The translations under genes were made by a program, and so were the position numbers. This document shows, piece by piece, positions 1 through 64,000 of a DNA stretch of 64,000 nt (position 1 is its first letter; each line of letters starts with the position of its first letter). Below the pieces are notes generated by a model that searched no databases, was not told the DNA's origin, and saw only the letters and a list, made by a program, of their open reading frames with translations. This DNA is from Arthrobacter gallicola (GTDB lineage: Bacteria > Actinomycetota > Actinomycetes > Actinomycetales > Micrococcaceae), in assembly GCF_014836775.1 (NCBI RefSeq), contig NZ_JACSQD010000002.1, forward strand, positions 242,674-306,673. The letters run 5' to 3'.

Positions 1-9
1 AGCAGCATA

Positions 10-1119
10 ATGAGCCAACACCAAGCCGGCCGGGGAATCCTGGCCCTGGAGGTCGACGGCGAGGGGACTCACCCTGCCGCATGGCGGGTTTCCGGCCGGG
101 CACCCGGCGGGGTACTGGCGGCCGCCCGCACGCTGGAGGCGGTCCAGGCCGCCGAATCCGCGGGGTTTCACGCCGTCACCTTCGAGGACAGCCGGCTCCT
201 CCGGGAGCAGGGACCGGCCCGGCTCGACGCCGTGCAGCGGGCTGCCTTCGCGGCACCGCGGACCCGTTCCGTTGCCTTGGTTCCGGTGCTCGACGCCGTG
301 TACACCGAACCGTTTCATGTAGCCACGCAGCTTGCCAGCCTGGACCATATTTCCGCCGGACGGGCCGGCTGGATCGTCTCCGCAGCCGGAACAGCTGAAG
401 AAGGTGCCGCGGTGGGACGGGCACCGCTCACCGGGGATGCGCTGGCGCAGGAGGCGGCGGACGCGGTGGAAACCAGCCGCCTGCTGTGGGATTCCTGGGA
501 AGACGGCGCGGTCATCCGGGACGTTGCCGCCGGACGCTACCTGGACGCCGGGAAACTGCACTATGCCAACTTCCGCGGCCGGACCTTCTCGGTCAAGGGA
601 CCGGCCATCATCCCCCGGCCGCCGCAGGGACAGCTTCCGGTGTTCGCCCCGGCCGGGCTGCTGGCCCCGGGCACCGGTCAGGGCGCGGACGCAGCGCTGG
701 TGTCTGCTGCGGCCCCCGAGCTCCTGCTCAACAGCGTTGCCGCACACGCAGCTGCGGGGAGCGTCATCGCCGAGCTGGAGGTCGTGCTCGATTCCCGCGG
801 CCGGAGCGCCGCGGACCGGCTCGCCGAACTGGACGGCTGGGAACCGGGCTCAGACGCCGTTCCGCAGCGGGCCCGGCTGGCCGGTTCCGCCGCGGAGCTG
901 GCCGACTATCTGGCCCAGCTGCTCGGCACAGCCGCCGGGGTGCGGCTGTTCCCGGCGGTGCTGGACACGGATCTGGAGGAGCTGGGCCAGCTGGTGCTGC
1001 CCCGGCTGCGGGCCTGGGGACTCCTGGCGCAAACAGCACCAGAGCGCACCTTCCGGGATCTGCTGGGCCTGCCCCGGCCCGCCAACCGGTTCGCGGCCGC
1101 CGGCCGCGGGCACGCCTGA
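10..1119 (+). CDS. LLM-class flavin-dependent oxidoreductase
   Basis: This 369-aa protein belongs to the bacterial-luciferase-like monooxygenase superfamily: TIM-barrel enzymes that use reduced FMN and O2 to oxidise small molecules, often cutting C-S or C-N bonds. The family signature SAGRAGWIV follows a TQLASLDHI strand at about residues 105-125, and an insertion-type segment (LHYANFRGRTFSVKGP) is followed by PRPPQGQLPVF, typical of the NtaA/SnaA branch. The ATG is only nine bases into the window, so its promoter and partners further left are not visible. The next monooxygenase starts 18 bp downstream on the same strand, so the two are probably co-transcribed. The substrate cannot be deduced. 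Confidence 0.85.
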   Translation: MSQHQAGRGILALEVDGEGTHPAAWRVSGRAPGGVLAAARTLEAVQAAESAGFHAVTFEDSRLLREQGPARLDAVQRAAFAAPRTRSVALVPVLDAVYTEPFHVATQLASLDHISAGRAGWIVSAAGTAEEGAAVGRAPLTGDALAQEAADAVETSRLLWDSWEDGAVIRDVAAGRYLDAGKLHYANFRGRTFSVKGPAIIPRPPQGQLPVFAPAGLLAPGTGQGADAALVSAAAPELLLNSVAAHAAAGSVIAELEVVLDSRGRSAADRLAELDGWEPGSDAVPQRARLAGSAAELADYLAQLLGTAAGVRLFPAVLDTDLEELGQLVLPRLRAWGLLAQTAPERTFRDLLGLPRPANRFAAAGRGHA

Positions 1120-1137
1120 GACCAAAGGAGCATCAGC

Positions 1138-2541
1138 ATGACAAACACCACTCCTCCGGCATCCGGCCCGGCCGGCACCGGGCAGCTGCAGTTCGGCATT
1201 TTCTTCCAGGGCGTGAACTCCGGAACCATCTGGAAGCTGCCCGAATCCGGATCCCAGACCGACTTCCAGTCCTTCCGCCGCCTGGCGCAGACCGCCGAGC
1301 GGGGCCTCTTCGCCGCCTTTTTCCTCGGTGAGGGGCTGCGGCTGCGCGAGCACCTGGGCCGTCCGCACGAACTTGACGTGGCCGGACGCCCGGACGCGCA
1401 GACCATGCTGGCCGCTTTAGCCTCGGTCACCAGCCGCATTGGACTGGTGGCCACGCAGAACACCACGTACAACGACCCCGCGGATCTGGCGCACCGGCTG
1501 TCCTCCCTGGATCTGCTCTCCGGCGGTCGCGCCGCGTGGAACGTTGTGACTACGGACAACGCCTGGACCGGGGAGAACTTCCGCCGCGGTGGCTATCTGG
1601 ACCACGCGGACCGCTACGTCCATGCCGAGGCTTTTGTGCAGACGGCCAGGGCCATCTGGGACGCCTGGGAACCCGGCGCCGTCGCCCCGGGGCCGGGAGC
1701 CGAACGGTGGCTGGCGGACGGGGCGGTGCGCCGCGTACACCGCGAAGGGCAGCACTATTCGGTGAACTACGCTCCCCGGCTGCCGCGCAGCCCGCAGCAT
1801 CACCCGGTGCTGTTCCAGGCCGGCGACTCCCCTGCCGGACGGGATTTCGCTGCGCGGCAGGCGGACGTGATCTTCTCCGCGCATCCGCAGTTCGACGCAG
1901 CCGTGGCGTTCCGCGCCGATATTACCGAGCGCACCCTCCGCGCGGGCCGGCCCGCGGACGCGGTGAAGATCATGCCCGCCAGCGAATTCATCCTGGCCCC
2001 CACGGACGCGGAGGCAGCGGAAAAGAAGGCGTGGGTCCGCGAACTCCAGATCGGCCCGCAGCAGGCTCTCGCCTATCTGGAACAGTTTTGGGGCCGGCGG
2101 CTGGACGGTTGGGATCCGGACGGTCCGCTGCCTGACATCGCTCCCGCGGTCGAGGAAACCTCGGAAACCCGCGGCAGCGGATTCCACGGGGCCAAGGCGG
2201 CGCAGCTTACCGCGCAGTGGCGGCAGGAGGCGGCCGAGAAGGGGCAGAGCATCCTGGCCTTCGTCCGGGCCAAGGCCGGGCGGGCGGACGCCTCCTTCGT
2301 TGGCTCCTACTCCGAGGTCGCCGACAGGCTCGCCGGATACGCCCGTGCCGGCGCGGTGGATGGGTTCAATATTTCCCCTTGGCTTATCCCCTCCGGCCTG
2401 GACGACGTCGTCAACCACCTGGTCCCCGAACTTCAGGAGCGGGGCGTCTATCCCACGCAGTACCGGGGCACTACGCTGCGCGAAAACCTGGGCCTCGCGG
2501 TCCCGGAGCGCACGGCAGCCGGGGAACCTGCCGTCCGCTGA
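1138..2541 (+). CDS. NtaA/SnaA/DszA-family FMN-dependent monooxygenase
   Basis: This 467-aa protein looks like the large oxygenase component of a two-component flavin system (nitrilotriacetate, dibenzothiophene-sulfone and methyl-sulfide monooxygenases are family examples). Visible hallmarks are the start FGIFFQGVNSGTIWK, a YNDPADLAHRLSSLD strand, LSGGRAAWNVVTTDN and PRSPQHHPVLFQAGDSPAG, all in family order; the length is normal (about 440-470 aa). An AAGGAG site lies ahead of the ATG. It follows another LLM oxygenase and precedes a solute-binding lipoprotein, suggesting uptake plus oxidative cleavage of one nutrient. The flavin reductase it needs may be the gene at 5603. The substrate is unknown. 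Confidence 0.88.
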   Translation: MTNTTPPASGPAGTGQLQFGIFFQGVNSGTIWKLPESGSQTDFQSFRRLAQTAERGLFAAFFLGEGLRLREHLGRPHELDVAGRPDAQTMLAALASVTSRIGLVATQNTTYNDPADLAHRLSSLDLLSGGRAAWNVVTTDNAWTGENFRRGGYLDHADRYVHAEAFVQTARAIWDAWEPGAVAPGPGAERWLADGAVRRVHREGQHYSVNYAPRLPRSPQHHPVLFQAGDSPAGRDFAARQADVIFSAHPQFDAAVAFRADITERTLRAGRPADAVKIMPASEFILAPTDAEAAEKKAWVRELQIGPQQALAYLEQFWGRRLDGWDPDGPLPDIAPAVEETSETRGSGFHGAKAAQLTAQWRQEAAEKGQSILAFVRAKAGRADASFVGSYSEVADRLAGYARAGAVDGFNISPWLIPSGLDDVVNHLVPELQERGVYPTQYRGTTLRENLGLAVPERTAAGEPAVR

Positions 2542-2587
2542 CCCGCTCCACCGCCATTCAACCCATCACACACTGGAAGGCCCCACC

Positions 2588-3592
2588 ATGCACACCAGTT
2601 CCATTCCGCCCTCCCGCCGCCCGCGGCGCACCGCACTGTTGGGCGCAGCCCTGCTCGGCCCGGCACTGCTGGGCCTGGCCGGCTGTGCCGACCCCGGCAC
2701 GGCGGCGGCCGGGCAGGCAGACGGCGCCTCGCCGTCCGCGGCTGCTGCGTCCGGATTCAACCTCACACCGGAACAGAACAGGTTCACTTCCGATGTCTCC
2801 GGCGAAGCGCAGGCCCTGCTGCCCGACGAAATCAGCGCTGACGGCAAGCTCACCGTGGCGGTGAACCCGTTCGCTGCTCCGCTGGCGGTGTACGCCTCCG
2901 ACAACACGACTCCGATCGGCAACGAGGTGGACATCGCCTATGCCCTCGCCGATTCACTCGGCCTGGAGGCGGACGTGGTGCCGGTGGCCTGGGCCGACTG
3001 GCCGCTGGGCGTGGAATCCGGCAAGTACGAGGCGGTGATCAGCAACGTCACCGTCACCGAGGAGCGCAAACAGAAATTCGACTTTGCCAGCTACCGCAAT
3101 GACCTGCTCGGCTTCTACGCCAAGGCTGATTCCGCGGTCAGCGAGATCACGGAGGCCGGCGACGTCGCCGGGCTGCGGGTCATTGTCGGCTCCGGGACCA
3201 ACCAGGAGAAAATCCTGCTGGAATGGGACGCGCAGAACCAAGAGAACGGGCTGCAGCCGGTTGAGTTCCAGTACTACGACGACGATTCGGCGTCTTCACT
3301 GGCCTTGCAGTCCGGACGGGCGGATGTGACCTTCGGCCCCAACGCCACCGGCGCGTATAAGGCAAAGACCGACGGCGAGACCAAGCTGGTGGGCACGGTG
3401 GAAGGTGGCTGGCCGGCGAAGGCCAACATTGCGGTGACCACGCGGAAGGGCAACGGCTTCGCCGTGGCGGCCCAGGCCGGGCTGAACCATCTGATCGATA
3501 ACGGCACGTATGCCAGGATCCTGGACCGCTGGGGACTGGCTGCCGAAGCGATTGAGGAGTCTGAACTGAACCCGCCCGGGCTGGGGTCCTAA
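2588..3592 (+). CDS. ABC transporter substrate-binding lipoprotein (amino-acid type)
   Basis: A 334-aa extracytoplasmic solute-binding protein of the polar amino-acid/glutamine-binding (SBP family 3) type. The ATG at 2588, preceded by GGAAGG, gives a good lipoprotein signal: basic residues, a hydrophobic core and a lipobox LAGC with Cys33. The frame is open further left to 2300, but that part overlaps the previous gene and is not needed. Inside the domain, KLTVAVNPFAAPLAVY, GNEVDIAYALADSLGL, VISNVTVTEERKQKFDFA and GSGTNQEKILLEWDAQN are classic family-3 strands. No permease or ATPase gene adjoins it, so it is either an orphan or works with components left of the window. It sits 46 bp after the monooxygenase and probably belongs to that operon. 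Confidence 0.85.
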   Translation: MHTSSIPPSRRPRRTALLGAALLGPALLGLAGCADPGTAAAGQADGASPSAAAASGFNLTPEQNRFTSDVSGEAQALLPDEISADGKLTVAVNPFAAPLAVYASDNTTPIGNEVDIAYALADSLGLEADVVPVAWADWPLGVESGKYEAVISNVTVTEERKQKFDFASYRNDLLGFYAKADSAVSEITEAGDVAGLRVIVGSGTNQEKILLEWDAQNQENGLQPVEFQYYDDDSASSLALQSGRADVTFGPNATGAYKAKTDGETKLVGTVEGGWPAKANIAVTTRKGNGFAVAAQAGLNHLIDNGTYARILDRWGLAAEAIEESELNPPGLGS

Positions 3593-3599
3593 GCGGGGT

Positions 3600-4868
3600 T
3601 CAGGACGGCTTGCGGACCGGTGCGGGATCCGGTTCCGCGGCGCTGCCGGCGGACCTCCGCTGCGGCGTCCTGAACCTGACCTTGTCCGCCGCACGGTCCT
3701 TCACGGCAGGAAGGACAGCGAGGAACCCCGCAAGGCCGGCGGCGGTGAACGCCGCCGCCGGCTCGACCGGGTTGAGCAGGAACCCCAGGACCACCGCACT
3801 GACCGACTGGCCAACGGCAAGCGCGACAAACGCTGCCACGGTAGCGGTGGAGGCACGCTCCGGCATCAGGCGTACGGCCCAGAGAATCAGGACACCGCTC
3901 ATGGCCGTGTAGGCCGCACCAAACACCGCTGCGGCGGCGTAGGCGGCCGGCAGTACGCCGGGAAACAGGCCCAGCGCGATGGTTGCGGCGGCCATCGACG
4001 CGGAGGTCAGCGCCCACGCCGCCGCGAGGCTCAGTGCCTGCACAATCCTTCCGGCGAACGCGCCCAGCACCCCGAAGGCTCCCAACACCATCCAGGCACC
4101 GATGGAGTATGCGTCCCCTCCGTAATCCGGCGCCGCAGCCGTCACCGTGCGGCCAAAGGTCCAGACGGCGGCACTGGACGCTCCGGCGAGCGCTGCAGCC
4201 GTCAGCGGCCAGGCCAGGGTCCGGGCCAGGGAAATGCTGTTCCCGCCGCGAGCTTCCGCAGGCGGGCCACCATCCGCACCGGCCCGGCCGGAAGAAGCAG
4301 TGGGTCGGGCAGAATCCGCACGGGTAGAATCCGCACGGGCAGAATCCGCACGGAGCACGGCGGCTGCGGTGAGGGCGGCCAGCACAGCGATCACGGCCCA
4401 GCCCGCGCGCCACTGGGCCGCGGTGAGCAGCATCAGGATCCCCGCGCCAACAATTCCCGCGCCGGTTCCGGCGTTGACGATTGTCTGCGCGCGTTCCTGG
4501 CGCCCCGGGCTGATGTTGCGGCCGATCAGGGTGACCAGACCCGGCGAGGCAAAACCGGCGCCGGCTCCGGCGAGGACCAGTCCCGCCGCCAGGACACCCG
4601 GGCCGGGCGCCGCCGCCACTGCTGCTGAGCCCAGCGCCGCCGTCGCGCCAGCCAAGCCAATCACCAGGCGGGGACGCGCGCCCAGGCCGGCGGCCAGCAC
4701 CGCAGCAACACAATAGGATGCGAAGCTGCCCGCCTGGATAGTCCCTGAAACGGCCGAACCCAGGTCGAAGGTTTCGGTGAACCGTGGGAGGAACAGCCCG
4801 TAGCCGAACCGGGCCAAACCGTAGACGGCTGCGATCAGGGCCATCCCGCTGATAACCAGGTTTCGCAA
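3600..4868 (-). CDS. MFS transporter
   Basis: A 422-aa multi-pass membrane protein with about 12 hydrophobic segments, resembling YbfB/CynX-like major facilitator members (ISGMALIAAVYGLARFGYGL near the start, then the LGARPRLVIGLAG loop). I place the start at TTG 4868 because GGGAGG lies seven bases ahead; the frame continues to another TTG at 4883 without a ribosome site. The central cytoplasmic loop carries an in-frame 15-bp minisatellite (4311-4353) encoding repeated ADSAR/ADSTR. The gene is divergent from a TetR regulator 88 bp away with a TetR-like palindrome between them, so it is probably the regulator's main target. The exported or imported compound is unknown. Confidence 0.85.
   Translation of the reverse strand: MRNLVISGMALIAAVYGLARFGYGLFLPRFTETFDLGSAVSGTIQAGSFASYCVAAVLAAGLGARPRLVIGLAGATAALGSAAVAAAPGPGVLAAGLVLAGAGAGFASPGLVTLIGRNISPGRQERAQTIVNAGTGAGIVGAGILMLLTAAQWRAGWAVIAVLAALTAAAVLRADSARADSTRADSARPTASSGRAGADGGPPAEARGGNSISLARTLAWPLTAAALAGASSAAVWTFGRTVTAAAPDYGGDAYSIGAWMVLGAFGVLGAFAGRIVQALSLAAAWALTSASMAAATIALGLFPGVLPAAYAAAAVFGAAYTAMSGVLILWAVRLMPERASTATVAAFVALAVGQSVSAVVLGFLLNPVEPAAAFTAAGLAGFLAVLPAVKDRAADKVRFRTPQRRSAGSAAEPDPAPVRKPS
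4311..4353. repeat. 15-bp in-frame tandem repeat in MFS gene
   Basis: Copies of AGAATCCGCACGGGY begin at 4311, 4326 and 4341 (about 2.9 copies). Read on the minus strand they encode five-residue ADS[A/T]R units in the predicted central cytoplasmic loop of the transporter, where length change would be tolerated. Confidence 0.85.
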
Positions 4869-4896
4869 GACCTGACCTCCCAAACATCGAAAACAG

Positions 4897-4906
4897 AACG
4901 CTCGTT
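4897..4906. promoter_or_regulatory. Candidate TetR operator
   Basis: The perfect inverted repeat AACGCTCGTT has the AACG-nn-CGTT form frequent among TetR-family operators. A second pair of arms, CAGAACG (4894-4900) and CGTTCTG (4925-4931), spans the rest of the 88-bp space between the divergent MFS and TetR genes. The placement fits repression of both promoters by the adjacent TetR protein. Binding is inferred. Confidence 0.5.
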
Positions 4907-4956
4907 ACAGTACAGGAGAACTACCGTTCTGAAACAGGGGTGGCTAGGGTTGGAGG

Positions 4957-5538
4957 ATGACAACCGTCCAGCGACCACCGGCGCGCACCCGGCTGCTCCA
5001 GGCAGCCGACCGGGTGCTGTTCACCAACGGCATCCGGGCCACGCCCGTCGATGACCTGCTGCGGCAGGCAGAAGTCTCCACCGCCACCCTGTACGCACAG
5101 TTCGGCAGCAAGGACGGCCTGCTCGCCGAGGCGCTGCGGCTGCGGCTCGCCGACTGGCGGTCCATCTGGGACGAATGCATCATCTCCGCAGGTGACGATC
5201 AGGCGCGGCTGCTCGCCGTTTTTGATGCCCTCGAGGCCTACCGCGGGCAACGGCTCCCCCCTGCGCGCTGGTGCGCCTTCCTGGCCACGGCCACGGAACT
5301 GCCCAATGCCCAGGGCGAGATCGGCGACGTCGTAGCCGCGGATACCGCGCTGCTCAACGACCGTCTCCGGCATTTGGCCAGCCCGCTGGCCGGCGCGCGG
5401 GCGGCAGAGCTGGCTGACGACGTCGTCCTGGCTTACAACGGAACGCTCGCGGCGTTCCTGCGCGGACACCCGGCAGACCCCATCGAGGCAGGGCGCCGTT
5501 TGGCCCGTGCAGCGGTAGGGGCATACCGAACGGCTTAG
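4957..5538 (+). CDS. TetR-family transcriptional regulator
   Basis: A 193-aa one-domain repressor with the usual TetR layout. The N-terminal helix-turn-helix is plain at about residues 10-60: LLQAADRVLFTNGIRATPVDDLLRQ, then STATLYAQFGSKDGLL, the family recognition-helix signature. The C-terminal ligand pocket is not assignable to a subgroup. It is divergent from the MFS transporter with a palindrome between them, so drug or metabolite efflux control is the likely job. The flavin reductase gene follows 64 bp downstream on the same strand with its own ribosome site and may be read through from this promoter. Confidence 0.9.
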   Translation: MTTVQRPPARTRLLQAADRVLFTNGIRATPVDDLLRQAEVSTATLYAQFGSKDGLLAEALRLRLADWRSIWDECIISAGDDQARLLAVFDALEAYRGQRLPPARWCAFLATATELPNAQGEIGDVVAADTALLNDRLRHLASPLAGARAAELADDVVLAYNGTLAAFLRGHPADPIEAGRRLARAAVGAYRTA

Positions 5539-5602
5539 CTTCACGGCCCCGGGGGTGGACAATGAGGTGCCGGGATCCTGAACCGCATCCGGGAGGTGTC
5601 CC

Positions 5603-6172
5603 ATGCAGATCCCCAGCCGAATCGCCGTCGTTGTGGGCAGCACGCGGCCTGCCCGGATCTGCCCCGTGGTGGCCGCCTGGGCGCAGGCCGAACTGCAGGC
5701 AGGCAGCCCGCTTCACTACGAGCTGCTGGACCTGGCGGAGGTGGACCTGCCGCTGCTCGATGAACCACTCAAAGCCGCACTGCAGGACTACCGGCACGAG
5801 CACACCCGCGCCTGGAGCCGGCTGGTCCTGTCCTTCGACGGATTCCTCTTTGTGTTCCCGCAGTACAACTGGGGTTACCCGGCCGTGCTGAAGAACGCCC
5901 TGGACTACTTATATGTGGAGTGGCGGGACAAGCCGGCGAGCGTCTTCACCTACGGGACCCGCGGCGGACACAAGGGCGCCCAGCAGCTGCTCACTGTCCT
6001 GAACGGCCTGCACATGGCCGTGCTTGAAAACCATGTGGAGGCCGTGATCACCGACGACGACGTGGACCCGGACTGGCAGCTGACCGATCCGGCAGCCACC
6101 CTGCGCCCTGCGCTGCCGCAGCTGCGCAGGGTCGATGAGGATTTCCTGGGGATCCTGACCGACCGGCAGTGA
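5603..6172 (+). CDS. NADPH-dependent FMN reductase family protein
   Basis: A 189-aa flavodoxin-fold protein. The N-terminus IAVVVGSTRPARICPVVA contains the FMN-phosphate-binding GSTR loop (about residues 10-14). FVFPQYNWGYPAVLKNALDYLYVEW is the highly conserved second flavin contact of NADPH-dependent FMN/azo/quinone reductases, followed by TYGTRGGHKGAQQL. The length matches the family (about 180-190 aa). GGGAGG lies ahead of the ATG. It may supply FMNH2 to the two monooxygenases at the left of the window, although it sits beyond the TetR gene. Alternatively it is a stand-alone quinone or chromate reductase. Confidence 0.88.
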   Translation: MQIPSRIAVVVGSTRPARICPVVAAWAQAELQAGSPLHYELLDLAEVDLPLLDEPLKAALQDYRHEHTRAWSRLVLSFDGFLFVFPQYNWGYPAVLKNALDYLYVEWRDKPASVFTYGTRGGHKGAQQLLTVLNGLHMAVLENHVEAVITDDDVDPDWQLTDPAATLRPALPQLRRVDEDFLGILTDRQ

Positions 6173-6210
6173 GAACTGTCCATGGAAGGAGCCGCCCAGT
6201 GACCTGCCGC

Positions 6211-6960
6211 CTACAATCTCCAGGGGCGGCCAAACAGGGCGGAAACGCCCGGGGAGAACAGGACCGATTCCGGTGCGCCATTCACCGGGAACCCAGCTGA
6301 AGCCAGCAGCTGAGTGTCCCATTCCTGGAGCTCAGCCTTGTACAACGGCCACCGCCGATGCGTGTTCGGCACAAAAAACGTCCGCCCGAACAGACTCGCG
6401 TGTGCCCCAAAGCGGGCAGTGACTTCCAAAGACAGGTCGTCGGTTGCCTCCGCCCCGTAATCCGGATGCACGCTGAACCTGGAATCCAGCGTGCTCCCCC
6501 AGCGCCTCACCTGATAGCCATAGCTGCCTGTGGCCCCGGACGCACGCGTTGGCACGCACCTGGACCAGATATACGGAACCCTCAGTGCCCGCGCTCCCAG
6601 GACGGTGGGCAGGCGGGCTGCATCAAGGGAGACGAATAAAACCCCGCGGGTCCCGTCCCTGCCCCGCGTGTAAAGCCGGACGTTGATTTCCGTGAAGGAA
6701 CCAAGCCAGGGCAGCGGAATCCTGCCGGCCAGCCGGGTTCGGTGAAGCCGGAATCCGATCAATCCAACCCACGTGGAACCGAAAAAGACGTCCGGCTCCA
6801 CACCGTCCGGCAAATAAGGCTCAGCCCAGGCCGGCGGTATTGGCCAATGCAGGAAAACGGCATCAGACCATCGCTGGGACACCAGCGTCGGACCAGGCAG
6901 CACCTCGGGCCCTTCCGGCCAGGGGTCCCCCGAAGGACGAAATCCGGCTTGATGCCGCAC
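6211..6960 (-). CDS. DUF2071 (YqjF-type) protein
   Basis: A 249-aa protein of the DUF2071/YqjF family. The typical N-terminal block LVSQRWSDAVFLHWPIPP is followed by LPDGVEPDVFFGSTWVGLIG, then FTEINVRLYTR and SLDAARLPTVLGARALRVPY, all hallmark segments in the expected order. I start it at GTG 6960 because AAGGGG lies about 11 bases ahead. The frame stays open to 7287, but that stretch reads through a foreign gene fragment and shows no family sequence. A 44-codon reading frame with a better ribosome site ends two bases before this GTG (see 6963-7097). Molecular function is unknown for the family. Confidence 0.8.
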   Translation of the reverse strand: MRHQAGFRPSGDPWPEGPEVLPGPTLVSQRWSDAVFLHWPIPPAWAEPYLPDGVEPDVFFGSTWVGLIGFRLHRTRLAGRIPLPWLGSFTEINVRLYTRGRDGTRGVLFVSLDAARLPTVLGARALRVPYIWSRCVPTRASGATGSYGYQVRRWGSTLDSRFSVHPDYGAEATDDLSLEVTARFGAHASLFGRTFFVPNTHRRWPLYKAELQEWDTQLLASAGFPVNGAPESVLFSPGVSALFGRPWRL

Positions 6961-6962
6961 AA

Positions 6963-7097
6963 CTACGCCGGCCCCTTGTTCCACGAAACCAGGGGGATTC
7001 CGCTGCGCGGGAAGGCGGCGAGCTGGGCCAGGCGGTTGGGGTCGCCCCTGTCCGAACGGGACCGCTGGGGCGTGGCGGCGGACAATTTGATGGGCAT
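6963..7097 (-). CDS. Short upstream ORF, 44 aa
   Basis: Reading leftward from ATG 7097, this small frame has the best ribosome-binding site in the neighbourhood (AAGGAG, four bases ahead). It ends with TAG two bases before the GTG of the DUF2071 gene, so translation is likely to be coupled. The peptide contains LAQLAAFPRSGIPLVSWNKG and has no cysteine, signal or membrane segment. It may be a real small protein, a leader peptide, or the detached N-terminus of the downstream protein after a one-base frameshift. I do not recognise it. Confidence 0.5.
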   Translation of the reverse strand: MPIKLSAATPQRSRSDRGDPNRLAQLAAFPRSGIPLVSWNKGPA

Positions 7098-7158
7098 CGG
7101 TCTCCTTGGGGTGGGGGACGCAGACCGTCCAGCAACGGCCGGAAATCATCAGTTTACT

Positions 7159-7309
7159 GACCGCGCCACCCGGGAAGCCATGGCCAGGGACGCGGCGGCG
7201 GAAATCATGGCCGTTGCAGCACCCGGGGCCAGTATCGGCATCTCCTGGTCCCGCACCCTGGACCTGGCTGCCGGCCATGTCACCCACCTGCCCGCCTGCG
7301 GCATAGTCC
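7159..7309 (+). pseudogene. Duplicated internal fragment of the SorC-family regulator gene
   Basis: These 151 bases match 9528-9678 at 149 positions in the same orientation; the differences are G/A at 7192 and G/A at 7301. They encode DRATREAMAR through VTHLPAC, the start of the sugar-phosphate-binding domain of the regulator at 9264. Here they lack the DNA-binding domain, start codon and the rest of the gene, so the piece cannot be functional. It ends only two bases before the stop codon of the ChaA-like antiporter and lies just upstream of the short ORF/DUF2071 pair, marking a rearrangement breakpoint. Confidence 0.9.
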
Positions 7310-7311
7310 GG

Positions 7312-8475
7312 CTAGGCGAACACCACCAGGGCGTAGACGACGAACACCGCCAGGTGCGCGGCCCCGTGCATGGCCGTGGTCCTCTTCGCCGCGAAGGTGG
7401 TGATGGACAGCAGCAGGCTCACGCCCAGCAGCAGCAGGTTGGCGGGTGATTCGCCCAGCACAACGGTCTGGCCGGTCAGGGCGCCGATGATCAGGACCGC
7501 CGGAATCGTCAGGCCGACCGTTGAGACGAGGGCCCCGTGGCACAGGTTGCTGACCCGCTGGACCTCGCCTTTCAGCGCGGCCCGGATGGACGTGATCGAT
7601 TCGGGCAGGAACACAATCATCGCGATCAGGATTCCGGCCAGCGCTGCCGGCGCGCCAACCCGTCCCAACCCATCGTCCAGCAGTGCGGCCATGTCGTGCG
7701 AAAGCAGCACGATGGGCAGGACAGTCACCAGGAGCACGGCAACGCGCAGCACCAGCTCGGTCCGGTGTCCGGCGATGATCTGGCCCACTCCCGGGCGGGT
7801 GCTGCCGTCCGGGGATGTCCTCTCGCCGGCCGCCCCGCCCTGCTCCGGCGCGGTGCTGACTTCCCGGAAGTCGTCTGCCTGCCGGCCCATTTGCCGGACC
7901 AGGAAGAAAACGTAGAGGGCCAGGGTCAGGATGATGATCGGAACCGCCTGCCCGGGGGTGTAGGACCCGCCGATGCCGATGAGCGCCGGCAGGGCCAGGG
8001 CCAGCGAGGACAGAACGACCAGCAGGGAAAGGTAGGCCGAGGTGCCGGTGCGGTTGTGCCGCATACCGCCATGCCTGAGCCCTCCCACAAGCAGGGACAG
8101 TCCGATGACGGCGTTGAGGATGATCATGGACACGGCCATCACCGAGTCGCGGGCAATGGTGGCGTGCTCGCCCGGCCCCAGCATCACGGCCGCGATCAGG
8201 ATGACCTCGATCATCACGATCGACAGCGTCAGGATCAGCGAACCGTAGGGGTCGCCGAGGCGGCGGGCCAGGTGCTCGGCCTCGTGGACGACGCCGAAGG
8301 CGCAGACCAGGATGACGCCGACAATGATGATGAGGGCGATGATGAGCACCGGGACCGCAACCGGCGGTTCGAGTATGGGTCCGGCGATCATCAGGCCAAG
8401 GAACGTGCCCCAGCCAAGCACAATGCGCAGGATGGCGGCGGGGGTGATGATGGAGCGGGGATGAGCGTGGCTCAC
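7312..8475 (-). CDS. chaA: ChaA-type calcium/sodium:proton antiporter (CaCA superfamily)
   Basis: A 387-aa integral membrane protein with about 11 hydrophobic segments and the two-fold repeat of cation/Ca2+ exchangers. The first alpha repeat shows HEAEHLARRLGDPYGSLILT followed by SIVMIEVILI; the second shows VFLPESITSIRAALKGEVQR, the charge-bearing helix conserved in ChaA. The central hydrophilic loop is short and acidic. The start is GTG 8475. It would export Ca2+, Na+ or K+ in exchange for protons during alkaline or salt stress. It is divergent from the VOC gene. Its stop codon lies two bases from the edge of the duplicated regulator fragment. Confidence 0.85.
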   Translation of the reverse strand: MSHAHPRSIITPAAILRIVLGWGTFLGLMIAGPILEPPVAVPVLIIALIIIVGVILVCAFGVVHEAEHLARRLGDPYGSLILTLSIVMIEVILIAAVMLGPGEHATIARDSVMAVSMIILNAVIGLSLLVGGLRHGGMRHNRTGTSAYLSLLVVLSSLALALPALIGIGGSYTPGQAVPIIILTLALYVFFLVRQMGRQADDFREVSTAPEQGGAAGERTSPDGSTRPGVGQIIAGHRTELVLRVAVLLVTVLPIVLLSHDMAALLDDGLGRVGAPAALAGILIAMIVFLPESITSIRAALKGEVQRVSNLCHGALVSTVGLTIPAVLIIGALTGQTVVLGESPANLLLLGVSLLLSITTFAAKRTTAMHGAAHLAVFVVYALVVFA

Positions 8476-8726
8476 AGCAGCGTCCTGTTCAACGGGGTCG
8501 TCCCCGTATCAAAGGAAATGAGCGGGTCGTCCCGCCCATCAAGTTCGCGGCTGCTGTCCAGTGGTACCGGTACCCGGTGTGGCGGCCGGACAGCGTGTGG
8601 CTGCTCCCAATTATAGCCAACGTCCGGCTGCCAGCTCGGGGCTCCCGCCGCAAGGGCCTTGACCCGGGCGGCTGCGCCGTTAGATTTGGGGCCATACACC
8701 CGCCGTCCACCTGCATGGGAGCAGCC

Positions 8727-9137
8727 ATGGAACGCATGATTTTCCCCAACCTGCCGGTCAATGATCTGGCCGCGTCCACGAACTTCTACCTGGGACTCGG
8801 TTTCGAGAAGAACGACCTGTTCAGTGACGAGCAGGCCACCGCCGTCGTCATCTCGGATGCGATCGTAGTGATGCTCCTGGAAAAGAGCTTCTTCCAGAGC
8901 TTTTTGGCCGACGGCGATGCGGTGCATACGGATGCGTCCAGCAAGGCGGTCATTAACGGCATCAGCTGCGCCAGCCGCGCTGAGGTCGATGCCCTGCTGG
9001 CGAAGGTCGAGCCCGCGGGCGGGGCCATCTACTCTCCGGCCCGGGAAATGATGCCCGGTATGTATTCGGGCTCCTGCACCGATCCGGACGGGCATATCTG
9101 GGAATTTATGTGGATGGACCCGGCCAGCGCGCAGTAA
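8727..9137 (+). CDS. VOC-superfamily (glyoxalase/bleomycin-resistance-like) protein
   Basis: A 136-aa paired beta-alpha-beta-beta-beta protein. The first module opens with IFPNLPVNDLAASTNFYLGLGF and the second ends with SCTDPDGHIWEFMWMD, the standard VOC terminal strand carrying a metal-binding glutamate. The ATG at 8727 has GGGAG just ahead; the frame is open to 8577 but the extra residues do not resemble the fold. Members range from glyoxalase I to dioxygenases and antibiotic-sequestering proteins, and nothing here fixes the substrate. It lies between the divergent antiporter and the SorC regulator. Confidence 0.88.
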   Translation: MERMIFPNLPVNDLAASTNFYLGLGFEKNDLFSDEQATAVVISDAIVVMLLEKSFFQSFLADGDAVHTDASSKAVINGISCASRAEVDALLAKVEPAGGAIYSPAREMMPGMYSGSCTDPDGHIWEFMWMDPASAQ

Positions 9138-9263
9138 GCGCGCCGGCCGGACCCGGAAAACAGCCGCGGCGGCGGCCCGCACGCCCAGCCGGGAGGTGAC
9201 TTCAGTCATCTAGAATCAGCTGAACAACACCTAGTCGATCAGGCGGAGAAGGCGGGCTGAACC

Positions 9264-10211
9264 ATTACCGGACCAGGCACGTCACACGAAGAGCTGCTGG
9301 CCAGGATCGGCCGGGACTACTACCTCAGCAACCACTCCAAGGTGGAAATCGCCCGGAACTACGGCCTCTCACGCTTCCAGGTGGCCCGTTATCTGGACGA
9401 AGCCCGCGCCCTGGGCATCGTGAACATCGATGTCCGCTTCCCGGAGGCTGCCACAGACCTGGACCCGGCCAGCCTGGCCGCGGCACTGGGCGTCGACCGG
9501 GTGCGGATCACCCCTACCGGCCCGGACGACCGCGCCACCCGGGAAGCCATGGCCAGGGACACGGCGGCGGAAATCATGGCCGTTGCAGCACCCGGGGCCA
9601 GTATCGGCATCTCCTGGTCCCGCACCCTGGACCTGGCTGCCGGCCATGTCACCCACCTGCCCGCCTGCGACATAGTCCAGCTGGCCGGAGCGCTGCCCGT
9701 CCCCGGCAGCGGCAATTCACTGGAGCTGATCCAGAGCCTGGGCCGGCACGACGGCGTCCGGACCTGGCCGCTGTGGGCGCCGCTGGTGGTGGAAGACGCC
9801 CACACCGCAGACAGCCTGCGCCGCCAGCCGGAAATTGCCGACACACTCAGCAAGGCCGGCGCGCTGGATTCCGCCGTCGTGGCTGTCGGGGCGTGGGCAC
9901 CCGGGCTCTCCACCGTCTGGAACCGGGTGGATAACCGGCTGAGGCTGGAGGCGGCCAACGCCGGGGCCGTCGCCGAATGCTCCGGCCGCCTGCTGGATGC
10001 TGAGGGCAATCCAGTGAGTTCCGAACTCGATGACCGGGTTCTGGCGGTGACCGTGGCCCAGTTGAAGAACACCCCCAAGGTGGTGGCGGTGGCCCAGGGC
10101 GCGGCGCGCGCCGATGCCCTGCATGCGGTGCTGGCCGCCGGATTCGCCACCACCCTGCTGATCGACAGTGAACTCGCCGTTGCCCTTTCGGGGCGCCCCC
10201 TCCCCGCTTAG
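9264..10211 (+). CDS. SorC/DeoR-type sugar-binding transcriptional regulator
   Basis: A regulator of about 315 aa with an N-terminal helix-turn-helix (SKVEIARNYGLSRFQVARYL) and the large C-terminal sugar-phosphate-binding domain of the SorC family (ASIGISWSRTLDLAAGHV is the ligand-loop region). The GTG at 9342 would remove the first helix, which homologues keep as LLARIGRDYYLS. Upstream in frame, before the TGA at 9258, the only plausible initiators are ATT 9264 and CTG 9294/9297. I use ATT, which has GAAGGCGGG ahead and gives family length. Such proteins control polyol or sugar operons; the mannitol-dehydrogenase-like gene at 12053 is a possible target. Part of this gene is duplicated at 7159. 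Confidence 0.85.
   Translation: MTGPGTSHEELLARIGRDYYLSNHSKVEIARNYGLSRFQVARYLDEARALGIVNIDVRFPEAATDLDPASLAAALGVDRVRITPTGPDDRATREAMARDTAAEIMAVAAPGASIGISWSRTLDLAAGHVTHLPACDIVQLAGALPVPGSGNSLELIQSLGRHDGVRTWPLWAPLVVEDAHTADSLRRQPEIADTLSKAGALDSAVVAVGAWAPGLSTVWNRVDNRLRLEAANAGAVAECSGRLLDAEGNPVSSELDDRVLAVTVAQLKNTPKVVAVAQGAARADALHAVLAAGFATTLLIDSELAVALSGRPLPA
9528..9678 (+). repeat. Parent copy of the 151-bp direct repeat
   Basis: This is the in-gene copy of the segment also found at 7159-7309 (149/151 identical, offset 2369 bp, same orientation). Homologous recombination between the two would excise the antiporter and VOC genes. Confidence 0.9.
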
Positions 10212-10297
10212 GCCCCAGTGCAGCCACCGGGCAGCATAGTGACGGGGACCACGTGATTAGCAGCTCCGGCAAGGGTGCTGTAGAGTTCTAAGTACGA

Positions 10298-10374
10298 CGC
10301 GGGGTGGAGCAGTTCGGTAGCTCGCTGGGCTCATAACCCAGAGGTCGCAAGTTCAAATCTTGCCCCCGCAACCA
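10298..10374 (+). tRNA. tRNA-fMet (CAU), initiator
   Basis: A 77-nt tRNA with an encoded CCA end. It begins CGCGGGG and its acceptor partner reads CCCCCGC followed by A-A-CCA, giving the unpaired C1:A72 that defines bacterial initiator tRNAs. The anticodon stem CTGGG/CCCAG encloses the loop CTCATAA with anticodon CAT and three consecutive G:C pairs on each side, also an initiator hallmark. The T-loop is GTTCAAATC. A strong terminator follows within six bases. Confidence 0.97.
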
Positions 10375-10379
10375 TTATG

Positions 10380-10422
10380 AAATAGTCCTGAACCGGCATT
10401 AGCCGGTCGGGACTATTTTTTT
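10380..10422 (+). terminator. Rho-independent terminator of tRNA-fMet
   Basis: AAATAGTCC (10380-10388) pairs with GGACTATTT (10410-10418), with an inner CCGG/CCGG pairing, and runs directly into T residues to 10422. It closes the tRNA transcript. Confidence 0.92.
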
Positions 10423-10632
10423 GCCCTGGCACCGCATCGAGCCCGGTTTTGCGGGAAGTCATGAACGAAGAGTTGTGACACAGATATTAAGGCCCGGCAT
10501 CCGTCATTGACTATTATCAGCGTTGAACGGATGGGATTCTTTGCTGCCCATCAATAGGGCTATACAGCGGTAAAAGAGTGCGCTTCGACCAGACAAGTGC
10601 GTCCATTCACCCCGCAGGAAGTAAGGACAGTT

Positions 10633-12045
10633 TTGGAAACCACTCTGAACCGCCGGCTTGGGGTGCCCGGCATCGTCTTGATGGTGATTGCCGCCGCCGC
10701 GCCGATCACCGTAGTCGCCGCGAATTTCCCCATCATTATTACGGTTTCGGGGTCAATCGCTGTTCCACTGATGGCGCTCACCGCGATGGTGATCCTGCTG
10801 CTTTTCTCGGTCGGATTCTCCTGGATGACACCCCGTGTGCCCGATGCCGGCGCCTTCTACTCCTACGTCGATAAGGGACTGGGCAGGCGGGCCGGGCTGG
10901 GCACTGCGGGGATCGCGCTGTTCGCGTATGTACTGCTGACCGTCTCCATGACCTGTTACCTCGGCGTGCAGGCAGGCAACCTGATCCACCTGTGGACCGG
11001 GGCGGCAGTGCCCTGGTGGTTAATCTCTGCCGTAATGCTGGTCATTGTTGGACTCCTTGGCTTCCGCGACATCAATCTTTCCGCGAAGGTCCTCGGCATT
11101 GTCCTGGTGCTGGAAGTCGTGGCCGTACTGGCCATTGATCTTGGCGTGCTTTTTTCCGGACGGGAACTGACTTCCACCCCCTTTAGCCCGGCGGAAGCCC
11201 TGTCAGGGGCTCCGGGACTGGGCGTGCTTTTCGTTTTCCTGGGATTCTTCGGATTCGAGGCTACCGCGGTATTCCGCAATGAGGCACGCAATCCGGAACG
11301 CACCATTCCGCGCGCAACCTACATTGCCGTCCTGTCGATCGGAGCCCTGTACGCTCTGTCATCCTGGCTGGTCATCAGCGGACTCGGTGAGGAAACCGCA
11401 GTCACCGCTTCGAGCGAAAATCCGGACCAGGTGGTGATCGGCCTGGCAGGGCAGGTAGTGGCTCCCATCATGGCCGATTTAGTCCAGGTGCTGGTGGTAA
11501 CCAGCATGTTCGCCTGCATGCTGGCGTTCCACAACATCGTGACCCGGTACCTGTTCACCCTCGGCCAGCGCGGCGTTCTGCCCGGGAGCCTGGCCCAGGT
11601 GCACCGCAGGCACCACGCCCCGTCCCGGGCATCGCTGTGGGTCAGTGCCGTAACATCGGCCGTTGTTGTAGTTTCAGCCGCCGCTCAGCTGGATCCCGTG
11701 CTGCAGATCTACACCTGGTACTCGGGGGCGGGCGCGATCGGCGTCATTGTAATGATGGCGCTGACCAGCTTCGCCGTGGTGGTTTTCGGGTCCAAGACCC
11801 GGAAGGCCGCCGGCCAGGCTCCCCCCGCCATGGTCACAACGGCAGCGGTTCTGGGCGGCATAGGCCTGCTGCTGGTGCTGGCGCTCTCGATCTGGAATTT
11901 CCCGCTTCTGGTGGGCGGTGGTCTCGCGGCGGTTATCTGGGGAGCCGCGCTGGTGATCGTCTTTGCGGCGGCCGCGTCGCTGCCCCGCCGGGCAGGGATG
12001 ACCCCCGCTGCGGAGGAGCCGGCCATTCTCGAGCCGCGGCCGTAG
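10633..12045 (+). CDS. APC-family amino acid permease
   Basis: A 470-aa protein with about 12 membrane segments of the amino acid-polyamine-organocation family. VPGIVLMVIAAAAPITVVA is the conserved first helix with its substrate-contact region, followed by VPDAGAFYSYVDKGLGRRAG in the loop after helix 2. FFGFEATAVFRNEARNPERT is the helix 6 signature. The start is taken as TTG 10633, which has AAGGA five bases ahead; the frame stays open to GTG 10597 without such a site. The 210 bases between the tRNA terminator and this start are AT-richer and hold no gene. No regulator adjoins and the substrate is not predictable. Confidence 0.88.
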   Translation: METTLNRRLGVPGIVLMVIAAAAPITVVAANFPIIITVSGSIAVPLMALTAMVILLLFSVGFSWMTPRVPDAGAFYSYVDKGLGRRAGLGTAGIALFAYVLLTVSMTCYLGVQAGNLIHLWTGAAVPWWLISAVMLVIVGLLGFRDINLSAKVLGIVLVLEVVAVLAIDLGVLFSGRELTSTPFSPAEALSGAPGLGVLFVFLGFFGFEATAVFRNEARNPERTIPRATYIAVLSIGALYALSSWLVISGLGEETAVTASSENPDQVVIGLAGQVVAPIMADLVQVLVVTSMFACMLAFHNIVTRYLFTLGQRGVLPGSLAQVHRRHHAPSRASLWVSAVTSAVVVVSAAAQLDPVLQIYTWYSGAGAIGVIVMMALTSFAVVVFGSKTRKAAGQAPPAMVTTAAVLGGIGLLLVLALSIWNFPLLVGGGLAAVIWGAALVIVFAAAASLPRRAGMTPAAEEPAILEPRP

Positions 12046-12052
12046 GACGCGT

Positions 12053-13543
12053 TTACGCCGTCCCGGCCCCGCCTGCAGCCAGCTTTTCCACCGTGGCCCG
12101 GGCGCCGGCGTCGTGCAGCAATGCCAGCGCCTCGGTGTAGGCCTGCACAAACCGGTCGTTTGACGCCAGGTCGCCGAAAAGCTCCGGCTGGGAAATGAAG
12201 GCAAGCGGATCCTCGCGGTTCCGGGAGGCCGCTGCCATCAGCGGTCCACGCAGCCGGTCCACCACCGTGATCGGTTCGCCCTGTTCATCGGTGCCCTCGG
12301 TGTACCTGGCCCAGCTGGCGACGATCGCCGCCGAGCGGTGAATCTCCCCGCCGGCGGCGAGGTTTTCGCGGATAACAGGGAGCAGCCACTTCGGAATCCG
12401 GTCGGAGCTTTCGGCACAGAGCCGGGCCAGGGTGTCACGGACGTATTCGTTGGAGAAGCGCTCGATCAGCTTGCGCTTGTAGGCCTGCAGGTCGACGCCG
12501 GGCAGCGGCTTCAGGGTGGGAGTGGCCTCCAGATCCATGTAGTCCAGCAGGAACCGGGCGAACAGCGGGTCCTGGCACACCTCGTGCGCGTACCGGTATC
12601 CGGCCAGATACCCGAAGTAGCACTGGCCCTGGTGACTGGCGTTGAGCAGCCGCAGCTTCATAAGCTCAAAGGGTTCGACGTCGTCCACCACCTGCACCCC
12701 GGCGTCCTCGAACGGCGGACGGCCGAGCGGAAAGTCCTCCTCCAGCACCCACTGTTCAAAATCCTCGCTCACCACGGGCCAGGCGTCCTCCACACCGAAG
12801 TCCTCGGCGACCATGGCGCGGTCCTCCTCGGTGGTGACGGGGGTGATGCGGTCCACCATGGAGTTGGGAAACGCCACGTTGTCCCGCATCCATTCCCCCA
12901 GCCCGGGCGCGCGCAGGTCCGCGTAGGCGGTGAACATTCTCCGTGCCACATCGCCGTTGCCCTGAATGTTGTCGCAGGACATCACCGTGAACGGCGGCAA
13001 GCCGCGCTCCCGCCGGCGGACCAGCGCCTCGGTGACCAGCCCAAAAACCGTTGAGGGCACTGCCCCGGGTTCCAGGTCGGCCGCCACCGCGGAATTGCCG
13101 GCGTCGAATTCGCCGGTGACGTGGTGGAAGTTGTAGCCGCCCTCGGTGATGGTCAGGGAAACTATGCGGGTGCCGGGTGCGGCCATCTTTTCGATCACCG
13201 CTTCGGGATCCTCCGGCGCCAGCAGGTACTCGACGATTGAGCCGATGACCCGCCCCTCGCGGGTGCCGTCCGGGTGCTTGAGAACAAGGGTGTACAGGCA
13301 GTCCTGGCTGTCCACGACCGTCTTCATGGCGGCGTCGCCCGGTAGCACGCCCACCCCGCAGATTCCCCAGTCGAGTGCCTGGCCGGCGTTCATCAGCCGG
13401 TCGACGTACATGGCCTGGTGGGCGCGGTGGAACCCCCCAACACCGAAGTGGACTATGCCCACGCTGATCGCCGAACGGTCGTAGGCCGGGACAGACAATG
13501 TCTCCGGCAGGCCGGACAGGGCTGCTGTGCTGAGTTTGCTCAT
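12053..13543 (-). CDS. Mannitol 2-dehydrogenase family oxidoreductase
   Basis: A 496-aa NAD-dependent polyol dehydrogenase of the long-chain mannitol/fructuronate family. The N-terminal Rossmann strand reads ISVGIVHFGVGGFHRAHQA, the highly conserved opening of the family. FTVMSCDNIQGNGDVARRM and the mid-domain PNSMVDRITPVTT are further signatures, and the catalytic lysine region KLRLLNASHQGQCYFGYLAG is present (family motif K-x-R-x-L-N). ATG 13543 with AGGTG ahead gives a normal length; an open extension to 13609 is ignored. Likely substrates are mannitol, arabitol or sorbitol. It is alone, with no transporter beside it. Similar TGCTC-containing 14-mers about 22 bp apart upstream may be regulator sites, but this is weak. 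Confidence 0.88.
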   Translation of the reverse strand: MSKLSTAALSGLPETLSVPAYDRSAISVGIVHFGVGGFHRAHQAMYVDRLMNAGQALDWGICGVGVLPGDAAMKTVVDSQDCLYTLVLKHPDGTREGRVIGSIVEYLLAPEDPEAVIEKMAAPGTRIVSLTITEGGYNFHHVTGEFDAGNSAVAADLEPGAVPSTVFGLVTEALVRRRERGLPPFTVMSCDNIQGNGDVARRMFTAYADLRAPGLGEWMRDNVAFPNSMVDRITPVTTEEDRAMVAEDFGVEDAWPVVSEDFEQWVLEEDFPLGRPPFEDAGVQVVDDVEPFELMKLRLLNASHQGQCYFGYLAGYRYAHEVCQDPLFARFLLDYMDLEATPTLKPLPGVDLQAYKRKLIERFSNEYVRDTLARLCAESSDRIPKWLLPVIRENLAAGGEIHRSAAIVASWARYTEGTDEQGEPITVVDRLRGPLMAAASRNREDPLAFISQPELFGDLASNDRFVQAYTEALALLHDAGARATVEKLAAGGAGTA

Positions 13544-13634
13544 GGTCACACCTGTTGGGAGGAGCGGATACGTGCGGCTCAATTTATCATGTGAGCACAC
13601 AGCATCCACTCAAACGAGCAAACGCAGCAGCGAG

Positions 13635-13835
13635 CTAATCCACCAGTTCTGACTGCGTTTCGATAAAGTCCCAGTCCCCGACGCCGAGAATGGGGTCGAT
13701 GACCGGTCCGCCGGCTTCAGCAATCCGGTCCTGGATTTTGGACGGAATACCGTCGTGGCGGAGGTTTTCCCGAAGCCATTGCTTGGCCGTGGTGTCCAGA
13801 TACGGCCACCACCGCTCGATCCTGATTGGTTGCAC
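13635..13835 (-). CDS. Hypothetical small protein, 66 aa
   Basis: An unrecognised 66-aa protein. GTG 13835 is preferred because AAAGGGG lies six bases ahead; an ATG-equivalent start at 13874 would add 13 residues. The peptide is soluble, rich in Trp and charged residues (RIERWWPYLDTTAKQWLREN, then VGDWDFIETQSELVD). It looks like a compact alpha-helical protein or a small toxin/antitoxin-like component, but no partner gene adjoins. It sits between the polyol dehydrogenase and pstS, all on the same strand, with its own ribosome site. Confidence 0.55.
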   Translation of the reverse strand: MQPIRIERWWPYLDTTAKQWLRENLRHDGIPSKIQDRIAEAGGPVIDPILGVGDWDFIETQSELVD

Positions 13836-13933
13836 AGCAGCCCCCTTTCCTTCGCGGTAGGTCCACCGTGCCACCGGCCCTTCAGGGGCGCAAGGGGGGC
13901 ACTGAAGACGGTCCCGGAGGGGCCTGCTTCGAC

Positions 13934-15049
13934 CTATGGCCGAACGGAGATGCTCTCGATCGCCGCGCGCGCCTGCACCGCCAGGCTGTCCGGAATCGGC
14001 GCGCTCTTCGCGGCTTCCGCGGAGGCCTGCTGGCCTTCCTCACTCACCACATACTGGCCGAACGTCTTCACGAGCTCAGCGGTGTTCGCGTCCTCATAGC
14101 TGGTGCAGAAGATCTGGTAGGAAATCAGCACCAGGGGGTAGGCGCCGGGTGCGGTGGTGGTGCGGTCCAGGTGCAGGGCTATGTCGTGTTCGCCGCGGCC
14201 CTGGACCCGGCTGGCCTGCTCGACGGCGATCGAGGCTGCCTCGGCGCTGATGGGCACGTACTCTTCGCCCACTTTTAGGTTGACGGTTCCGAGGGAATCG
14301 TCAACCACGGAGTCATCGGAGTAGGCGACGGCGCCTTCCGTGCGGGTCACGGTGCTGATCACACCGGCGCTGCCCTGGGCGTTTTCGCCGCCCAGCCCGC
14401 CGGGCCAGGACCCGGAGGGAGCGGTCGGCCATTCCTCCGGAGCGGCCTCGTGCAGGTATTCGGTGAAGTTCTCCGTGGTGCCGGAATCGTCCGCGCGGCT
14501 GACGGCGGTGATCCGCGTCTGCGGCAGCTCCACACCGGGGTTCTGCGCGGCAATCACGGGATCATTCCAGAATTCGATCTCGCCGCGGAACAGCTTGGCA
14601 ATGGTGCCGGCGTCCATGTTCAGCGAGTCGATGCCCGGCAGGTTAAAGGCCACCGCGATGGGGGAAATGTACGCAGGAATATCCATGGCGCCGTCGGGTC
14701 CGCAGGTCTCACGGGCCTCGCCGAGTTCCTCTTCCTGCAGGTAGGCGTCGGAGCCGGCGAAGTTCACGGCACCGGCCAGCAGGGCGTTACGGCCGGCTCC
14801 CGAACCGTCCGGGGAGTACTGAACCTGCACCTTGGGGTGCAGCACCCGGAAGCCGCCGATCCAGGCATCCATGGCCGGACCCTGGGCTGTCGAGCCGGAG
14901 CCGGAGATGATTCCGGCAAGGGTGGAGGTGCTGTTTTCCGCAGCTTTGCGCTGTTCCTCGCCCAGGGGGTAATCGGAGCCGCAGGCTGAGAGCGCAAGCA
15001 CTGCGGCGGCTGCGGCTGCCAGGGTACGAAGCGGACGGGAAGTGCGCAC
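13934..15049 (-). CDS. pstS: Phosphate ABC transporter substrate-binding protein PstS
   Basis: A 371-aa phosphate-binding lipoprotein. The signal peptide starts at GTG 15049 (AAAGGAG ahead) and ends with the lipobox LSAC, Cys23. Phosphate-contact signatures are all present: GIISGSGSTAQGPAMDAWI, YSPDGSGAGRNALLAG, FAGSDAYL and SRADDSGTTENFTEYL. The mature protein would sit on the outer face of the membrane and feed PstCAB, but no pstC, pstA or pstB lies nearby, so this copy is solitary. A perfect 19-bp palindrome lies 45 bp upstream of the start. Confidence 0.92.
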   Translation of the reverse strand: MRTSRPLRTLAAAAAAVLALSACGSDYPLGEEQRKAAENSTSTLAGIISGSGSTAQGPAMDAWIGGFRVLHPKVQVQYSPDGSGAGRNALLAGAVNFAGSDAYLQEEELGEARETCGPDGAMDIPAYISPIAVAFNLPGIDSLNMDAGTIAKLFRGEIEFWNDPVIAAQNPGVELPQTRITAVSRADDSGTTENFTEYLHEAAPEEWPTAPSGSWPGGLGGENAQGSAGVISTVTRTEGAVAYSDDSVVDDSLGTVNLKVGEEYVPISAEAASIAVEQASRVQGRGEHDIALHLDRTTTAPGAYPLVLISYQIFCTSYEDANTAELVKTFGQYVVSEEGQQASAEAAKSAPIPDSLAVQARAAIESISVRP

Positions 15050-15093
15050 GTTGGTGGGCTCCTTTGGGGGAAATGGCATCGGGCGACCGGGCG

Positions 15094-15112
15094 GCAGTGC
15101 ATTATGCACTGC
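15094..15112. promoter_or_regulatory. Perfect 19-bp palindrome upstream of pstS
   Basis: GCAGTGCAT-T-ATGCACTGC is a perfect inverted repeat with a single central base, lying between pstS and the divergent DUF1304 gene. It could be an operator for a dimeric regulator or form a hairpin in the pstS leader. It does not look like the direct-repeat PHO boxes of phosphate regulators. Confidence 0.5.
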
Positions 15113-15285
15113 GCTTCCCCTTCGCAACTTCAAGGCTAGCCGCCGATTAGTCTTCACCGCCAACTGGGAGCATCTCCCGCTCTTGGCTCGGCGGCTCCAG
15201 AGTGGAAGGATGAACGGCACCGCGGACCACAGCTGTTCATGCGGCATTGTCCGTCCGCCAGGGTTCCAGCGCCGAGGGGGTTGCA

Positions 15286-15669
15286 GTGCTGATTGCCGCC
15301 GCCGTATTCACGCTGGTTGCCGCCGCCGTCCACTTTTACTTCTTTGTGCTGGAATCCCTGCGCTGGACTGCTCCCGAAACCATGGACGCCTATGGAATCA
15401 CGTCGCCGCAGGACGCCGAGGCCACGCAGCCGCTGGCCTACACCCAGGGTTTCTACAGTTTGTTCCTCGGCGTGGGTGCCGTTCTGGGTGTGCTGCTGCT
15501 CGGCGTGAGCAATCCGGTTGCGGGGCTGACTCTGATGAGCTTTTCCACCGCCTGCATGGCCCTTGCGTCAGTGGTGCTGCTGGCCGGGAAATGGCCCCTG
15601 GGGCGGATCGCCCTGATCCGGGGGATACCGGCGCTGCTCGCACTGCTGCTGGCACTGCTGGGTTCCTAG
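15286..15669 (+). CDS. DUF1304 family membrane protein
   Basis: A 127-aa protein with four predicted membrane helices. The DUF1304 features are the first helix with VHFYFFVLESLRW, then the hydrophilic AYTQGFYSLFLGVGAV stretch (the conserved NQGFYN-like region) and a closing helix LIRGIPALLALLLAL. GTG 15286 with GAGGGGG ahead fits the family length; an earlier TTG at 15247 would add 13 residues unlike the family. Function is unknown. Its TAG overlaps the stop codon of the convergent alkA gene by four bases. Confidence 0.8.
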   Translation: MLIAAAVFTLVAAAVHFYFFVLESLRWTAPETMDAYGITSPQDAEATQPLAYTQGFYSLFLGVGAVLGVLLLGVSNPVAGLTLMSFSTACMALASVVLLAGKWPLGRIALIRGIPALLALLLALLGS

Positions 15670-16607
15670 GCACCGGCCTGCGCGGGCAGCGGAGCGCCGT
15701 CGTACGCGTGGTCCGTCCAGAGGTGGAAGAGGGCGTAGGCCCGCCAGGGCCGCCATGGTTCAGCCAGGCCTTCCGCTTCCCGCGCCGTGGCGACGCCGAG
15801 GGCGCGCCGCAGAATCAGGTCGCCGGGAACAAACGCATCCCGGTCCCCTCCGGCACGGACCGCCAGGTAGTCGGCGGTCCAGGGTCCGATGCCCGGCAGC
15901 GCCAGCAGCGCGGCCCGCTGACCGCCGTTCCCCACGTCAAGACCGCCGGCGACAGCGACGGAGAGTGTGTGGATGGTCCGGGACCGCGCCCCGGTGATCC
16001 GCAGGGCGGTCTGCAGCTCCCCGGCGGGAACCTCCGCCAAGGCTGATGCCGAGGGAAACAGCCGGAAGCCCCCGGGACCAGGGGTGCCGTACTCGGAAAC
16101 CAACCGGGCGCCGAAGGTCCTGGCAGCGGCGAGGGAGACCTGCTGGCCCAGCACGGTCAGCACGGCGGTTTCGAACGGGTTCACGGCTCCGGGAATCCGC
16201 AGGCCGGGGTGCCTGGCTACCAGCGGGGCCAGGCGCGGAAAGCCCGCCAGGAAGCCGTCCACGGCGGGGGTGTCTGCGTCCAGGTCCAGCCAGCGCCGGA
16301 CCAGCGCGAGGCGCGCGGCATCACCGGCCGGGGTGCCGCCGTCGAACCGCACGGTCAGTCCGTCCGCGGAACTGAACTCCACGCGTGCCAGCACCGGACC
16401 GTCCGGGGACGGCAGCAGCCGGGTCAGGGCGGCACCTGCCGCGGTGCCTTCCACGGATTCAAGTCCCGGAACTGCGTGTGCGGCCAAGCTGCGGACCAGG
16501 GGTTGCCAGGGGAACGGCCCGCCGGCTTCCAGCAGGTGGGTCCGGCCGGCCGTCTGAACTGCCTGCGTCGCCGGGATTCCGGGGACGCAGACTTCGGGGT
16601 TGCTCAT
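15666..16607 (-). CDS. alkA: AlkA-type DNA-3-methyladenine glycosylase II
   Basis: A 313-aa HhH-GPD base-excision glycosylase that removes alkylated purines. After an AlkA-like N-terminal domain (PWQPLVRSLAAHAVPGLE) comes AVNPFETAVLTVLGQQVSLA at about 141-160. The helix-hairpin-helix LPGIGPWTA lies at 237-245 and the catalytic aspartate is Asp263 in FVPGDLILRRAL. Its ATG overlaps the alkB stop codon in ATGA (16604-16607), so it is translationally coupled as the last gene of the sigma-ogt-alkB-alkA operon. Its stop overlaps the convergent DUF1304 gene by four bases. Confidence 0.92.
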   Translation of the reverse strand: MSNPEVCVPGIPATQAVQTAGRTHLLEAGGPFPWQPLVRSLAAHAVPGLESVEGTAAGAALTRLLPSPDGPVLARVEFSSADGLTVRFDGGTPAGDAARLALVRRWLDLDADTPAVDGFLAGFPRLAPLVARHPGLRIPGAVNPFETAVLTVLGQQVSLAAARTFGARLVSEYGTPGPGGFRLFPSASALAEVPAGELQTALRITGARSRTIHTLSVAVAGGLDVGNGGQRAALLALPGIGPWTADYLAVRAGGDRDAFVPGDLILRRALGVATAREAEGLAEPWRPWRAYALFHLWTDHAYDGAPLPAQAGA

Positions 16608-17290
16608 TGAAGTCCGGTCATGCGGAGGGTGATGTTGATCCGCCCGCGGGGCAGACCGGTTTCCGGGTCCGCTGTGCCGGGCAACGTCTTGGGCACGCCG
16701 TGATAGGCGAAGCGTGACGGGCCGCCGAACACGAACAGGTCCCCGGAGACCAGCTCCAGATCGGTGTAGGGCTTGGTGCGGGTCTGTGTATTCCCGAAAC
16801 GGAATATACAGCTGTCACCGATGCTGAGGGAGACCACCGGGGCACTGGACTTCTCATCCTTGTCCTGATGCATGCCCATGTGGGCACCGTCGGCGTAGTA
16901 GTTGATCAGGGCCGTGTCCGGGGTGTAGTCCTCCAGGTCAAAGATCTCCGGAGCGTAGCCAGCCTGCCCCTCGGCGAAGTAGGCGGTGCGGAGGGCGTCG
17001 CGTCCCAGGTGGATGAGCCAGTCCGGAACCTCGGCCACCCGGCCGCCGCCGGCGTCGTCCGCTGTGCGGGTGTATTTGTACGGCTGCCAGTGCCAGCCCA
17101 GGCAGACCGTCTGGACCGACATTTTGTGTCCGCCGGGGAGGACGGCGGAGCGCATCGGCACCGGGCCGATCGCCCAGGCCCGGCAGGCCTCCACGATGCT
17201 GCGCTGCTGGGCGGTATCCAGCCAGCCAGGAACATGGACGGCACCGGCGGACGGAGCGGAACGTTCCCGCGGGAAAAGCTGCCCGGTCAT
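16604..17290 (-). CDS. alkB: AlkB-type alpha-ketoglutarate-dependent dealkylating dioxygenase
   Basis: A 228-aa Fe(II)/2-oxoglutarate dioxygenase that oxidatively removes methyl groups from 1-methyladenine and 3-methylcytosine. The iron ligands are visible as His141-x-Asp143 (MGMHQDKDE) and His197 (AYHG). The 2-oxoglutarate and substrate arginines form R217-x5-R223 in GRINITLRMTG. The ATG overlaps the ogt stop codon (ATGA, 17287-17290); the open frame further upstream to 17926 is the antisense of nothing and simply overlaps ogt. It is the third gene of the coupled repair operon. Confidence 0.94.
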   Translation of the reverse strand: MTGQLFPRERSAPSAGAVHVPGWLDTAQQRSIVEACRAWAIGPVPMRSAVLPGGHKMSVQTVCLGWHWQPYKYTRTADDAGGGRVAEVPDWLIHLGRDALRTAYFAEGQAGYAPEIFDLEDYTPDTALINYYADGAHMGMHQDKDEKSSAPVVSLSIGDSCIFRFGNTQTRTKPYTDLELVSGDLFVFGGPSRFAYHGVPKTLPGTADPETGLPRGRINITLRMTGLQ

Positions 17291-17910
17291 GCGGCGGCTT
17301 CCATCTGCAGCAGGGTGCGCTTGGCGTCGCTGCCGCCGAGGTAATTGCCGATTTTGCCGTCCGAGCGCACCACCCGGTGGCAGGGAACCACCACGGGCAG
17401 TGGATTCCGGGCGCAGGCCGTACCGGCGGCGCGGACCGCGCCGGGGTTCCCGGCCAGGGCGGCGAGGGCCGCGTAGCTGGCGGTGGCGCCGTAGCCGATG
17501 TCGGAGAGGTGCTCGACGACGGTGCGGCGGAAGCCGGTGGCCAGGCGGAAATCCAGCGGCAGGTCGAACCGCTGCCGGGTGCCCGCGAAATACTCTTTCA
17601 GTTGGCGGACCGGCGCGGCCAGGCGCTCTGGAGCGGCAAGGATGCGTGGACTGATCCGCGCGGCGAGCTGTTCCAGGACGGCGTCGTGGCCTTCGATGCC
17701 GAACCCCACCCGGACCAGTCCGGCAGGGGTGGCGGCGAGCAGCAGGTCCCCAACGGGTGAGTCGATGACGGTGTAGGCGACGTCGAGCAGGTCTCGCTGT
17801 TCGGCCCCGGCCGCGAGCCGGGCCTGCAGCCGGGCCAGGGCTTGCTCTTCTCCGGCGGCCAGGGCAGAGCTCAGTCCGGCGTCCGGCACGGTATCCACAG
17901 GCAGGCTCAT
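17287..17910 (-). CDS. ogt: Methylated-DNA-protein-cysteine methyltransferase (Ogt/MGMT)
   Basis: A 207-aa suicide methyltransferase repairing O6-methylguanine. The acceptor Cys177 lies in the invariant VVPCHRVV motif, followed by the asparagine-hinge and GNYLGGSDAKRTLL segment. The N-terminal ribonuclease-like domain is VIDSPVGDLLLAATPAGLVRVGF. The first 40 residues form an extra charged helix (EEQALARLQARLAAGAEQRD) not needed for catalysis. The ATG overlaps the sigma-factor stop (ATGA, 17907-17910) and the stop overlaps the alkB start, so production is tied to both neighbours. Confidence 0.93.
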   Translation of the reverse strand: MSLPVDTVPDAGLSSALAAGEEQALARLQARLAAGAEQRDLLDVAYTVIDSPVGDLLLAATPAGLVRVGFGIEGHDAVLEQLAARISPRILAAPERLAAPVRQLKEYFAGTRQRFDLPLDFRLATGFRRTVVEHLSDIGYGATASYAALAALAGNPGAVRAAGTACARNPLPVVVPCHRVVRSDGKIGNYLGGSDAKRTLLQMEAAA

Positions 17911-18401
17911 CGGAGGTCCTCTCCATCCATGGTTCTCAGTTTCTTCATACCGTCCGCGGCGGAGCGGCGGACGGCTGCCTCGGTACTGCCCAGCAGCACA
18001 GCCACCTCGGCGAAAGGCAGTCCGGCAAGGTGGTGGTAGGCCAGCGCCTCCCGCTGGCGCTGCGGCAGGGTCCGCAGGGCGGCCCACAGTCCGTCATGGT
18101 CGCCGGGACCGGGTGTCTCTGTGCTCCTGCCGCCGTCGCTCCCAGGCTCGGGGAGTTCAGGCACCAGCACCGGGCGGCGGGCGGCGGAACGGTGGACATC
18201 GATGGCCTTTCGCTTGGCAATCGTGACCAGCCAGGCCTGGACGTTGGCTCCAGCCTGCAGTTCCGGGTAGGCGCGCAGGGCAGCGAGGAACGTCTCGGAC
18301 CAGGCGTCCTCGGCGTCGTCGGGTCCCAGGACAGCGCGGCACACGCGCAGCACCACGGCTCCGTGTTCCCTGACGATCGCTTCGAACGGTTTCACTTCCA
18401 C
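17907..18401 (-). CDS. ECF-type RNA polymerase sigma factor
   Basis: A 164-aa sigma-70-related factor with only regions 2 and 4. Region 2 is AIVREHGAVVLRVCRAVLGP, DDAEDAWSETFLAALRAY and NVQAWLVTIAKRKAIDVHR (about residues 8-75). Region 4 is ALRTLPQRQREALAYHHLAG followed by PFAEVAVLLGSTEAAVRRS, the helix-turn-helix. No anti-sigma gene lies nearby; instead three alkylation-repair genes follow through ATGA overlaps. The GTG at 18401 has no clear Shine-Dalgarno site and a TACAGT sits just before it, so the transcript may be leaderless or nearly so. It is probably the activator of its own repair operon, by inference from linkage. Confidence 0.88.
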   Translation of the reverse strand: MEVKPFEAIVREHGAVVLRVCRAVLGPDDAEDAWSETFLAALRAYPELQAGANVQAWLVTIAKRKAIDVHRSAARRPVLVPELPEPGSDGGRSTETPGPGDHDGLWAALRTLPQRQREALAYHHLAGLPFAEVAVLLGSTEAAVRRSAADGMKKLRTMDGEDLR

Positions 18402-18443
18402 ATACTGTAGACGCGCGGCAGCAGGGTTTTGTGAGGTTCCGGA

Positions 18444-19922
18444 TTAGCCCAGGCCCGCGTGCGGCAGTGGTGACCAGCCGAAGCCGGCGCGCGGTCCTGT
18501 GGCGAACCCTCCGGCGGCATCGGGCCCTGCAGGCTCCTGACCCTCCGCCTCAGGACCCGCGCCCAGCAGGCTGCGGGTCAGGGCTTCGCGTTGTCCGGAG
18601 AGGCTTTCGGCTGCACCGAGCAGCTGTGCGTCGCCGGGGTCCTCCCCCGCTTCCGCCGCCGCCAGGACAGCGCGGCGCACCAGTTCCCGGGCGAACGACG
18701 CCGTTGCTCCCTCTGTTTGTTCCGCCACCTGTGCCAGGGCGGCCGCGGAGAACGTGCCGGCCGGTGCATACAGTTCCAGCAATCGGGCGCGGTCGGCGGC
18801 ATCCGGCAGGGGAATTTCGACGGCGAGGTCCACCCGGCCGGGCCGCTGCGCCAGTGCCCGTTCCAGGACGTCCACCCGGTTAGTGGTCATGATGAACGAG
18901 ACATCCGCATCGGCGTCGAGTCCGTCCAAGGCATCAAGGACTTCGAACAGCAGCGGCTGAGGCCCGTGGCCCATGCTCCGGTCTTCAGCAATCAGGTCAA
19001 TGTCTTCCAGCACCACCAGGGACGGAGCCATGGCCCGGGCAAGTTTCGCCGCGTGGGAGACAGCGCCGAGGGAACCGCCGGAGAGGAGCACCGCCGTCGT
19101 GCCGGGAGTTTCACTGAGCAGGTGTCTGACGGTATGGGTCTTCCCGGTGCCGGGCGGACCGTAGAGCAGGACACCGCGCTTGAGGTGCTGGCCGGCTGCC
19201 TTCAACTGGCTGCGGTGCCCGGCGATGCCGATGACGTGGCTGCGGACCCGCTCCAGCACGCCGTCGGGCAGGATCACTTCGCTGATGGGAAGTAAGGGCC
19301 TGGAGAGGAACGTGACGCCGGCGCCGTTTTGGCCATAGGGGTCAAACCCTAGCGACACCACCTGGCCCCGCAGGACGCTGTTGGTCCGCAGGTCTTCCTG
19401 GACGGCAGCCAGCACGGCGGCTGCCGCGGAACGGTCCGCTGCCATCACCGCGATGCTCGCGTCCGGACTGCCGGTCTGCGGATCCCCGTTGCGCTGCATT
19501 ACGGCAACGGGAATCCCGCGGTGGCGGAAGAGCCGGATACCCAGGGCCAGGGCTTCGCGGCTCTCCCCTGGACCGATGGGGACGTTCACATAGTCCGGCT
19601 GGCCCACCGGAACGTTGCTATAACCGTCCTCCTGCACTACATCGGAGAGGGTCAGGTGCCGGCGCTGCTGGCCGCCGCCCATGCCAATCAGCACATTGTC
19701 CGGGTCCGCCGCAGCCAACCGTTCCAGCGCGATGTCCAGGTCCGCGAACCGGTGGAACGGAATTGTCTCGGCCACGATCGGCACATCCTGGGCCGGGCAG
19801 CCCAAATGGCGGCTGATGGCATCCCGCAGCCGCTCCCGGTCCGGGGACTGGAAGCGCTGCTGCTGGGCGAGGTCGATTGCGGCGCTGAAGCTGGCCAGGA
19901 AGTCCGCGAGGTTCTTCTCCAT
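18444..19922 (-). CDS. AAA-family ATPase with unassigned N-terminal domain
   Basis: A 492-aa protein with one AAA module at about 215-420. Walker A is GPPGTGKT (255-262), Walker B is VVLEDID (303-309), sensor 1 is the Asn of MTTNR (348) and the arginine fingers lie in AQRPGRVD (359-364). The arrangement resembles the CDC48/FtsH/proteasome-ATPase group, but there is no protease domain. The first 200 residues match nothing I know. The C-terminal 40 residues are Gly/Pro-rich and likely disordered. It starts 14 bp after the acyl-CoA dehydrogenase stop and ends 42 bp before the sigma factor, so it may be transcribed with either. Its role is unknown; remodelling of a protein complex is the general expectation. 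Confidence 0.85.
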   Translation of the reverse strand: MEKNLADFLASFSAAIDLAQQQRFQSPDRERLRDAISRHLGCPAQDVPIVAETIPFHRFADLDIALERLAAADPDNVLIGMGGGQQRRHLTLSDVVQEDGYSNVPVGQPDYVNVPIGPGESREALALGIRLFRHRGIPVAVMQRNGDPQTGSPDASIAVMAADRSAAAAVLAAVQEDLRTNSVLRGQVVSLGFDPYGQNGAGVTFLSRPLLPISEVILPDGVLERVRSHVIGIAGHRSQLKAAGQHLKRGVLLYGPPGTGKTHTVRHLLSETPGTTAVLLSGGSLGAVSHAAKLARAMAPSLVVLEDIDLIAEDRSMGHGPQPLLFEVLDALDGLDADADVSFIMTTNRVDVLERALAQRPGRVDLAVEIPLPDAADRARLLELYAPAGTFSAAALAQVAEQTEGATASFARELVRRAVLAAAEAGEDPGDAQLLGAAESLSGQREALTRSLLGAGPEAEGQEPAGPDAAGGFATGPRAGFGWSPLPHAGLG

Positions 19923-19936
19923 GGGCGCCGACCCTA

Positions 19937-21139
19937 TCAGCGGAAGGCGCCCGTTCCGGTGAGGGCGCGGCCCAGGATCAAGGCGTTGATGTCATGGGTC
20001 CCCTCGTAGGAGTAGACCGCCTCGGCGTCCGCATGGAAACGGGCGACGTCGGTGTCCAGGGTGATGCCGTTGCCGCCCACCACTTCGCGGGCCAATGCCA
20101 CGGTTTCCCGCATCGCGGTGCAGGTGAACATCTTGGCCATGGCTGAGTCCTCGTCCCGGAAGATGCCCTCTTCCTGGCGCTGGGTCAGCCGGACCACCAT
20201 GCCCAGTGAGGCCGTGACGTTGGCTGCCATGGTGGCGAGCTTCTGCTGAGTGAGCTGGAAGGAGGCCAGCGACCGGCCGAACTGCTGCCGTTCCAGGGTG
20301 TAGCGCAGGGCCGCCTCGTAGGCGCCGGCCTGCAGCCCGCAGGCGATCCACGCGACGTCGGAACGCAGCCGGCGCATCAGCGCGGCGACGTCCTTGAACG
20401 AGTTGATGTTACTGAGCCGGGCGGTATCGGGCACCCGGACGGCCCGGAGTTCGATGTCGGCGTTCTGCATCATCCGCAGGGAGGTCTTGCGCAGGATTTT
20501 GCTCATCGAGACGCCGGGGGTTTCGCGCGGAACGAGGAAGGCTTTGACCTGCCCGTCGGCTTCATCCCGGGCGAAGACCGCCAGCACGTCGGCGGTGAAG
20601 GCCCCGCCGATCCAGCGCTTGGCGCCGTTGATCACCCAGTTATCACCCTCGCGCCAGGCGGAGGTTTCCAGGCCGCCGGCTATGTCCGAGCCGTGGTCCG
20701 GTTCGGTCAGGGCGAAGACGCCGGTGTACTCGAAGGAGCGGATCTTGGGATCCAGGTCCGCCGCCTGTTCCGGGCTGCCGCCTTTCAGAACGGTGGTGCG
20801 GAACAGGCCGGACTGGGCGTTGTAGAACGTGGCCACAGACGCATCGGTGCGGGCCAGCTCAAAGTTCCGGAAGCCGGTGTACAGCCCGGAGGTGCGTCCC
20901 TGGCTGTCGGTGGCGCCCTCGGGTGCCATGAGGTTCAGGTCCACCAGCGGCTGGCGGATCTGGTACGGGAATTCCCCGGCTTCCCAGTACTCGCCCAGCA
21001 GCGGGGCGACCTGCTTATCCAGCACGGTCCGCAGCTGGCCCAGCGCTGCCAGTTCCGGGGTGCTGAGCAGTTCGGAGTAGCCGTAGCGGTCCGAGGGGTA
21101 GAACGCTGCTGCGTCTCCGGCACTCACCCGGGCGCTCAT
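19937..21139 (-). CDS. Glutaryl-CoA-dehydrogenase-like acyl-CoA dehydrogenase
   Basis: A 400-aa FAD flavoenzyme. FALTEPDHGSDIAGGLETSA is the flavin/substrate loop, RWIGGAFTADVLAVFARD follows, and the C-terminal block VVGGNGITLDTDVARF with YEGTHDINALILGRALTG closely resembles glutaryl-CoA dehydrogenase, including the catalytic Glu of YEGT. ATG 21139 overlaps the amidohydrolase stop (ATGA); a longer open frame upstream lies inside that gene. With the amidohydrolase and SDR it forms a three-gene catabolic operon, likely breaking down a short or branched carboxylic acid through its CoA ester. The exact acyl chain is not deducible. Confidence 0.88.
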   Translation of the reverse strand: MSARVSAGDAAAFYPSDRYGYSELLSTPELAALGQLRTVLDKQVAPLLGEYWEAGEFPYQIRQPLVDLNLMAPEGATDSQGRTSGLYTGFRNFELARTDASVATFYNAQSGLFRTTVLKGGSPEQAADLDPKIRSFEYTGVFALTEPDHGSDIAGGLETSAWREGDNWVINGAKRWIGGAFTADVLAVFARDEADGQVKAFLVPRETPGVSMSKILRKTSLRMMQNADIELRAVRVPDTARLSNINSFKDVAALMRRLRSDVAWIACGLQAGAYEAALRYTLERQQFGRSLASFQLTQQKLATMAANVTASLGMVVRLTQRQEEGIFRDEDSAMAKMFTCTAMRETVALAREVVGGNGITLDTDVARFHADAEAVYSYEGTHDINALILGRALTGTGAFR

Positions 21140-22029
21140 GAGCCCAGTCCCAGCAGACGCACGGCGTTTTCCTTGAGGATCTTGGGCCGCACCGCGTCCT
21201 TCAACGGCAGGTCCGCGAACGCACTCATCCACTTCTGCGGGGTGATCAAGGGGTAATCGGTGCCGAAGAGCACCTTGTCCTGCAGGACGGAGTTGGAGAG
21301 CTTCACCAGCGACTCCGGGAAGTACTTGGGCGACCAGCCGGACAGGTCGATGAAGACATTCGATTTGTGTGTGGCGATCGAGTTGGCTTCGTCCTGCCAC
21401 GGCACCGACGGGTGCGCCATGATGATCTGGAACTGCGGGAAATCCGCGGCAACCTCATCCAGCAGCAGCGGGTTCGAGTAGCCCAGCTTGATTCCGGACC
21501 CGCCGGGTGTACCGGCACCCATGCCGTTCTGCCCGGTATGGAAGACCGCCGGCAGGCCGAGCTGCTGCAGAGCTTCCCACAGCGGGTAATACCGTTGGTC
21601 CGAGGGATTGAATCCCTGCAGGCTTGGGTGGAACTTGAACCCACGGACCCCGTAGTCCTCAACCAGCTGTTTCGCCCGGTCGATGGCGTCGGCACCGGTA
21701 AGCGGATCTACAGACCCAAACGGGATCAGCACGTCATTGTTCCGGGCTGCGCCCTCGGCAATCTCCTCGATGCTGTTCGGCTCGTGTTTCAACCGGGTCC
21801 GGGCGTCCACAGTGAATACCACGGCAGCCATGTTCAGTTCACGATAGGTCGCGGCGATCGCGTCCAGCGACGGCGTCCGCTCCTCGGCCTTGAAGTACTT
21901 GCTCGAGGCGTCCATCAGGTCCTGCGGCAGCGAAACGTGTCCGTGGCCGTCGATTTCGATATGCACATGCATGTCGATCGCGGTCAACGAGGCAACATCC
22001 AGGCCCAACTCGTAGCGTGTGGGTGCCAT
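21136..22029 (-). CDS. Amidohydrolase-superfamily metal-dependent hydrolase/decarboxylase
   Basis: A 297-aa TIM-barrel enzyme of the amidohydrolase-2 branch, related to ACMSD-type decarboxylases. The metal motif DMHVHIEIDGHGH lies near residue 20. GFKFHPSLQGFNPSD, QIIMAHPSVPWQDEA and VLFGTDYPLITPQKW carry the later metal and active-site His/Asp. ATG 22029 follows a GGTGG-rich site at the end of the SDR gene and the stop overlaps the next start by four bases. Members hydrolyse lactone-like or amide bonds or decarboxylate ring-cleavage acids. Its position between an SDR and an acyl-CoA dehydrogenase favours a degradative role. Confidence 0.85.
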   Translation of the reverse strand: MAPTRYELGLDVASLTAIDMHVHIEIDGHGHVSLPQDLMDASSKYFKAEERTPSLDAIAATYRELNMAAVVFTVDARTRLKHEPNSIEEIAEGAARNNDVLIPFGSVDPLTGADAIDRAKQLVEDYGVRGFKFHPSLQGFNPSDQRYYPLWEALQQLGLPAVFHTGQNGMGAGTPGGSGIKLGYSNPLLLDEVAADFPQFQIIMAHPSVPWQDEANSIATHKSNVFIDLSGWSPKYFPESLVKLSNSVLQDKVLFGTDYPLITPQKWMSAFADLPLKDAVRPKILKENAVRLLGLGS

Positions 22030-22031
22030 GG

Positions 22032-22958
22032 CTACTTCGCCACCGCTTCGGGCTGGAGTTCGGCGGGCAGCGGCGGGAACTTCTCCCCCACACCCTGCAG
22101 GCTGCCGGCGAACGGGAACGCCGCCGCGAGATCCTGATAGGTCCAGCCGCCGTCCCGGTACTCCGAGGCAATAGCTTCCGGATGGGACCACAGCTGCAGC
22201 CGGTCCCCACCCACACCAATGGCCTGACCGGTGATCCCGGCAGCATCCTCCGAAGCCAGGAACGCGATCAGCCCGGCCACATCCTCCGCCGTGCCGAAGC
22301 CCAGCTCCTTGCGGAAGAAGTCCGGCATCGCCTCACCGCGCTCCTCGGCCTCAACCGCGGCAGCGAAGTACGGAACGGTCTTGGTCATCGCCGTCGCCGC
22401 GACCGGAATGACGGCGTTCGCGGTCACGCCGGCCTTCTTCATTTCCAGCGCCCAGGTGCGGACCATGCCCACGATCCCGGCCTTCGCTGCAGCGTAGTTG
22501 GTCTGCCCGAAGTTCCCGCGCTGACCCGTCGGGGAACCAATCGTGATGATCCGGCCCGCCACATTGTTTTCCTTGAAGTACGCGTACGCCTCCCGGACAC
22601 AGGTGAACGTGCCGCGCAGGTGCACGTTAATGACCAGGTCAAAGTCCTCATCGGTCATCTTCAGCAGGCTCTTATCCCGCAGCACCCCGGCATTGGTCAC
22701 CAGAATGTCCAGGCCGCCGAAGTTCTCCACGGCAGCGGCCACCAGGGCCTTCGCCGTCTCGGTCGACCCGACCGGAGCCACCACCGCAACCGCGCGGCCG
22801 CCGTCGGCCTTAATCACCGCTACCGCTTCATCAGCAACGGCCTGATCGACGTCGTTCACCACTACCGCTGCGCCCTGCCGGGCCAGTTCCCGGGCGTAGG
22901 CCAGGCCCAGCCCCCGCCCGCTGCCGGTAACAATCGCGGTTTTGCCGTCCAAGGACAT
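22032..22958 (-). CDS. SDR-family NAD(P)-dependent oxidoreductase (MFE-2-like)
   Basis: A 308-aa short-chain dehydrogenase resembling the (3R)-hydroxyacyl-CoA dehydrogenase module of peroxisomal multifunctional enzyme 2. The cofactor loop is TGSGRGLGLAYA, ILVTNAG is the structural motif, and the catalytic Ser-Tyr-Lys set lies in GSPTGQRGNFGQTNYAAAKA. An extra C-terminal stretch beyond the usual 250 aa is typical of that subgroup. ATG 22958 has AAAGGAG ahead. As first gene of the operon it probably oxidises the hydroxy intermediate of the same acyl pathway. Confidence 0.88.
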   Translation of the reverse strand: MSLDGKTAIVTGSGRGLGLAYARELARQGAAVVVNDVDQAVADEAVAVIKADGGRAVAVVAPVGSTETAKALVAAAVENFGGLDILVTNAGVLRDKSLLKMTDEDFDLVINVHLRGTFTCVREAYAYFKENNVAGRIITIGSPTGQRGNFGQTNYAAAKAGIVGMVRTWALEMKKAGVTANAVIPVAATAMTKTVPYFAAAVEAEERGEAMPDFFRKELGFGTAEDVAGLIAFLASEDAAGITGQAIGVGGDRLQLWSHPEAIASEYRDGGWTYQDLAAAFPFAGSLQGVGEKFPPLPAELQPEAVAK

Positions 22959-23111
22959 GGTGGCTCCTTTTCTGCCGGCAGTGCCGGGCGCCGTTGACCT
23001 GCTGTTTTGTTCCATCCTTGCCGGAATGGTTGAAAAAGTCAACGGTTTAAGAGTGCACCTATCCCTGGCGCAGCACCTTCCGCTGGACTTGCCGCCCCAC
23101 GCCCTGGACAG

Positions 23112-24065
23112 CTACTCCGGCCGGTGGCGCTGCGCAATGCCGGACGCCAGCTCATAAAAGCGCCGGCGCGCCTCCGGCGGCGAAAGCACCTCGATATGGT
23201 CTCCGAACTGCAGCAGTTGCCGCACCGATTCGACATCGGGATAACTGATCTCCGCCGGGCACCACCCCCGGCTGGCCGGTCCGGTGTTTATGAGCCGCGA
23301 ACCCAGGATCCGGCCCGCCAGATCGAGGCGGTTTGCCCGTAATCGCGCGTGAAGCACAACCGGACCGAGCGTCTCCGTCCGTTGCCTGAGGTCCGCCCAG
23401 ACCGTGCGCAGGTCTTGGCCCGCCCGGGTCTTCGCGGCGTCGGGCAGCACCACATAATTTTCCAGACGATCGAGGTTAAAAAGCCTGGGTTCCTGCTCAC
23501 GATCGGCCACCAGGTACCATCGGCCCGCTTTGGACGCCAGACCATACGGGTCCACCACCATCCCGGCGGCCTGCCGGTTTCCGCTGTGCCGATACCAAAC
23601 CCGGAGCCGGTTCCCTCCGCGCAGGTCGAGTGCCAGGGCAGCCACATCCGTGGCCTGCCCGGCGGCGGAAAGCCAGCTGGCGTTATCAACGATGACAAGG
23701 TCTGCCAGCCCCGGTTTCGAGGCGGCAACTGTGGCCTGGCGCGCGGCGATCTTGTGAGTTGCCATTTCGTGGGCGGCCGCCAGACCAAGCTCTTCCCGCT
23801 GTGCGCTGTCCAGGCCAGCTAGGGACAGAGCTTCCATCTCAGCCGGTTCAAGCTGGGAGGCGTTCAATCGGCTGCCCGGGAGCAAAACGATGCCGCCCCG
23901 CCTGCCCCGCTCTGCGTAGACGGGAACTCCAGCGGCTGACAGTGCTTCCACGTCACGAAGAACCGTTCGCTGGGACACTTCCAGCCGTTCGGCCAGTTCG
24001 CGGGTGGTCATCCGGTTCCGCGTTTGCAGGACCAGAAGCATGGCCAGTAGGCGGGAGGCTCTCAT
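23112..24065 (-). CDS. YafY-type WYL-domain transcriptional regulator
   Basis: A 317-aa regulator. The N-terminal winged helix reads RLLAMLLVLQTRNRMTTREL then VSQRTVLRDVEALSAAGVPV. The central WYL-type SH3-like domain shows the diagnostic RWYLVADREQEPRLFNLDRL segment near residue 190. The C-terminal WCX extension contains PAEISYPDVESVRQLLQFGD. It is divergent from a VOC gene with the palindrome GACAGGTTCTGTC between them. Such pairs usually form a local switch in which the WYL protein controls its neighbour and itself. Confidence 0.9.
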   Translation of the reverse strand: MRASRLLAMLLVLQTRNRMTTRELAERLEVSQRTVLRDVEALSAAGVPVYAERGRRGGIVLLPGSRLNASQLEPAEMEALSLAGLDSAQREELGLAAAHEMATHKIAARQATVAASKPGLADLVIVDNASWLSAAGQATDVAALALDLRGGNRLRVWYRHSGNRQAAGMVVDPYGLASKAGRWYLVADREQEPRLFNLDRLENYVVLPDAAKTRAGQDLRTVWADLRQRTETLGPVVLHARLRANRLDLAGRILGSRLINTGPASRGWCPAEISYPDVESVRQLLQFGDHIEVLSPPEARRRFYELASGIAQRHRPE

Positions 24066-24090
24066 GATTCACCATCATGGCGTAAAACAT

Positions 24091-24103
24091 GACAGGTTCT
24101 GTC
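24091..24103. promoter_or_regulatory. Candidate operator of the WYL regulator
   Basis: GACAG-GTT-CTGTC is a perfect inverted repeat in the 95-bp space between the WYL regulator and the VOC gene. The TGACAGG...CTGTC form is the kind of site I would expect for YafY-like regulators; the assignment is inference. Confidence 0.45.
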
Positions 24104-24160
24104 GGGATTCAGCGCTTGAGTCAGTCTGAAGTGTTTTTCCCGTCGCTTGAGGAGACCCCC

Positions 24161-24526
24161 ATGACTGCCCCCAACTTGTTCCTGATCTATGTCCGGGAAA
24201 CTGAAGCTGCTACCGAGTTCTATCGTTCGCTGTTCGAGATGGAGCCTGTGTTTATCAGTCCCCGGTATGTCGCTTTCGAGGCCGCGCCGGGAGTGCTCTT
24301 CGCTTTGTGGACCGGACGCAGCGACCACGCGGAGCCCGCTACGCCGCGGACCTCTGAAATCGGCCTGATGATTCCAGGGGCCGCATCTGCGGTAGACGAG
24401 GTCTTTGCGGAGTGGGAAGCCAAGGGAGTCACGGTGCTGGAGCGACCCCACGATGATGTCTTCGGCCGCACGTTTGTGGTCGCCGATCCGGATGGGAACC
24501 TCATCCGGGTCTCACCCATGGACTGA
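24161..24526 (+). CDS. VOC-superfamily protein
   Basis: A 121-aa two-module VOC protein. The start LFLIYVRETEAATEFYRSLF and end GRTFVVADPDGNLIRVSPMD are the standard first and last elements. ATG 24161 follows GAGGAG; the frame is open from 24089 but that stretch is the promoter region. The divergent WYL regulator suggests inducible expression. Relatives are often described as drug-sequestering or PhnB-like proteins. The substrate is not known. Confidence 0.88.
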   Translation: MTAPNLFLIYVRETEAATEFYRSLFEMEPVFISPRYVAFEAAPGVLFALWTGRSDHAEPATPRTSEIGLMIPGAASAVDEVFAEWEAKGVTVLERPHDDVFGRTFVVADPDGNLIRVSPMD

Positions 24527-24574
24527 TGTTCGGGAGCGAACTGGCGCGGCGGGATCAGCGCGGCCTTTGGGCAC

Positions 24575-25120
24575 CTAACCGGGCTGCAGCACCCGGAAGC
24601 GCAGGTGGATGCCACCGGCGAAGGCCTCCGTCTCCAGCCGCTCCAGATTGACCGGACGCTCGAGCCCGCTGAACAGGGAGATGCCCCGGCCCAGCAGGAT
24701 TGGCACCACATGCAGCTGGATTTCATCGACGATCCCGAGTTCGAGGCACTGCCGGGAGATGCTGCCGCCCAGCAGTGCCACCGCCTTCTCCCCCGCCGCG
24801 GTCCGTGCCTGCTCTACGGCCTGCGGGAGATCGTCCAGGAACGCGTAGGTGGTGCCGTCCTTTTCGATGGGGCCGCGGGGCGAATGGGTCATCAGGAACA
24901 CCGGGACTTTCAGCATGCCCCCGTAGGGTTCTTCTCCCGGTTCGATCGTCTGGGTTTTGTTCGCGCCGCCCACCACGGCACCGATCTCCCGGACCACGCG
25001 GTTCACCAGCGCGGTGTCCGCCTCCACCGACTCGGCGTCGAACATCCAGTCGACGCCGCCGTCGCTGTCCGCCATAAAACCGTCCACGGTCACCGTTGCG
25101 TGAATCAGGACTTTTCCCAT
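24575..25120 (-). CDS. Dihydrofolate-reductase/RibD-C-like reductase
   Basis: A 181-aa member of the RibD C-terminal/YyaP-YwjB family, with a DHFR-type fold. It opens with VLIHATVTVDGFMADSDGGV (the strand-loop of the pyridine nucleotide site), continues with VPVFLMTHSPRGP, and has ALLGGSISRQCLELGIVDEI and VVPILLGRGISLF, the conserved glycine-rich NADPH loop. The ATG is preceded by GGCGGAACC and has only a weak ribosome site. It has no obvious operon partner: the SulP gene lies 119 bp upstream and the 25121-25239 gap shows nothing else. Confidence 0.88.
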   Translation of the reverse strand: MGKVLIHATVTVDGFMADSDGGVDWMFDAESVEADTALVNRVVREIGAVVGGANKTQTIEPGEEPYGGMLKVPVFLMTHSPRGPIEKDGTTYAFLDDLPQAVEQARTAAGEKAVALLGGSISRQCLELGIVDEIQLHVVPILLGRGISLFSGLERPVNLERLETEAFAGGIHLRFRVLQPG

Positions 25121-25239
25121 GGTTCCGCCCGCCTCTTCGCAGTTTCCCGGGCCTGGCCGTGAAGTTCGGGGCCAGGTCGCGGGGGTTCAGGCTATTTCTA
25201 ACGCGCAGGCGGGTACCCGCGCCAGAGCCCGGGCACCGG

Positions 25240-26757
25240 TCAGCCGCCGAGCTCCCCCGAAAGCCGGCCCTGCAGGGACAGTGAAGAGTCATTCAGGCCC
25301 GTGATCCGGACGGTTTTGCCGCGGCTGCGGTACTTTTCGGTGATGGAATCCAGCGCCGCGACGGTGGAGGCATCCCAAACATGCGAGCCGCTCATGTCGA
25401 TCACCACGTCTGCCGGGTCCAGCGCGTACTCGAACTGGGTATAAAGGTCGTTCGAGGAGGCGAAGAACAACTCGCCCCGCACCGCATAGGTGACCGCGGC
25501 GCCGTCGTCGGCCACCGTCCGCTGCACGGTGACGAAGTGCGCCACGCGCCGGGCAAACAGGACCATCGCCACCAGGACACCGATGCCGACGCCGATTGCC
25601 AGGTTGTGCGTGAGCACGGTCGCGACGACGGTGGTCACCATCACCACGGTTTCCGACCGGGGCATCCGGCGCAGCGTGGACGGGCGGATGCTGTGCCAGT
25701 CGAACGCGGCCCAGGCCACGAAGATCATCACCGCGACCAGCGCCGCCATGGGAATCAGCGCCACGATGTCGCCCAGCACCACCACCAGGATCAGCAGGAA
25801 AACACCGGCCAGGAACGTGGAAATCCGGGTCCGGGCGCCGGAGGCCTTTACGTTCATCATGGTCTGCCCGACGACGGCGCAGCCGCCCATCCCGCCGAAG
25901 AACCCGGTGACGATGTTGGCGATGCCCTGCCCGGCGGCCTCCCGTGGCTTGGAGGAGCGGGTGTCGGTGATGTCGTCCACCAGCTTGGCGGTCAGCAGCG
26001 ATTCGAGCAGACCCACGAACGCCATCGCCACGGCGAAGGGCGCAATGATCTGCAGGGTTTCCAGGGTCAGCGGAACATCGGGGAAAAGCAGGGCCGGCAG
26101 GCTGTCCGGCAGCTCACCCTTGTCCCCCACCGTCGGGACGTTCCAGCCGGCGGCGACGGCGGCAGCCGTGAGCAGGACGATCGCCACCAGCGGTGCGGGC
26201 ACCGCCGTCGTCAGTTGGGGCAGCAGGAACACAATCAGCAGCCCGACGGCGACGATCGGGTAGACCAGCCACGGCACCCCGATCAGTTCGGGCAGCTGGG
26301 AGGAAAACACCAGGATGGCCAGCGCGTTCACGAAGCCCACCATCACGGAGCGCGGAATGAATCGCATCAGCTTGGCGACCCCGGCGAGCGCGAGCAGGAT
26401 CTGAAAAATCCCGGCCAGGATCACGGTTGGCACCAGGTACTCCACGCCGTGGCTGGCAACAACCGGGGCGATGACCAGCGCCACGGCTCCCGTAGCCGCG
26501 GAAACCATGGCTGGCCGTCCGCCCACGAACGCAATGGTCACGGCCATGGTGAAGGAGGCGAACAGGCCCATCCGCGGGTCGACGCCGGCGATCACCGAGA
26601 AGGCGATGGCCTCCGGGATCAGGGCCAAGGCCACCACCAGTCCGGCGAGCACCTCGGTTTTCAGCAGCCGCGGCGAGCGCAGGGTGGAGAGGACAGTTTG
26701 CGGGGCGGAGTGCGCTGGAACGGGAGTCGGGGCAGGTAGGGACAAGGCGGTTTCCAT
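25240..26757 (-). CDS. SulP-family anion transporter with STAS domain
   Basis: A 505-aa secondary anion transporter (sulfate, bicarbonate or carboxylates). The N-terminal part has about 11 hydrophobic segments with SulP hallmarks VVALALIPEAIAFSVIAGVD and VNVKASGARTRISTF-like loop GQTMMNVKASGARTR. The C-terminal ~90 residues form a STAS domain (YAVRGELFFASSNDLY, then DVVIDMSGSHVWDASTVAAL). ATG 26757 (or 26775) is chosen from family length; neither has a good Shine-Dalgarno site. The open frame further upstream runs through a 52-bp repeat whose period is not a multiple of three, so it cannot be coding. Confidence 0.87.
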   Translation of the reverse strand: METALSLPAPTPVPAHSAPQTVLSTLRSPRLLKTEVLAGLVVALALIPEAIAFSVIAGVDPRMGLFASFTMAVTIAFVGGRPAMVSAATGAVALVIAPVVASHGVEYLVPTVILAGIFQILLALAGVAKLMRFIPRSVMVGFVNALAILVFSSQLPELIGVPWLVYPIVAVGLLIVFLLPQLTTAVPAPLVAIVLLTAAAVAAGWNVPTVGDKGELPDSLPALLFPDVPLTLETLQIIAPFAVAMAFVGLLESLLTAKLVDDITDTRSSKPREAAGQGIANIVTGFFGGMGGCAVVGQTMMNVKASGARTRISTFLAGVFLLILVVVLGDIVALIPMAALVAVMIFVAWAAFDWHSIRPSTLRRMPRSETVVMVTTVVATVLTHNLAIGVGIGVLVAMVLFARRVAHFVTVQRTVADDGAAVTYAVRGELFFASSNDLYTQFEYALDPADVVIDMSGSHVWDASTVAALDSITEKYRSRGKTVRITGLNDSSLSLQGRLSGELGG

Positions 26758-27272
26758 TCGGGTGTGCGGGGGCATTCGGCGGCCGGGGCGGAATGCCGGG
26801 GGCCGTGCGACGAATCCGGTTCCAGAATACCGGCGCGGTGTCCCCGCAATGGAAGTCCAGCCGCTGGCGGAGACGCAGTCCGGAGCGTCGCTCGGCTCGC
26901 GGTGCCCGCCGGATGGGGGGTCCGGGTGGCCCTTTCCCTGCGTTTCGGGACATCCCTGCCAGATGGGGACCTCCCGGGTAACCCTTTCCCTGCGTTTCGG
27001 GACATCCCTGCCAGATGGGGACCTCCCGGGTGACCCTTTCCCTGCGTTTCGGGACTTCCCTGCCAGATGGGGACCTCCCGGGTGACCCTTTCCCTGCGTT
27101 TCGGGACTTCCCTGCCAGATGGGGACAATCCTGCGCGGCGCCGCGGCAGGAAAGTCCCAAACCGGAAGGATTGTCTCAAAACGGAGCAAAACACGGACGG
27201 CCAGCCGCTCAGGCCCAAACAGCTCGTATGAGAGGGTCAAAACAGGAACAGCAGCCGTAGAAAGCAGGAAAT
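26758..27272. other. 515-bp intergenic region with tandem repeat and hairpin
   Basis: This gap between the divergent SulP gene and the hypothetical gene at 27273 has no gene I can support. It holds a GC-rich stretch (26758-26929) without recognisable motifs, the 52-bp tandem array, an imperfect hairpin (27103-27116 with 27145-27158, GGGACTTCCCTGCC against GGCAGGAAAGTCCC, 13 of 14 paired), and an AT-richer segment with the ribosome site of the next gene. Confidence 0.7.
26930..27126. repeat. 52-bp noncoding tandem repeat, 3.8 copies
   Basis: Copies begin at 26930, 26982, 27034 and 27086, the last cut at 27126. Each begins CCCTTTCCCTGCGTTTCGGG and contains GCCAGATGGGGACCTCCCGG. The copies differ only at one A/T (GGGACATCC or GGGACTTCC) and one A/G before the next unit. 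There are no variable spacers. Because 52 is not a multiple of three, all six frames shift between units, which argues against coding. Confidence 0.95.
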
Positions 27273-27800
27273 GTGGAAGAGGAACCATCATTCGTGCCGG
27301 GCGTCAGCCGGTGGCGTGCAGACGGCACCAGACTCACCGCGGACTTCGGAACCTGGCGTGGACAGGAGTACGAACTCCTCAGCCGCAGGCGGGATGCGGA
27401 GGGAACGCTGTGCCTTCTCTCCCGAGCCGATAAAGCGCCAGGACCCGACTGGCGAACCAGGAAAATGCACCCGAACAATTTCGCCGAAACCCCGTACAGG
27501 CATTTCCTCGATGTCCCCGCAGCGGAAGTGACAAACATCCTGCGGGTCGAAACCACTGGGGAATTGGGCCGCAACCGGAAGGTCCAAATCCTGGCTGAGG
27601 ACGCCGCGGGCAGGCTCGCGGTCATGCAGTCAAGCCTGTGGGATGAATCGGACCAGCGCAGACTCATCACCTCTTACGGTTTCCGTCCGTTCTCTGACAG
27701 CGAGCCTTTGTCGCACCAGAGCGTCGCCGGCTGGATCCCGGCCGAGCCCGAACGGAACCCTGACGCTGGGCAGCAGGACCGAGAATTTCTGACGCCCTGA
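27273..27800 (+). CDS. Hypothetical protein, 175 aa
   Basis: A soluble, charged protein I do not recognise. GTG 27273 has GCAGGAAAT ahead and reads into PSFVPGVSRWRADGTRL. The middle contains WRTRKMHPNNFAETPYRHFL and a YGFRPFSDSEPLSHQSVAGW block; there is no signal, membrane segment or cysteine pattern. Base composition is slightly less GC-rich than its neighbours, which may mean recent acquisition. It lies between the 52-bp repeat array and acdS, 63 bp upstream of the latter. Confidence 0.6.
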   Translation: MEEEPSFVPGVSRWRADGTRLTADFGTWRGQEYELLSRRRDAEGTLCLLSRADKAPGPDWRTRKMHPNNFAETPYRHFLDVPAAEVTNILRVETTGELGRNRKVQILAEDAAGRLAVMQSSLWDESDQRRLITSYGFRPFSDSEPLSHQSVAGWIPAEPERNPDAGQQDREFLTP

Positions 27801-27863
27801 GCCAAGACCCACCCGCTTTTGGGTTCCACGCTCCGGCATGAGGCATAAGGCATACTCGTCCGC

Positions 27864-28877
27864 ATGGCCATCACGGACTTTGAGCGCTATCCCCTGACCT
27901 TCGGGCCCAGCCCGGTCCACCCACTCCCCCGCCTAAGCCAGCACCTGGGCGGCGGCGTCGAGATCTGGGCGAAGCGGGAGGACGTCAACAGCGGCCTCGC
28001 GTTCGGCGGCAACAAGACCCGCAAACTGGAATACCTGGTGCCGGACGCGCTGGCGCAGGGTGCGGACACGCTGGTGTCCATCGGCGGCTACCAGTCCAAC
28101 CACACCCGGCAGGTTGCCGCGGTTGCCGCAAAGCTGGGCCTGAAGGCACGGCTGGTGCAGGAGAACTGGGTGGACTGGCCGGACCCGCTCTCGGACCGGG
28201 TGGGCAACATCCAGCTTTCCCGGATCATGGGGGCGGACGTCCGGCTGGACAGCGCCGGGTTCGACATCGGTTTCCGCAGCAGCTGGGAGGCCGCCATCGA
28301 CGAGGTGAAGGCCGACGGCGGCACGCCCTACGCGATTCCGGCCGGCGCCTCTGACCATCCGTTGGGCGGCCTGGGCTTCGCCAACTGGGCGTACGAGGTT
28401 CAGCAGCAGGAGCGTGAGCTGGGCATCTTTTTCGACACCATCATTGTCTGTACGGTCACCGGTTCCACCCACGGGGGCATGATCGCCGGCTTCGCCGGAC
28501 AGGACCGGCCACGGCGGGTGCTCGGCATCGATGCCTCAGCGACCCTGCAGAAGACCCGGGACCAAGTGGAGCGCATCGCCCGGAACACGGCGGAGCTGAT
28601 CGGCCTGGACCGGGACCTGCGCGACGATGAGATCACCGTCCTGGAGGGCTGGGCCGGGGACCTCTACGGCATTCCGGTGGACTCCACGCTGGAAGCGATC
28701 CGGCTCGGTGCCTCGCTCGAGGCGATGATTACCGACCCGGTCTACGAGGGAAAGTCCCTCGCGGGCCTGATCTCCCTGGTGACCAGCGGGGAGATCCCGG
28801 CCGGCAGCAGGGTGCTCTACGCCCATCTGGGCGGTCAGCTGGCACTCAACGCCTACAGCGGACTGTTCCGCTCGTAA
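27864..28877 (+). CDS. acdS: 1-aminocyclopropane-1-carboxylate deaminase
   Basis: A 337-aa PLP enzyme that splits ACC, the ethylene precursor of plants, into 2-oxobutyrate and ammonia. Residues fall at the same numbers as in the characterised Pseudomonas enzyme: Lys51 (PLP Schiff base, GGNKTRK), Ser78 (YQSNHT), Tyr268, Tyr294-Glu295 (VYEGKS) and Leu322 (AHLGG). Glu295 and Leu322 separate true ACC deaminases from D-cysteine desulfhydrases. The family opening [18 protein letters not shown] is intact. A DapA-family gene follows 41 bp downstream. No adjacent Lrp-type regulator (AcdR) is seen. Confidence 0.95.
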
Positions 28878-28918
28878 CACTTGCCCACCCCGCCGGAAGG
28901 CACGGTTACAGTCAGCTC

Positions 28919-29863
28919 ATGTTCACCGGCCTCAGCGCATTTCCCCTGACCCCGCTCAAAGACGACTCCGTTGACGAGGCCGCCTTCACCGGCCTCGTCC
29001 AGCGGCTCGCGGACTCCGGCGTCGACTCCATCACCGCACTGGGATCCACCGGTTCCTACGCCTACCTGACCGCCGCGGAGCGTGCCCGGGTGGCGCAGCT
29101 GGCCGTGGAGCACGCTGGCGGAGTACCGGTGTTTGTGGGTGTCGGCGCGCTGCGGACCTCGCATGTCCTGGCGAACGTCCGCTCCGCGGAGGCCGCGGGC
29201 GCGGCCGGCATCCTGCTGGCACCCATGAGCTACCAGCCGCTGACCGACGACGACGTCCTGGGCCTCTTCCGGAGCGTCACCGGCGGCACTGACCTGCCTG
29301 TGATCGTCTACGACAACCCCGGCACCACCCATTTCAGCTTCAGCACGGAGCTCTACGCACGGATAGCGGAGCTGCCCGGGATCGCGTCCATCAAGATCCC
29401 CGGTGTCCCGCAGGCTGCAGCTAAGGCCCGCGAACGGGTCGCAGGAATCCGGGCAGTGCTTCCGGAGCACGTCACCATCGGTATTTCCGGTGATGCGACG
29501 GCGGCGGACGGCCTGGCCGCGGGGTGCGACGCCTGGTACTCGGTGATCGCCGGAACGCTCCCGGCCCCCGCACTGCGGATCCTGCGCGCTGCCCGGGCGG
29601 ACAGTGCGAACACAGCGGACGAGGCAGACCAGGCGGACCGGGCGCACCAGACGGACAGAGCAGCCGCCGCCGCCGCCGAATCGGCGCGGCTGGCTCCCCT
29701 GTGGCAGCTCTTCGCCGAGTTCGGCAGCCTCCGGGTTACGGCCGCCATTGCCGAACAGCTTGGGCTGGCGCCGCACGCAAGCCTGCCCCTGCCCCTCCGC
29801 GGGCTGGACAGCAACGGACGTACCCGGGTGGCCCGTGTCCTGGAAGAACTCCGGCTGGCCTGA
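28919..29863 (+). CDS. DapA-family aldolase/synthase
   Basis: A 314-aa class I aldolase of the dihydrodipicolinate synthase/N-acetylneuraminate lyase family. GSTGSYAYLTAAERARV is the pyruvate-carboxylate loop, LPVIVYDNPG holds the family tyrosine, and the Schiff-base lysine is in ASIKIPG. About residue 220-250 a low-complexity insertion (SANTADEADQADRAHQTDR) is unusual and comes from short imperfect repeats in the DNA. It follows acdS closely, so it may act on a 2-oxo acid from the same pathway rather than in lysine synthesis, where housekeeping dapA sits in other contexts. Confidence 0.85.
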   Translation: MFTGLSAFPLTPLKDDSVDEAAFTGLVQRLADSGVDSITALGSTGSYAYLTAAERARVAQLAVEHAGGVPVFVGVGALRTSHVLANVRSAEAAGAAGILLAPMSYQPLTDDDVLGLFRSVTGGTDLPVIVYDNPGTTHFSFSTELYARIAELPGIASIKIPGVPQAAAKARERVAGIRAVLPEHVTIGISGDATAADGLAAGCDAWYSVIAGTLPAPALRILRAARADSANTADEADQADRAHQTDRAAAAAAESARLAPLWQLFAEFGSLRVTAAIAEQLGLAPHASLPLPLRGLDSNGRTRVARVLEELRLA

Positions 29864-29985
29864 AAACTGCCCGGTTTGGCCTGACGTGAGCCCGGCCACC
29901 GCATTCGGTGACTCCGACCGGAAGTCAGTAGGCTTAGGATCCGCGAAATTGTCCGTTTCGCTGATTGTTGCCAGGAGGAATGCCC

Positions 29986-31629
29986 ATGTCACCGTCCCGC
30001 GCCGATCTGCAGCGCACAGCTGCCCGGGTTTTTGGCTGGGAGGATTTCCGTCCCGGCCAGCTGGAAGCGATGGAGGCCGCGTCCACGGGCCGGGACGTGC
30101 TCTGCATCATGCCCACCGGCGCCGGAAAGTCCGCCGTCTACCAGGTGCCGGCCATGGCGATGCCGGGGACCGCCGTCGTGATTTCACCATTGATTGCCCT
30201 CCAGCAGGACCAGGCGGACGCCATTAACGAGGCGGTTGGCCGTACCGCTGCGTACGTGCTCAATTCCGCGCAGTCCCAGGCCTACTGGGACGAGGCGTGG
30301 GCCGCGGCAGAGGGGGACGGCGCCGGTCAGGCAAAGTTTCTTTTCCTCGGTCCGGAGCAGGTGGCCAGGGCGGAAGTAGCGGAACGGCTGCGTGCCCTGG
30401 ACGTCTCCTTAGTGGTTATCGATGAAGCACACTGCGTCTCCGCCTGGGGGCACGATTTCCGCCCCGACTACCTGCAGCTCGATCTTCTGGTCAAGGCCCT
30501 GGAACGGCCCGTCGTCGCCCTGACGGCTACGGCTTCCCCGCCGGTTCGAGCCGAGATCGTGGAGCAGCTCGGCATGCGGAATGAACTGCAGGTTTCCCTT
30601 GGCTTCGACCGGCCCAACCTGCGCCTGTCCGCGGCACGGCACGAAAATCCGGAGGACAAGCGGCGCGCCATCCTGGCCCAGACCGCGCAGCTGCCCGGCC
30701 CCGGACTGCTCTACGTTGCCACCCGCAGGGAAACCGAGGAATATGCGCAGGCCCTGCAGGAAAAAGGGCTGCGCGCTGATGCCTACCACTCAGGGCGGCG
30801 CCACGAGGACCGGCAGCAGATCCATGAACAGTTCCTTAACGACGCACTGGACGTGGTGGTGGCTACGACGGCGTTCGGCATGGGCATCGACAAACCCAAC
30901 GTGCGGTTTGTGGTGCACGCGGATGTGCCCGACTCCGTGGACAGCTATTACCAGGAGATCGGCCGCGGTGGGCGCGATGGGGAACCCTGTGGGATCTTCC
31001 TGCACTACCGGCCGGAAGACCTCGGGCTGCGCCGGTTCTTCGCCGCGAAATCCCCCAACGAGGAGGCGCTGAGCCAGGTCTTCAAGGTGGTGAAACGCCA
31101 TGATGCTCCAGTCTCCGCGGACACGCTCCGGCAGGACCTGGATATCAGCGCCCGGCGGCTCTCCGGGCAGTTGAGCCTGCTGGAACAATCCGGTTCGGTC
31201 CAGGCCAGCGGCGCCGGGTATACCGCGCTGCCTGTGACGGCGGCGAAAGCCGTTCAGGCCGCCGTCGAATTCGCCGAAAAGCGGGAGAACATTGACTCAT
31301 CCCGGCTGGAGATGATGCGCCAGTACGCCGAAACCGGTGACTGCCGCCGGCGCTTCCTGCTGAACTACTTCGGTGAGGACGCTCCCGACATGTGCGGGAA
31401 CTGTGACAACTGCGAGCGCGCGGAGGAACGGGGCGAGGAACTGGGTCCTCAGGAACCCGCCGGGGAGCAGCCCTTCCCGCTGCAGTCCGAGGTGACCCAC
31501 GCAGAGTGGGGCCGCGGCATGGTGATGAGCTACGACGACGGCACCGTGACCGTCCTGTTCGATTCCGAAGGCTACAAAACGCTCTCCGTGGACGTGGTGC
31601 TGGAGAAGGAGCTGCTCAGGGCACAGTGA
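29986..31629 (+). CDS. recQ: RecQ-family ATP-dependent DNA helicase
   Basis: A 547-aa 3'-5' helicase. The motifs appear in order: Q-motif FRPGQLEAM, motif I MPTGAGKSA (Lys48), motif Ia VVISPLIALQQDQ, motif II DEAH (146-149) with HCVSAWGHDFRPDY, motif III ALTATA, and motifs V-VI TAFGMGIDKPNVRFV and YYQEIGRGGRDGEP. The zinc site is CRRRFLLNYFGEDAPDMCGNCDNC-like (spaced Cys near 460-480). No HRDC domain is present; a short C-terminal GRGMVMSYDDGTVTVLF module is typical of actinobacterial RecQ. The second ATG (29986) is eight bases from AGGAGG and is preferred. Confidence 0.93.
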   Translation: MSPSRADLQRTAARVFGWEDFRPGQLEAMEAASTGRDVLCIMPTGAGKSAVYQVPAMAMPGTAVVISPLIALQQDQADAINEAVGRTAAYVLNSAQSQAYWDEAWAAAEGDGAGQAKFLFLGPEQVARAEVAERLRALDVSLVVIDEAHCVSAWGHDFRPDYLQLDLLVKALERPVVALTATASPPVRAEIVEQLGMRNELQVSLGFDRPNLRLSAARHENPEDKRRAILAQTAQLPGPGLLYVATRRETEEYAQALQEKGLRADAYHSGRRHEDRQQIHEQFLNDALDVVVATTAFGMGIDKPNVRFVVHADVPDSVDSYYQEIGRGGRDGEPCGIFLHYRPEDLGLRRFFAAKSPNEEALSQVFKVVKRHDAPVSADTLRQDLDISARRLSGQLSLLEQSGSVQASGAGYTALPVTAAKAVQAAVEFAEKRENIDSSRLEMMRQYAETGDCRRRFLLNYFGEDAPDMCGNCDNCERAEERGEELGPQEPAGEQPFPLQSEVTHAEWGRGMVMSYDDGTVTVLFDSEGYKTLSVDVVLEKELLRAQ

Positions 31630-31696
31630 CGTCCCGGCCCCTCCAGCGGGCAGCGGTTATTCCGGGACCGGTCGCCAAGGACCGCCAGGTTCCGCC

Positions 31697-31731
31697 ATCC
31701 CGGCGGCTGAACGAAGGTCACCCGCCGGGAT
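31697..31731. terminator. Hairpin between convergent recQ and cinA-like genes
   Basis: ATCCCGGCGG (31697-31706) and CCGCCGGGAT (31722-31731) form a perfect 10-bp stem between the two convergent genes. There is no T-tract, so termination by this hairpin is plausible rather than certain. Confidence 0.5.
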
Positions 31732-31737
31732 GATGCC

Positions 31738-32217
31738 TCAGGCCTGCCTGGCGAGTTCAAGCAGCCGCTGCAGCGCCGCCGCTTCGGTCTGTTCGATGAC
31801 TTCCTCCGGAGCGCCGTCGAACTGATGTTTGGAGCTGCCCGTGGCGCCCTTGCAGCTCCAGCCAATGAACACAGTGCCGGCGGGCTGTCCCTCCAGCGGG
31901 CCCGGACCGCCAGCCCCGGTGGTGGAAACGGCGACGTCGGCTCCGAACAGCCGGGCCGCTCCAGCCGCCATCTCCTCGGCGCACCGCGCACTGACCACCG
32001 GACCTGGACTGACGCCCAGCACGGACTGCTTGACCTCCGTCAGATACGCCACGATCCCGCCGCACAGCCACTGCCCGGTATTGCCGCCCTTCCCCAGCGC
32101 TCCCGTCAGGTTTCCGCAGGTCAGCGACTCAGCCAGGGCCACCTTCAGCCCGGCCCGTTCCACCTCCTCCGCGATGCGGTGTGGAAGCTCTTCCAACTGT
32201 CCGTTTGTGGCGTTCAT
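31738..32217 (-). CDS. CinA-family nicotinamide-nucleotide amidohydrolase
   Basis: A 159-aa stand-alone CinA C-terminal domain (PncC type) that deamidates NMN. It shows the family core LKVALAESLTCGNLTGAL, GGIVAYLTEVKQSVLGV, and STTGAGGPGPLEGQPAGTVFIGW. The length is normal for PncC. It is divergent from the glycosyltransferase locus, with an AT-rich promoter island between. Confidence 0.92.
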   Translation of the reverse strand: MNATNGQLEELPHRIAEEVERAGLKVALAESLTCGNLTGALGKGGNTGQWLCGGIVAYLTEVKQSVLGVSPGPVVSARCAEEMAAGAARLFGADVAVSTTGAGGPGPLEGQPAGTVFIGWSCKGATGSSKHQFDGAPEEVIEQTEAAALQRLLELARQA

Positions 32218-32259
32218 ACTCAGCCGCTGCCCACCCTTTCCGGTCCGTATGCTATTGAT

Positions 32260-32277
32260 TAGTAACGCTACTTACTA
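32260..32277. promoter_or_regulatory. Palindrome in AT-rich divergent promoter region
   Basis: TAGTAA (32260-32265) and TTACTA (32272-32277) form a 6-6-6 inverted repeat inside a short AT-rich island between the cinA-like gene and the glycosyltransferase locus. It overlaps plausible -10 elements (TATGCT, TTACTATTT), so an operator role is possible. Confidence 0.35.
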
Positions 32278-32345
32278 TTTCACCACCCGCGCGGCACCGG
32301 TTGTTGCTCAGACCTGCCGCCGCATAACGGAAAAGGGGTCACAGA

Positions 32346-33479
32346 TTGCAGCCGCGCAACACCATTCGGGTCGCCAGTGTTCCCTCCGGACACGTATACA
32401 TCCGCCATCTGGACCCGGTCCCTGGCGCCACAGCCGGCCAGGCAGAGAAGCTTCCGAAAGTGGTCCGGCTCCCCGATCCGGACCCCGATTCCCCGGACAA
32501 TCCCGCGACCGGCAAGTGGTGGCCGCCGGTTATGCTGCACGCGGACTGGATCGACGCCAATGCCGCTTCCTTCGACGTTTTCCACATCCACTTCGGATTC
32601 GATGCCCTGGACCCGCAGGATCTGCAGGACGCCGTGACCGCATTGCGCCGGCACGGCAAGCCGCTCATCTACACGGTGCACGATCTGCGCAATCCCCACC
32701 ACAACAGCCCCGAAGCGCACAACGCGCACCTGGACGTCCTGATCCCGGGTGCCGACGCGTTGATAACCCTTACCGCCGGAGCTGCCGCGGAGATCGAACG
32801 CCGCTGGGGACGGACTCCCCACGTGATTCCGCACCCGCACGTCGTCGAACTCGACACGATGGAACAGTACGTCCGCCGGGCGGCGCAGACCCCGCCGGGG
32901 CAGGAGTTCCGCGTCGGGGTCCACGTCAAAAGCCTGCGGGCCAGCATGGAGCCGCTGCCCGTGATCCAGGCACTGCTGGACGTTGCCCGGCAGGACGGCG
33001 GCATGGTGGTGCAGGTTAACGGGCACAAGGATGTCCTGGAATCCGGCGGGGCCCGGTACGACGCCGGCCTGGCACACTTCCTCACCGCCCAGGCCGCTGC
33101 CGGGGAACTTGTTCTCCACGTCCACGATTTCCTGCCTGATGATGACCTCTGGGAGTACCTCGCCGGCCTGGACCTCTCGGTGCTGCCCTACCGGTTCGGC
33201 ACCCACTCCGGCTGGCTGGAGGCCTGCCGGGACCTGGGCACCGCCGTCGCCGCTCCCGACTGCGGCTACTATGCCGGCCAGGGACCGGTGTTCGGCTACC
33301 ACCACGACGAAGCAGGACTCGATCCGGAATCATTGAAGGCCGCCGTCCGCGCCGCCCGGCTGGCCGGCCCGCCGGAGCCGCTGCCCACCCTGGCGCGCGC
33401 CGAACAGCGCACGGTGATCGCGGCCCAGCACACGGAAATCTACGCCACGCTCCTGGACCGGAGCGGGGTGCTGCAGTGA
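32346..33479 (+). CDS. Glycosyltransferase (GT-B type)
   Basis: A 377-aa GT-B fold protein. HIHFGFDALDPQDLQDAV, PLIYTVHDLRNPHH and HVIPHPHVVELDTM are the usual N-domain and linker elements. The C-domain has FRVGVHVKSLRASMEPLPVI, LVLHVHDFLPDDDLWEYLAG and DLSVLPYRFGTHSGWLEACR, equivalent to the donor-binding region. The initiator is TTG 32346 with AAAAGGGG ahead. The stop overlaps the next start (GTGA). As first gene of a four-gene cluster it probably builds a cell-surface glycan or glycolipid. Donor and acceptor are unknown. Confidence 0.8.
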   Translation: MQPRNTIRVASVPSGHVYIRHLDPVPGATAGQAEKLPKVVRLPDPDPDSPDNPATGKWWPPVMLHADWIDANAASFDVFHIHFGFDALDPQDLQDAVTALRRHGKPLIYTVHDLRNPHHNSPEAHNAHLDVLIPGADALITLTAGAAAEIERRWGRTPHVIPHPHVVELDTMEQYVRRAAQTPPGQEFRVGVHVKSLRASMEPLPVIQALLDVARQDGGMVVQVNGHKDVLESGGARYDAGLAHFLTAQAAAGELVLHVHDFLPDDDLWEYLAGLDLSVLPYRFGTHSGWLEACRDLGTAVAAPDCGYYAGQGPVFGYHHDEAGLDPESLKAAVRAARLAGPPEPLPTLARAEQRTVIAAQHTEIYATLLDRSGVLQ

Positions 33480-33678
33480 GGCTCTGCGTCATCGGACCCT
33501 CCCGGTTTCCGATCAGCGAGCCGTTCGCCGGCGGCCTGGAAGCCCACACCCATGCGCTGGTCTCCGCGCTGACCGCCCGCGGCCACGAGATCACGCTTTT
33601 CGCTGCCGCCGGTTCCGACCCGGACCTGAGGAATATGAGGCGCTGCTGCTCGAGGCCGCACAGGTGGTGGCCGCGTGA
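33476..33678 (+). pseudogene. Internally deleted glycosyltransferase remnant
   Basis: The 5' part starts at GTG 33476, overlapping the preceding stop, and encodes a typical GT4 beginning: MRLCVIGPSRFPISEPFAGG, then EAHTHALVSALTARGHEITLF. After about 52 codons this ends abruptly. In a different frame the following 50 bases read EEYEALLLEAAQVVAA and stop at TGA 33676-33678, which overlaps the next gene's GTG. Both flanking junctions are therefore intact while roughly a kilobase of coding sequence expected for a GT4 enzyme is missing and the frames no longer match. The product, if made in the first frame, would be nonfunctional. Confidence 0.8.
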
Positions 33679-34694
33679 TCGGCTACTACATCCACCATCA
33701 CGGCAGGGGACACCTCCGCCGCGCCCTGGCCATCGCCGCGGAGCTGCCCACGGGCAGCGTCACCGGGTTATCCTCCCTGGCCTGCCCGCCTGAATGGCAC
33801 GGTCCCTGGATCCAGCTGGAGCGCGACGATGCCTCCAGCCAGCCGCAAAGCGTTGACGCCAACGGTTTCCTCCACTGGGTTCCGCGTGATGACGCAGGGC
33901 TGCGCGGCCGCATGGCCCGGCTTTCGGCCTGGATCCGGGATGCCGCCCCGGCTCTGCTGGTGGCGGATGTGTCCGTGGAAGTTGCCGTCCTCGCGCGCCT
34001 GCACGGGGTACCCGTGGTTTCGGTGGCACTGCCGGGCGTCCGGACAGATCCGGCCCACACTCTGGGATTCGGGATCTCCGACGCCGTGATTGCCGCCTGG
34101 CCGGCCGCTGCTCCGGACATGCTCCGCACGGCGGATGCCGGCCTGGCCGGGAAACTGCACCCGGTGGGCGCGATCTCCGGGGTGCCGGTGCAGTCCGGCC
34201 GGCTGCCCCGCCGCATTGAGCAGGTCCTGGTCCTCGGGGGCGCCGGCGGCGGCGGGATGAGCGACGACGATATCCAGGACGCACGCCGCCAGACGCCGGG
34301 CGTGGACTGGGTAGCAGTGGGAACCACACCGGAAAACCGGACCGGCGATCCCCTCCCCCACCTGCGGGCGGCGTCGTTCGTGGTGACCCATGCCGGGCAG
34401 GGGGCGGTGGCGGACGCGGCAGCTGCCGGCATCCCGGCGCTGATCGTGCCGCAGGAGCGTCCGCACCAGGAGCAGTTCACCACGGCGCGGGCACTGGCAA
34501 AACTGCAGGATCTGCCGGTCATCGTCTCCCCAACCTTCGCCCGGACGGATTGGCGGGAGGTTCTGGAAACGGCCGGAGGGCTGGACGGCAGACAGTGGCA
34601 CGCCTGGAACGACGGACGCGGAGCGGCCCGGGCAGCGCGGATCCTCACCGCAGTTGCTGACCGCGCGGGGGCACCGGCAGAGGTGGACGCATGA
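33675..34694 (+). CDS. Glycosyltransferase family 28-like protein
   Basis: A 339-aa GT-B protein related to MurG/UDP-glycosyltransferases. The N-terminus IGYYIHHHGRGHLRRALAIA is the membrane-associated acceptor-domain glycine loop; the C-domain shows VLVLGGAGGGGMSDDD and SFVVTHAGQGAVADAAAAGI with IVPQERPHQEQF, the nucleotide-sugar signature. It starts at GTG 33675, overlapping the stop of the deleted glycosyltransferase, and its stop overlaps the next start (ATGA, 34691-34694). It belongs to the surface-glycan cluster. Confidence 0.83.
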   Translation: MIGYYIHHHGRGHLRRALAIAAELPTGSVTGLSSLACPPEWHGPWIQLERDDASSQPQSVDANGFLHWVPRDDAGLRGRMARLSAWIRDAAPALLVADVSVEVAVLARLHGVPVVSVALPGVRTDPAHTLGFGISDAVIAAWPAAAPDMLRTADAGLAGKLHPVGAISGVPVQSGRLPRRIEQVLVLGGAGGGGMSDDDIQDARRQTPGVDWVAVGTTPENRTGDPLPHLRAASFVVTHAGQGAVADAAAAGIPALIVPQERPHQEQFTTARALAKLQDLPVIVSPTFARTDWREVLETAGGLDGRQWHAWNDGRGAARAARILTAVADRAGAPAEVDA

Positions 34695-35533
34695 AGATCA
34701 CCGTCATCACCCTGGCGCAGGGCCGCCACCGGCACCTGGCCGCCCAGCAGCAGGCCCTGCTGCTGTCCTCACGTCCCGTGGATGACTATGTGGTCGTAGC
34801 CATGAACGATCCGGACATTGGCGCCCGCGTCCGGGATCCCCGGCTGCCCGGAACAGTCCTGAACGTCCCGGCCTCCGGCAGCAGTCTTCCGCTGGCGAAC
34901 GCGCGCAACGCCGGTGCCCGGGCAGCGCTGGAGCGCGGTGCCGGCCTGCTGGTCTTCCTCGATGTGGACTGCCTCCCCGGCACGGATCTGGTTGCCGGCT
35001 ATGCCGCCGCCGCAGAGCAGGCAGACGGCCGCCTGCTCTGCGGACCGGTGACCTACCTGGATCCGCCCGGCCCGGACGGTTACGACCTGATCCGGCTCCA
35101 GGACCTGGACGCACCGCATCCCGCGCGGCCGGCGCCGGAACCGGGCAGCATTGTTCCGGACGGCAACCCGGACCTGTTCTGGTCCCTCTCCTTCGCCGTC
35201 ACGGTCGAAACCTGGCAGCGGATCGGCGGTTTCTGCGAGGACTACACCGGCTACGGCGGGGAAGATACCGATTTCGCGCGGCTCGCCGGGCAGAAGGGCG
35301 TGGGGCTGGCGTGGGTGGGCGGAGCCCGCGCCTACCATCAGTGGCATCCCACCCAGGATCCGCCGGTGCAGCACCTCGCGGACATTGTCCGCAACGCAAA
35401 CCTGTTCCACGAACGCTGGGGCAGCTGGCCCATGGGCGGCTGGCTGGAGGGATTCCGCCGGCGCGGCCTGATCCGAGGCGGTACCGGCTCCGAGCCGTGT
35501 GCCCTCAGCGAATCTGTGCCGCTGCCCGGGTGA
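34691..35533 (+). CDS. Glycosyltransferase family 2 protein (galactosyltransferase-like)
   Basis: A 280-aa GT-A fold enzyme. LPLANARNAGARAALERGAG with LVFLDVDCLPG gives the donor loop and DxD motif (DVD). FWSLSFAVTVETWQRIGGF and YTGYGGEDTDFARLAGQKG are the acceptor-side and GEDTDF catalytic-base region shared with N-terminal galactosyltransferases. It is translationally coupled to the preceding GT28 gene. Its 3' end overlaps the convergent glycosyltransferase gene by 29 bp (35505-35533). Confidence 0.88.
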   Translation: MKITVITLAQGRHRHLAAQQQALLLSSRPVDDYVVVAMNDPDIGARVRDPRLPGTVLNVPASGSSLPLANARNAGARAALERGAGLLVFLDVDCLPGTDLVAGYAAAAEQADGRLLCGPVTYLDPPGPDGYDLIRLQDLDAPHPARPAPEPGSIVPDGNPDLFWSLSFAVTVETWQRIGGFCEDYTGYGGEDTDFARLAGQKGVGLAWVGGARAYHQWHPTQDPPVQHLADIVRNANLFHERWGSWPMGGWLEGFRRRGLIRGGTGSEPCALSESVPLPG

Positions 35534-36557
35534 GCGGCGTGCCGGGTGGCGCGACACTGGCTTGAGTGGGGCTCCCGGCACGGTGCCGGCGGCGGAGCGC
35601 ACGCAGCGAATGACCCGCGGTCTTCAGCCGTCCTCCGCCATACGGGGCACCGCCGGTGAGGCGAAGCACGGCGGCCACCCACGCGCTCACGGCCCGTTCC
35701 AGTACCCAGACCGGCGCCCACAGTGCTGACGACGGCGGAAAGACTGCCCTTCCGCCGCTGCGCCTCCGGCCCAGTTCCGCCAGCCCAATGGCCAGCAGGC
35801 CGGCAGCTGCCAGGAGCCGGCGCCGGAGGTGCCAGCCGAGCACGGCTGCGGGCAGCAACGCCAGCTCTGCGGCCAGCCGCCACGGCTGCGCGAACCCGTC
35901 GTAAGCCTGCCGGACACGCTGCCCAAGGAAATGCCTGGCGCTGCACGGCAGTCTGGCCACGAACAGCGAAGGTGCCGAAATTTCGGTTCCGCCGGCGGCC
36001 CGGACCGTGCGGATCAACTCCAGGTTTTCGAACAATACGTCTCCGTCGTAGCCTCCTGCGGCGAGCAGGGTGGACCGCCGCACTCCCAGGGTGCCGGGAA
36101 AGTACGCCCCGAGTGCCCGGTTCAGCAGGGTGCGTGCGGTATCCCAGCGGGCATGCCAGGGCAGGGGTGTGAAGTAGTTCTGGGGCCGCACCACGTCTGC
36201 CGTTTCCAACAGGCCCACCATCCGGCGGAAGGAAGCCGCGGTGTAGCGCACGTCGTCGTCGGCAATGACCAGCAGCTCGGTGTGTGCGGCAGCCAAACCG
36301 GTCATCACCCCCGCCGCCTTGCCGTTGAGGCAGGCATGCTGCGGCGGCCGGTGGTCCACCCCGGCGGGCCATAACCGGGCATGCTGCTCGAACACGGCGG
36401 GCGGGGAGCCGTCCACCACCATGACGGCGGCCCAGTCCAGCACCTCCCCGAGGTAGCGGGGCAGGTTATCGAGTTCCCCCGGCTGCCCGCGGTACAGGGG
36501 CAGAATGTAGGTCACAGCATGATTTCCGCAGCTTAACCGTTCCGGCTGGCCAGTCAT
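35505..36557 (-). CDS. Glycosyltransferase family 2 membrane protein
   Basis: A 350-aa GT-A enzyme. TYILPLYRGQPGELDNLPRY begins the domain, AVMVVDGSPP follows, ELLVIADDDVRYTAASFRRM carries the DDD metal motif, and DVLFENLELIRTVRAAGG is the ED-like catalytic region. Two hydrophobic helices near residues 225-260 (LAAELALLPAAVLGW, LLAAAGLLAIGLAELG) should anchor it to the membrane. The gene converges on the GT2 gene with a 29-bp coding overlap. The promoter faces the Mn catalase. Confidence 0.83.
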   Translation of the reverse strand: MTGQPERLSCGNHAVTYILPLYRGQPGELDNLPRYLGEVLDWAAVMVVDGSPPAVFEQHARLWPAGVDHRPPQHACLNGKAAGVMTGLAAAHTELLVIADDDVRYTAASFRRMVGLLETADVVRPQNYFTPLPWHARWDTARTLLNRALGAYFPGTLGVRRSTLLAAGGYDGDVLFENLELIRTVRAAGGTEISAPSLFVARLPCSARHFLGQRVRQAYDGFAQPWRLAAELALLPAAVLGWHLRRRLLAAAGLLAIGLAELGRRRSGGRAVFPPSSALWAPVWVLERAVSAWVAAVLRLTGGAPYGGGRLKTAGHSLRALRRRHRAGSPTQASVAPPGTPLTRAAAQIR

Positions 36558-36705
36558 GGAAAGTAGTGTAAACCAAGACCATAAGCCTGCTTAGCACTTC
36601 TCAGTCCGGTTGAACCCGGCTACGTTTTTGCGCAACGGTCCGCCACACCGGCTCGTACCGAGGGCCGGGGACCCTGTGCCGGGCCCCACCGTTGGAGAGT
36701 GCAGA

Positions 36706-37587
36706 ATATTCTTTCACAAACAGGAATTGCAGTTCAAATCCACGCCCGATAAGCCGGACGCCGTGTACGCCCGCAAGCTCCAGGAAGTCCTGGGCGGGCA
36801 ATACGGCGAAATCACCGTCGCCCTGCAGTACAGCTTCCAGGCCTGGAATTCCCATGTCCCCGGAAAGTACCGGGACATGCTCTTCGGTATCGGGTCCGAG
36901 GAGTTTGGCCACGTGGAAATGCTCGCAACCATGATTGCCCAGCTGCTGGAGAAGGCGCCGCTGGGGATTACCGACGACGCCGTCCAGTCGGACCCGGCGA
37001 TCGCCGCCGTTATTGGCGGGACGGACATGCAGCAGGCCATCGTGGCCGGCGCCGGCGCGCGGGCGGTGGACAGCAACGGCAACCCCTGGCAGGGCAGCTG
37101 CATCACCGCCAGCGGCAACCTCCTGGCTGACTTCACCGCCAACGCGAACGCGGAAATGCAGGGCCGGGTCCAGGTGGCACGGCTTTATCACATGACCGAT
37201 GACCACGGGGTGCGGGACCTGCTCTCCTTCCTGCTGGCCCGGGACACCATGCATCAGAACCAGTGGCTGGCCGCTGCCCGGGAACTCCAGGAAGAGGGCG
37301 CAGAGAACCTGCCCGTCCCGAGCAACTTCCCAATCAAGAAGGAGGAGCGCTCGGTGTCCTACCAGTACCTGAACTTCTCCGACGGCGCCACGGCCGCAGA
37401 CGGCTCCTGGGCTTCCGGGCCCACTCCCGACGGCAAGGGCGAGTTCAGCTACCACGACGGCCCGACGACGTCGGCGCCCATGCCGCCGCCCACCCATCCG
37501 GATGCGCGGTTCTACGGCACCACCGAACTGCCGAACACCGTGGAAAAAGTCGCCGGATCCGTGCAGGACAAACTGCGGAAGGAATAA
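36706..37587 (+). CDS. Manganese catalase (apparent ATA start)
   Basis: A 293-aa non-heme dimanganese catalase that disproportionates H2O2. Counting the ATA at 36706 as residue 1, the ligands are Glu35, Glu66, His69, Glu150 and His183, essentially the numbering of characterised enzymes, and the protein opens FFHKQELQF exactly as relatives do. GGAGAG lies six bases before this ATA and no ATG, GTG or TTG sits at the expected place; upstream starts (TTG 36610, GTG about 36676) lack ribosome sites and add unrelated sequence. The Pro-rich C-terminal tail is normal for the family. The gene is monocistronic. Confidence 0.88.
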   Translation: MFFHKQELQFKSTPDKPDAVYARKLQEVLGGQYGEITVALQYSFQAWNSHVPGKYRDMLFGIGSEEFGHVEMLATMIAQLLEKAPLGITDDAVQSDPAIAAVIGGTDMQQAIVAGAGARAVDSNGNPWQGSCITASGNLLADFTANANAEMQGRVQVARLYHMTDDHGVRDLLSFLLARDTMHQNQWLAAARELQEEGAENLPVPSNFPIKKEERSVSYQYLNFSDGATAADGSWASGPTPDGKGEFSYHDGPTTSAPMPPPTHPDARFYGTTELPNTVEKVAGSVQDKLRKE

Positions 37588-37651
37588 CGCACGGCGGACC
37601 CCGAATGCCGGTGCGGGCCGGGCCGGCTCTCCCGGCCGGCCCCACCGGGCA

Positions 37652-40297
37652 TCAGGGCATGGCCGCCATGGTCTGCCGCAGCAGCGACGGGATGACGCCG
37701 CCCGCACGCAGGAGACTCACATCCAGCCCGGTTTCCACGGCTGCCGTGGCGGTGAACTCTTCCCGGTGCCCGTCTGCGGAGTGGAGGATGACGGGGATTC
37801 CGGCACGCGGGGCAAGGTCGTCTGCGCCGGCTTGGATCTCCAGGGTGCCACCCGGGCGCAGGGCCCTGAGTTTGGCGCCTGCTTCCGCCGTGACGGTCAG
37901 GGGCAGGATGCCCATCCCAATGAGGTTGGAGCGGTGGATCCGCTCAAAACTGCCGGCCAGGACGGCCCGGACACCGAGTAGCCGCTGCGCCTTTGCCGCC
38001 CAGTCCCGGGAGGAACCGGTGCCAAAGCGTTCTCCGGCCACGACCACCACGGAGTGCCCGTCCAGGCGGTATTTCTCCGCTGCTTCGAAGAGCGGCAGGA
38101 TTTCCCCGCTGGGGGCGTGCACGGTATGCCCCACCGGCAGCCCGTCCGGGATGTCCGCCGCCAGGTGGTTCACCACGGTTTTGTTATGGAACGCTCCACG
38201 GAGCATCACTTCCCAGTTGCCCCTCCGGGAGGCGAACACATTCAGGTCGTGCCGGTCCTCGCCCCGCTCGGCCAGGAAATCCGCCACGAACCCTGTGGCG
38301 GGAATGGCACTGGCCGGTGAGATGTGGTCCGTGGTGATGTCATCGCCCAGGACCAGCAGCGGATGGGCCGTGTATCTGCCCAGCTGACTGCCCTCCGAGA
38401 CCGAGGCGAATGGCGGCCGGCGCAGGATGGTGGAGTCTTCCGCCCAGGGAAAGAGCGGTCCGTCCGGTGCCTCGAGGCGGGACCACATCGGGTTCCGGAC
38501 GGCCAGGGAAAAGTCCCGGGCAAAGTCGGCGGGATCCTGTCCGCGTTCCCACACCGCATCGATTTCCGCCTGGTCAGGCAGCAGGTCAGCGAGCCTCACC
38601 GGAGCCGGCCCCGTCCCGGCCAGGAAGTCAAAGGAGGTGAGATCCACGTCCGCGCGGCCCGCCAATGCGTAGGCAACCACCAGGGGCGGGGACATAATGA
38701 AGCCCAGGTCAAGATCCGGATGCACCCGGCCGGGAAAGTTCCGGTTCCCCGAGAGGACCGCCACCGCTCGAACCCGCCCCGCATCGACGTTTGCCTTGAC
38801 GGAGTCCTGGAGCGGGCCGGGGTTGCCGATGCAGGTGGTGCACCCGAAGCCGACGATGTCGAATCCGACGGCGCCCAGGTCCTCCAGCAGACCGGAACGC
38901 GAAAGGTAGCTCGCAGCGGCCGGTGATCCGGGGGCCAGGGAGGTTTTGACCCAGGGCGCGGGCCGCAGTCCCAGCTGCCGTGCTTTGCGTGCCACCAGGC
39001 CGGCAGCAATCAACAGCTTCGGGTCCGTGGTGTTGGTGCAGCTGGTAATCGCGGCAAGCGCGACGGGGAAGCGGGGCAGGTCCGACGCCGGTTCGCCCGT
39101 GAGCACTCCCTCAGCAGCCAGTGCATCCGGGATACCGCCCAGGGCCAGCAGGTCCTGGGGGCGGCGCGGCCCGGCGGCGCGCAGCTGGACGGTGCTGAGG
39201 TCCACGGTGGTGCTGCGGCTGTACTCGGGGCTGGCCCCGGGATCAAACCAGAAGCCGCATGCCTTGGCGTAGTGCTCCACGAGCGCACGCTGGGACTCGT
39301 TGCGCCCGGTCTGGCGCAGATAGTCCAGCACCTGCTGATCCACCGGAAAGAACCCCGTTGTCGCCCCGTACTCCGGGGCCATATTGGCCACCACCGCGCG
39401 CTGGCCGACGCTGAGGCCGGAGACTCCCGGTCCGCAGAACTCGATAAACTCCCCCGATACACCCATTGCGCGCAGCCGATGGGTCACCGTGAGTGCCAGG
39501 TCGGTCGCCGTCGCTCCGCGGGGCAGGGTGCCCGTCAGCCGGACGCCCACGACGTCGGGGATCCGCAGGGTGGTGGGCATCCCGAACATAACAGTCTGGG
39601 CCTCCAGTCCGCCCACACCCCAGCCGAGCACGCCCGCTCCGTTGATCATGGGGGTGTGGCTGTCCGTGCCGATCATCATGTCCGGCACGGCCCACACCGG
39701 CCCGCCGCCGCCGTCGTCGACCGTGGTGACCACGGTGGCCAGCTGTTCAAGATTGATCGTGTGCATGATGCCGGTGCCCGGCGGATTAATGCGGACCGTT
39801 TCCATGCCCTGCGCAGCCCATTTCAGGAAGCTGTAACGCTCGTTGTTCCGGCGGTACTCGTGGACCAGGTTCCGCCCGGCGGCATCGGGACGCCCGTACT
39901 CCTCCACGGCCAGGGAATGGTCAATCGATACATCCACCGGAACCACCGGGTTCAGCACAGAGGGGTCGAGCCCGGCCTCGGCCAGGGAGTTCCGCATTCC
40001 CGCGATGTCCACGAGTGCCGGTGTGCTGGTGGTGTCATGCATCAGGATGCGCCCGGGCCAGAATTCCAGCTCCTCCAGGGATGTCCGCGCCTGAAGCCAG
40101 CCCCGGAGGTTCTCCACCGTCCGCGCACTTTCCCCGGCGGAGGAATTGCGCAGGGTGTTTTCAGCGAGAAGGCGCAGGACTACCGGCAGGCGGTAAAAGT
40201 CCCCGCCCAGGGCCGCGCGGGCGTCAACGGCGCGGAAGTCCTCTCCGTTCACCCGGAATTCCGTGGTCCAGTCCTTCGCTGCGGCACCACTCGCCAT
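37652..40297 (-). CDS. acnA: Aconitate hydratase, tricarboxylate-cluster paralogue
   Basis: An 881-aa aconitase isomerising citrate and isocitrate via cis-aconitate. The [4Fe-4S] ligands are Cys in AAITSCTNTTDP and the pair in GFGCTTCIGNPGP. Substrate loops VPDMMIGTDSHTPMINGAGV, LSGNRNFPGRVHPDL, HPLLVLGDDITTDHISPAS and GERFGTGSSRDWAAKAQRLL are present. ATG 40297 has AGAGGG just ahead; an earlier ATG lies at 40312. The gene is divergent from tctC rather than in a TCA-cycle context, so it is probably a dedicated enzyme for imported citrate, aconitate or tricarballylate-like acids. Confidence 0.9.
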   Translation of the reverse strand: MASGAAAKDWTTEFRVNGEDFRAVDARAALGGDFYRLPVVLRLLAENTLRNSSAGESARTVENLRGWLQARTSLEELEFWPGRILMHDTTSTPALVDIAGMRNSLAEAGLDPSVLNPVVPVDVSIDHSLAVEEYGRPDAAGRNLVHEYRRNNERYSFLKWAAQGMETVRINPPGTGIMHTINLEQLATVVTTVDDGGGGPVWAVPDMMIGTDSHTPMINGAGVLGWGVGGLEAQTVMFGMPTTLRIPDVVGVRLTGTLPRGATATDLALTVTHRLRAMGVSGEFIEFCGPGVSGLSVGQRAVVANMAPEYGATTGFFPVDQQVLDYLRQTGRNESQRALVEHYAKACGFWFDPGASPEYSRSTTVDLSTVQLRAAGPRRPQDLLALGGIPDALAAEGVLTGEPASDLPRFPVALAAITSCTNTTDPKLLIAAGLVARKARQLGLRPAPWVKTSLAPGSPAAASYLSRSGLLEDLGAVGFDIVGFGCTTCIGNPGPLQDSVKANVDAGRVRAVAVLSGNRNFPGRVHPDLDLGFIMSPPLVVAYALAGRADVDLTSFDFLAGTGPAPVRLADLLPDQAEIDAVWERGQDPADFARDFSLAVRNPMWSRLEAPDGPLFPWAEDSTILRRPPFASVSEGSQLGRYTAHPLLVLGDDITTDHISPASAIPATGFVADFLAERGEDRHDLNVFASRRGNWEVMLRGAFHNKTVVNHLAADIPDGLPVGHTVHAPSGEILPLFEAAEKYRLDGHSVVVVAGERFGTGSSRDWAAKAQRLLGVRAVLAGSFERIHRSNLIGMGILPLTVTAEAGAKLRALRPGGTLEIQAGADDLAPRAGIPVILHSADGHREEFTATAAVETGLDVSLLRAGGVIPSLLRQTMAAMP

Positions 40298-40320
40298 TTC
40301 GCCCTCTTTCATCGGTTACA

Positions 40321-40440
40321 GGTTATAAGCTATACCGAATTCACCCAACACCGCCTTCGCCGTCGAAATATTTTCGGGGTGCACACGGACCTTGAACGGC
40401 CAGGCCACGTGGCGACACTTATAGTTCACACGTTATAGGG
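40321..40440. promoter_or_regulatory. Divergent acnA/tctC promoter region with repeated TTATA motifs
   Basis: GGTTATAAGCTATACC (40321-40336) lies just upstream of acnA, and a direct repeat of TTATAG (40419-40424 and 40433-40438) lies upstream of tctC. The core CTTATAG also occurs inverted (CTATAAG, about 44069-44075) upstream of the GntR gene at 44148. They may be binding sites of that GntR regulator, or simply -10 promoter elements. Confidence 0.35.
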
Positions 40441-40509
40441 TATTTTTGTGGCCAGCGTCACAGTGTTTGAAATTCTGCTCATCGATAGTTCCACCGGAAG
40501 GAATCGGCC

Positions 40510-41526
40510 GTGAAGCCCAGCGTCGAGCCCACAGTGCGCCCACGCCTAGCCAGACGCACAGCAATGGCTGTTTTCGCCGTCCTCGGCGCTGCCGCCGTGG
40601 TTATGGCGTCGGTTGATGCCTCTGCCAGCGGAAGCGGTGACGATGCGCGCAGCCAGTTGACCATCATCGCTCCGGCCGGGGCCGGCGGCGGCTGGGACGG
40701 AGCAGCCCGTGAGGCGCAGCAGGCCATGCGCGCCCAAGGCATCGTCAACAACGCCCAGGTGGTGAATATCCCGGGAGCCGGAGGAACCATCGGGCTGACC
40801 AAGTTCGCCGGCATGGAGGGTGAGAACACCACCGTCATGATGATGGGCATCACCATGCTCGGAGCCATCAACATCAACGGCTCGGAAACCACACTGGAGG
40901 ATGTCACCCCGCTGGCCCGCATCACCGAGGACTACGACGTCCTGGTGGTCCCGGCGGATTCCCCCTACAACTCCGTGGATGAACTGGTTTCCGACTGGCA
41001 GCAGAACCCCAAATCCTTCGCCTTCGGCGGCGGCTCGCTTGGCAGCGTGGACCAAATGATCATCACGCAGCTGGCGCAGGCCAGCGGGATCGACCCCACC
41101 GCGGTGAACTACATTGCCTACTCCGGCGGCGGTGAACTGGCCACCTCCCTCATGTCCGGCACCATCAAGGCATCGGTGAGCGGCTACGTGGACTTCGCGG
41201 ACCAGATCGAGGCCGGGCGGCTGAAGGCCCTTGCGGTTTCAGCTCCGGAACCGGTCGGGTCCATCGACGTTCCCACTTTGAAGGAGCTGGGCTACGACAT
41301 TGAGCTCACCAACTGGCGCGGAATTGTCGGACCACCAGGCATCAGCGACGAGCAGAAGCAGGAGCTTCAGGCCATCCTCGCCGAAGTGGTGGAAACGCCG
41401 CAGTGGCGCGATGCGATCGAGCGCAACCAGTGGACTGACAGGTTCCTGGCCGGCGAGGAGTTCGAACGTTTTATTGCCGAGGAGACATCGGCCGTCAATG
41501 ACATCTGGAATGACCTGGGCTACTAA
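40510..41526 (+). CDS. tctC: Tripartite tricarboxylate transporter substrate-binding protein TctC
   Basis: A 338-aa periplasmic-type binding protein of the Bug/TctC family with an N-terminal membrane signal (AMAVFAVLGAAAVVMASVDA). IIAPAGAGGGWDGAAREAQQ, VVNIPGAGGTIGLTKF, and GGGSLGSVDQMIITQLAQAS are the characteristic ligand loops; VPTLKELGYDIELTNWRGIV is the signature near the C-terminus. GTG 40510 has GGAAGGAA ahead. It starts the tctC-usp-tctB-tctA operon. Confidence 0.93.
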   Translation: MKPSVEPTVRPRLARRTAMAVFAVLGAAAVVMASVDASASGSGDDARSQLTIIAPAGAGGGWDGAAREAQQAMRAQGIVNNAQVVNIPGAGGTIGLTKFAGMEGENTTVMMMGITMLGAININGSETTLEDVTPLARITEDYDVLVVPADSPYNSVDELVSDWQQNPKSFAFGGGSLGSVDQMIITQLAQASGIDPTAVNYIAYSGGGELATSLMSGTIKASVSGYVDFADQIEAGRLKALAVSAPEPVGSIDVPTLKELGYDIELTNWRGIVGPPGISDEQKQELQAILAEVVETPQWRDAIERNQWTDRFLAGEEFERFIAEETSAVNDIWNDLGY

Positions 41527-41550
41527 GAGCCCCCTAGCGCTGGAGACACC

Positions 41551-41928
41551 ATGACAATCCTGGTTGGATACACGAACACCATTGAGGGAGAAGCTGCCCT
41601 CCGCCACGGCCTTGATGCGGCAGAGTCCACCGGTATGCCGGTGACCATCTTCCCGTTGACGGAGAATCCTCCGGCAGCAGGCAGTGACGCCGCCCTTGAG
41701 GAGGCACTGACCGCCGGCGCAAAACTCCTTGAACGCGATCCGCAGGGACGGCACGCGGCGGAGGAGCTGCTTGATACCTCCGCGGAAATCGCGGCGCACC
41801 TGATCATCATCGGCGTCCGGAACCGCTCCCGGGTCAGCAAAATCATCCTTGGCTCCGACGCCCAAACCATCATCCTGGGCTCCCAGGTTCCGGTGCTGAC
41901 CGTGAAGGCAGCATCCGATGACGACTGA
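41551..41928 (+). CDS. Universal stress protein (UspA family)
   Basis: A 125-aa protein with the Usp alpha/beta fold: MTILVGYTNTIEGEAALRHG at the start, AAHLIIIGVRNRSRVSKIIL (the G-x-R-x-R ribose loop) and LGSQVPVLTVKA at the end. The intact GxR-x-R/GS-type loop suggests ATP binding. It lies inside the tct operon, overlapping tctB by 11 bp, so it may adjust transporter activity to energy status; similar Usp-Tct linkages occur elsewhere. Confidence 0.87.
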   Translation: MTILVGYTNTIEGEAALRHGLDAAESTGMPVTIFPLTENPPAAGSDAALEEALTAGAKLLERDPQGRHAAEELLDTSAEIAAHLIIIGVRNRSRVSKIILGSDAQTIILGSQVPVLTVKAASDDD

Positions 41929-42466
41929 GGCACGGGACGGTACAGAAACAGCGGACCCCACACCGGAGGGCACCACCGCGGGCGGTTTCTGGACCGGTCG
42001 CAGCGGTTTAGTAGTGGCAGGCATCCTGGCTGCCATCGGCGTTTACCTGGTCGCCGGCATCATCACCATGGATGTGCCGGACGGCGCTAAATCACCGGGC
42101 CCCACCTTCTTCCCGATCCTGATTGCCACGGCGGTCTTCGTCCTGGCAGGTCTGTTGGCAATCCAGACATTGCGCAACCCCGATCCGATGCCGGCCGGGC
42201 CTGCGGAACACCGCTTCTACACGGACTGGAAGTCACTGGGACTCGTGTTCTTCTCCTTCCTGGCTTTCGCGCTCCTGCTGGTGCCCGTTGGCTGGCTGCT
42301 CTCCGCAGCGCTGCTGTTCTGGGGCGTGGCCCGGGCCTTGGGCAGTAAGCGCCCGCTATTCGACATCGGGCTCGCCCTGGTGTTTTCCTCCTGCATCCAG
42401 CTGGCCTTCGGCGCCGGACTGGGCCTCAACCTGCCTGGCGGCATCCTGGAAGGAATCTACGGCTGA
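41918..42466 (+). CDS. tctB: Tripartite tricarboxylate transporter small membrane subunit TctB
   Basis: A 182-aa protein with four predicted helices, the small membrane partner of TctA. GPTFFPILIATAVFVLAGLL after the first helix is the family signature. The N-terminal 25 residues are acidic and soluble. It begins inside the usp gene and its stop shares one base with the tctA start (TGATG). Confidence 0.9.
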   Translation: MTTEARDGTETADPTPEGTTAGGFWTGRSGLVVAGILAAIGVYLVAGIITMDVPDGAKSPGPTFFPILIATAVFVLAGLLAIQTLRNPDPMPAGPAEHRFYTDWKSLGLVFFSFLAFALLLVPVGWLLSAALLFWGVARALGSKRPLFDIGLALVFSSCIQLAFGAGLGLNLPGGILEGIYG

Positions 42467-43971
42467 TGGAATCCCTATCCCTGCTTATGGAGGGCTTCTC
42501 CCAGGCGCTGACTCCCATGAACCTGCTCTGGGTTTTCGTGGGGGCGTTCCTCGGCACCGCCGTTGGCGTCCTGCCCGGCCTGGGTTCCTCGATGGCCGTT
42601 GCACTGCTGCTCCCGGTGACCTTCAGCCTGGATCCGGTCGGAGCCTTCATCATGTTCGCCGGTGTCTACTTCGGCGGCCTGTTCGGCGACTCCACCATGG
42701 GCATCCTGATGAATACGCCCGGCGGATCCACGGCAATTGCCACCACTTTCGAAGGCCACCGCATGGCCAAGCTGGGGCGGGCTCCGCAGGCGCTGGCCAC
42801 CTCAGCCATTGGCGCCTTCATCGGCGGCCTGATCGCGACCACACTGGTGGTTTTCTTCGCACCGAAACTCGCGGACCTCGCCGTGATGTTTGGTCCTGCC
42901 GAGTATTTTGCCCTGGCCCTATTCGCGTTCATCGCGACGGCATCGGTCGTGTCCGATTCCGTTATCAAGGGACTGGCCGCTCTGGGCATCGGTTTGGCCC
43001 TCGCCGTCGTGGGCATCGACGGCATTTCCGGTGCCTCCCGGTTCACCGCGGATATGCCCCAGCTCTTTGACGGCATCAGCATCATCGTCATCACGGTCGG
43101 AGTCCTGGCCCTGGGTGAGGTCCTGCACGTTGCCTCCCGGATCCACCGGGATCCCGCACTGTCCGCGATCGCTGTTTCCGGCCGCCCCTACCTGTCCAAG
43201 CGCGAGTTCCGCGAGGCTCTGCCGGCTTGGCTCCGGGGAACCGCCTTCGGCGTTCCCTTCGGCGTCATCCCCGTGGGCGGCGCCGAAGTGCCGACCTTCA
43301 TGGCGTACGGGACGGAACGGCGGCTGGACCGTAAACGCCGCAACCCGCAGTTCGGCAAGGGAGCCATCCGCGGCGTGGCCGCTCCGGAAGCCGCAGGCAA
43401 CGCCACCTCCGGCACCGCGATGGGTGCCCTGCTGGCGCTGGGCCTGCCGACCTCCGCCACGGCTGCGATCATGCTGGCTGCTTTCCAGCAGTACGGCCTG
43501 CAGCCCGGGCCGCTGCTCTTCGAACGCAACCCGGACCTCGTCTGGGCACTCCTGGCCAGCCTCTTCGTGGGCCTGGTGATGCTGCTGGTCCTTAACCTGC
43601 CGTTCGCCCCGCTCTGGGCCAAGCTGCTGCTCATTCCCAAGCACTACCTGTTTGCCGGAATCACGGTCTTTTGCGGCCTGGGCGTCTACGCGACCAGCGC
43701 CGCGGTGTCTGACCTGCTGATTGTCCTGGCCATTGGCTTCCTGGGCTTCATTCTGCGCCGCTATGGTTTTCCGCTGGCCCCGATCATGATCGGCGTGGTG
43801 CTCGGCCCGCTGGCGGAAACCAGCCTGCGGAACGCAATGATGTCCAGCGGCGGCGAGGTTTCGGTTCTGGTCAGCAGCCCCATCACCTGGGCTCTCTACG
43901 GGGTCCTGGCCATCGTCATCATCTACACGCTCTGGCGGAGAATCACCACGCGCGCCCGGGCGGACGTCTAG
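42466..43971 (+). CDS. tctA: Tripartite tricarboxylate transporter large permease TctA
   Basis: A 501-aa permease with about 12 helices. The TctA hallmarks are [20 protein letters not shown] near residue 30 and [20 protein letters not shown] near 75, mirrored in the second half by [20 protein letters not shown] and [20 protein letters not shown]. With TctC and TctB it takes up citrate or related tricarboxylates using an ion gradient. A GC-rich 13-bp hairpin follows the stop. Confidence 0.93.
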
Positions 43972-43982
43972 GCCCTCTTCGG

Positions 43983-44026
43983 GGCGGACACCGCGTGGCT
44001 GCTGCTTAGGCCCCGCGGTGTCCGCC
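43983..44026 (+). terminator. Hairpin downstream of tctA
   Basis: GGCGGACACCGCG (43983-43995) and CGCGGTGTCCGCC (44014-44026) pair perfectly over 13 bp with an 18-base loop, 11 bp after tctA. There is no T-tract, so it may stop transcription or protect the operon's 3' end. Confidence 0.6.
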
Positions 44027-44147
44027 GCCGCAATTCCACCGGGTCCCGGAGCCCAGCGCGCCGGTAGGCTATAAGAAACAGACTATTTCGGCTGTCGTTC
44101 CTGCGTCGGTTCCGTAGGAGGGGCCCGCCAGGGACAAGGAGTCAGCC

Positions 44148-44831
44148 GTGCCAACCCCTCCTGTTGCACTGACCAAGAGTGCCTACGCCTACGAAGAGCT
44201 CCGGCGGCGCATCCTCACCGCGGAAATCCAGCACGGATCTGTGCTGAGCCAGGCTCAGATGGCCCACGATCTGGGCGTCAGCACCACCCCGCTCCGGGAA
44301 GCCCTGCGGCGGCTGGAAGCTGAGGGCCTGGTCCAGCTGGAATCCCACCGGGATGCACGGGTTGCCGCCCTCACGGCGGAGGAGGCCGGCAATCTCTACG
44401 TCATCCGCGAAAACCTCGATCCGCTGGCAGCCGGCCTGGCCGCAGAGAGCAGGAACCAGGCGGACATCAGCGCCATCAAGGAATCCCTCCGCCGGCTGGT
44501 CCCGCTGAGTGACGCCAATGACCTGGCGGCGATGACGGCGCACCGGGAGTTCCACCGCAGCATCTACACCGCGTCCCATAACCCGCTCCTCACCGGCATT
44601 CTGGAGGGCCTCTGGGACAAGGCGGACCGTTACCGGCAGATCGGGCTGCAGAGCCAAAAGGACTCCCGGACGGATCGGGCCAGGGTCCAGGCCGAGCACA
44701 AGGACATCGCGGCAGCTGTCATTGCCGGGGACGCCGAGGCAGCCCGCGCCGCGATGCACCGGCACGTTGTGGGAAGCCTGGGACGCCGTGCCATTGAGGT
44801 GCTGTCATCGACGAAACCTGACGCTTCGTAG
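44148..44831 (+). CDS. GntR-family (FadR/FCD) transcriptional regulator
   Basis: A 227-aa regulator. The winged helix is SAYAYEELRRRILTAEI then LSQAQMAHDLGVSTTPLREA and LRRLEAEGLVQLE. The FCD ligand domain has NLYVIRENLDPLAAGLAAES, HREFHRSIYTASHNPLLTGI and the metal-binding EHKDIAAAVIAGDAEAARAA with later His, which commonly senses citrate or other carboxylates. GTG 44148 has AAGGAG ahead. It lies directly after the tct operon and probably controls it and acnA. Confidence 0.9.
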   Translation: MPTPPVALTKSAYAYEELRRRILTAEIQHGSVLSQAQMAHDLGVSTTPLREALRRLEAEGLVQLESHRDARVAALTAEEAGNLYVIRENLDPLAAGLAAESRNQADISAIKESLRRLVPLSDANDLAAMTAHREFHRSIYTASHNPLLTGILEGLWDKADRYRQIGLQSQKDSRTDRARVQAEHKDIAAAVIAGDAEAARAAMHRHVVGSLGRRAIEVLSSTKPDAS

Positions 44832-44939
44832 CTGATGCCGCCCAGCCGGGGACCGCATAAGACGTTCCCAACGGCGGCGGGGCTGTGTAGCCTCGGGTGC
44901 ACTGCGGCCGCAGCTGGCCCCGATCAAAGGAGATCGTCC

Positions 44940-46553
44940 ATGCCCAACCTCGCCGGAATCCTGACCGAGACTGCCGCCCGTGCTCCCGGGAACACCGCCC
45001 TGCAGCTGGACGACACGGTGATCAGTTATCAGGTGCTGAACGCCATGAGCGCCAAGGTGGCCGGCCTGCTCCGCGCCCGCGGCGTGCAGCGCGGCGACCG
45101 CGTGGCACTGATGATGCCCAACATCCCTCCCATGGCGTCCGTCTATTACGGGGTTCTGCGCTACGGGGCCGTGGTGGTGCCGATGAATCCCCTGCTAAAG
45201 GCCCGCGAGGCCGCCTACACGCTGCAGGATTCCGGTGCCAGCCTGCTCTTCGCCTTCGAACTGATGCTTCCCGAAGCCGCTGCAGGTGCCGAGAAAGCCG
45301 GCGGCGTGGACGTGATCCCCGTCAACGCGGACAGCTTCCGGCAGCTGCTGGCCGACACCGAAGCGGACGACACCGTTGCGGAGGTCGACGGCGAGGACAT
45401 CGCCGTCGTCCTCTACACCTCCGGCACCACCGGCCGGCCGAAGGGAGCCGCGCTGACCCATAACAATCTGCGCAGCAACGCCGAGGTTGCCAGGGACCTG
45501 CTGGGCATCACGGAAACGGACGTGATTTTCGGCGGGCTGCCCTTCTTCCACGTCTTCGGACAGACCGCCGCCCTCAATGCGGCCGTACTGGCGGGTGCCG
45601 CCATCAGCCTGCTCCCCCGGTTCGACGCCGGCCGGGCGCTGGAAATCATCGAGCGGGACGGGGTAACTCTCTTCGAGGGGGTGCCCACCATGTATATCGG
45701 CATGCTGCGCCACCCGGATGTGGCAACCCGGAACATCACTTCCCTGCGCGAGGCGATTACCGGCGGAGCAGCGATGCCGCTGGAAGTCCTGCGGGAGTTC
45801 GAAGAGGTGTTTGGCGCGGAGCTGCTGGAAGGCTACGGACTGTCTGAGACCTCCCCGATCGTGTCCTTCAACGTCCCCGGCGGGGAGCGCCGTCCCGGCT
45901 CCATCGGCAAACCCGTCTACGGGATGGAGGTGCGGATGCTCGACGACGCGGGCCACGACGTGCCGATCGGAGAGATCGGTGAACTGTCCGTCCGGGGCCT
46001 GGGCGTGATGAAGGAGTACTGGAATAATCCGGAGGCCACCGCGGCAGCCATCCCCGACGGCTGGTTCCGCACCGGGGACCTGGCCCGGTTCGATGAGGCC
46101 GGCAACATCTACATCGTGGACCGGAAAAAGGACATGATCCTGCGCGGCGGCTACAACGTGTATCCCCGCGAAGTGGAGGAAGTCCTGTACGAACACCCTG
46201 CCGTCGCGGAAGCCGCCGTCGTCGGAGTCTCCGATGAACTCAACGGCGAGGAAGTAGCTGCCGTGATCGGGCTCAAGTCCGGGTCCCTACCGGGCGGTGA
46301 CGCCGCGCGCGAAGCGCTTGCCGCGGACATCCTGGCGTTCGCCAAGGACCGCCTGGCTGCTTATAAATACCCGCGCAGGATTATCTTCACCGATGAACTG
46401 CCCAAGGGTCCCACGGGCAAAATCCTCAAGCGCGAAATCCAGATCCAGCCGGTCCAGGGAGCCCAGCCGGTCCAGGGAGCCCAGCCGGTTCAGGGGGTCC
46501 AGCCGGTGCAGCCGACCGCCAGTGAAGCGCAGGCCGACCCGCTCGGAGCCTAG
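44940..46553 (+). CDS. AMP-binding acyl-CoA ligase
   Basis: A 537-aa adenylate-forming ligase (fatty-acid/carboxylate-CoA ligase group). The P-loop is LYTSGTTGRPKG, then FHVFGQTAALNAAVLAGA, EGYGLSETSPIVSFN, WFRTGDLARFDEAGNIYIVD and the hinge DRKKDMILRGGYNVYP; the catalytic lysine lies in LPKGPTGKILKRE. ATG 44940 follows AAAGGAG. After the conserved lysine the protein carries an extra tail of six-residue QPVQG-A/V repeats from an 18-bp minisatellite. It probably activates a carboxylic acid, perhaps linked to the tricarboxylate module next door. Confidence 0.9.
   Translation: MPNLAGILTETAARAPGNTALQLDDTVISYQVLNAMSAKVAGLLRARGVQRGDRVALMMPNIPPMASVYYGVLRYGAVVVPMNPLLKAREAAYTLQDSGASLLFAFELMLPEAAAGAEKAGGVDVIPVNADSFRQLLADTEADDTVAEVDGEDIAVVLYTSGTTGRPKGAALTHNNLRSNAEVARDLLGITETDVIFGGLPFFHVFGQTAALNAAVLAGAAISLLPRFDAGRALEIIERDGVTLFEGVPTMYIGMLRHPDVATRNITSLREAITGGAAMPLEVLREFEEVFGAELLEGYGLSETSPIVSFNVPGGERRPGSIGKPVYGMEVRMLDDAGHDVPIGEIGELSVRGLGVMKEYWNNPEATAAAIPDGWFRTGDLARFDEAGNIYIVDRKKDMILRGGYNVYPREVEEVLYEHPAVAEAAVVGVSDELNGEEVAAVIGLKSGSLPGGDAAREALAADILAFAKDRLAAYKYPRRIIFTDELPKGPTGKILKREIQIQPVQGAQPVQGAQPVQGVQPVQPTASEAQADPLGA
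46446..46511 (+). repeat. 18-bp tandem repeat in acyl-CoA ligase tail
   Basis: Units starting CAGCCGGTCCAGGGAGCC begin at 46446, 46464, 46482 and 46500 (3.7 copies). They encode repeated six-residue QPVQGA units after the catalytic C-domain, where copy number could vary without breaking the frame. Confidence 0.9.
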
Positions 46554-46576
46554 GACCGGGACCCGTTCAGCAGGAC

Positions 46577-47503
46577 TCAGCGGCCCACCTTGCCCATGAG
46601 TCCTGCGACCGGACGCAGGAAGACCGGCCGGGCTGCCACCCATGCCACCACCATCACCACCAGCGAGGCAGCGAAGAACCAGAACCCGGTCCAACCGGTG
46701 CCATCCGTGGCCGCGTACATGTGGTTCAGGTTCCGCAGCGCGCCGGTGGTAAGCACCAGGGTGACGTGCACAATGATGAACAGGACGAAGAAGGCCATCA
46801 CGGGAAAGTGCACTGCCCGTGCCGTTTCAATGCGGAGGAAACGGTTGATCCGCGCTTTCGCCGGCCAGGACGGGGACATCCGCAGGCCGGAGATGATTGC
46901 CAGCGGGGCGGCGATAAATACGACCGCGAAGTAGGAGAGCAGCTGCAGGCTGTTGTAGTTCACCCAGCCGTTTTCCAGGGGCCACTCCAGCGAGGCGTAC
47001 TGCAGCGCCGTGGAAGCGGCGTTCGGGAAAACATCCCAGCTGGTGGGCACCAGCCGCATCCAGTGCCCGGTGGCGAAGATCAGCACATAGAAGATGAGAC
47101 CGTTCAGGACCCAGAGCACATCCAGGCTGAGGTGGAACCACAGGTCCAGGCTGATTTTCTTCGGCTGGTTCCTGGTGCGGATCAGTCCCTTGTTGTTCCG
47201 GGTCCAGGAACCGATCGGCCGCTGCCGGGTCCGAATGAGCCAGCCGGACCGGATAATCAGCAGGATCAGCAGCGAGTTGAGGAAGTGCTGCCAGCCGACC
47301 CACGCCGGAATCCCGACCGGAGCGCCGTCGGGCAGTTCAGAGAACCCCGGGTACCGGGAAAGGAAATCCTGCAGCGCAGGGGTGTCCCGGAGCCAGCGGG
47401 CAGCCAGCACAACACCGGCGAGGATCAGCAGCGCCGCGGGCACCATCCAGGCCAGTTTCAGCCAGCGGGACCGTGGCGAGGTTCTGGCGGGGCTGGGACT
47501 CAT
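46577..47503 (-). CDS. Cytochrome b/b6-type membrane protein
   Basis: A 308-aa protein with about five membrane helices resembling the cytochrome b561/thiosulfate-reductase cytochrome b group. Candidate haem histidines are seen in VGWQHFLNSLLILLIIRSGW, ISLDLWFHLSLDVLWVLNGL, FATGHWMRLVP, ARAVHFPVMAFFVLFIIVHV. Such proteins usually partner a molybdopterin oxidoreductase of the sulfite-oxidase type, but no such gene is in the window. ATG 47503 with a preceding GGCACCAT gives family length; the ribosome site is weak. Confidence 0.78.
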   Translation of the reverse strand: MSPSPARTSPRSRWLKLAWMVPAALLILAGVVLAARWLRDTPALQDFLSRYPGFSELPDGAPVGIPAWVGWQHFLNSLLILLIIRSGWLIRTRQRPIGSWTRNNKGLIRTRNQPKKISLDLWFHLSLDVLWVLNGLIFYVLIFATGHWMRLVPTSWDVFPNAASTALQYASLEWPLENGWVNYNSLQLLSYFAVVFIAAPLAIISGLRMSPSWPAKARINRFLRIETARAVHFPVMAFFVLFIIVHVTLVLTTGALRNLNHMYAATDGTGWTGFWFFAASLVVMVVAWVAARPVFLRPVAGLMGKVGR

Positions 47504-47645
47504 ATGGTGCCTGCTGTCGTCTGCACCCCGTTGCCGGAACCGGCGAATTCCGTCCGGACCTCCGGCAGCGCGCAAGGATCAGTCTTCACGGTTTCCCCCG
47601 TTGGTCGAGCCGCTTCATTGCCGGTGAGCCTACCGGAGATAGGCA

Positions 47646-48659
47646 CTAGGAGCGCCGTTGTCCGGTTATTTGATCCGCGGCAGGCGCCTCGGCTTCCGCT
47701 CCGGTGTCAGGCAGGTCAGTGTGCTTGTCAGACCGGACCAGGACCAGTCCCGTAACGATCAGAACTCCACCCACCAGCTGGATGGTGCGCGGGAGTTCGG
47801 AGAGCAGCAGCCAGGCCCACAGCACGGCGAAGAGCACTTCGGTGAGGGAGACGAACGAGGCAATCCGGGGCCCGAGGGCACGTGCGGCGATGATGCCGGT
47901 GACGTAGGCCAGCACGGTGGAGAGCAGCACCAGGCCGATCAGCGGAACCCACCAGCGCGTGACCCAGCCGGCAAGTTCAACGTCGGCGGTGCTGAACCCG
48001 GTGGGCAGCAGCCCGGTCAGCCCAAGCAGCACCATGGTTCCGGCGCCCACCAGCAGTCCGCCGGTGGTCAGCACAAGCGGCGGCAGCGTGTCGTTTTGCT
48101 TGGCGGTGATGAAGAAGTACATCGCCAGGCAGACGGCGGCTGCCAGGCCCCAGGCGATGCCCAGCGGATCAACCCGCAGGTCACCCCCCAAGTCCAAGAC
48201 CAGGACCAGGCCGACGACGGCGGCCGCGGCACCGAAGATGGTGGCGGTCCCGGGGCGGCGGCGGCTGCGGAACCAGATCCACAGCACCATCAGCACCGGC
48301 GCCAGGAATTCCAGCAGGAGGGCCACGCCGACGGAAAGGCGCTCCACGGCATTGAAGTAGAAGAACTGGCATCCAGCCACTCCCACCAGGCCGAAGAGCA
48401 GGATGGTTTTCCAGTTCTGCCGGACCTGGTACCAGCGGCCGTGAAGGGCTATGAGCGCCGGGACCAGCAGCACGGCGGCGGCACCGCCCATGCGGAAGCC
48501 GACGGCGGTCGCAGGCGTCCAGCCTGCCTCCATCAGCGACTTGGCGAATGATCCGGAGAGCCCGAAAACTGCGGAGGAGAGGAGCGCAATCAAAATGCCG
48601 GAGGCTCCCGCTGCCGCAGCGGGCGGCAGCGGGGAACCGGCGGACCTGGATTTTTCCAT
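47646..48659 (-). CDS. EamA/RhtA-type drug/metabolite exporter
   Basis: A 337-aa, ten-helix DMT-superfamily protein. AVFGLSGSFAKSLMEAGWTP, the first-repeat signature LLLEFLAPVLMVLWIWFRSR and second-repeat SLTEVLFAVLWAWLLLSELP show the two EamA halves. It is RhtA-like, a group that exports amino acids such as threonine and homoserine. It is divergent from a CGNR zinc-finger regulator, a pairing common in actinobacteria, which suggests local control. Confidence 0.88.
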   Translation of the reverse strand: MEKSRSAGSPLPPAAAAGASGILIALLSSAVFGLSGSFAKSLMEAGWTPATAVGFRMGGAAAVLLVPALIALHGRWYQVRQNWKTILLFGLVGVAGCQFFYFNAVERLSVGVALLLEFLAPVLMVLWIWFRSRRRPGTATIFGAAAAVVGLVLVLDLGGDLRVDPLGIAWGLAAAVCLAMYFFITAKQNDTLPPLVLTTGGLLVGAGTMVLLGLTGLLPTGFSTADVELAGWVTRWWVPLIGLVLLSTVLAYVTGIIAARALGPRIASFVSLTEVLFAVLWAWLLLSELPRTIQLVGGVLIVTGLVLVRSDKHTDLPDTGAEAEAPAADQITGQRRS

Positions 48660-48797
48660 GACGGACCTTTCGCAGAAGAAAGGCCCGCCCCCATGGACAA
48701 TCTCACGAGCCAGATGTCACGGGTAAAAACCCGGACTGGTAACGAGCTAAATGGGCCTATGCTAGTGACAGTAAGGTGGTCAATGTCAGGAGTCAAG

Positions 48798-49355
48798 ATG
48801 GTATTCACTTATGACACCGAGGTGGCGCTGGCCAGTGCCGCGGCCCTAGTGAACACCGCCTCCGAGGAGCCGGATCCACTCGCCGGCGACGACGGGCTCA
48901 CGCGCTTTCTGGACCAGGAGGGCTTCTCCGGTTCCCGGACCCATACGTCCGCCGAGCGGAAGGCAGTACTCCGGCTCCGCGGAACCCTGCGGGAGCTCTG
49001 GGCATCCGGTGAGGAAGAACTGGTTGAAGGCATCAACAGGCTTCTGCGGAACTCCAGGGCGCTGCCGCAGCTGGTCCGGCACGACGGATGGGACTGGCAC
49101 CTGCACTGCACTCCCCCAGAGGCGGCCCTCGCGGACCGGATGGCGACGGAGGCAGCCATGGCCCTTGCCGACGTCGTACGTTCGCGGGAACTGGAGCGGC
49201 TGCGTGTCTGCGCGGCTTCTGACTGCAGTGATGTCCTCGTTGACCTCTCCCGCAACCGTTCGCGCAGATACTGCGGAACCGGAAACTGCGGCAACCGGGA
49301 AAACGTGCGCGCCTACCGCCGCCGGCGCTCTGTGTCCCCGACAGGCCCGCAGTAG
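48798..49355 (+). CDS. CGNR zinc-finger (ABATE-domain) regulator
   Basis: A 185-aa protein. The N-terminal ABATE domain (TEVALASAAALVNTASEEPD to about residue 130) is a putative stress-sensing part. The C-terminal zinc finger has CAASDCSDVLVD, then RRYCGTGNCGNRENVRAYR, containing the CGNR motif. ATG 48798 has AGGAG five bases ahead; an earlier ATG lies at 48783. It is likely the regulator of the divergent EamA exporter. A small palindrome CGGGT-AAAA-ACCCG (48720-48733) sits between them and could be its site. Confidence 0.88.
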   Translation: MVFTYDTEVALASAAALVNTASEEPDPLAGDDGLTRFLDQEGFSGSRTHTSAERKAVLRLRGTLRELWASGEEELVEGINRLLRNSRALPQLVRHDGWDWHLHCTPPEAALADRMATEAAMALADVVRSRELERLRVCAASDCSDVLVDLSRNRSRRYCGTGNCGNRENVRAYRRRRSVSPTGPQ

Positions 49356-49520
49356 CCTTACGAATTGCCAGACGGGAGTTTACCCGCTAGGCTCCGGGGC
49401 AGTTCCGGGACACCACTATGTCACCGGAATGCCAATTAAGTCTCGGATTCCCGGTGCGCGTTCTTTCCTGCGAAATGCCCGGGCAGCATGAGCGTGGCTC
49501 ACGTCTGATGGGGGTATTCA

Positions 49521-52085
49521 ATGAGGAGAACGTCACTAGTCCGGTCCGGCGCAGCGCGCGCCGTGGCCGTTACCGCGGCCCTGGTGGTCGGCGGCGCCTT
49601 GATCGGCGTGCCGGCCCAGGCCGCGCCGGGCGCCGGTGAGCCCAAGGAGCCGGCTGCGTCCCAGCCGGCTACGGCGGCCGGAGGAACCGGGGATCTGGCC
49701 GGCGCGCTCCCGCCCGGCCTGGCCGAGGCACTGCAGCGCGATCTAGGCATCACCGAGGAAGAGTTCCGGGCAGCCGGCGAGCTGGGCCAGCGCGCCGCCG
49801 CCGCCCTGCCGCGCCTCCAGGCCACGGAAGGCTTCGCCGGCCTGGCACTGGAAGACGCCGAAATCGTGATTTACGGATCGGGCACCGCCCTGGAAGCCCT
49901 GGCCGAAGAGCTGGACGCCCGGCTCGAGGCACCGGCGGCCAACGACAAGGCAACCGAAGCCGCCGATGACGAGTCATCTGACGACAAGACGGCGACGGAC
50001 GCCGGCAGCACTCCTGCCGCTCCCGCTCCCTCCGAGACGGCGGCACCTGTTCCTTCGTCCGAGCCCGCAGCCGAAGAGTCCGCCGCAGAAGGAACCCAGG
50101 CAGACGCGGCAGCGACCCGCACCGCGACCGACCTCACTTCCCTGGCACGCGACTACATCGCTAACGTGGGCGTCGAGGGACTCCAGTCCATCAGCCTCGG
50201 CTCTGACGGCTTCACGATCAATGTCCAGAACCCGGAAGCTCCCGTCACCGCCTCAGCGCGGACGCTGCAGGATTCAGCTGCACCGACCACACCGAAGGAA
50301 TTCGCCGACGAGTACACCAACGTCAAGGCTGAATCTTCCGGAAGCGGAGCCGGCGTCCCCCTGGAGGACGTCTATGGAGGCCAGGGATATGCCATAGACA
50401 CCGGACAGGGCTTCTTTGCCTGCTCAGTCGGCTTCAACGGCTGGAACCCGGAGGGTGATCCGGCCGTGATTACGGCAGGACACTGCACCGGCGATGGTTC
50501 CCTCAAGGACACCTACCTGGCCCCGACGGATGGCACCAACGTTGTCACAACGGAACTGGGCACCTTCGGCACCTCGGTCTTCGGCGGACCGGGCAACACG
50601 CCCTCGAGCGTGGAAAATCCTAACATCGGCACCGACGTTGCCGTGATCGACGGCATCAACAAGGACCTGGACCTGCTGGCGGAAGTTACCCAGTGGGCAC
50701 CCGGAGGACTGTCAGAGACCACCACGCGGATCACCGGCGTCGGCTCAGCCGTCGCCGGGCTGCCGGTCTGCCGTTCCGGGCTGACCACCGGCTGGAAGTG
50801 CGGGACGGTCGACAAGCTGGCGGTGTTCCTTGTCGGCGGTCACAAGATGGCTACCGATCCCAAGGATGTTCGTGCTGTCCTGGGCTTCGAATCCACTTTG
50901 AAGGCAATGGAGGGCGACTCCGGCGGACCGGTCATCTCCGGCAATACCGCTCTGGGGCTGGTCAGCAGCGGCATGGGCGCCCCGGATGGCGACGGCTTCT
51001 ACAACACCGTAGGCGCCGCTGATCTGACATCAGCCCTCTCCGTGACCGGCGGCTACACCGTAGCCCTGCATGTCGAGGCACCGGCACTCAACGTCAAGAA
51101 CGGCGACACGGTGGAAACCGATCAGGTGCTGACCGGCACCGCTCCGGCCGGCTCCACCGTGAAACTCACGGTCAACGGTGGCACGGCTGAAATCCCCGTA
51201 GCCGAAAACGGAACCTGGTCCATGAAGGTTCCGCGCACCGTCGCCGACGGCGCCACTGCCAAGATCACGGCCACAGCCGTCATCGGCTTCAACGAGTCGA
51301 AGACCACCACCTACAGCGTCACGGTAAAGCATTCCCCGCTGGCCGCTCCGGTCCTGACCAACCCCGCAGACGGTGCTTCAGTGGTGAACGAGCTCCGGAC
51401 CCTTGAAGGAACTGCGGATCCCGAGGCGACCGTAACCCTGAAGGTCGCACCCGTGAGCGGAACAGAGGAAGCCGGCGAAGCACAGTCCCTGGCAGCAACC
51501 GATCCGCAGGTTGTGACCGCCGAGGTTAACGAGAACGGCACCTTCTCCGTCGAACTGGACGAGGCACTGTCCTTCGGGGCTTACACGGTGTCGGCCAGCC
51601 AGGAGGGAACTCCCGGTAAGGCTGCCTCCCCGGTGGCCACCACTTCCTTCAGCGTGATCTACCCGGCGCCGGCCATCACGTCGCTGCGCGACGGCGAGGT
51701 CTTCACCGAGGCCACGGCACCGGAGACCATCTCCGGAACCGGCGTCCCCGGAGCAACGCTGACGCTCACCGTCGGTGACGCTGACCCCGTCACCGAGGTG
51801 GATGAAGACGGCAACTGGACCGTGGAGCTGGGTACCTGGGCCGCCGGTGAATACCTTGTCACCGCCACCCAGGAACTCAACGGCGTCGGATCCGCAGCGG
51901 CAACCGCCACGATCCAGGTCACGGAACTTCAGGTGGCTGGCGTAGCCAACCCGAAGCCGTCCGGCAAGCTTCCCAGCACGGGAGTGAGCGGCACCACCGC
52001 ACTGCTCTCAGCCGCAGGCATCCTGCTTCTGGGCGGCGCAGCGGGCGTAGGCATCAGCCGCCGCCGCCGCAGCAGCACCCGCTAG
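49521..52085 (+). CDS. LPxTG-anchored S1-family serine protease with Ig-like repeats
   Basis: An 854-aa secreted protein. A signal peptide ends near AQA (34). A prodomain-like part follows (LAEALQRDLGITEEEFRAAG, about 66-135), then an Ala/Glu/Pro linker to about 200. The chymotrypsin-like protease has its triad at His321 (ITAGHC), Asp372 (IGTDVAVID) and Ser467 (EGDSGGP), with probable disulfides Cys301-Cys322 and Cys417-Cys427. Three bacterial Ig-like domains (about 515-800) follow, then the sortase motif LPSTG (817-821), a membrane helix and RRRR tail. It should be covalently fixed to peptidoglycan and cleave extracellular protein. Confidence 0.9.
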   Translation: MRRTSLVRSGAARAVAVTAALVVGGALIGVPAQAAPGAGEPKEPAASQPATAAGGTGDLAGALPPGLAEALQRDLGITEEEFRAAGELGQRAAAALPRLQATEGFAGLALEDAEIVIYGSGTALEALAEELDARLEAPAANDKATEAADDESSDDKTATDAGSTPAAPAPSETAAPVPSSEPAAEESAAEGTQADAAATRTATDLTSLARDYIANVGVEGLQSISLGSDGFTINVQNPEAPVTASARTLQDSAAPTTPKEFADEYTNVKAESSGSGAGVPLEDVYGGQGYAIDTGQGFFACSVGFNGWNPEGDPAVITAGHCTGDGSLKDTYLAPTDGTNVVTTELGTFGTSVFGGPGNTPSSVENPNIGTDVAVIDGINKDLDLLAEVTQWAPGGLSETTTRITGVGSAVAGLPVCRSGLTTGWKCGTVDKLAVFLVGGHKMATDPKDVRAVLGFESTLKAMEGDSGGPVISGNTALGLVSSGMGAPDGDGFYNTVGAADLTSALSVTGGYTVALHVEAPALNVKNGDTVETDQVLTGTAPAGSTVKLTVNGGTAEIPVAENGTWSMKVPRTVADGATAKITATAVIGFNESKTTTYSVTVKHSPLAAPVLTNPADGASVVNELRTLEGTADPEATVTLKVAPVSGTEEAGEAQSLAATDPQVVTAEVNENGTFSVELDEALSFGAYTVSASQEGTPGKAASPVATTSFSVIYPAPAITSLRDGEVFTEATAPETISGTGVPGATLTLTVGDADPVTEVDEDGNWTVELGTWAAGEYLVTATQELNGVGSAAATATIQVTELQVAGVANPKPSGKLPSTGVSGTTALLSAAGILLLGGAAGVGISRRRRSSTR

Positions 52086-52104
52086 CCCGCTAGCGGGCTG
52101 ACGG

Positions 52105-52146
52105 AACGGTCCGGGATCCGCCTTAGCGCGGAACCCGGACCGTTTT
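52105..52146 (+). terminator. Rho-independent terminator after the protease gene
   Basis: AACGGTCCGGG (52105-52115) pairs with CCCGGACCGTT (52134-52144), running into TTTT. A separate 16-bp palindrome AGCCCGCTAGCGGGCT (52084-52099) overlaps the stop codon. Confidence 0.8.
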
Positions 52147-52219
52147 GGTCTGGCATGATCCCCCGCGGAGACCAATACTGGGAAGGCCCTCCGGGTCAGG
52201 ACTGAAAGGATGAGGTTCG

Positions 52220-52921
52220 ATGCAGTCAGTACGGTTCGATTCCATAGTCGGTTCACAGTCCACAGCCGGTTCGCAGTCTGCGGTCCGTCCGAATTCCGCA
52301 GTCCGCCCACTGTCCACAACGGCACCCCTGGCGCGGGCACTGGCCATGGGCGCCCTCCTGCTGCTGCCGCTGGCCGGCTGCGGTCCTGCACCGGAGCCGG
52401 TCTCCACTGAGGCAGGAGCTGACGCCACGTCTTCAGCGCAACCTGCAGCTGTCGGCGAGTCGACCGCCCCGGAACCCGAAACACCTTCCGGCGGGGCACC
52501 AGAATCACATACGGAGAACGGCATGCCTGACCTGGCAGAAACCATCACGGCCCTCAGACAGTCCCTCGGCCCGGCTTATACCGATGCCTGGGTCGTAGAC
52601 GGCACGCTGCACGTGGCGGTCACGGATCCGTCCTTCTTTGAGGCTATCCGAGCCGCCGGAGCCGTCCCGGTGCAGGCAGCATTTTCCGCAGCGGAGCTGC
52701 AGGAAGCGGTTCGCCTTGTCCACGACACCGGAGCTGCGGCAGGGACGGAGTTCCACAGCCTGAGTTTTAGCGGTCAAACCGGCATCACCGCCCACGTACC
52801 CGCAGATCAGGTGGAGCACCTGCGCGCTGCCCTCGCAGCCGCAGCACTTCCCGGCAATGTGCCGGTAGCGGTAGCGGTGTCCTCCGGAGTGGCAACGCCG
52901 CTGGACTCAAACGGCTCCTGA
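52220..52921 (+). CDS. Lipoprotein resembling an S1-protease prodomain
   Basis: A 233-aa predicted lipoprotein. An unusually long, repeat-rich N-terminus (SQSTAGSQSAVRPNSAVRP) precedes the helix ALAMGALLLLPLAGC, with lipid-modified Cys54. After an acidic linker, residues 105-225 read LRQSLGPAYTDAWVVDGTLH, VAVTDPSFFEAIRAAGAVPV and FSAAELQEAVRLVHD, a pattern I associate with the prodomains of streptogrisin/alpha-lytic proteases (AW-D-GTLVVAVTD... AGA-P...S--EL). No protease domain follows. It lies just downstream of the anchored S1 protease, separated by a terminator. A trans-acting folding helper or inhibitor is possible; it may also be unrelated. Confidence 0.65.
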   Translation: MQSVRFDSIVGSQSTAGSQSAVRPNSAVRPLSTTAPLARALAMGALLLLPLAGCGPAPEPVSTEAGADATSSAQPAAVGESTAPEPETPSGGAPESHTENGMPDLAETITALRQSLGPAYTDAWVVDGTLHVAVTDPSFFEAIRAAGAVPVQAAFSAAELQEAVRLVHDTGAAAGTEFHSLSFSGQTGITAHVPADQVEHLRAALAAAALPGNVPVAVAVSSGVATPLDSNGS

Positions 52922-53019
52922 CCGCCCGGTTTCATCCGTACCGGGGCGCACCGTGGCACCTGCGCTCCTAGACTGATTGGGTCAAGCAGTCCGGCATCCG
53001 CCTGTCTCCAGGAGCTCGT

Positions 53020-53409
53020 ATGGAGCAGAAACTGCGTTCCACCCTGTCCCCACGCACCGCCTGGATCCTGATCGGTGTCTGCGTCATCTTCTGGATCATC
53101 TCAGCGTTCGGGCTGCTGCAGCTGCCCACATCTGCTCCGTCGCTGCTGACATTCTTCTGGCTGTACCTGAACGCGCTGGCGGCCCTGACCAGTGCCGTGG
53201 CCGTGGCGGCCGCGGTGGCTGCGCTGGTGCTGCACCGCCGGGCAGCGCTGGCCCTGGAACCGGAGCGGCCCGGTGGCGGGCCCTCGTCCGCCCCGGACGA
53301 CGGCGGGGAAACTGACGGGGAGGAAACTGACCTGTTCCGGCTCCTGGACGAAAACCCGGAACCGGAAAAGACCACCCGGCCAGCGCGAAAAAAGCGCAAG
53401 CGGGGCTAG
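53020..53409 (+). CDS. Hypothetical two-helix membrane protein
   Basis: A 129-aa protein. The first helix is AWILIGVCVIFWIISAFGLL, the second spans about residues 45-72 (FFWLYLNALAALTSAVAVAA). The C-terminal 50 residues are hydrophilic and end in a strongly basic PARKKRKRG. ATG 53020 has CAGGAG ahead. I recognise no family; no partner is obvious. Confidence 0.7.
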   Translation: MEQKLRSTLSPRTAWILIGVCVIFWIISAFGLLQLPTSAPSLLTFFWLYLNALAALTSAVAVAAAVAALVLHRRAALALEPERPGGGPSSAPDDGGETDGEETDLFRLLDENPEPEKTTRPARKKRKRG

Positions 53410-53469
53410 CTGCGCCAGGATTTGGGCCCCGGGAAAGCGGGCCGCTCCAGGCCTGGAAGCGCTGTGAGC

Positions 53470-53859
53470 CTAGGCCTTGCCGGCTGGGCCTTCGGTGGAA
53501 TCGGATGCTGCAGGCGGTGCCGCCCGAGTGTTTTCGGGAGCCTTTTTGGCACCGGGCGCTCCGACGCTTCCGGCACCGCCGGGGATTTTTGCGGAGGCGC
53601 GGTGGACGCCGGAACCTTCACCGATATGGTCCGGGTTGGGCTTCTCAGTCATCAGCAGCAACGAGGAGATCAGCAGCGAGGCGATAAACGCGATGCCCGC
53701 TGCGGTGAGGCCCAGATCGACCCGCAGCTCCTTGGTTGCTCCGCCGGTGGCGAAGATCATGGTGGCGATGCCGGCAATAACGGCCAGAACTGCGGAGAAA
53801 ACCAGCGGGGCTTTCACGGAATTCCGTTTCTGCGGCCCACCGGGCTGGCTCTTCGCCAC
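53470..53859 (-). CDS. Hypothetical two-helix membrane protein
   Basis: A 129-aa protein starting at GTG 53859 with AGGAGG ahead. Two helices (FSAVLAVIAGIATMIFATGG and LTAAGIAFIASLLISSLLLM) are followed by a low-complexity Ala/Gly/Pro tail (SVGAPGAKKAPENTRAAPP). It converges on the previous small membrane gene. No family assigned. Confidence 0.7.
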   Translation of the reverse strand: MAKSQPGGPQKRNSVKAPLVFSAVLAVIAGIATMIFATGGATKELRVDLGLTAAGIAFIASLLISSLLLMTEKPNPDHIGEGSGVHRASAKIPGGAGSVGAPGAKKAPENTRAAPPAASDSTEGPAGKA

Positions 53860-53922
53860 TATCTGTCCTCCTGCGTTGTCGATTGGGCGGTCTTCTACCT
53901 CAGGTAGAAGCCGCGGTCAGTT

Positions 53923-54513
53923 CTAGTTTACGGCCTTCGAGGCTTCCATGCTGTCCCGGCTCAGACTCGCGTCATGACGCAGCCCCAGACCGGAGATCGC
54001 GAGGATCACTGCGGTAATGACGGCGGCTCCCCCACTGACACCGAGCAGGGCCTGGGCATGGCTGCCATCCGGCAGGGCAAGGAATACCGGCAGCAGCACG
54101 CCGGCACCAATGCCAACCACTCCGGTAATCAGCCAGTCACGGGCCGGAACGAACAGCTTCCGGGCGCGGAACCAGAGCACAAGCTCAACGACTCCTCCGA
54201 AGACCAGCGCCGCGCCGGCTGCATACGCAAAGACCTGCACCGACTGAACAACAGCCACAAGAACGCCAACCACTGCGTAGACAGCGGCCGCGGCAAGCAG
54301 GGCGGCCGGAACCAGTGCAACTCCACACGTCTTCGCCAGGGCGGACATCCGCCAGACGCTGACTCCGGTGAGCACCAGGTAGATTCCGCCTGCAACAGCC
54401 AAAACCGCCACGGTGGGTTCCTGCCAGAAAATGGTCACCGCGCCGTAGACCGCCGCTATGGCGGAACGCAGCAGAATAGGGACCCAAGGTGCCTTGGGGT
54501 GGGATACGCCCAC
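53923..54513 (-). CDS. HdeD/DUF308-like membrane protein
   Basis: A 196-aa protein with six predicted helices in three pairs. AIAAVYGAVTIFWQEPTVAV and LAVAGGIYLVLTGVSVWRMS resemble the DUF308/HdeD repeat. GTG 54513 has GGAGG ahead. Function is unknown; HdeD-type proteins are linked to acid or envelope stress. It is followed by the other small membrane gene on the same strand. Confidence 0.7.
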   Translation of the reverse strand: MGVSHPKAPWVPILLRSAIAAVYGAVTIFWQEPTVAVLAVAGGIYLVLTGVSVWRMSALAKTCGVALVPAALLAAAAVYAVVGVLVAVVQSVQVFAYAAGAALVFGGVVELVLWFRARKLFVPARDWLITGVVGIGAGVLLPVFLALPDGSHAQALLGVSGGAAVITAVILAISGLGLRHDASLSRDSMEASKAVN

Positions 54514-54565
54514 GGTTGGCCTCCGCTTTCAGGTTGCTTGGCGGCCGGTCTGGCCGATCCTTAGC

Positions 54566-55924
54566 TTAGTCCTTCCGCTTCCCCGGTGCCGCACCGGTGC
54601 GCATCCAGGCGTCACCGCGGGCCCGCCAGGCGAGGGTTATGGCCCGCGCTGACATGTAGCCGAGCCCAAAAGCGGCCCACAGCCAGGCGATTCCTGTCCC
54701 GCCTTCGAGTCCGGAAACGTGGACCCACCACAGCAGCGGCAGATAGGCCAGCAGGTTCACGACGCCGGTGAGGGCCAGATATTTCGCGTCCCCGGCCCCG
54801 ATCAGCACTCCGTCCAGCACAAAGACCAGACCGCAGACCGGCTGTGCAGCGGCCAGGACCCACAACCCGGCCGTGAGCGCCTGCTGCACACCGGCGTCAG
54901 GAGTGAAGATCCAGCCCACAAACGGTGCCGCCACGGCCAGCAGCGCTCCGGTGATCACACCGAAGCCAATGCCCCACCGGGACATGGTCCGGGTCAGTTC
55001 GCGGACCGTCCGCCGGTTCCCGGCGCCCAGTTCCTTGCCAATCATCGCCTGCGCGGCGATCGCGAGCGCATCCAGCGCGAACGCCAGGAAGGTAAAGAAG
55101 GTCATGACCAGCTGATGAGCGGCCAGGGACACCGGGCCCTGGGACGTGGCGACGAAAACGGCGGCAAGCACCGCGATCCGCAGGCTCAGGGTGCGCAGCA
55201 TCAACCAGGACCCGACGTGCAGACTGGCGAGGATGCCGGAGGCAGCCGGACGCAGCGGCACCCCTTCCCGCCGTGCCATCCGCGCAACCATGATCAGGTA
55301 GACCGCCGCCATGCCCCACTGGCTCAGACTGGTTCCCAGCGCCGCGCCGGCGACCGAAAGGTCCAGTCCGTACACCAGGGCGAAGTTCAGGCCAATGTTG
55401 ACGCTGAAACCTGCCACCGCGACAACCAGCGGCGTCCTGGTGTCCTGGAGTCCGCGCAGCACGCCGGTGGCGGCCAGCACCACCAGCATCGCGGTCAGCC
55501 CCGGTGCCGACCAGCGCAGGTAGTCCACGGCGTAACGCTGCACTTCCCCTTCCGCGCCCATCACGCCGGTCAGCCAGGGGGCCAGGAGGATGGCTGCAGC
55601 GGAGAGCACGATGCCCAGCAGGACTGCCAGGGCGATGCCGTCGCGGCCGGCTGCCACTGCCTCGCGGTGCCGGTTTCCGCCCAGGTAGCGGGCCACGGTG
55701 CCGGTGGTGGAATAGGCCAGGAACACCATCAGCCCGACGGCGGTCTGCAGGACCGTGGAGGCCAGGCCCACACCGGCGAGCTGGTCAACGCCCAGGTGCC
55801 CCACGATCGCAGCATCGGCAAGCAGGAACAGCGGTTCGGCGATCAGCGCCCCGAGGGCAGGCAGGGCCAGGGCAAGGATCTGCCGGCCGAGGCCGCGGTT
55901 CGCCGCGGGAGTCCTGGTTTTCAC
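54566..55924 (-). CDS. MATE-family efflux transporter
   Basis: A 452-aa, 12-helix exporter of the DinF-like MATE branch. LALPALGALIAEPLFLLADA and AIVGHLGVDQLAGVGLASTV form the conserved first repeat; ATGVLRGLQDTRTPLVVAVA and the second-half LVFVLDGVLIGAGDAKYLAL are family signatures. The start is uncertain: GTG 55924 has GAGGA directly abutting it, and GTG 55966 is also in frame. It would extrude drugs or metabolites with Na+ or H+. A 9-bp hairpin (55995-56016) separates it from the next gene upstream. Confidence 0.87.
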   Translation of the reverse strand: MKTRTPAANRGLGRQILALALPALGALIAEPLFLLADAAIVGHLGVDQLAGVGLASTVLQTAVGLMVFLAYSTTGTVARYLGGNRHREAVAAGRDGIALAVLLGIVLSAAAILLAPWLTGVMGAEGEVQRYAVDYLRWSAPGLTAMLVVLAATGVLRGLQDTRTPLVVAVAGFSVNIGLNFALVYGLDLSVAGAALGTSLSQWGMAAVYLIMVARMARREGVPLRPAASGILASLHVGSWLMLRTLSLRIAVLAAVFVATSQGPVSLAAHQLVMTFFTFLAFALDALAIAAQAMIGKELGAGNRRTVRELTRTMSRWGIGFGVITGALLAVAAPFVGWIFTPDAGVQQALTAGLWVLAAAQPVCGLVFVLDGVLIGAGDAKYLALTGVVNLLAYLPLLWWVHVSGLEGGTGIAWLWAAFGLGYMSARAITLAWRARGDAWMRTGAAPGKRKD

Positions 55925-55994
55925 TCCTCTAGCGTACGGCGGGTCGGACACGGGCTGCCGGCACACACCGCCGGCCGGTACGGCCGCCTACGTG

Positions 55995-56016
55995 GGTCAG
56001 GAAAGCGTTCCTGACC
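55995..56016. terminator. Hairpin between HD-domain and MATE genes
   Basis: GGTCAGGAA (55995-56003) and TTCCTGACC (56008-56016) form a perfect 9-bp stem with a four-base loop, five bases beyond the HD gene stop. There is no T-tract. Confidence 0.45.
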
Positions 56017-56020
56017 TCAT

Positions 56021-56941
56021 TTACCTGCCGGCCCCGGCTCCCCGCCCCGAATCCCGGCTCGCCGGATCCACAGAGCCGGCGAGCACAGCGAGTTCGCGCC
56101 GCAGGTTTGCCCGCGCCGCTGTTCCCCACAACTCCTCGCCCCGGTCGGTGAAAAACAGCCGGCTGCGGCCCAGCAGTGTGTCGAGGACCGCGCTGCGGCC
56201 GGCGCGGAAGGTCTCATCGTCCAGGTGCCGGTATTCCAGCCGCACGTCCGCGGCATACCTGTCATACCCCAGGGCGTCCCGGCCCAGTACGGCCAGGTCC
56301 GCGTCGACGAGCAGTGCGCCGCTGATATCCCCGGGCTCCGGGTTGTGCCCGGCCGTCAACCGGACCAGCCGGGCAGCTTCGGCTGTCTCCGCCCGGCCGA
56401 CGCCGGCAGCCGGCAGCAGCTCCTCCGAGAGGACCGCGGAGGCCTCCTCATCCGCCCCGGGGACGCCGTCGTACACCGCGTCATGGAACCAGGCCGCCAG
56501 CAGCACCGTCCGGTCCCCGCAGCCCAGGCGGTGCAGGGCTTCCAGGGCCTGGAGCAGGTGGCGGCGGTCGTGATAGTGGCGGTGCGGCTCGCCCCAGCGG
56601 TTCAACAGCTCCGCGCCCAGCTCCGGGGCTCCCGGCAGCGCCGTCTCCCAGCGGCCGCGCAGCGGGTGCACGAGCGACGCTGCGCGCTCACGTGCCGGAA
56701 TCCGGAGTCCGCCGCGGATCAGGGCCCGGACCAGCGTCCCGCCGTCAACCGCCGCAGCTCCGGCCTGGACCAGGTCCCTGTACCGGTGCGCCGGAACGTC
56801 ATAGTGGTCCTGGTCAAAAGCCCGGCGGGGAATTCCGGCAGTTTCGGCGAAGGAGTGCAGTTCTTCCAGCGAGGTGTCGGACACCAGGTGGGAAAAATGG
56901 GTGTTGTGGGCTGGCCACAGGGGCGGGTCGATGAAGATCAC
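56021..56941 (-). CDS. DUF4031 domain fused to HD-superfamily hydrolase-like domain
   Basis: A 306-aa two-domain protein. Residues 1-75 are a DUF4031 unit (IFIDPPLWPAHNTHFSHLVS, then SFAETAGIPRRAFDQDHYDV), usually a separate protein of about 90 aa. Residues 105-300 resemble predicted metal-dependent HD hydrolases (NRWGEPHRHYHDRRHLLQAL, LLAAWFHDAVYDG, ALLVDADLAVLGRD). The histidine and HD pair for metal binding are present. The start is GTG 56941. The fused arrangement suggests that the two act in one pathway, which is unknown. Confidence 0.82.
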   Translation of the reverse strand: MIFIDPPLWPAHNTHFSHLVSDTSLEELHSFAETAGIPRRAFDQDHYDVPAHRYRDLVQAGAAAVDGGTLVRALIRGGLRIPARERAASLVHPLRGRWETALPGAPELGAELLNRWGEPHRHYHDRRHLLQALEALHRLGCGDRTVLLAAWFHDAVYDGVPGADEEASAVLSEELLPAAGVGRAETAEAARLVRLTAGHNPEPGDISGALLVDADLAVLGRDALGYDRYAADVRLEYRHLDDETFRAGRSAVLDTLLGRSRLFFTDRGEELWGTAARANLRRELAVLAGSVDPASRDSGRGAGAGR

Positions 56942-57061
56942 GCGGACTCGGAGGGCCGGGGTGCAGGTGCAGGAACCATTCCTCCATCCTTAGCCCACCC
57001 GGTCCGCAATTTCCATCCGGCCGGCTGCCTTCGGGCAATCGTCCGCGGCTCCATTGGGACA

Positions 57062-57129
57062 AATTCTCCTGCCGAAGGCACCACCCGCAGGAGAATTCCT
57101 CCGCGGGACGGGCAGCCCATCCCGCGGAG
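57062..57129. terminator. Two back-to-back perfect hairpins
   Basis: AATTCTCCTGC/GCAGGAGAATT (57062-57072 with 57087-57097) and CTCCGCGGGA/TCCCGCGGAG (57099-57108 with 57120-57129) lie one base apart between the FMO stop and the HD-fusion gene. On the minus strand the second stem encountered ends in AATTTGTCCC. They most likely terminate the FMO transcript. Confidence 0.6.
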
Positions 57130-57156
57130 TGTTCCACTGTCCCTCCCTCTGTCCGG

Positions 57157-58554
57157 CTAGTGTCCGGCGGACTCCGTTGACGCGCCCCCGTGGACAATCC
57201 GCGCGGTCTCATCCTCCGCCGGTTCGGACAGATAGCGCTCGAGTGAGTCGTCAAGCTCGCTCAGCCACGGCGTGTGGTGGACCACGGATTCGGTGCCGGT
57301 CATCACCGAGGTGTGGACGCCGTCGCGGTAGGTGAGGATGTTTTCCTTCTTGTCCTGCTTCCAGGCGAGGAACACGTCAACAACACGGTCCAGATCGAAC
57401 TCCGGATAGTCGGTCGCTCCCACCAGGTCTCTGATGTAGTCCGCCTGGAACCGCACCTCGTCTGCGGAGCTGCCGATGGCCCGGAACCGGGCCTGCCATT
57501 CACCCTGGTGCTGCAGGCGCTCCGCCGCGGACGGCAGCTCAGCAGCACCGAGGATGAGGTCCCGGACGTACCAGGCCTGCGCATCGAACATATTAAAGGT
57601 GAACCACTGGTCCTGGGCGCCGAGGTAGTAAAGATGCGGGTTCTGCTCCCACACCACACCCCGGTACAGGCGTTCGGGATAGACGTTGTTCGGGGAGTCC
57701 AACGCAAGGTCGGCGGGCAGGAACGGATACTTGTGCAGGTAGCCGGTGCACAGGATCACGGCATCGAAGCGGCGCGTCTGGCCGTTGGAGAACCGCACGG
57801 TTTCGCCCTCGAAACGCTCCAGCAGCGGCAGTTCCTCCATACCGTCCGGCCAGTCCAAACCCATTGGAGCCGTCCGGTAACTCATCGTGACTGACTTCGC
57901 GCCCATCTTGAACGCCTGCACACCGATGTCCTCGGCGGAGTAACTGGCGCCAACCAACAAGACGTCCTTGCCTGCGAGCGCCTCCGCGCCGCGGAAATCG
58001 TGGGCGTGGCGCAGCGATCCGGGGAAGGTTTCGATGCCGTCAAAGTCGGGCACGTTCGGGACGGAGAAGTGCCCGGTGGCCACGACAACGCGGTCGAAGC
58101 GCTCCGTCGTCGTCGTTTTGGCCCGAAGATCCTCGACCGTGACTTCGAAGCCGCCGTCAACTTCCTTCACCCAGCGCACGGCGTGTGCGAAGCGCACCCA
58201 CTTGCGGACGTCCGTTTTGCTGACCCGGCCGTTGATGTAGTCCCAGAGGACCGCCCGCGGCGGGTAGGACGAGATGGGGCGGCCGAAGTGCTCGTCAAAG
58301 GTGTAATCGGCGAATTCGAGAGCTTCCTTCGGACCGTTGGACCACAGGTTGCGGTACATGCTGGAGTGGACGGGTTCACCGTAGCCATCCATCCCCGTGC
58401 GCCAGCTGTAGTTCCACTGGCCTCCCCAGTCATCCTGCTTTTCAAAGCAGACAATTTCGGGTATTTCCAGGCCCCCGCGGGCCGCCGACTCAAATGCTCT
58501 GAGCTGGGCCATGCCGCTGGGGCCGGCTCCGATAATGGCAATTCGTGCAGTCAA
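57157..58554 (-). CDS. tmm: Trimethylamine-monooxygenase-like flavin monooxygenase
   Basis: A 465-aa FMO. The FAD loop is IIGAGPSGMAQLRAF; VCFEKQDDWGGQWNYSWRTG, GEPVHSSMYRNLWSNGPKEA and YTFDEHFGRPISSYPPRAVL follow. The FMO motif is FPGSLRHAHDF, the NADPH loop VLLVGASYSAEDIG, and QDQWFTFNMFDAQAWYVRD lies near the C-terminus. All line up with bacterial Tmm as I know it. It would oxidise trimethylamine to its N-oxide, or another amine or sulfide. The TTG start at 58554 has GGAAAGG ahead. No demethylase (Tdm) or TMAO transporter lies nearby. Confidence 0.82.
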   Translation of the reverse strand: MTARIAIIGAGPSGMAQLRAFESAARGGLEIPEIVCFEKQDDWGGQWNYSWRTGMDGYGEPVHSSMYRNLWSNGPKEALEFADYTFDEHFGRPISSYPPRAVLWDYINGRVSKTDVRKWVRFAHAVRWVKEVDGGFEVTVEDLRAKTTTTERFDRVVVATGHFSVPNVPDFDGIETFPGSLRHAHDFRGAEALAGKDVLLVGASYSAEDIGVQAFKMGAKSVTMSYRTAPMGLDWPDGMEELPLLERFEGETVRFSNGQTRRFDAVILCTGYLHKYPFLPADLALDSPNNVYPERLYRGVVWEQNPHLYYLGAQDQWFTFNMFDAQAWYVRDLILGAAELPSAAERLQHQGEWQARFRAIGSSADEVRFQADYIRDLVGATDYPEFDLDRVVDVFLAWKQDKKENILTYRDGVHTSVMTGTESVVHHTPWLSELDDSLERYLSEPAEDETARIVHGGASTESAGH

Positions 58555-58830
58555 GGCTGCCTTTCCGGCCTTCCGGCCTCGTGTCACACGGCGCGGAGGC
58601 GTCCCGTGGGCCGCCTCAACATGCCGCTTCGTATAACCGGGAGCACCCGCCGCGTGGCAGGTGCTCCCGGGGGCGCCAAAGGGGGCGCCCATCCGGGTCA
58701 TCTTATCTGTTGGGCTCTTCCGGCCCCCGGGCCAGGACGGATCCTGTACCGTCTGCGGCGCCCCACCGGCACCCTCCGGGCGGTTCCGCTGCCGCCTACC
58801 CCTTGTCCGCCAGCCAAGCTGAATGGTCCA

Positions 58831-59946
58831 ATGATGGCCATGACGCAGACAGAGGACACTGTCCTGGCCATCGGAACGCGCAAAGGCCTCTGGCTGGCGC
58901 GCAGCACCGACCGTGCGGACTGGACGCTCAGCGGACCGCATTTCCTGATGAACGAGGTTGCCAGCGTTGCCCTGGACACCCGTTCCTCACCGCCGCGGAT
59001 CCTGGCCGGCCTGCTCTCCTCCCATTGGGGACCCACGGTGGTGATCTCCGATGACCTTGGCGCGAGCTGGTCAGAGCCGGAAGAGGGAGCCATCGCCTTT
59101 CCTGCCGCCGCCGGGGAGTCGCTGGGGCGGATTTGGCAGCTGCAGCCGGACTCTGCGGACCGGCCGGGAGTCGTCTGGGCCGGGTGCGAACCGATTTCAG
59201 TGTGGAAATCGACCGACGGCGGAAGCCGTTTCGAGCTGAACCAGGGCTTGTGGGACCACCCACACCGTGCGGAGTGGGGCGCGGGCTACGGTGGAGCGGC
59301 TGCGCATACGGTGCTGCCGAGTCCCGTGGATGACACGGTGCATGTGGCCATCAGCTCCGGCGGTGTCTACCGGTCCGACGACGGCGGCCAGAGCTGGCAG
59401 GCGCGCAACCAGGGCATTTCCGCGTATTTCCTGCCGGATCCGAACCCGGAGTTTGGCCAGTGCGTGCACAAGGTGGCGCGCGACGCCGAACTGCCGGACC
59501 GGCTTTACGCGCAGAACCATCACGGCGTATACCGCTCGGATGACTCAGGCGAGACCTGGACCTCGATCGCCGACGGGCTGCCTGCCGACTTCGGGTTCGT
59601 GATGCTCTCGCATCCGCGCAGCGGCGGAACCATCTGGACTATTCCGCTGGTGGCAGACGGTGAACGGATACCTCCGGACGGGCGTCTGGCGGTCTACCGC
59701 AGCACAGATGCCGGGGACTCCTGGACCCGTCAGGACGCCGGGTTGCCGGAGGCGGAGTACAACGCCATCCTCCGTGATGCAGCGGCCGTGGACACGGGCG
59801 ACCCGGTGGGTGTCTATTTCGGTACCCGGGCAGGTGACGTCTACGCCAGCTCGGACGAAGGCGGCAGCTTCACCCTGGTGGCCTCCAATCTTCCCGATGT
59901 CCTGTGTGTCCGTGCGGCTTCCGTTCCCGGGTCAATGGGCCCATGA
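58831..59946 (+). CDS. BNR-repeat (sialidase-like beta-propeller) protein
   Basis: A 371-aa cytoplasmic beta-propeller. Asp-box/BNR units recur: SDDLGASWSEP, STDGGSRFEL, SDDGGQSWQA, SDDSGETWTS, STDAGDSWTR and SSDEGGSFTL. There is no signal peptide, so it is not a secreted sialidase despite the usual name. The ATG at 58831 (with 58834 and 58840 as alternatives) has a weak ribosome site; the frame is open far upstream, but that is antisense to the FMO gene. The stop overlaps the start of a MoaD/ThiS-like gene (ATGA), a pairing known from many bacteria with unknown function. Confidence 0.85.
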   Translation: MMAMTQTEDTVLAIGTRKGLWLARSTDRADWTLSGPHFLMNEVASVALDTRSSPPRILAGLLSSHWGPTVVISDDLGASWSEPEEGAIAFPAAAGESLGRIWQLQPDSADRPGVVWAGCEPISVWKSTDGGSRFELNQGLWDHPHRAEWGAGYGGAAAHTVLPSPVDDTVHVAISSGGVYRSDDGGQSWQARNQGISAYFLPDPNPEFGQCVHKVARDAELPDRLYAQNHHGVYRSDDSGETWTSIADGLPADFGFVMLSHPRSGGTIWTIPLVADGERIPPDGRLAVYRSTDAGDSWTRQDAGLPEAEYNAILRDAAAVDTGDPVGVYFGTRAGDVYASSDEGGSFTLVASNLPDVLCVRAASVPGSMGP

Positions 59947-60236
59947 CTGCGGGTGAAGTCAGGGTCCTGCTGCCGGAGATCCTGGCAGCCACGGCGGACG
60001 GCCAGCGCGAGCTCACCCTCCCCGGGTCGGAGGGATTGACCGTTCGATCACTGCTCACCGCCATCGGGGCCCGGTATCCCGTGCTGGAACGGCGGATCCG
60101 GGACGAGACCGGGACAGTCCGGCGGTATGTGAATATCTACATCGACGGACAGGACATCCGCGGCCTAAACCGGCAGGACAGCGTGGTTGGCGCCGGTGCC
60201 GAGGTGATGGTCCTGCAGTCCATTGCGGGCGGATAG
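59943..60236 (+). CDS. MoaD/ThiS-family ubiquitin-like protein
   Basis: A 97-aa beta-grasp protein. EVRVLLPEILAATADGQREL, GLTVRSLLTAIGARYPVLER and YVNIYIDGQDIRGLN are the standard MoaD/ThiS elements, and the C-terminus VMVLQSIAGG ends in the diglycine needed for adenylation and thiocarboxylation. It is translationally coupled to the BNR protein. It could be a sulfur carrier or a protein modifier. No E1-like, MoaE or ThiG gene adjoins. Confidence 0.88.
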   Translation: MTAGEVRVLLPEILAATADGQRELTLPGSEGLTVRSLLTAIGARYPVLERRIRDETGTVRRYVNIYIDGQDIRGLNRQDSVVGAGAEVMVLQSIAGG

Positions 60237-60251
60237 GGGCGTTTAACGCAG

Positions 60252-60285
60252 GAATGGCTGGACTCCCGAAGGAGTCCAGCCATTC
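60252..60285. terminator. Bidirectional hairpin between MoaD-like and Rpf genes
   Basis: GAATGGCTGGACTCC (60252-60266) and GGAGTCCAGCCATTC (60271-60285) form a perfect 15-bp stem with a CGAA loop, between two convergent genes. It is probably a shared terminator, although T-tracts are poor. Confidence 0.7.
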
Positions 60286-60300
60286 TCAGACAGCGCCGCC

Positions 60301-61489
<1,189 letters not shown>

Positions 61490-63466
61490 GTGCTCACATT
61501 CTTCAATGCGCTCAAGCGCATTCTGGTGGGGCGTCCGTACGGGAATGAACGGCTTTCGCACACACTGCTGCGTAAGCGTGTCGCCCTGCCCGTATATGCC
61601 TCGGACGCGCTTTCGTCTGCAGCGTACGCGCCGGACGAAATCCTCCTCACCCTGGCCCTTGCCGGGGTCGCCGCCGTCACCCTCTCCCCCTGGGTGGGCC
61701 TGGCTGTCATCGTCGTCCTGCTGACCGTGGTGGCATCCTACCGGCAGAACGTTCACGCCTATCCCTCCGGGGGCGGGGACTATGAGATTGCCAGCGAGAA
61801 CCTGGGCCGGCGTGCCGGGCTGACCGTCGGGTCCGCCCTGCTGGTGGATTATGTCCTCACCGTTGCCGTCTCCATGTCCTCCGCCTCGCAATACCTGGTA
61901 ACCGTTGTTCCAGCGCTTCACGGCCGGCAGGGACTGCTCGCCGCGGCCGGGGTCGTCATCCTGATGCTGGTGAACCTGCGCGGTGTGAAGGAAGCCGGCA
62001 AGGTCTTCGCCATCCCCACCTATGTGTTCCTTGCTTCCGTCCTGGGCATGTGCGCCGCGGGCCTTTTCCAGGCCGCCACCGGCACCCTCGCCCAGGCGCC
62101 GTCGGCCGCCTTTGACCTGGTTCCCGAAGCGGGACTCGACGCCGGTTTGACCGGGCTGGCGGGCGCGTTCCTGCTGCTGCGGGCGTTTTCCTCCGGGGCG
62201 GCGGCCCTGACCGGGGTGGAGGCCATCAGCAATGGCGTACCCACCTTCCGGAAACCGAAGAGCACCAACGCCGCTACCACGCTGCTTCTTCTCGGCGGGC
62301 TCGCGGCTTTGATGCTGGCCGGGATCCTGACTCTCGCCTCCCTGACCAAAGTCCACTTCGTGCAGAATCCCGCCACGCAGCTGCTCCTCAACGGTGCTCC
62401 CGTGCAGGACTACCTTCAGCACCCGGTGATCAGCCAGCTGGCCGAGACCGTTTTTGGTGACGGCTCTCTGCTCTTCTACCTTGTGGTGGTCGCCACCGGA
62501 CTGATCCTGGTGTTTGCTTCCAACACCGCCTTCAACGGGTTCCCGATTCTGGCTTCGGTGCTGGCCCGCGACGGTTACCTGCCCCGGCAGATGCGCACCC
62601 GCGGCGACCGGCTGGCCTTCAGCAACGGCATTATTGCCCTCGGCCTGGCTGCCCTGGTGCTGATCCTGGCGTTTAATGCCGATGTCACCCGCCTGATCCA
62701 GCTCTACATCGTGGGGGTTTTCGTCTCCTTTACGGCCAGCCAGCTGGGCATGATCCGGCACTGGACCAGGAAGCTGCGGACCGAACGAAACAAGGAGGCA
62801 CGACGGCGGATGATGCGTTCGCGGGTCATCAACGCCTGTGGTTTCGGTATGACATCCGTGGTGCTGGTAATTGTGGTCATCACCAAGTTCGAGCACGGAG
62901 CCTGGATCGCACTGTTGGCCATGGCATTCCTCTATGTCGTGATGAACAGCATCCGTATCCATTACCAGTCCGTGGCGGAGGAGCTCCGCGTGGAGGACGA
63001 CCCGGAGGTGCTGGCCCTCCCCAGCCGGGTCAACGCCGTCATCCTGGTGTCCAAGGTCCATAAGCCGGTGCTCCGCGCGCTTGCCTACGCCCGGGCTTCC
63101 CGCCCGTCCAGCCTGAACGCCATCATCGTGGATCTGGATCCCGAGGAAACGCAGAAGACGGTGGATGACTGGGAGCGGCTGCGCATTCCGGTGCCGCTGA
63201 CCATCCTCTCCTCCCCCTACCGCGAAACTGTGTCCCCGGTTCTGGCTTACCTGCGTGAGGCACGCCGCAGTTCACCGCGGGAACTTTTTGTGGTGTACAT
63301 CCCCGAGTACGTGGTGGGCCGCTGGTGGGAACAGCTGGTGCACAACCAGACGGCGCTGCGGATCAAGACCCGGCTGCACTTCGAGCCGGGAATCATGGTG
63401 GCGAGTGTCCCCTGGCAGCTGGCCTCCAGCCGGGATAAGTCCGGTGCGTCCGGCCCCGGCGATTAA
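61490..63466 (+). CDS. KimA-like APC-superfamily (potassium) transporter
   Basis: A 658-aa membrane protein. The soluble start (FFNALKRILVGRPYGNERLS) and ALPVYASDALSSAAYAPDEI are distinctive for the KimA/KUP-like APC branch, and SYRQNVHAYPSGGGDYEIAS is the next signature. Twelve helices are followed by a ~150-residue C-terminal cytoplasmic domain (NAVILVSKVHKPVLRALAYA, NAIIVDLDPEETQKTVDDWE), the Usp-like domain of KimA that responds to c-di-AMP in Bacillus. GTG 61490 is the start. Its stop overlaps the convergent ABC-F gene by three bases. The likely role is high-affinity K+ uptake. Confidence 0.82.
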   Translation: MLTFFNALKRILVGRPYGNERLSHTLLRKRVALPVYASDALSSAAYAPDEILLTLALAGVAAVTLSPWVGLAVIVVLLTVVASYRQNVHAYPSGGGDYEIASENLGRRAGLTVGSALLVDYVLTVAVSMSSASQYLVTVVPALHGRQGLLAAAGVVILMLVNLRGVKEAGKVFAIPTYVFLASVLGMCAAGLFQAATGTLAQAPSAAFDLVPEAGLDAGLTGLAGAFLLLRAFSSGAAALTGVEAISNGVPTFRKPKSTNAATTLLLLGGLAALMLAGILTLASLTKVHFVQNPATQLLLNGAPVQDYLQHPVISQLAETVFGDGSLLFYLVVVATGLILVFASNTAFNGFPILASVLARDGYLPRQMRTRGDRLAFSNGIIALGLAALVLILAFNADVTRLIQLYIVGVFVSFTASQLGMIRHWTRKLRTERNKEARRRMMRSRVINACGFGMTSVVLVIVVITKFEHGAWIALLAMAFLYVVMNSIRIHYQSVAEELRVEDDPEVLALPSRVNAVILVSKVHKPVLRALAYARASRPSSLNAIIVDLDPEETQKTVDDWERLRIPVPLTILSSPYRETVSPVLAYLREARRSSPRELFVVYIPEYVVGRWWEQLVHNQTALRIKTRLHFEPGIMVASVPWQLASSRDKSGASGPGD

Positions 63467-64000
63467 CCTGCCTGGGAATCCGGCGCCGCAAGGCTGAGCC
63501 GGGAGCCGGTCCAGCGCCGCCGCAGCCAGTGGTCATGGCTGGCCAGCACCACGGTGCCCGGATAATCGGCGAGGGCTTGCTCCAGTTCCCCGGCGAGGGC
63601 CAGGGAGAGATGATTGGTCGGCTCATCCAGCAGCAGCAGCTGCGGTGGCTCTGCCAGGAGCACCGCCAGCGCCACCCTCCGGCGCTGCCCCGGCGAAAGC
63701 TCACCCAGCCGCTGCTCCTCCTCGCCCGGATGCAGCAGGCCCAGCTCCGCCAACGACGGCGCCGGGCCGGGTTCCGCCAGCCGTGACCGGTAGGCTTCCC
63801 CGGCGGTGACCGCCAGATCCGGCCAGCGGTCTTCCTGGTGCAGCATGCCCACCGTCAGTCCGGCGGTGCGGACCACCTCTCCGGAGTCCGGGGCCACGGT
63901 TCCGGCGAGCAGCCCCAGCAGGGTCGATTTGCCCGCGCCGTTGGCGCCTTCCACCAGCAGGCGCCCGCCGGTCCGGAGCACCAGGGTCTGCGGAGACAGC
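63463..64000 (-). CDS. ABC-F-type ATP-binding protein (partial, runs off the window)
   Basis: The C-terminal ~178 residues of an ATP-binding cassette are seen. Walker A is EGANGAGKSTLLGLLAGTV, the signature ELSPGQRRRVALAVLLAEPP, Walker B LLLLDEPTNHLSLALAGELE and the H-loop VVLASHDHWLRRR. LSPGQ with DEPTNHLS, no transmembrane part and a short C-terminus suggest the second cassette of an ABC-F ribosome-protection or translation factor. The start lies beyond base 64000. Its stop TAA overlaps the convergent KimA-like stop. Confidence 0.88.
   Translation of the reverse strand, partial: LSPQTLVLRTGGRLLVEGANGAGKSTLLGLLAGTVAPDSGEVVRTAGLTVGMLHQEDRWPDLAVTAGEAYRSRLAEPGPAPSLAELGLLHPGEEEQRLGELSPGQRRRVALAVLLAEPPQLLLLDEPTNHLSLALAGELEQALADYPGTVVLASHDHWLRRRWTGSRLSLAAPDSQAG

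Follow-up and report, generated by a model that had tools for sequence, protein, structure and literature searches.

An ECF-type sigma factor paired with Ogt in actinobacteria and a possible Ada-independent response to DNA alkylation in Arthrobacter gallicola

A 2022 review describes the ECF122 sigma factors as lacking an anti-sigma factor, having 6-O-methylguanine DNA methyltransferase neighbours and working by an "unknown mechanism", its example being taken from Cellulomonas (PMC8999054). ECF41 sigma factors recognize a TGTCACA-n16-CGTC promoter and carry a large C-terminal regulatory extension (PMC3426412). Cada2 of Caulobacter binds DNA via its own N-terminal domain and is likely switched by methylation of a cysteine in its PF01035 domain (PMC10957082). 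The Ada response of E. coli, as described, is autoregulated and comprises O6-methylguanine methyltransferase, AlkB and AlkA (PMC4437013); the same repair set is encoded at the locus analyzed here, where autoregulation is also probable.

The window, i.e., the whole 64,000-nucleotide stretch of Arthrobacter gallicola DNA that was analyzed, carries this set in four consecutive genes on the minus strand, sigma, ogt, alkB and alkA (Table 1). The first-pass annotation had described them as joined by ATGA overlaps, and all three overlaps are confirmed. The longest open reading frames of Ogt and AlkB extend further upstream; the ATGA starts were adopted instead because homologues fit those starts. An AAA ATPase gene upstream and a DUF1304 gene downstream were rejected as operon parts, being confined, among the named loci, to some or all of the eight nearest Arthrobacter. 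Unlike the Ada response, this operon combines an ECF-type sigma factor with its own promoter type, in a genome that has no Ada zinc-binding (methyl-phosphotriester) domain: the best score genome-wide is 15.4 bits against a cut-off of 23, which bears out the earlier claim that no Ada-type activator is present.

Table 1. Positions of the genes, overlaps and predicted elements of the sigma-ogt operon in the window
Feature	Position	Strand	Details
Predicted sigma-dependent promoter CTCAC-N17-CGTCTAC	18407..18435	(-)	-35-like 18435-18431, -10-like 18413-18409
ECF-type sigma factor gene	17907..18401	(-)	GTG start, 164 aa; regions 2 and 4 only
sigma/ogt ATGA overlap	17907..17910	(-)	
Ogt, O6-methylguanine-DNA methyltransferase with N-terminal extension	17287..17910	(-)	207 aa
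Ogt residues 20-42, conserved helix of sigma-linked Ogts	17785..17853	(-)	Ala36 at 17805-17803
ogt/alkB ATGA overlap	17287..17290	(-)	
AlkB-type 2-oxoglutarate/iron dioxygenase	16604..17290	(-)	228 aa; 2OG-FeII_Oxy_2 (Pfam)
alkB/alkA ATGA overlap	16604..16607	(-)	
AlkA-type 3-methyladenine DNA glycosylase	15666..16607	(-)	313 aa; AlkA_N + HhH-GPD (Pfam)

The sigma protein is an ECF sigma factor by its domains. Its 164 aa match Sigma70_r2 (49.9 bits, cut-off 24) and Sigma70_r4_2 (43.8 bits, cut-off 25.7), with neither region 1 nor region 3 and no further Pfam domain after region 4, and it scores 63.2 bits against the sigma70-ECF model TIGR02937 (cut-off 42.9). Against the SigE family model TIGR02983 it reaches 77.5 bits, under the curated cut-off of 141.55. 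It is likened to ECF122 by neighbourhood, having the methyltransferase neighbour of the review's description. With ECF41 it shares the -10 element CGTC and a small regulon limited to neighbouring genes (PMC3426412), but it uses CTCAC-N17-CGTCT and has no C-terminal extension. Pfam detected no anti-sigma domain in the proteins encoded by the operon, nor among the seven window proteins scanned. It had also been suggested that an ECF-like sigma factor itself senses or relays alkylation damage. The tie to alkylation repair without Ada is strengthened by the comparative promoter evidence described below, but the sensor role is not: the protein has two standard ECF domains only, and therefore nothing marks it as a sensor. 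Cys21, considered as a sensing cysteine, is retained in 115 of 132 sequences and is thus not invariant.

What is conserved is the pair of sigma and ogt; the order of all four genes is a local form of it. The ogt gene lies directly downstream in all 76 cases where a sigma gene occurs in 149 family genomes, and in 240 of 243 fetched sigma loci, the exceptions being two contig ends and one different ECF. The exact 4-nt overlap is kept in 200 of the 240 loci; the arrangement is therefore more than chance. Of the 80 loci that are named, 79 have ogt as the next gene downstream, 31 have alkB no more than 4 kb away and 20 have alkA within that distance, so the coupled four-gene set proposed from the window holds in the window for its overlaps but not as a conserved unit. 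The neighbours alkB, alkA and tag vary across the named loci and ogt alone is constant. Across actinobacteria, sigma and ogt form a nearly inseparable pair; no natural sigma-Ogt fusion was found among 141 loci. The pair is also carried by four Oerskovia loci (L113, L117, L141 and L168), a genus of the same family as Cellulomonas, the source of the ECF122 example. The pairing is real and already catalogued, as a kind that is uncharacterised, and among the titles and abstracts returned by a literature search none describes a sigma-Ogt mechanism. To the ECF122 description given in the review, the present analysis adds a promoter, a regulon, the Ogt helix and the relation to Ada.

The predicted promoter ends five bases ahead of the GTG start of sigma, and a transcript with almost no leader, starting near 18402, is predicted from it. 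Of the 240 sigma loci, 111 have CTCAC-N17-CGTC no further than 160 nt from sigma; the other spacings between 12 and 22 account for seven in all. When sites close to sigma are counted along with those as far as 800 nt upstream, the promoter is found in 72 of 80 named loci vs 4 of 426 background windows. In relatives it stands ahead of the operon head and also ahead of ogt or tag genes at five unlinked sites, every one of them in a sigma-positive genome. This fixed-spacing promoter at the operon head, together with the five unlinked genes, supports an autoregulated alkylation-repair regulon; as far as sequence comparison can tell, sigma appears to switch on its own operon and other alkylation-repair genes. 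All 38 off-operon sites were examined for tested genes within 250 nt downstream, and 33 had none. One of these 33, in a sigma-negative genome (L078) and 82 nt ahead of a uracil-DNA-glycosylase-like ORF, lies in an open frame and was taken as chance. The window's own genome has a convincing site at the sigma operon only. A wider regulon there was rejected: four other exact CTCAC-N17-CGTCT matches have no sigma, ogt, ogt2, alkA, alkB or tag gene within 250 nt downstream, and the other ogt locus of this genome (L001) has no such site.

Ogt has the Pfam domains Methyltransf_1N and DNA_binding_1, and no others in 207 aa. Its catalytic Cys177 (17382-17380) is present in 132 of 132 aligned relatives; domains and cysteine together identify it as an Ogt/MGMT methyltransferase. 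As in Cada2, a cysteine of the PF01035 methyltransferase domain is the likely damage switch (PMC10957082), but Ogt has no DNA-binding domain fused ahead of its methyltransferase domain and would work by way of sigma. The N-terminal helix is intact in 207 of 228 sigma-linked Ogts vs 2 of 18 unlinked ones, the pattern going unmatched in 21 of the 228. At one locus (L306) sigma has been lost and the helix retained. The extension forms one main helix in a modelled Ogt homologue. Ogt has no anti-sigma Pfam match; the class I anti-sigma four-helix domain is absent from it, and the extension is too short for one. Since ogt is constant beside sigma and the helix tracks sigma, sigma probably has this suicide enzyme as its partner and sensor; Ogt would be a better sensor candidate than sigma itself.

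These features are brought together in a model to which we give an even chance: an adaptive response to DNA alkylation that is based on sigma, is independent of Ada and has Ogt as the cognate regulator. Sigma would bring RNA polymerase to CTCAC-N17-CGTCT promoters, both the one ahead of its own operon and those that precede further alkylation-repair genes in relatives. Unreacted Ogt would keep sigma inactive through its N-terminal helix and body. A methyl group on the catalytic cysteine would cause a change in the shape of Ogt or its degradation; sigma would then be released and the operon induced, including fresh Ogt, and induction would last until unreacted Ogt again exceeds sigma. More tentatively, the suicide repair enzyme could itself hold an ECF sigma factor in check as its anti-sigma factor, one inhibitor being used per methyl repaired.

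A read-through model of a homologous sigma-Ogt pair (pTM 0.73) weakly suggests a closed sigma, whose shape resembles several anti-sigma-bound sigma factors. The anti-sigma-bound sigma of BldN-RsbN is a poor match to the model (12.2 A), and a difference in alignment depth (28 vs 13 rows) confounds the contrast with the ogt2 control. Separately, inter-protein pairs ranked high in residue coupling between sigma and Ogt (best rank 6; ~167 effective sequences over 356 columns); the coupling was not used as evidence because of the low depth and the lack of a null run.

Linkage alone would also fit a co-activator or a dosage role for Ogt. Sigma might drive the regulon free of Ogt control, the overlap setting dosage only and sigma being under positive feedback, transcription from elsewhere or an unlinked factor. 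Such an arrangement would agree with the autoregulatory promoter and with the lack of a known anti-sigma domain in Ogt, but it seems rather unlikely, given that ogt is the one constant neighbour, alkB, alkA and tag being variable, and that a non-catalytic helix of Ogt tracks sigma. Anti-sigma factor genes usually overlap the sigma gene on its downstream side. That ogt occupies this place, and that the modelled sigma is, on weak evidence, closed, speak against an alternative in which sigma drives the regulon and methylated Ogt is a positive co-factor binding sigma or polymerase, as methylated Ada does. The linkage, helix and promoter evidence would fit this alternative too, and Ada and Cada2 are described as activated, not released, on methylation (PMC10957082); we nevertheless consider it improbable. 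An ordinary constitutive repair operon, with a sigma gene of unrelated purpose, would suit the presence of the site on only one operon in the window's genome but is very improbable, because the promoter follows the head of the operon and also precedes unlinked tag or ogt genes in five sigma-positive genomes.

In the family genomes, Ada and sigma tend toward mutual exclusion: sigma occurs without Ada in 67 of 149 and together with it in 9 of 149, although it does not reach significance when only presence per genus is counted (p 0.15). The sigma-Ogt system may replace the classic Ada alarm. Towards an account of the alkylation response in the 67 genomes with sigma and without Ada, sequence comparison offers a promoter and a regulon, along with a candidate sensor and a single short structural element. 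If Ogt does serve as the anti-sigma factor, the amount of sigma set free would be proportional to damage, a phylum-wide stoichiometric alkylation sensor would stand in for Ada, and it would be explained how an ECF group that lacks an anti-sigma factor is controlled.

The four repair-operon genes of the window lie on one strand (table), and an ATGA overlap joins every junction, so the coordinates and Pfam assignments bear out the set described in the first-pass annotation. The Ada-type activator that it reported missing is indeed absent: a profile search of the whole 3.65 Mb genome (14 contigs; closest named relatives, Arthrobacter) found no Ada zinc domain above the cut-off. The neighboring AAA ATPase gene ends 42 bases before the sigma start, and the sigma promoter therefore occupies that gap. 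Its central AAA domain has proteasome-activating and Cdc48-type ATPases as relatives, judging by the order of NCBIfam scores, none of which reaches its cut-off. Elsewhere in the window, a Guanidine-II riboswitch (43.8 bits; gathering score 32) immediately precedes an open reading frame.

Features of the window and of the comparison loci (L handles denote fetched loci)
Feature	Locus	Position	Strand	Assignment
sigma-ogt-alkB-alkA	window	18401-15666	minus	four-gene operon
sigma	window		minus	two-domain ECF-type sigma (Pfam)
ogt product	window		minus	O6-methylguanine methyltransferase (Pfam)
alkB product	window		minus	AlkB-type dioxygenase (Pfam)
alkA product	window		minus	AlkA-type glycosylase (Pfam)
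AAA ATPase gene	window	18444-19922	minus	
Guanidine-II (mini-ykkC) riboswitch	window	8494-8538	minus	
Open reading frame	window	8475-7312	minus	sodium/calcium exchanger family match
Frame with weak sigma match	L262	404-1273	reverse	
Sigma-type promoter	L070	1214-1242		ahead of unlinked second sigma-type Ogt copy
Third PF01035 protein of the window's genome	L003	1489-1980		part of DNA-binding domain only
Off-operon promoter site	L050			ahead of tag
Off-operon promoter sites	L059, L070, L071, L072			ahead of ogt-type genes

Sigma was found in 76 of the 149 Micrococcaceae genomes, and each of the 76 has, immediately downstream and on the same strand, an Ogt match scoring 187 bits or more. When loci from family, phylum and class searches and a scan of named genomes were pooled, ogt directly followed sigma in 240 of 243 (one place may recur under two sources; 228 sigma-Ogt pairs are distinct in sequence), with the exact 4-nt overlap common to 200 of the 240. 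Two exceptions, L100 and L184, are cut off by the end of their contig. The remaining one, L262, has a sigma match of 99 bits, under the weakest ogt-linked sigma (108.7), and no ogt in the 407 bases up to the contig end; because its frame continues into a cysteine-rich tail with HxxxCxxC, it has the appearance of a different ECF that carries a fusion. The tail gives the impression of an anti-sigma-like zinc domain joined to a weak sigma relative. Among 80 named loci (Arthrobacter, Rhodococcus, Mycobacterium, Nocardia, Streptomyces, Saccharopolyspora, Streptosporangium and others), ogt follows sigma in 79 and a second copy, ogt2, precedes it in 43; within 4 kb are alkB (31), alkA (20) and tag (14). 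Since ogt is nearly constant and the other genes are variable, the unit is sigma plus ogt. The four-gene order, which the first-pass annotation proposed to seek in other actinobacteria, is one local version of it. In L303 (genome G809) sigma is split across two frames ahead of an intact helix-bearing Ogt, either a decaying gene or a sequencing error.

In the first 30 loci CTCAC-N17-CGTCT stands near the sigma start, or ahead of ogt2 where ogt2 leads; the exact form is absent from L005, L012 and L014. CTCAC-N17-CGTC occurs within 160 nt upstream of sigma in 111 of 240 loci, against 7 hits for all other spacings from 12 to 22 combined and none in a similar-sized control window within the sigma gene. 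Among the named loci, 72 of 80 have a site near sigma or 160-800 nt upstream (background windows, 4/426). Far sites occur at 35 of the 43 ogt2-bearing loci and at none of the other 37; the promoter thus travels with the operon head. Most loci from the phylum's deeper lineages lack the exact form ahead of sigma.

Scanned with a stricter pattern, the 149 family genomes yielded 87 sites. Of these, 49 are on the same strand as sigma and at most 1.3 kb upstream of it, including one in genome G071 that lies 1072 nt away and not at the operon head. All 38 remaining sites were examined, and five precede Pfam-confirmed alkylation-repair genes: 5 of 26 in sigma-positive genomes and 0 of 12 in sigma-negative ones. 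These matches place the conserved promoter ahead of alkylation genes outside the operon as well. In the window's own genome a looser pattern gave 5 exact matches versus 7 for a control pattern, and only the match at sigma is convincing. Sigma itself probably reads these promoters, and alkylation would induce them.

Sigma-linked Ogts carry about 40 residues ahead of the catalytic core, with a predicted helix in the modeled homologue. Ala36 is conserved in 132/132 sequences of a first alignment and 222/228 of a larger one. The helix pattern (hydrophobic residues at 28 and 32, Ala36) is found in 207 of 228 sigma-linked Ogts versus 2 of 18 unlinked ones, and the helix thus defined follows sigma. 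Sigma appears to have been lost from the two genomes of the family that carry a close Ogt without it: L223 has a sigma-like start, MRKPFE, that reads on into an Ogt whose helix holds a proline, and in L224 the helix is unrecognizable. It is also missing from Ogt copies away from sigma in L070 and L225. There are counter-examples, however: 21 of the 228 linked Ogts lack the pattern, L306 retains the helix with ogt2 and ogt but no intervening sigma, and L305 retains it with Arg31 and Ala36 substituted. The third PF01035 protein of the window's genome has PWWRV in place of the Ogt PCHRV and resembles an alkyltransferase-like (ATL) protein.

The in-frame sigma-Ogt pair of L164 was read through its single TGA and modeled as one chain with AlphaFold2 (alignment A8, 28 rows; pLDDT 85.3, pTM 0.73). 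The modeled sigma matched the sigmas of RpoE-NepR, SigW-RsiW and CnrH-CnrY at 4.2-4.5 Å over 138-147 residues, that of BldN-RsbN poorly (12.2 Å) and polymerase-bound sigmas at 19-26 Å. The ogt2-sigma control, L160 (13 rows; pLDDT 69.6, pTM 0.46), gave a sigma that overlaid anti-sigma-bound RpoE and SigW only within a single domain and lay 13.4 Å from SigE-RseA and 15-22 Å from polymerase-bound sigmas. The contrast is suggestive only, because the alignment depths differ and interface errors were not reported.

Ada occurs in 49 of the 149 family genomes, together with sigma in 9 versus 25 expected (Fisher p 2.7e-8, uncorrected for relatedness); 33 genomes have neither. With one genome drawn per genus, mean co-occurrence was 1.6 versus 5.2 expected (median one-sided p about 0.01), and by genus presence alone p was 0.15. 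The trend fits replacement, with exceptions. Sigma is most likely a member of ECF122, judged by the description of that group in a review, which counts it among groups lacking an anti-sigma factor and gives 6-O-methylguanine DNA methyltransferases among its conserved, possibly regulatory neighbors and an "unknown mechanism" of control (PMC8999054). The nearest precedent is Cada2, in which the cysteine of the PF01035 domain is the likely switch (PMC10957082). Ogt would be the sensor, and the system is best read as an Ada-independent adaptive response in which an ECF sigma is combined with a suicide enzyme.
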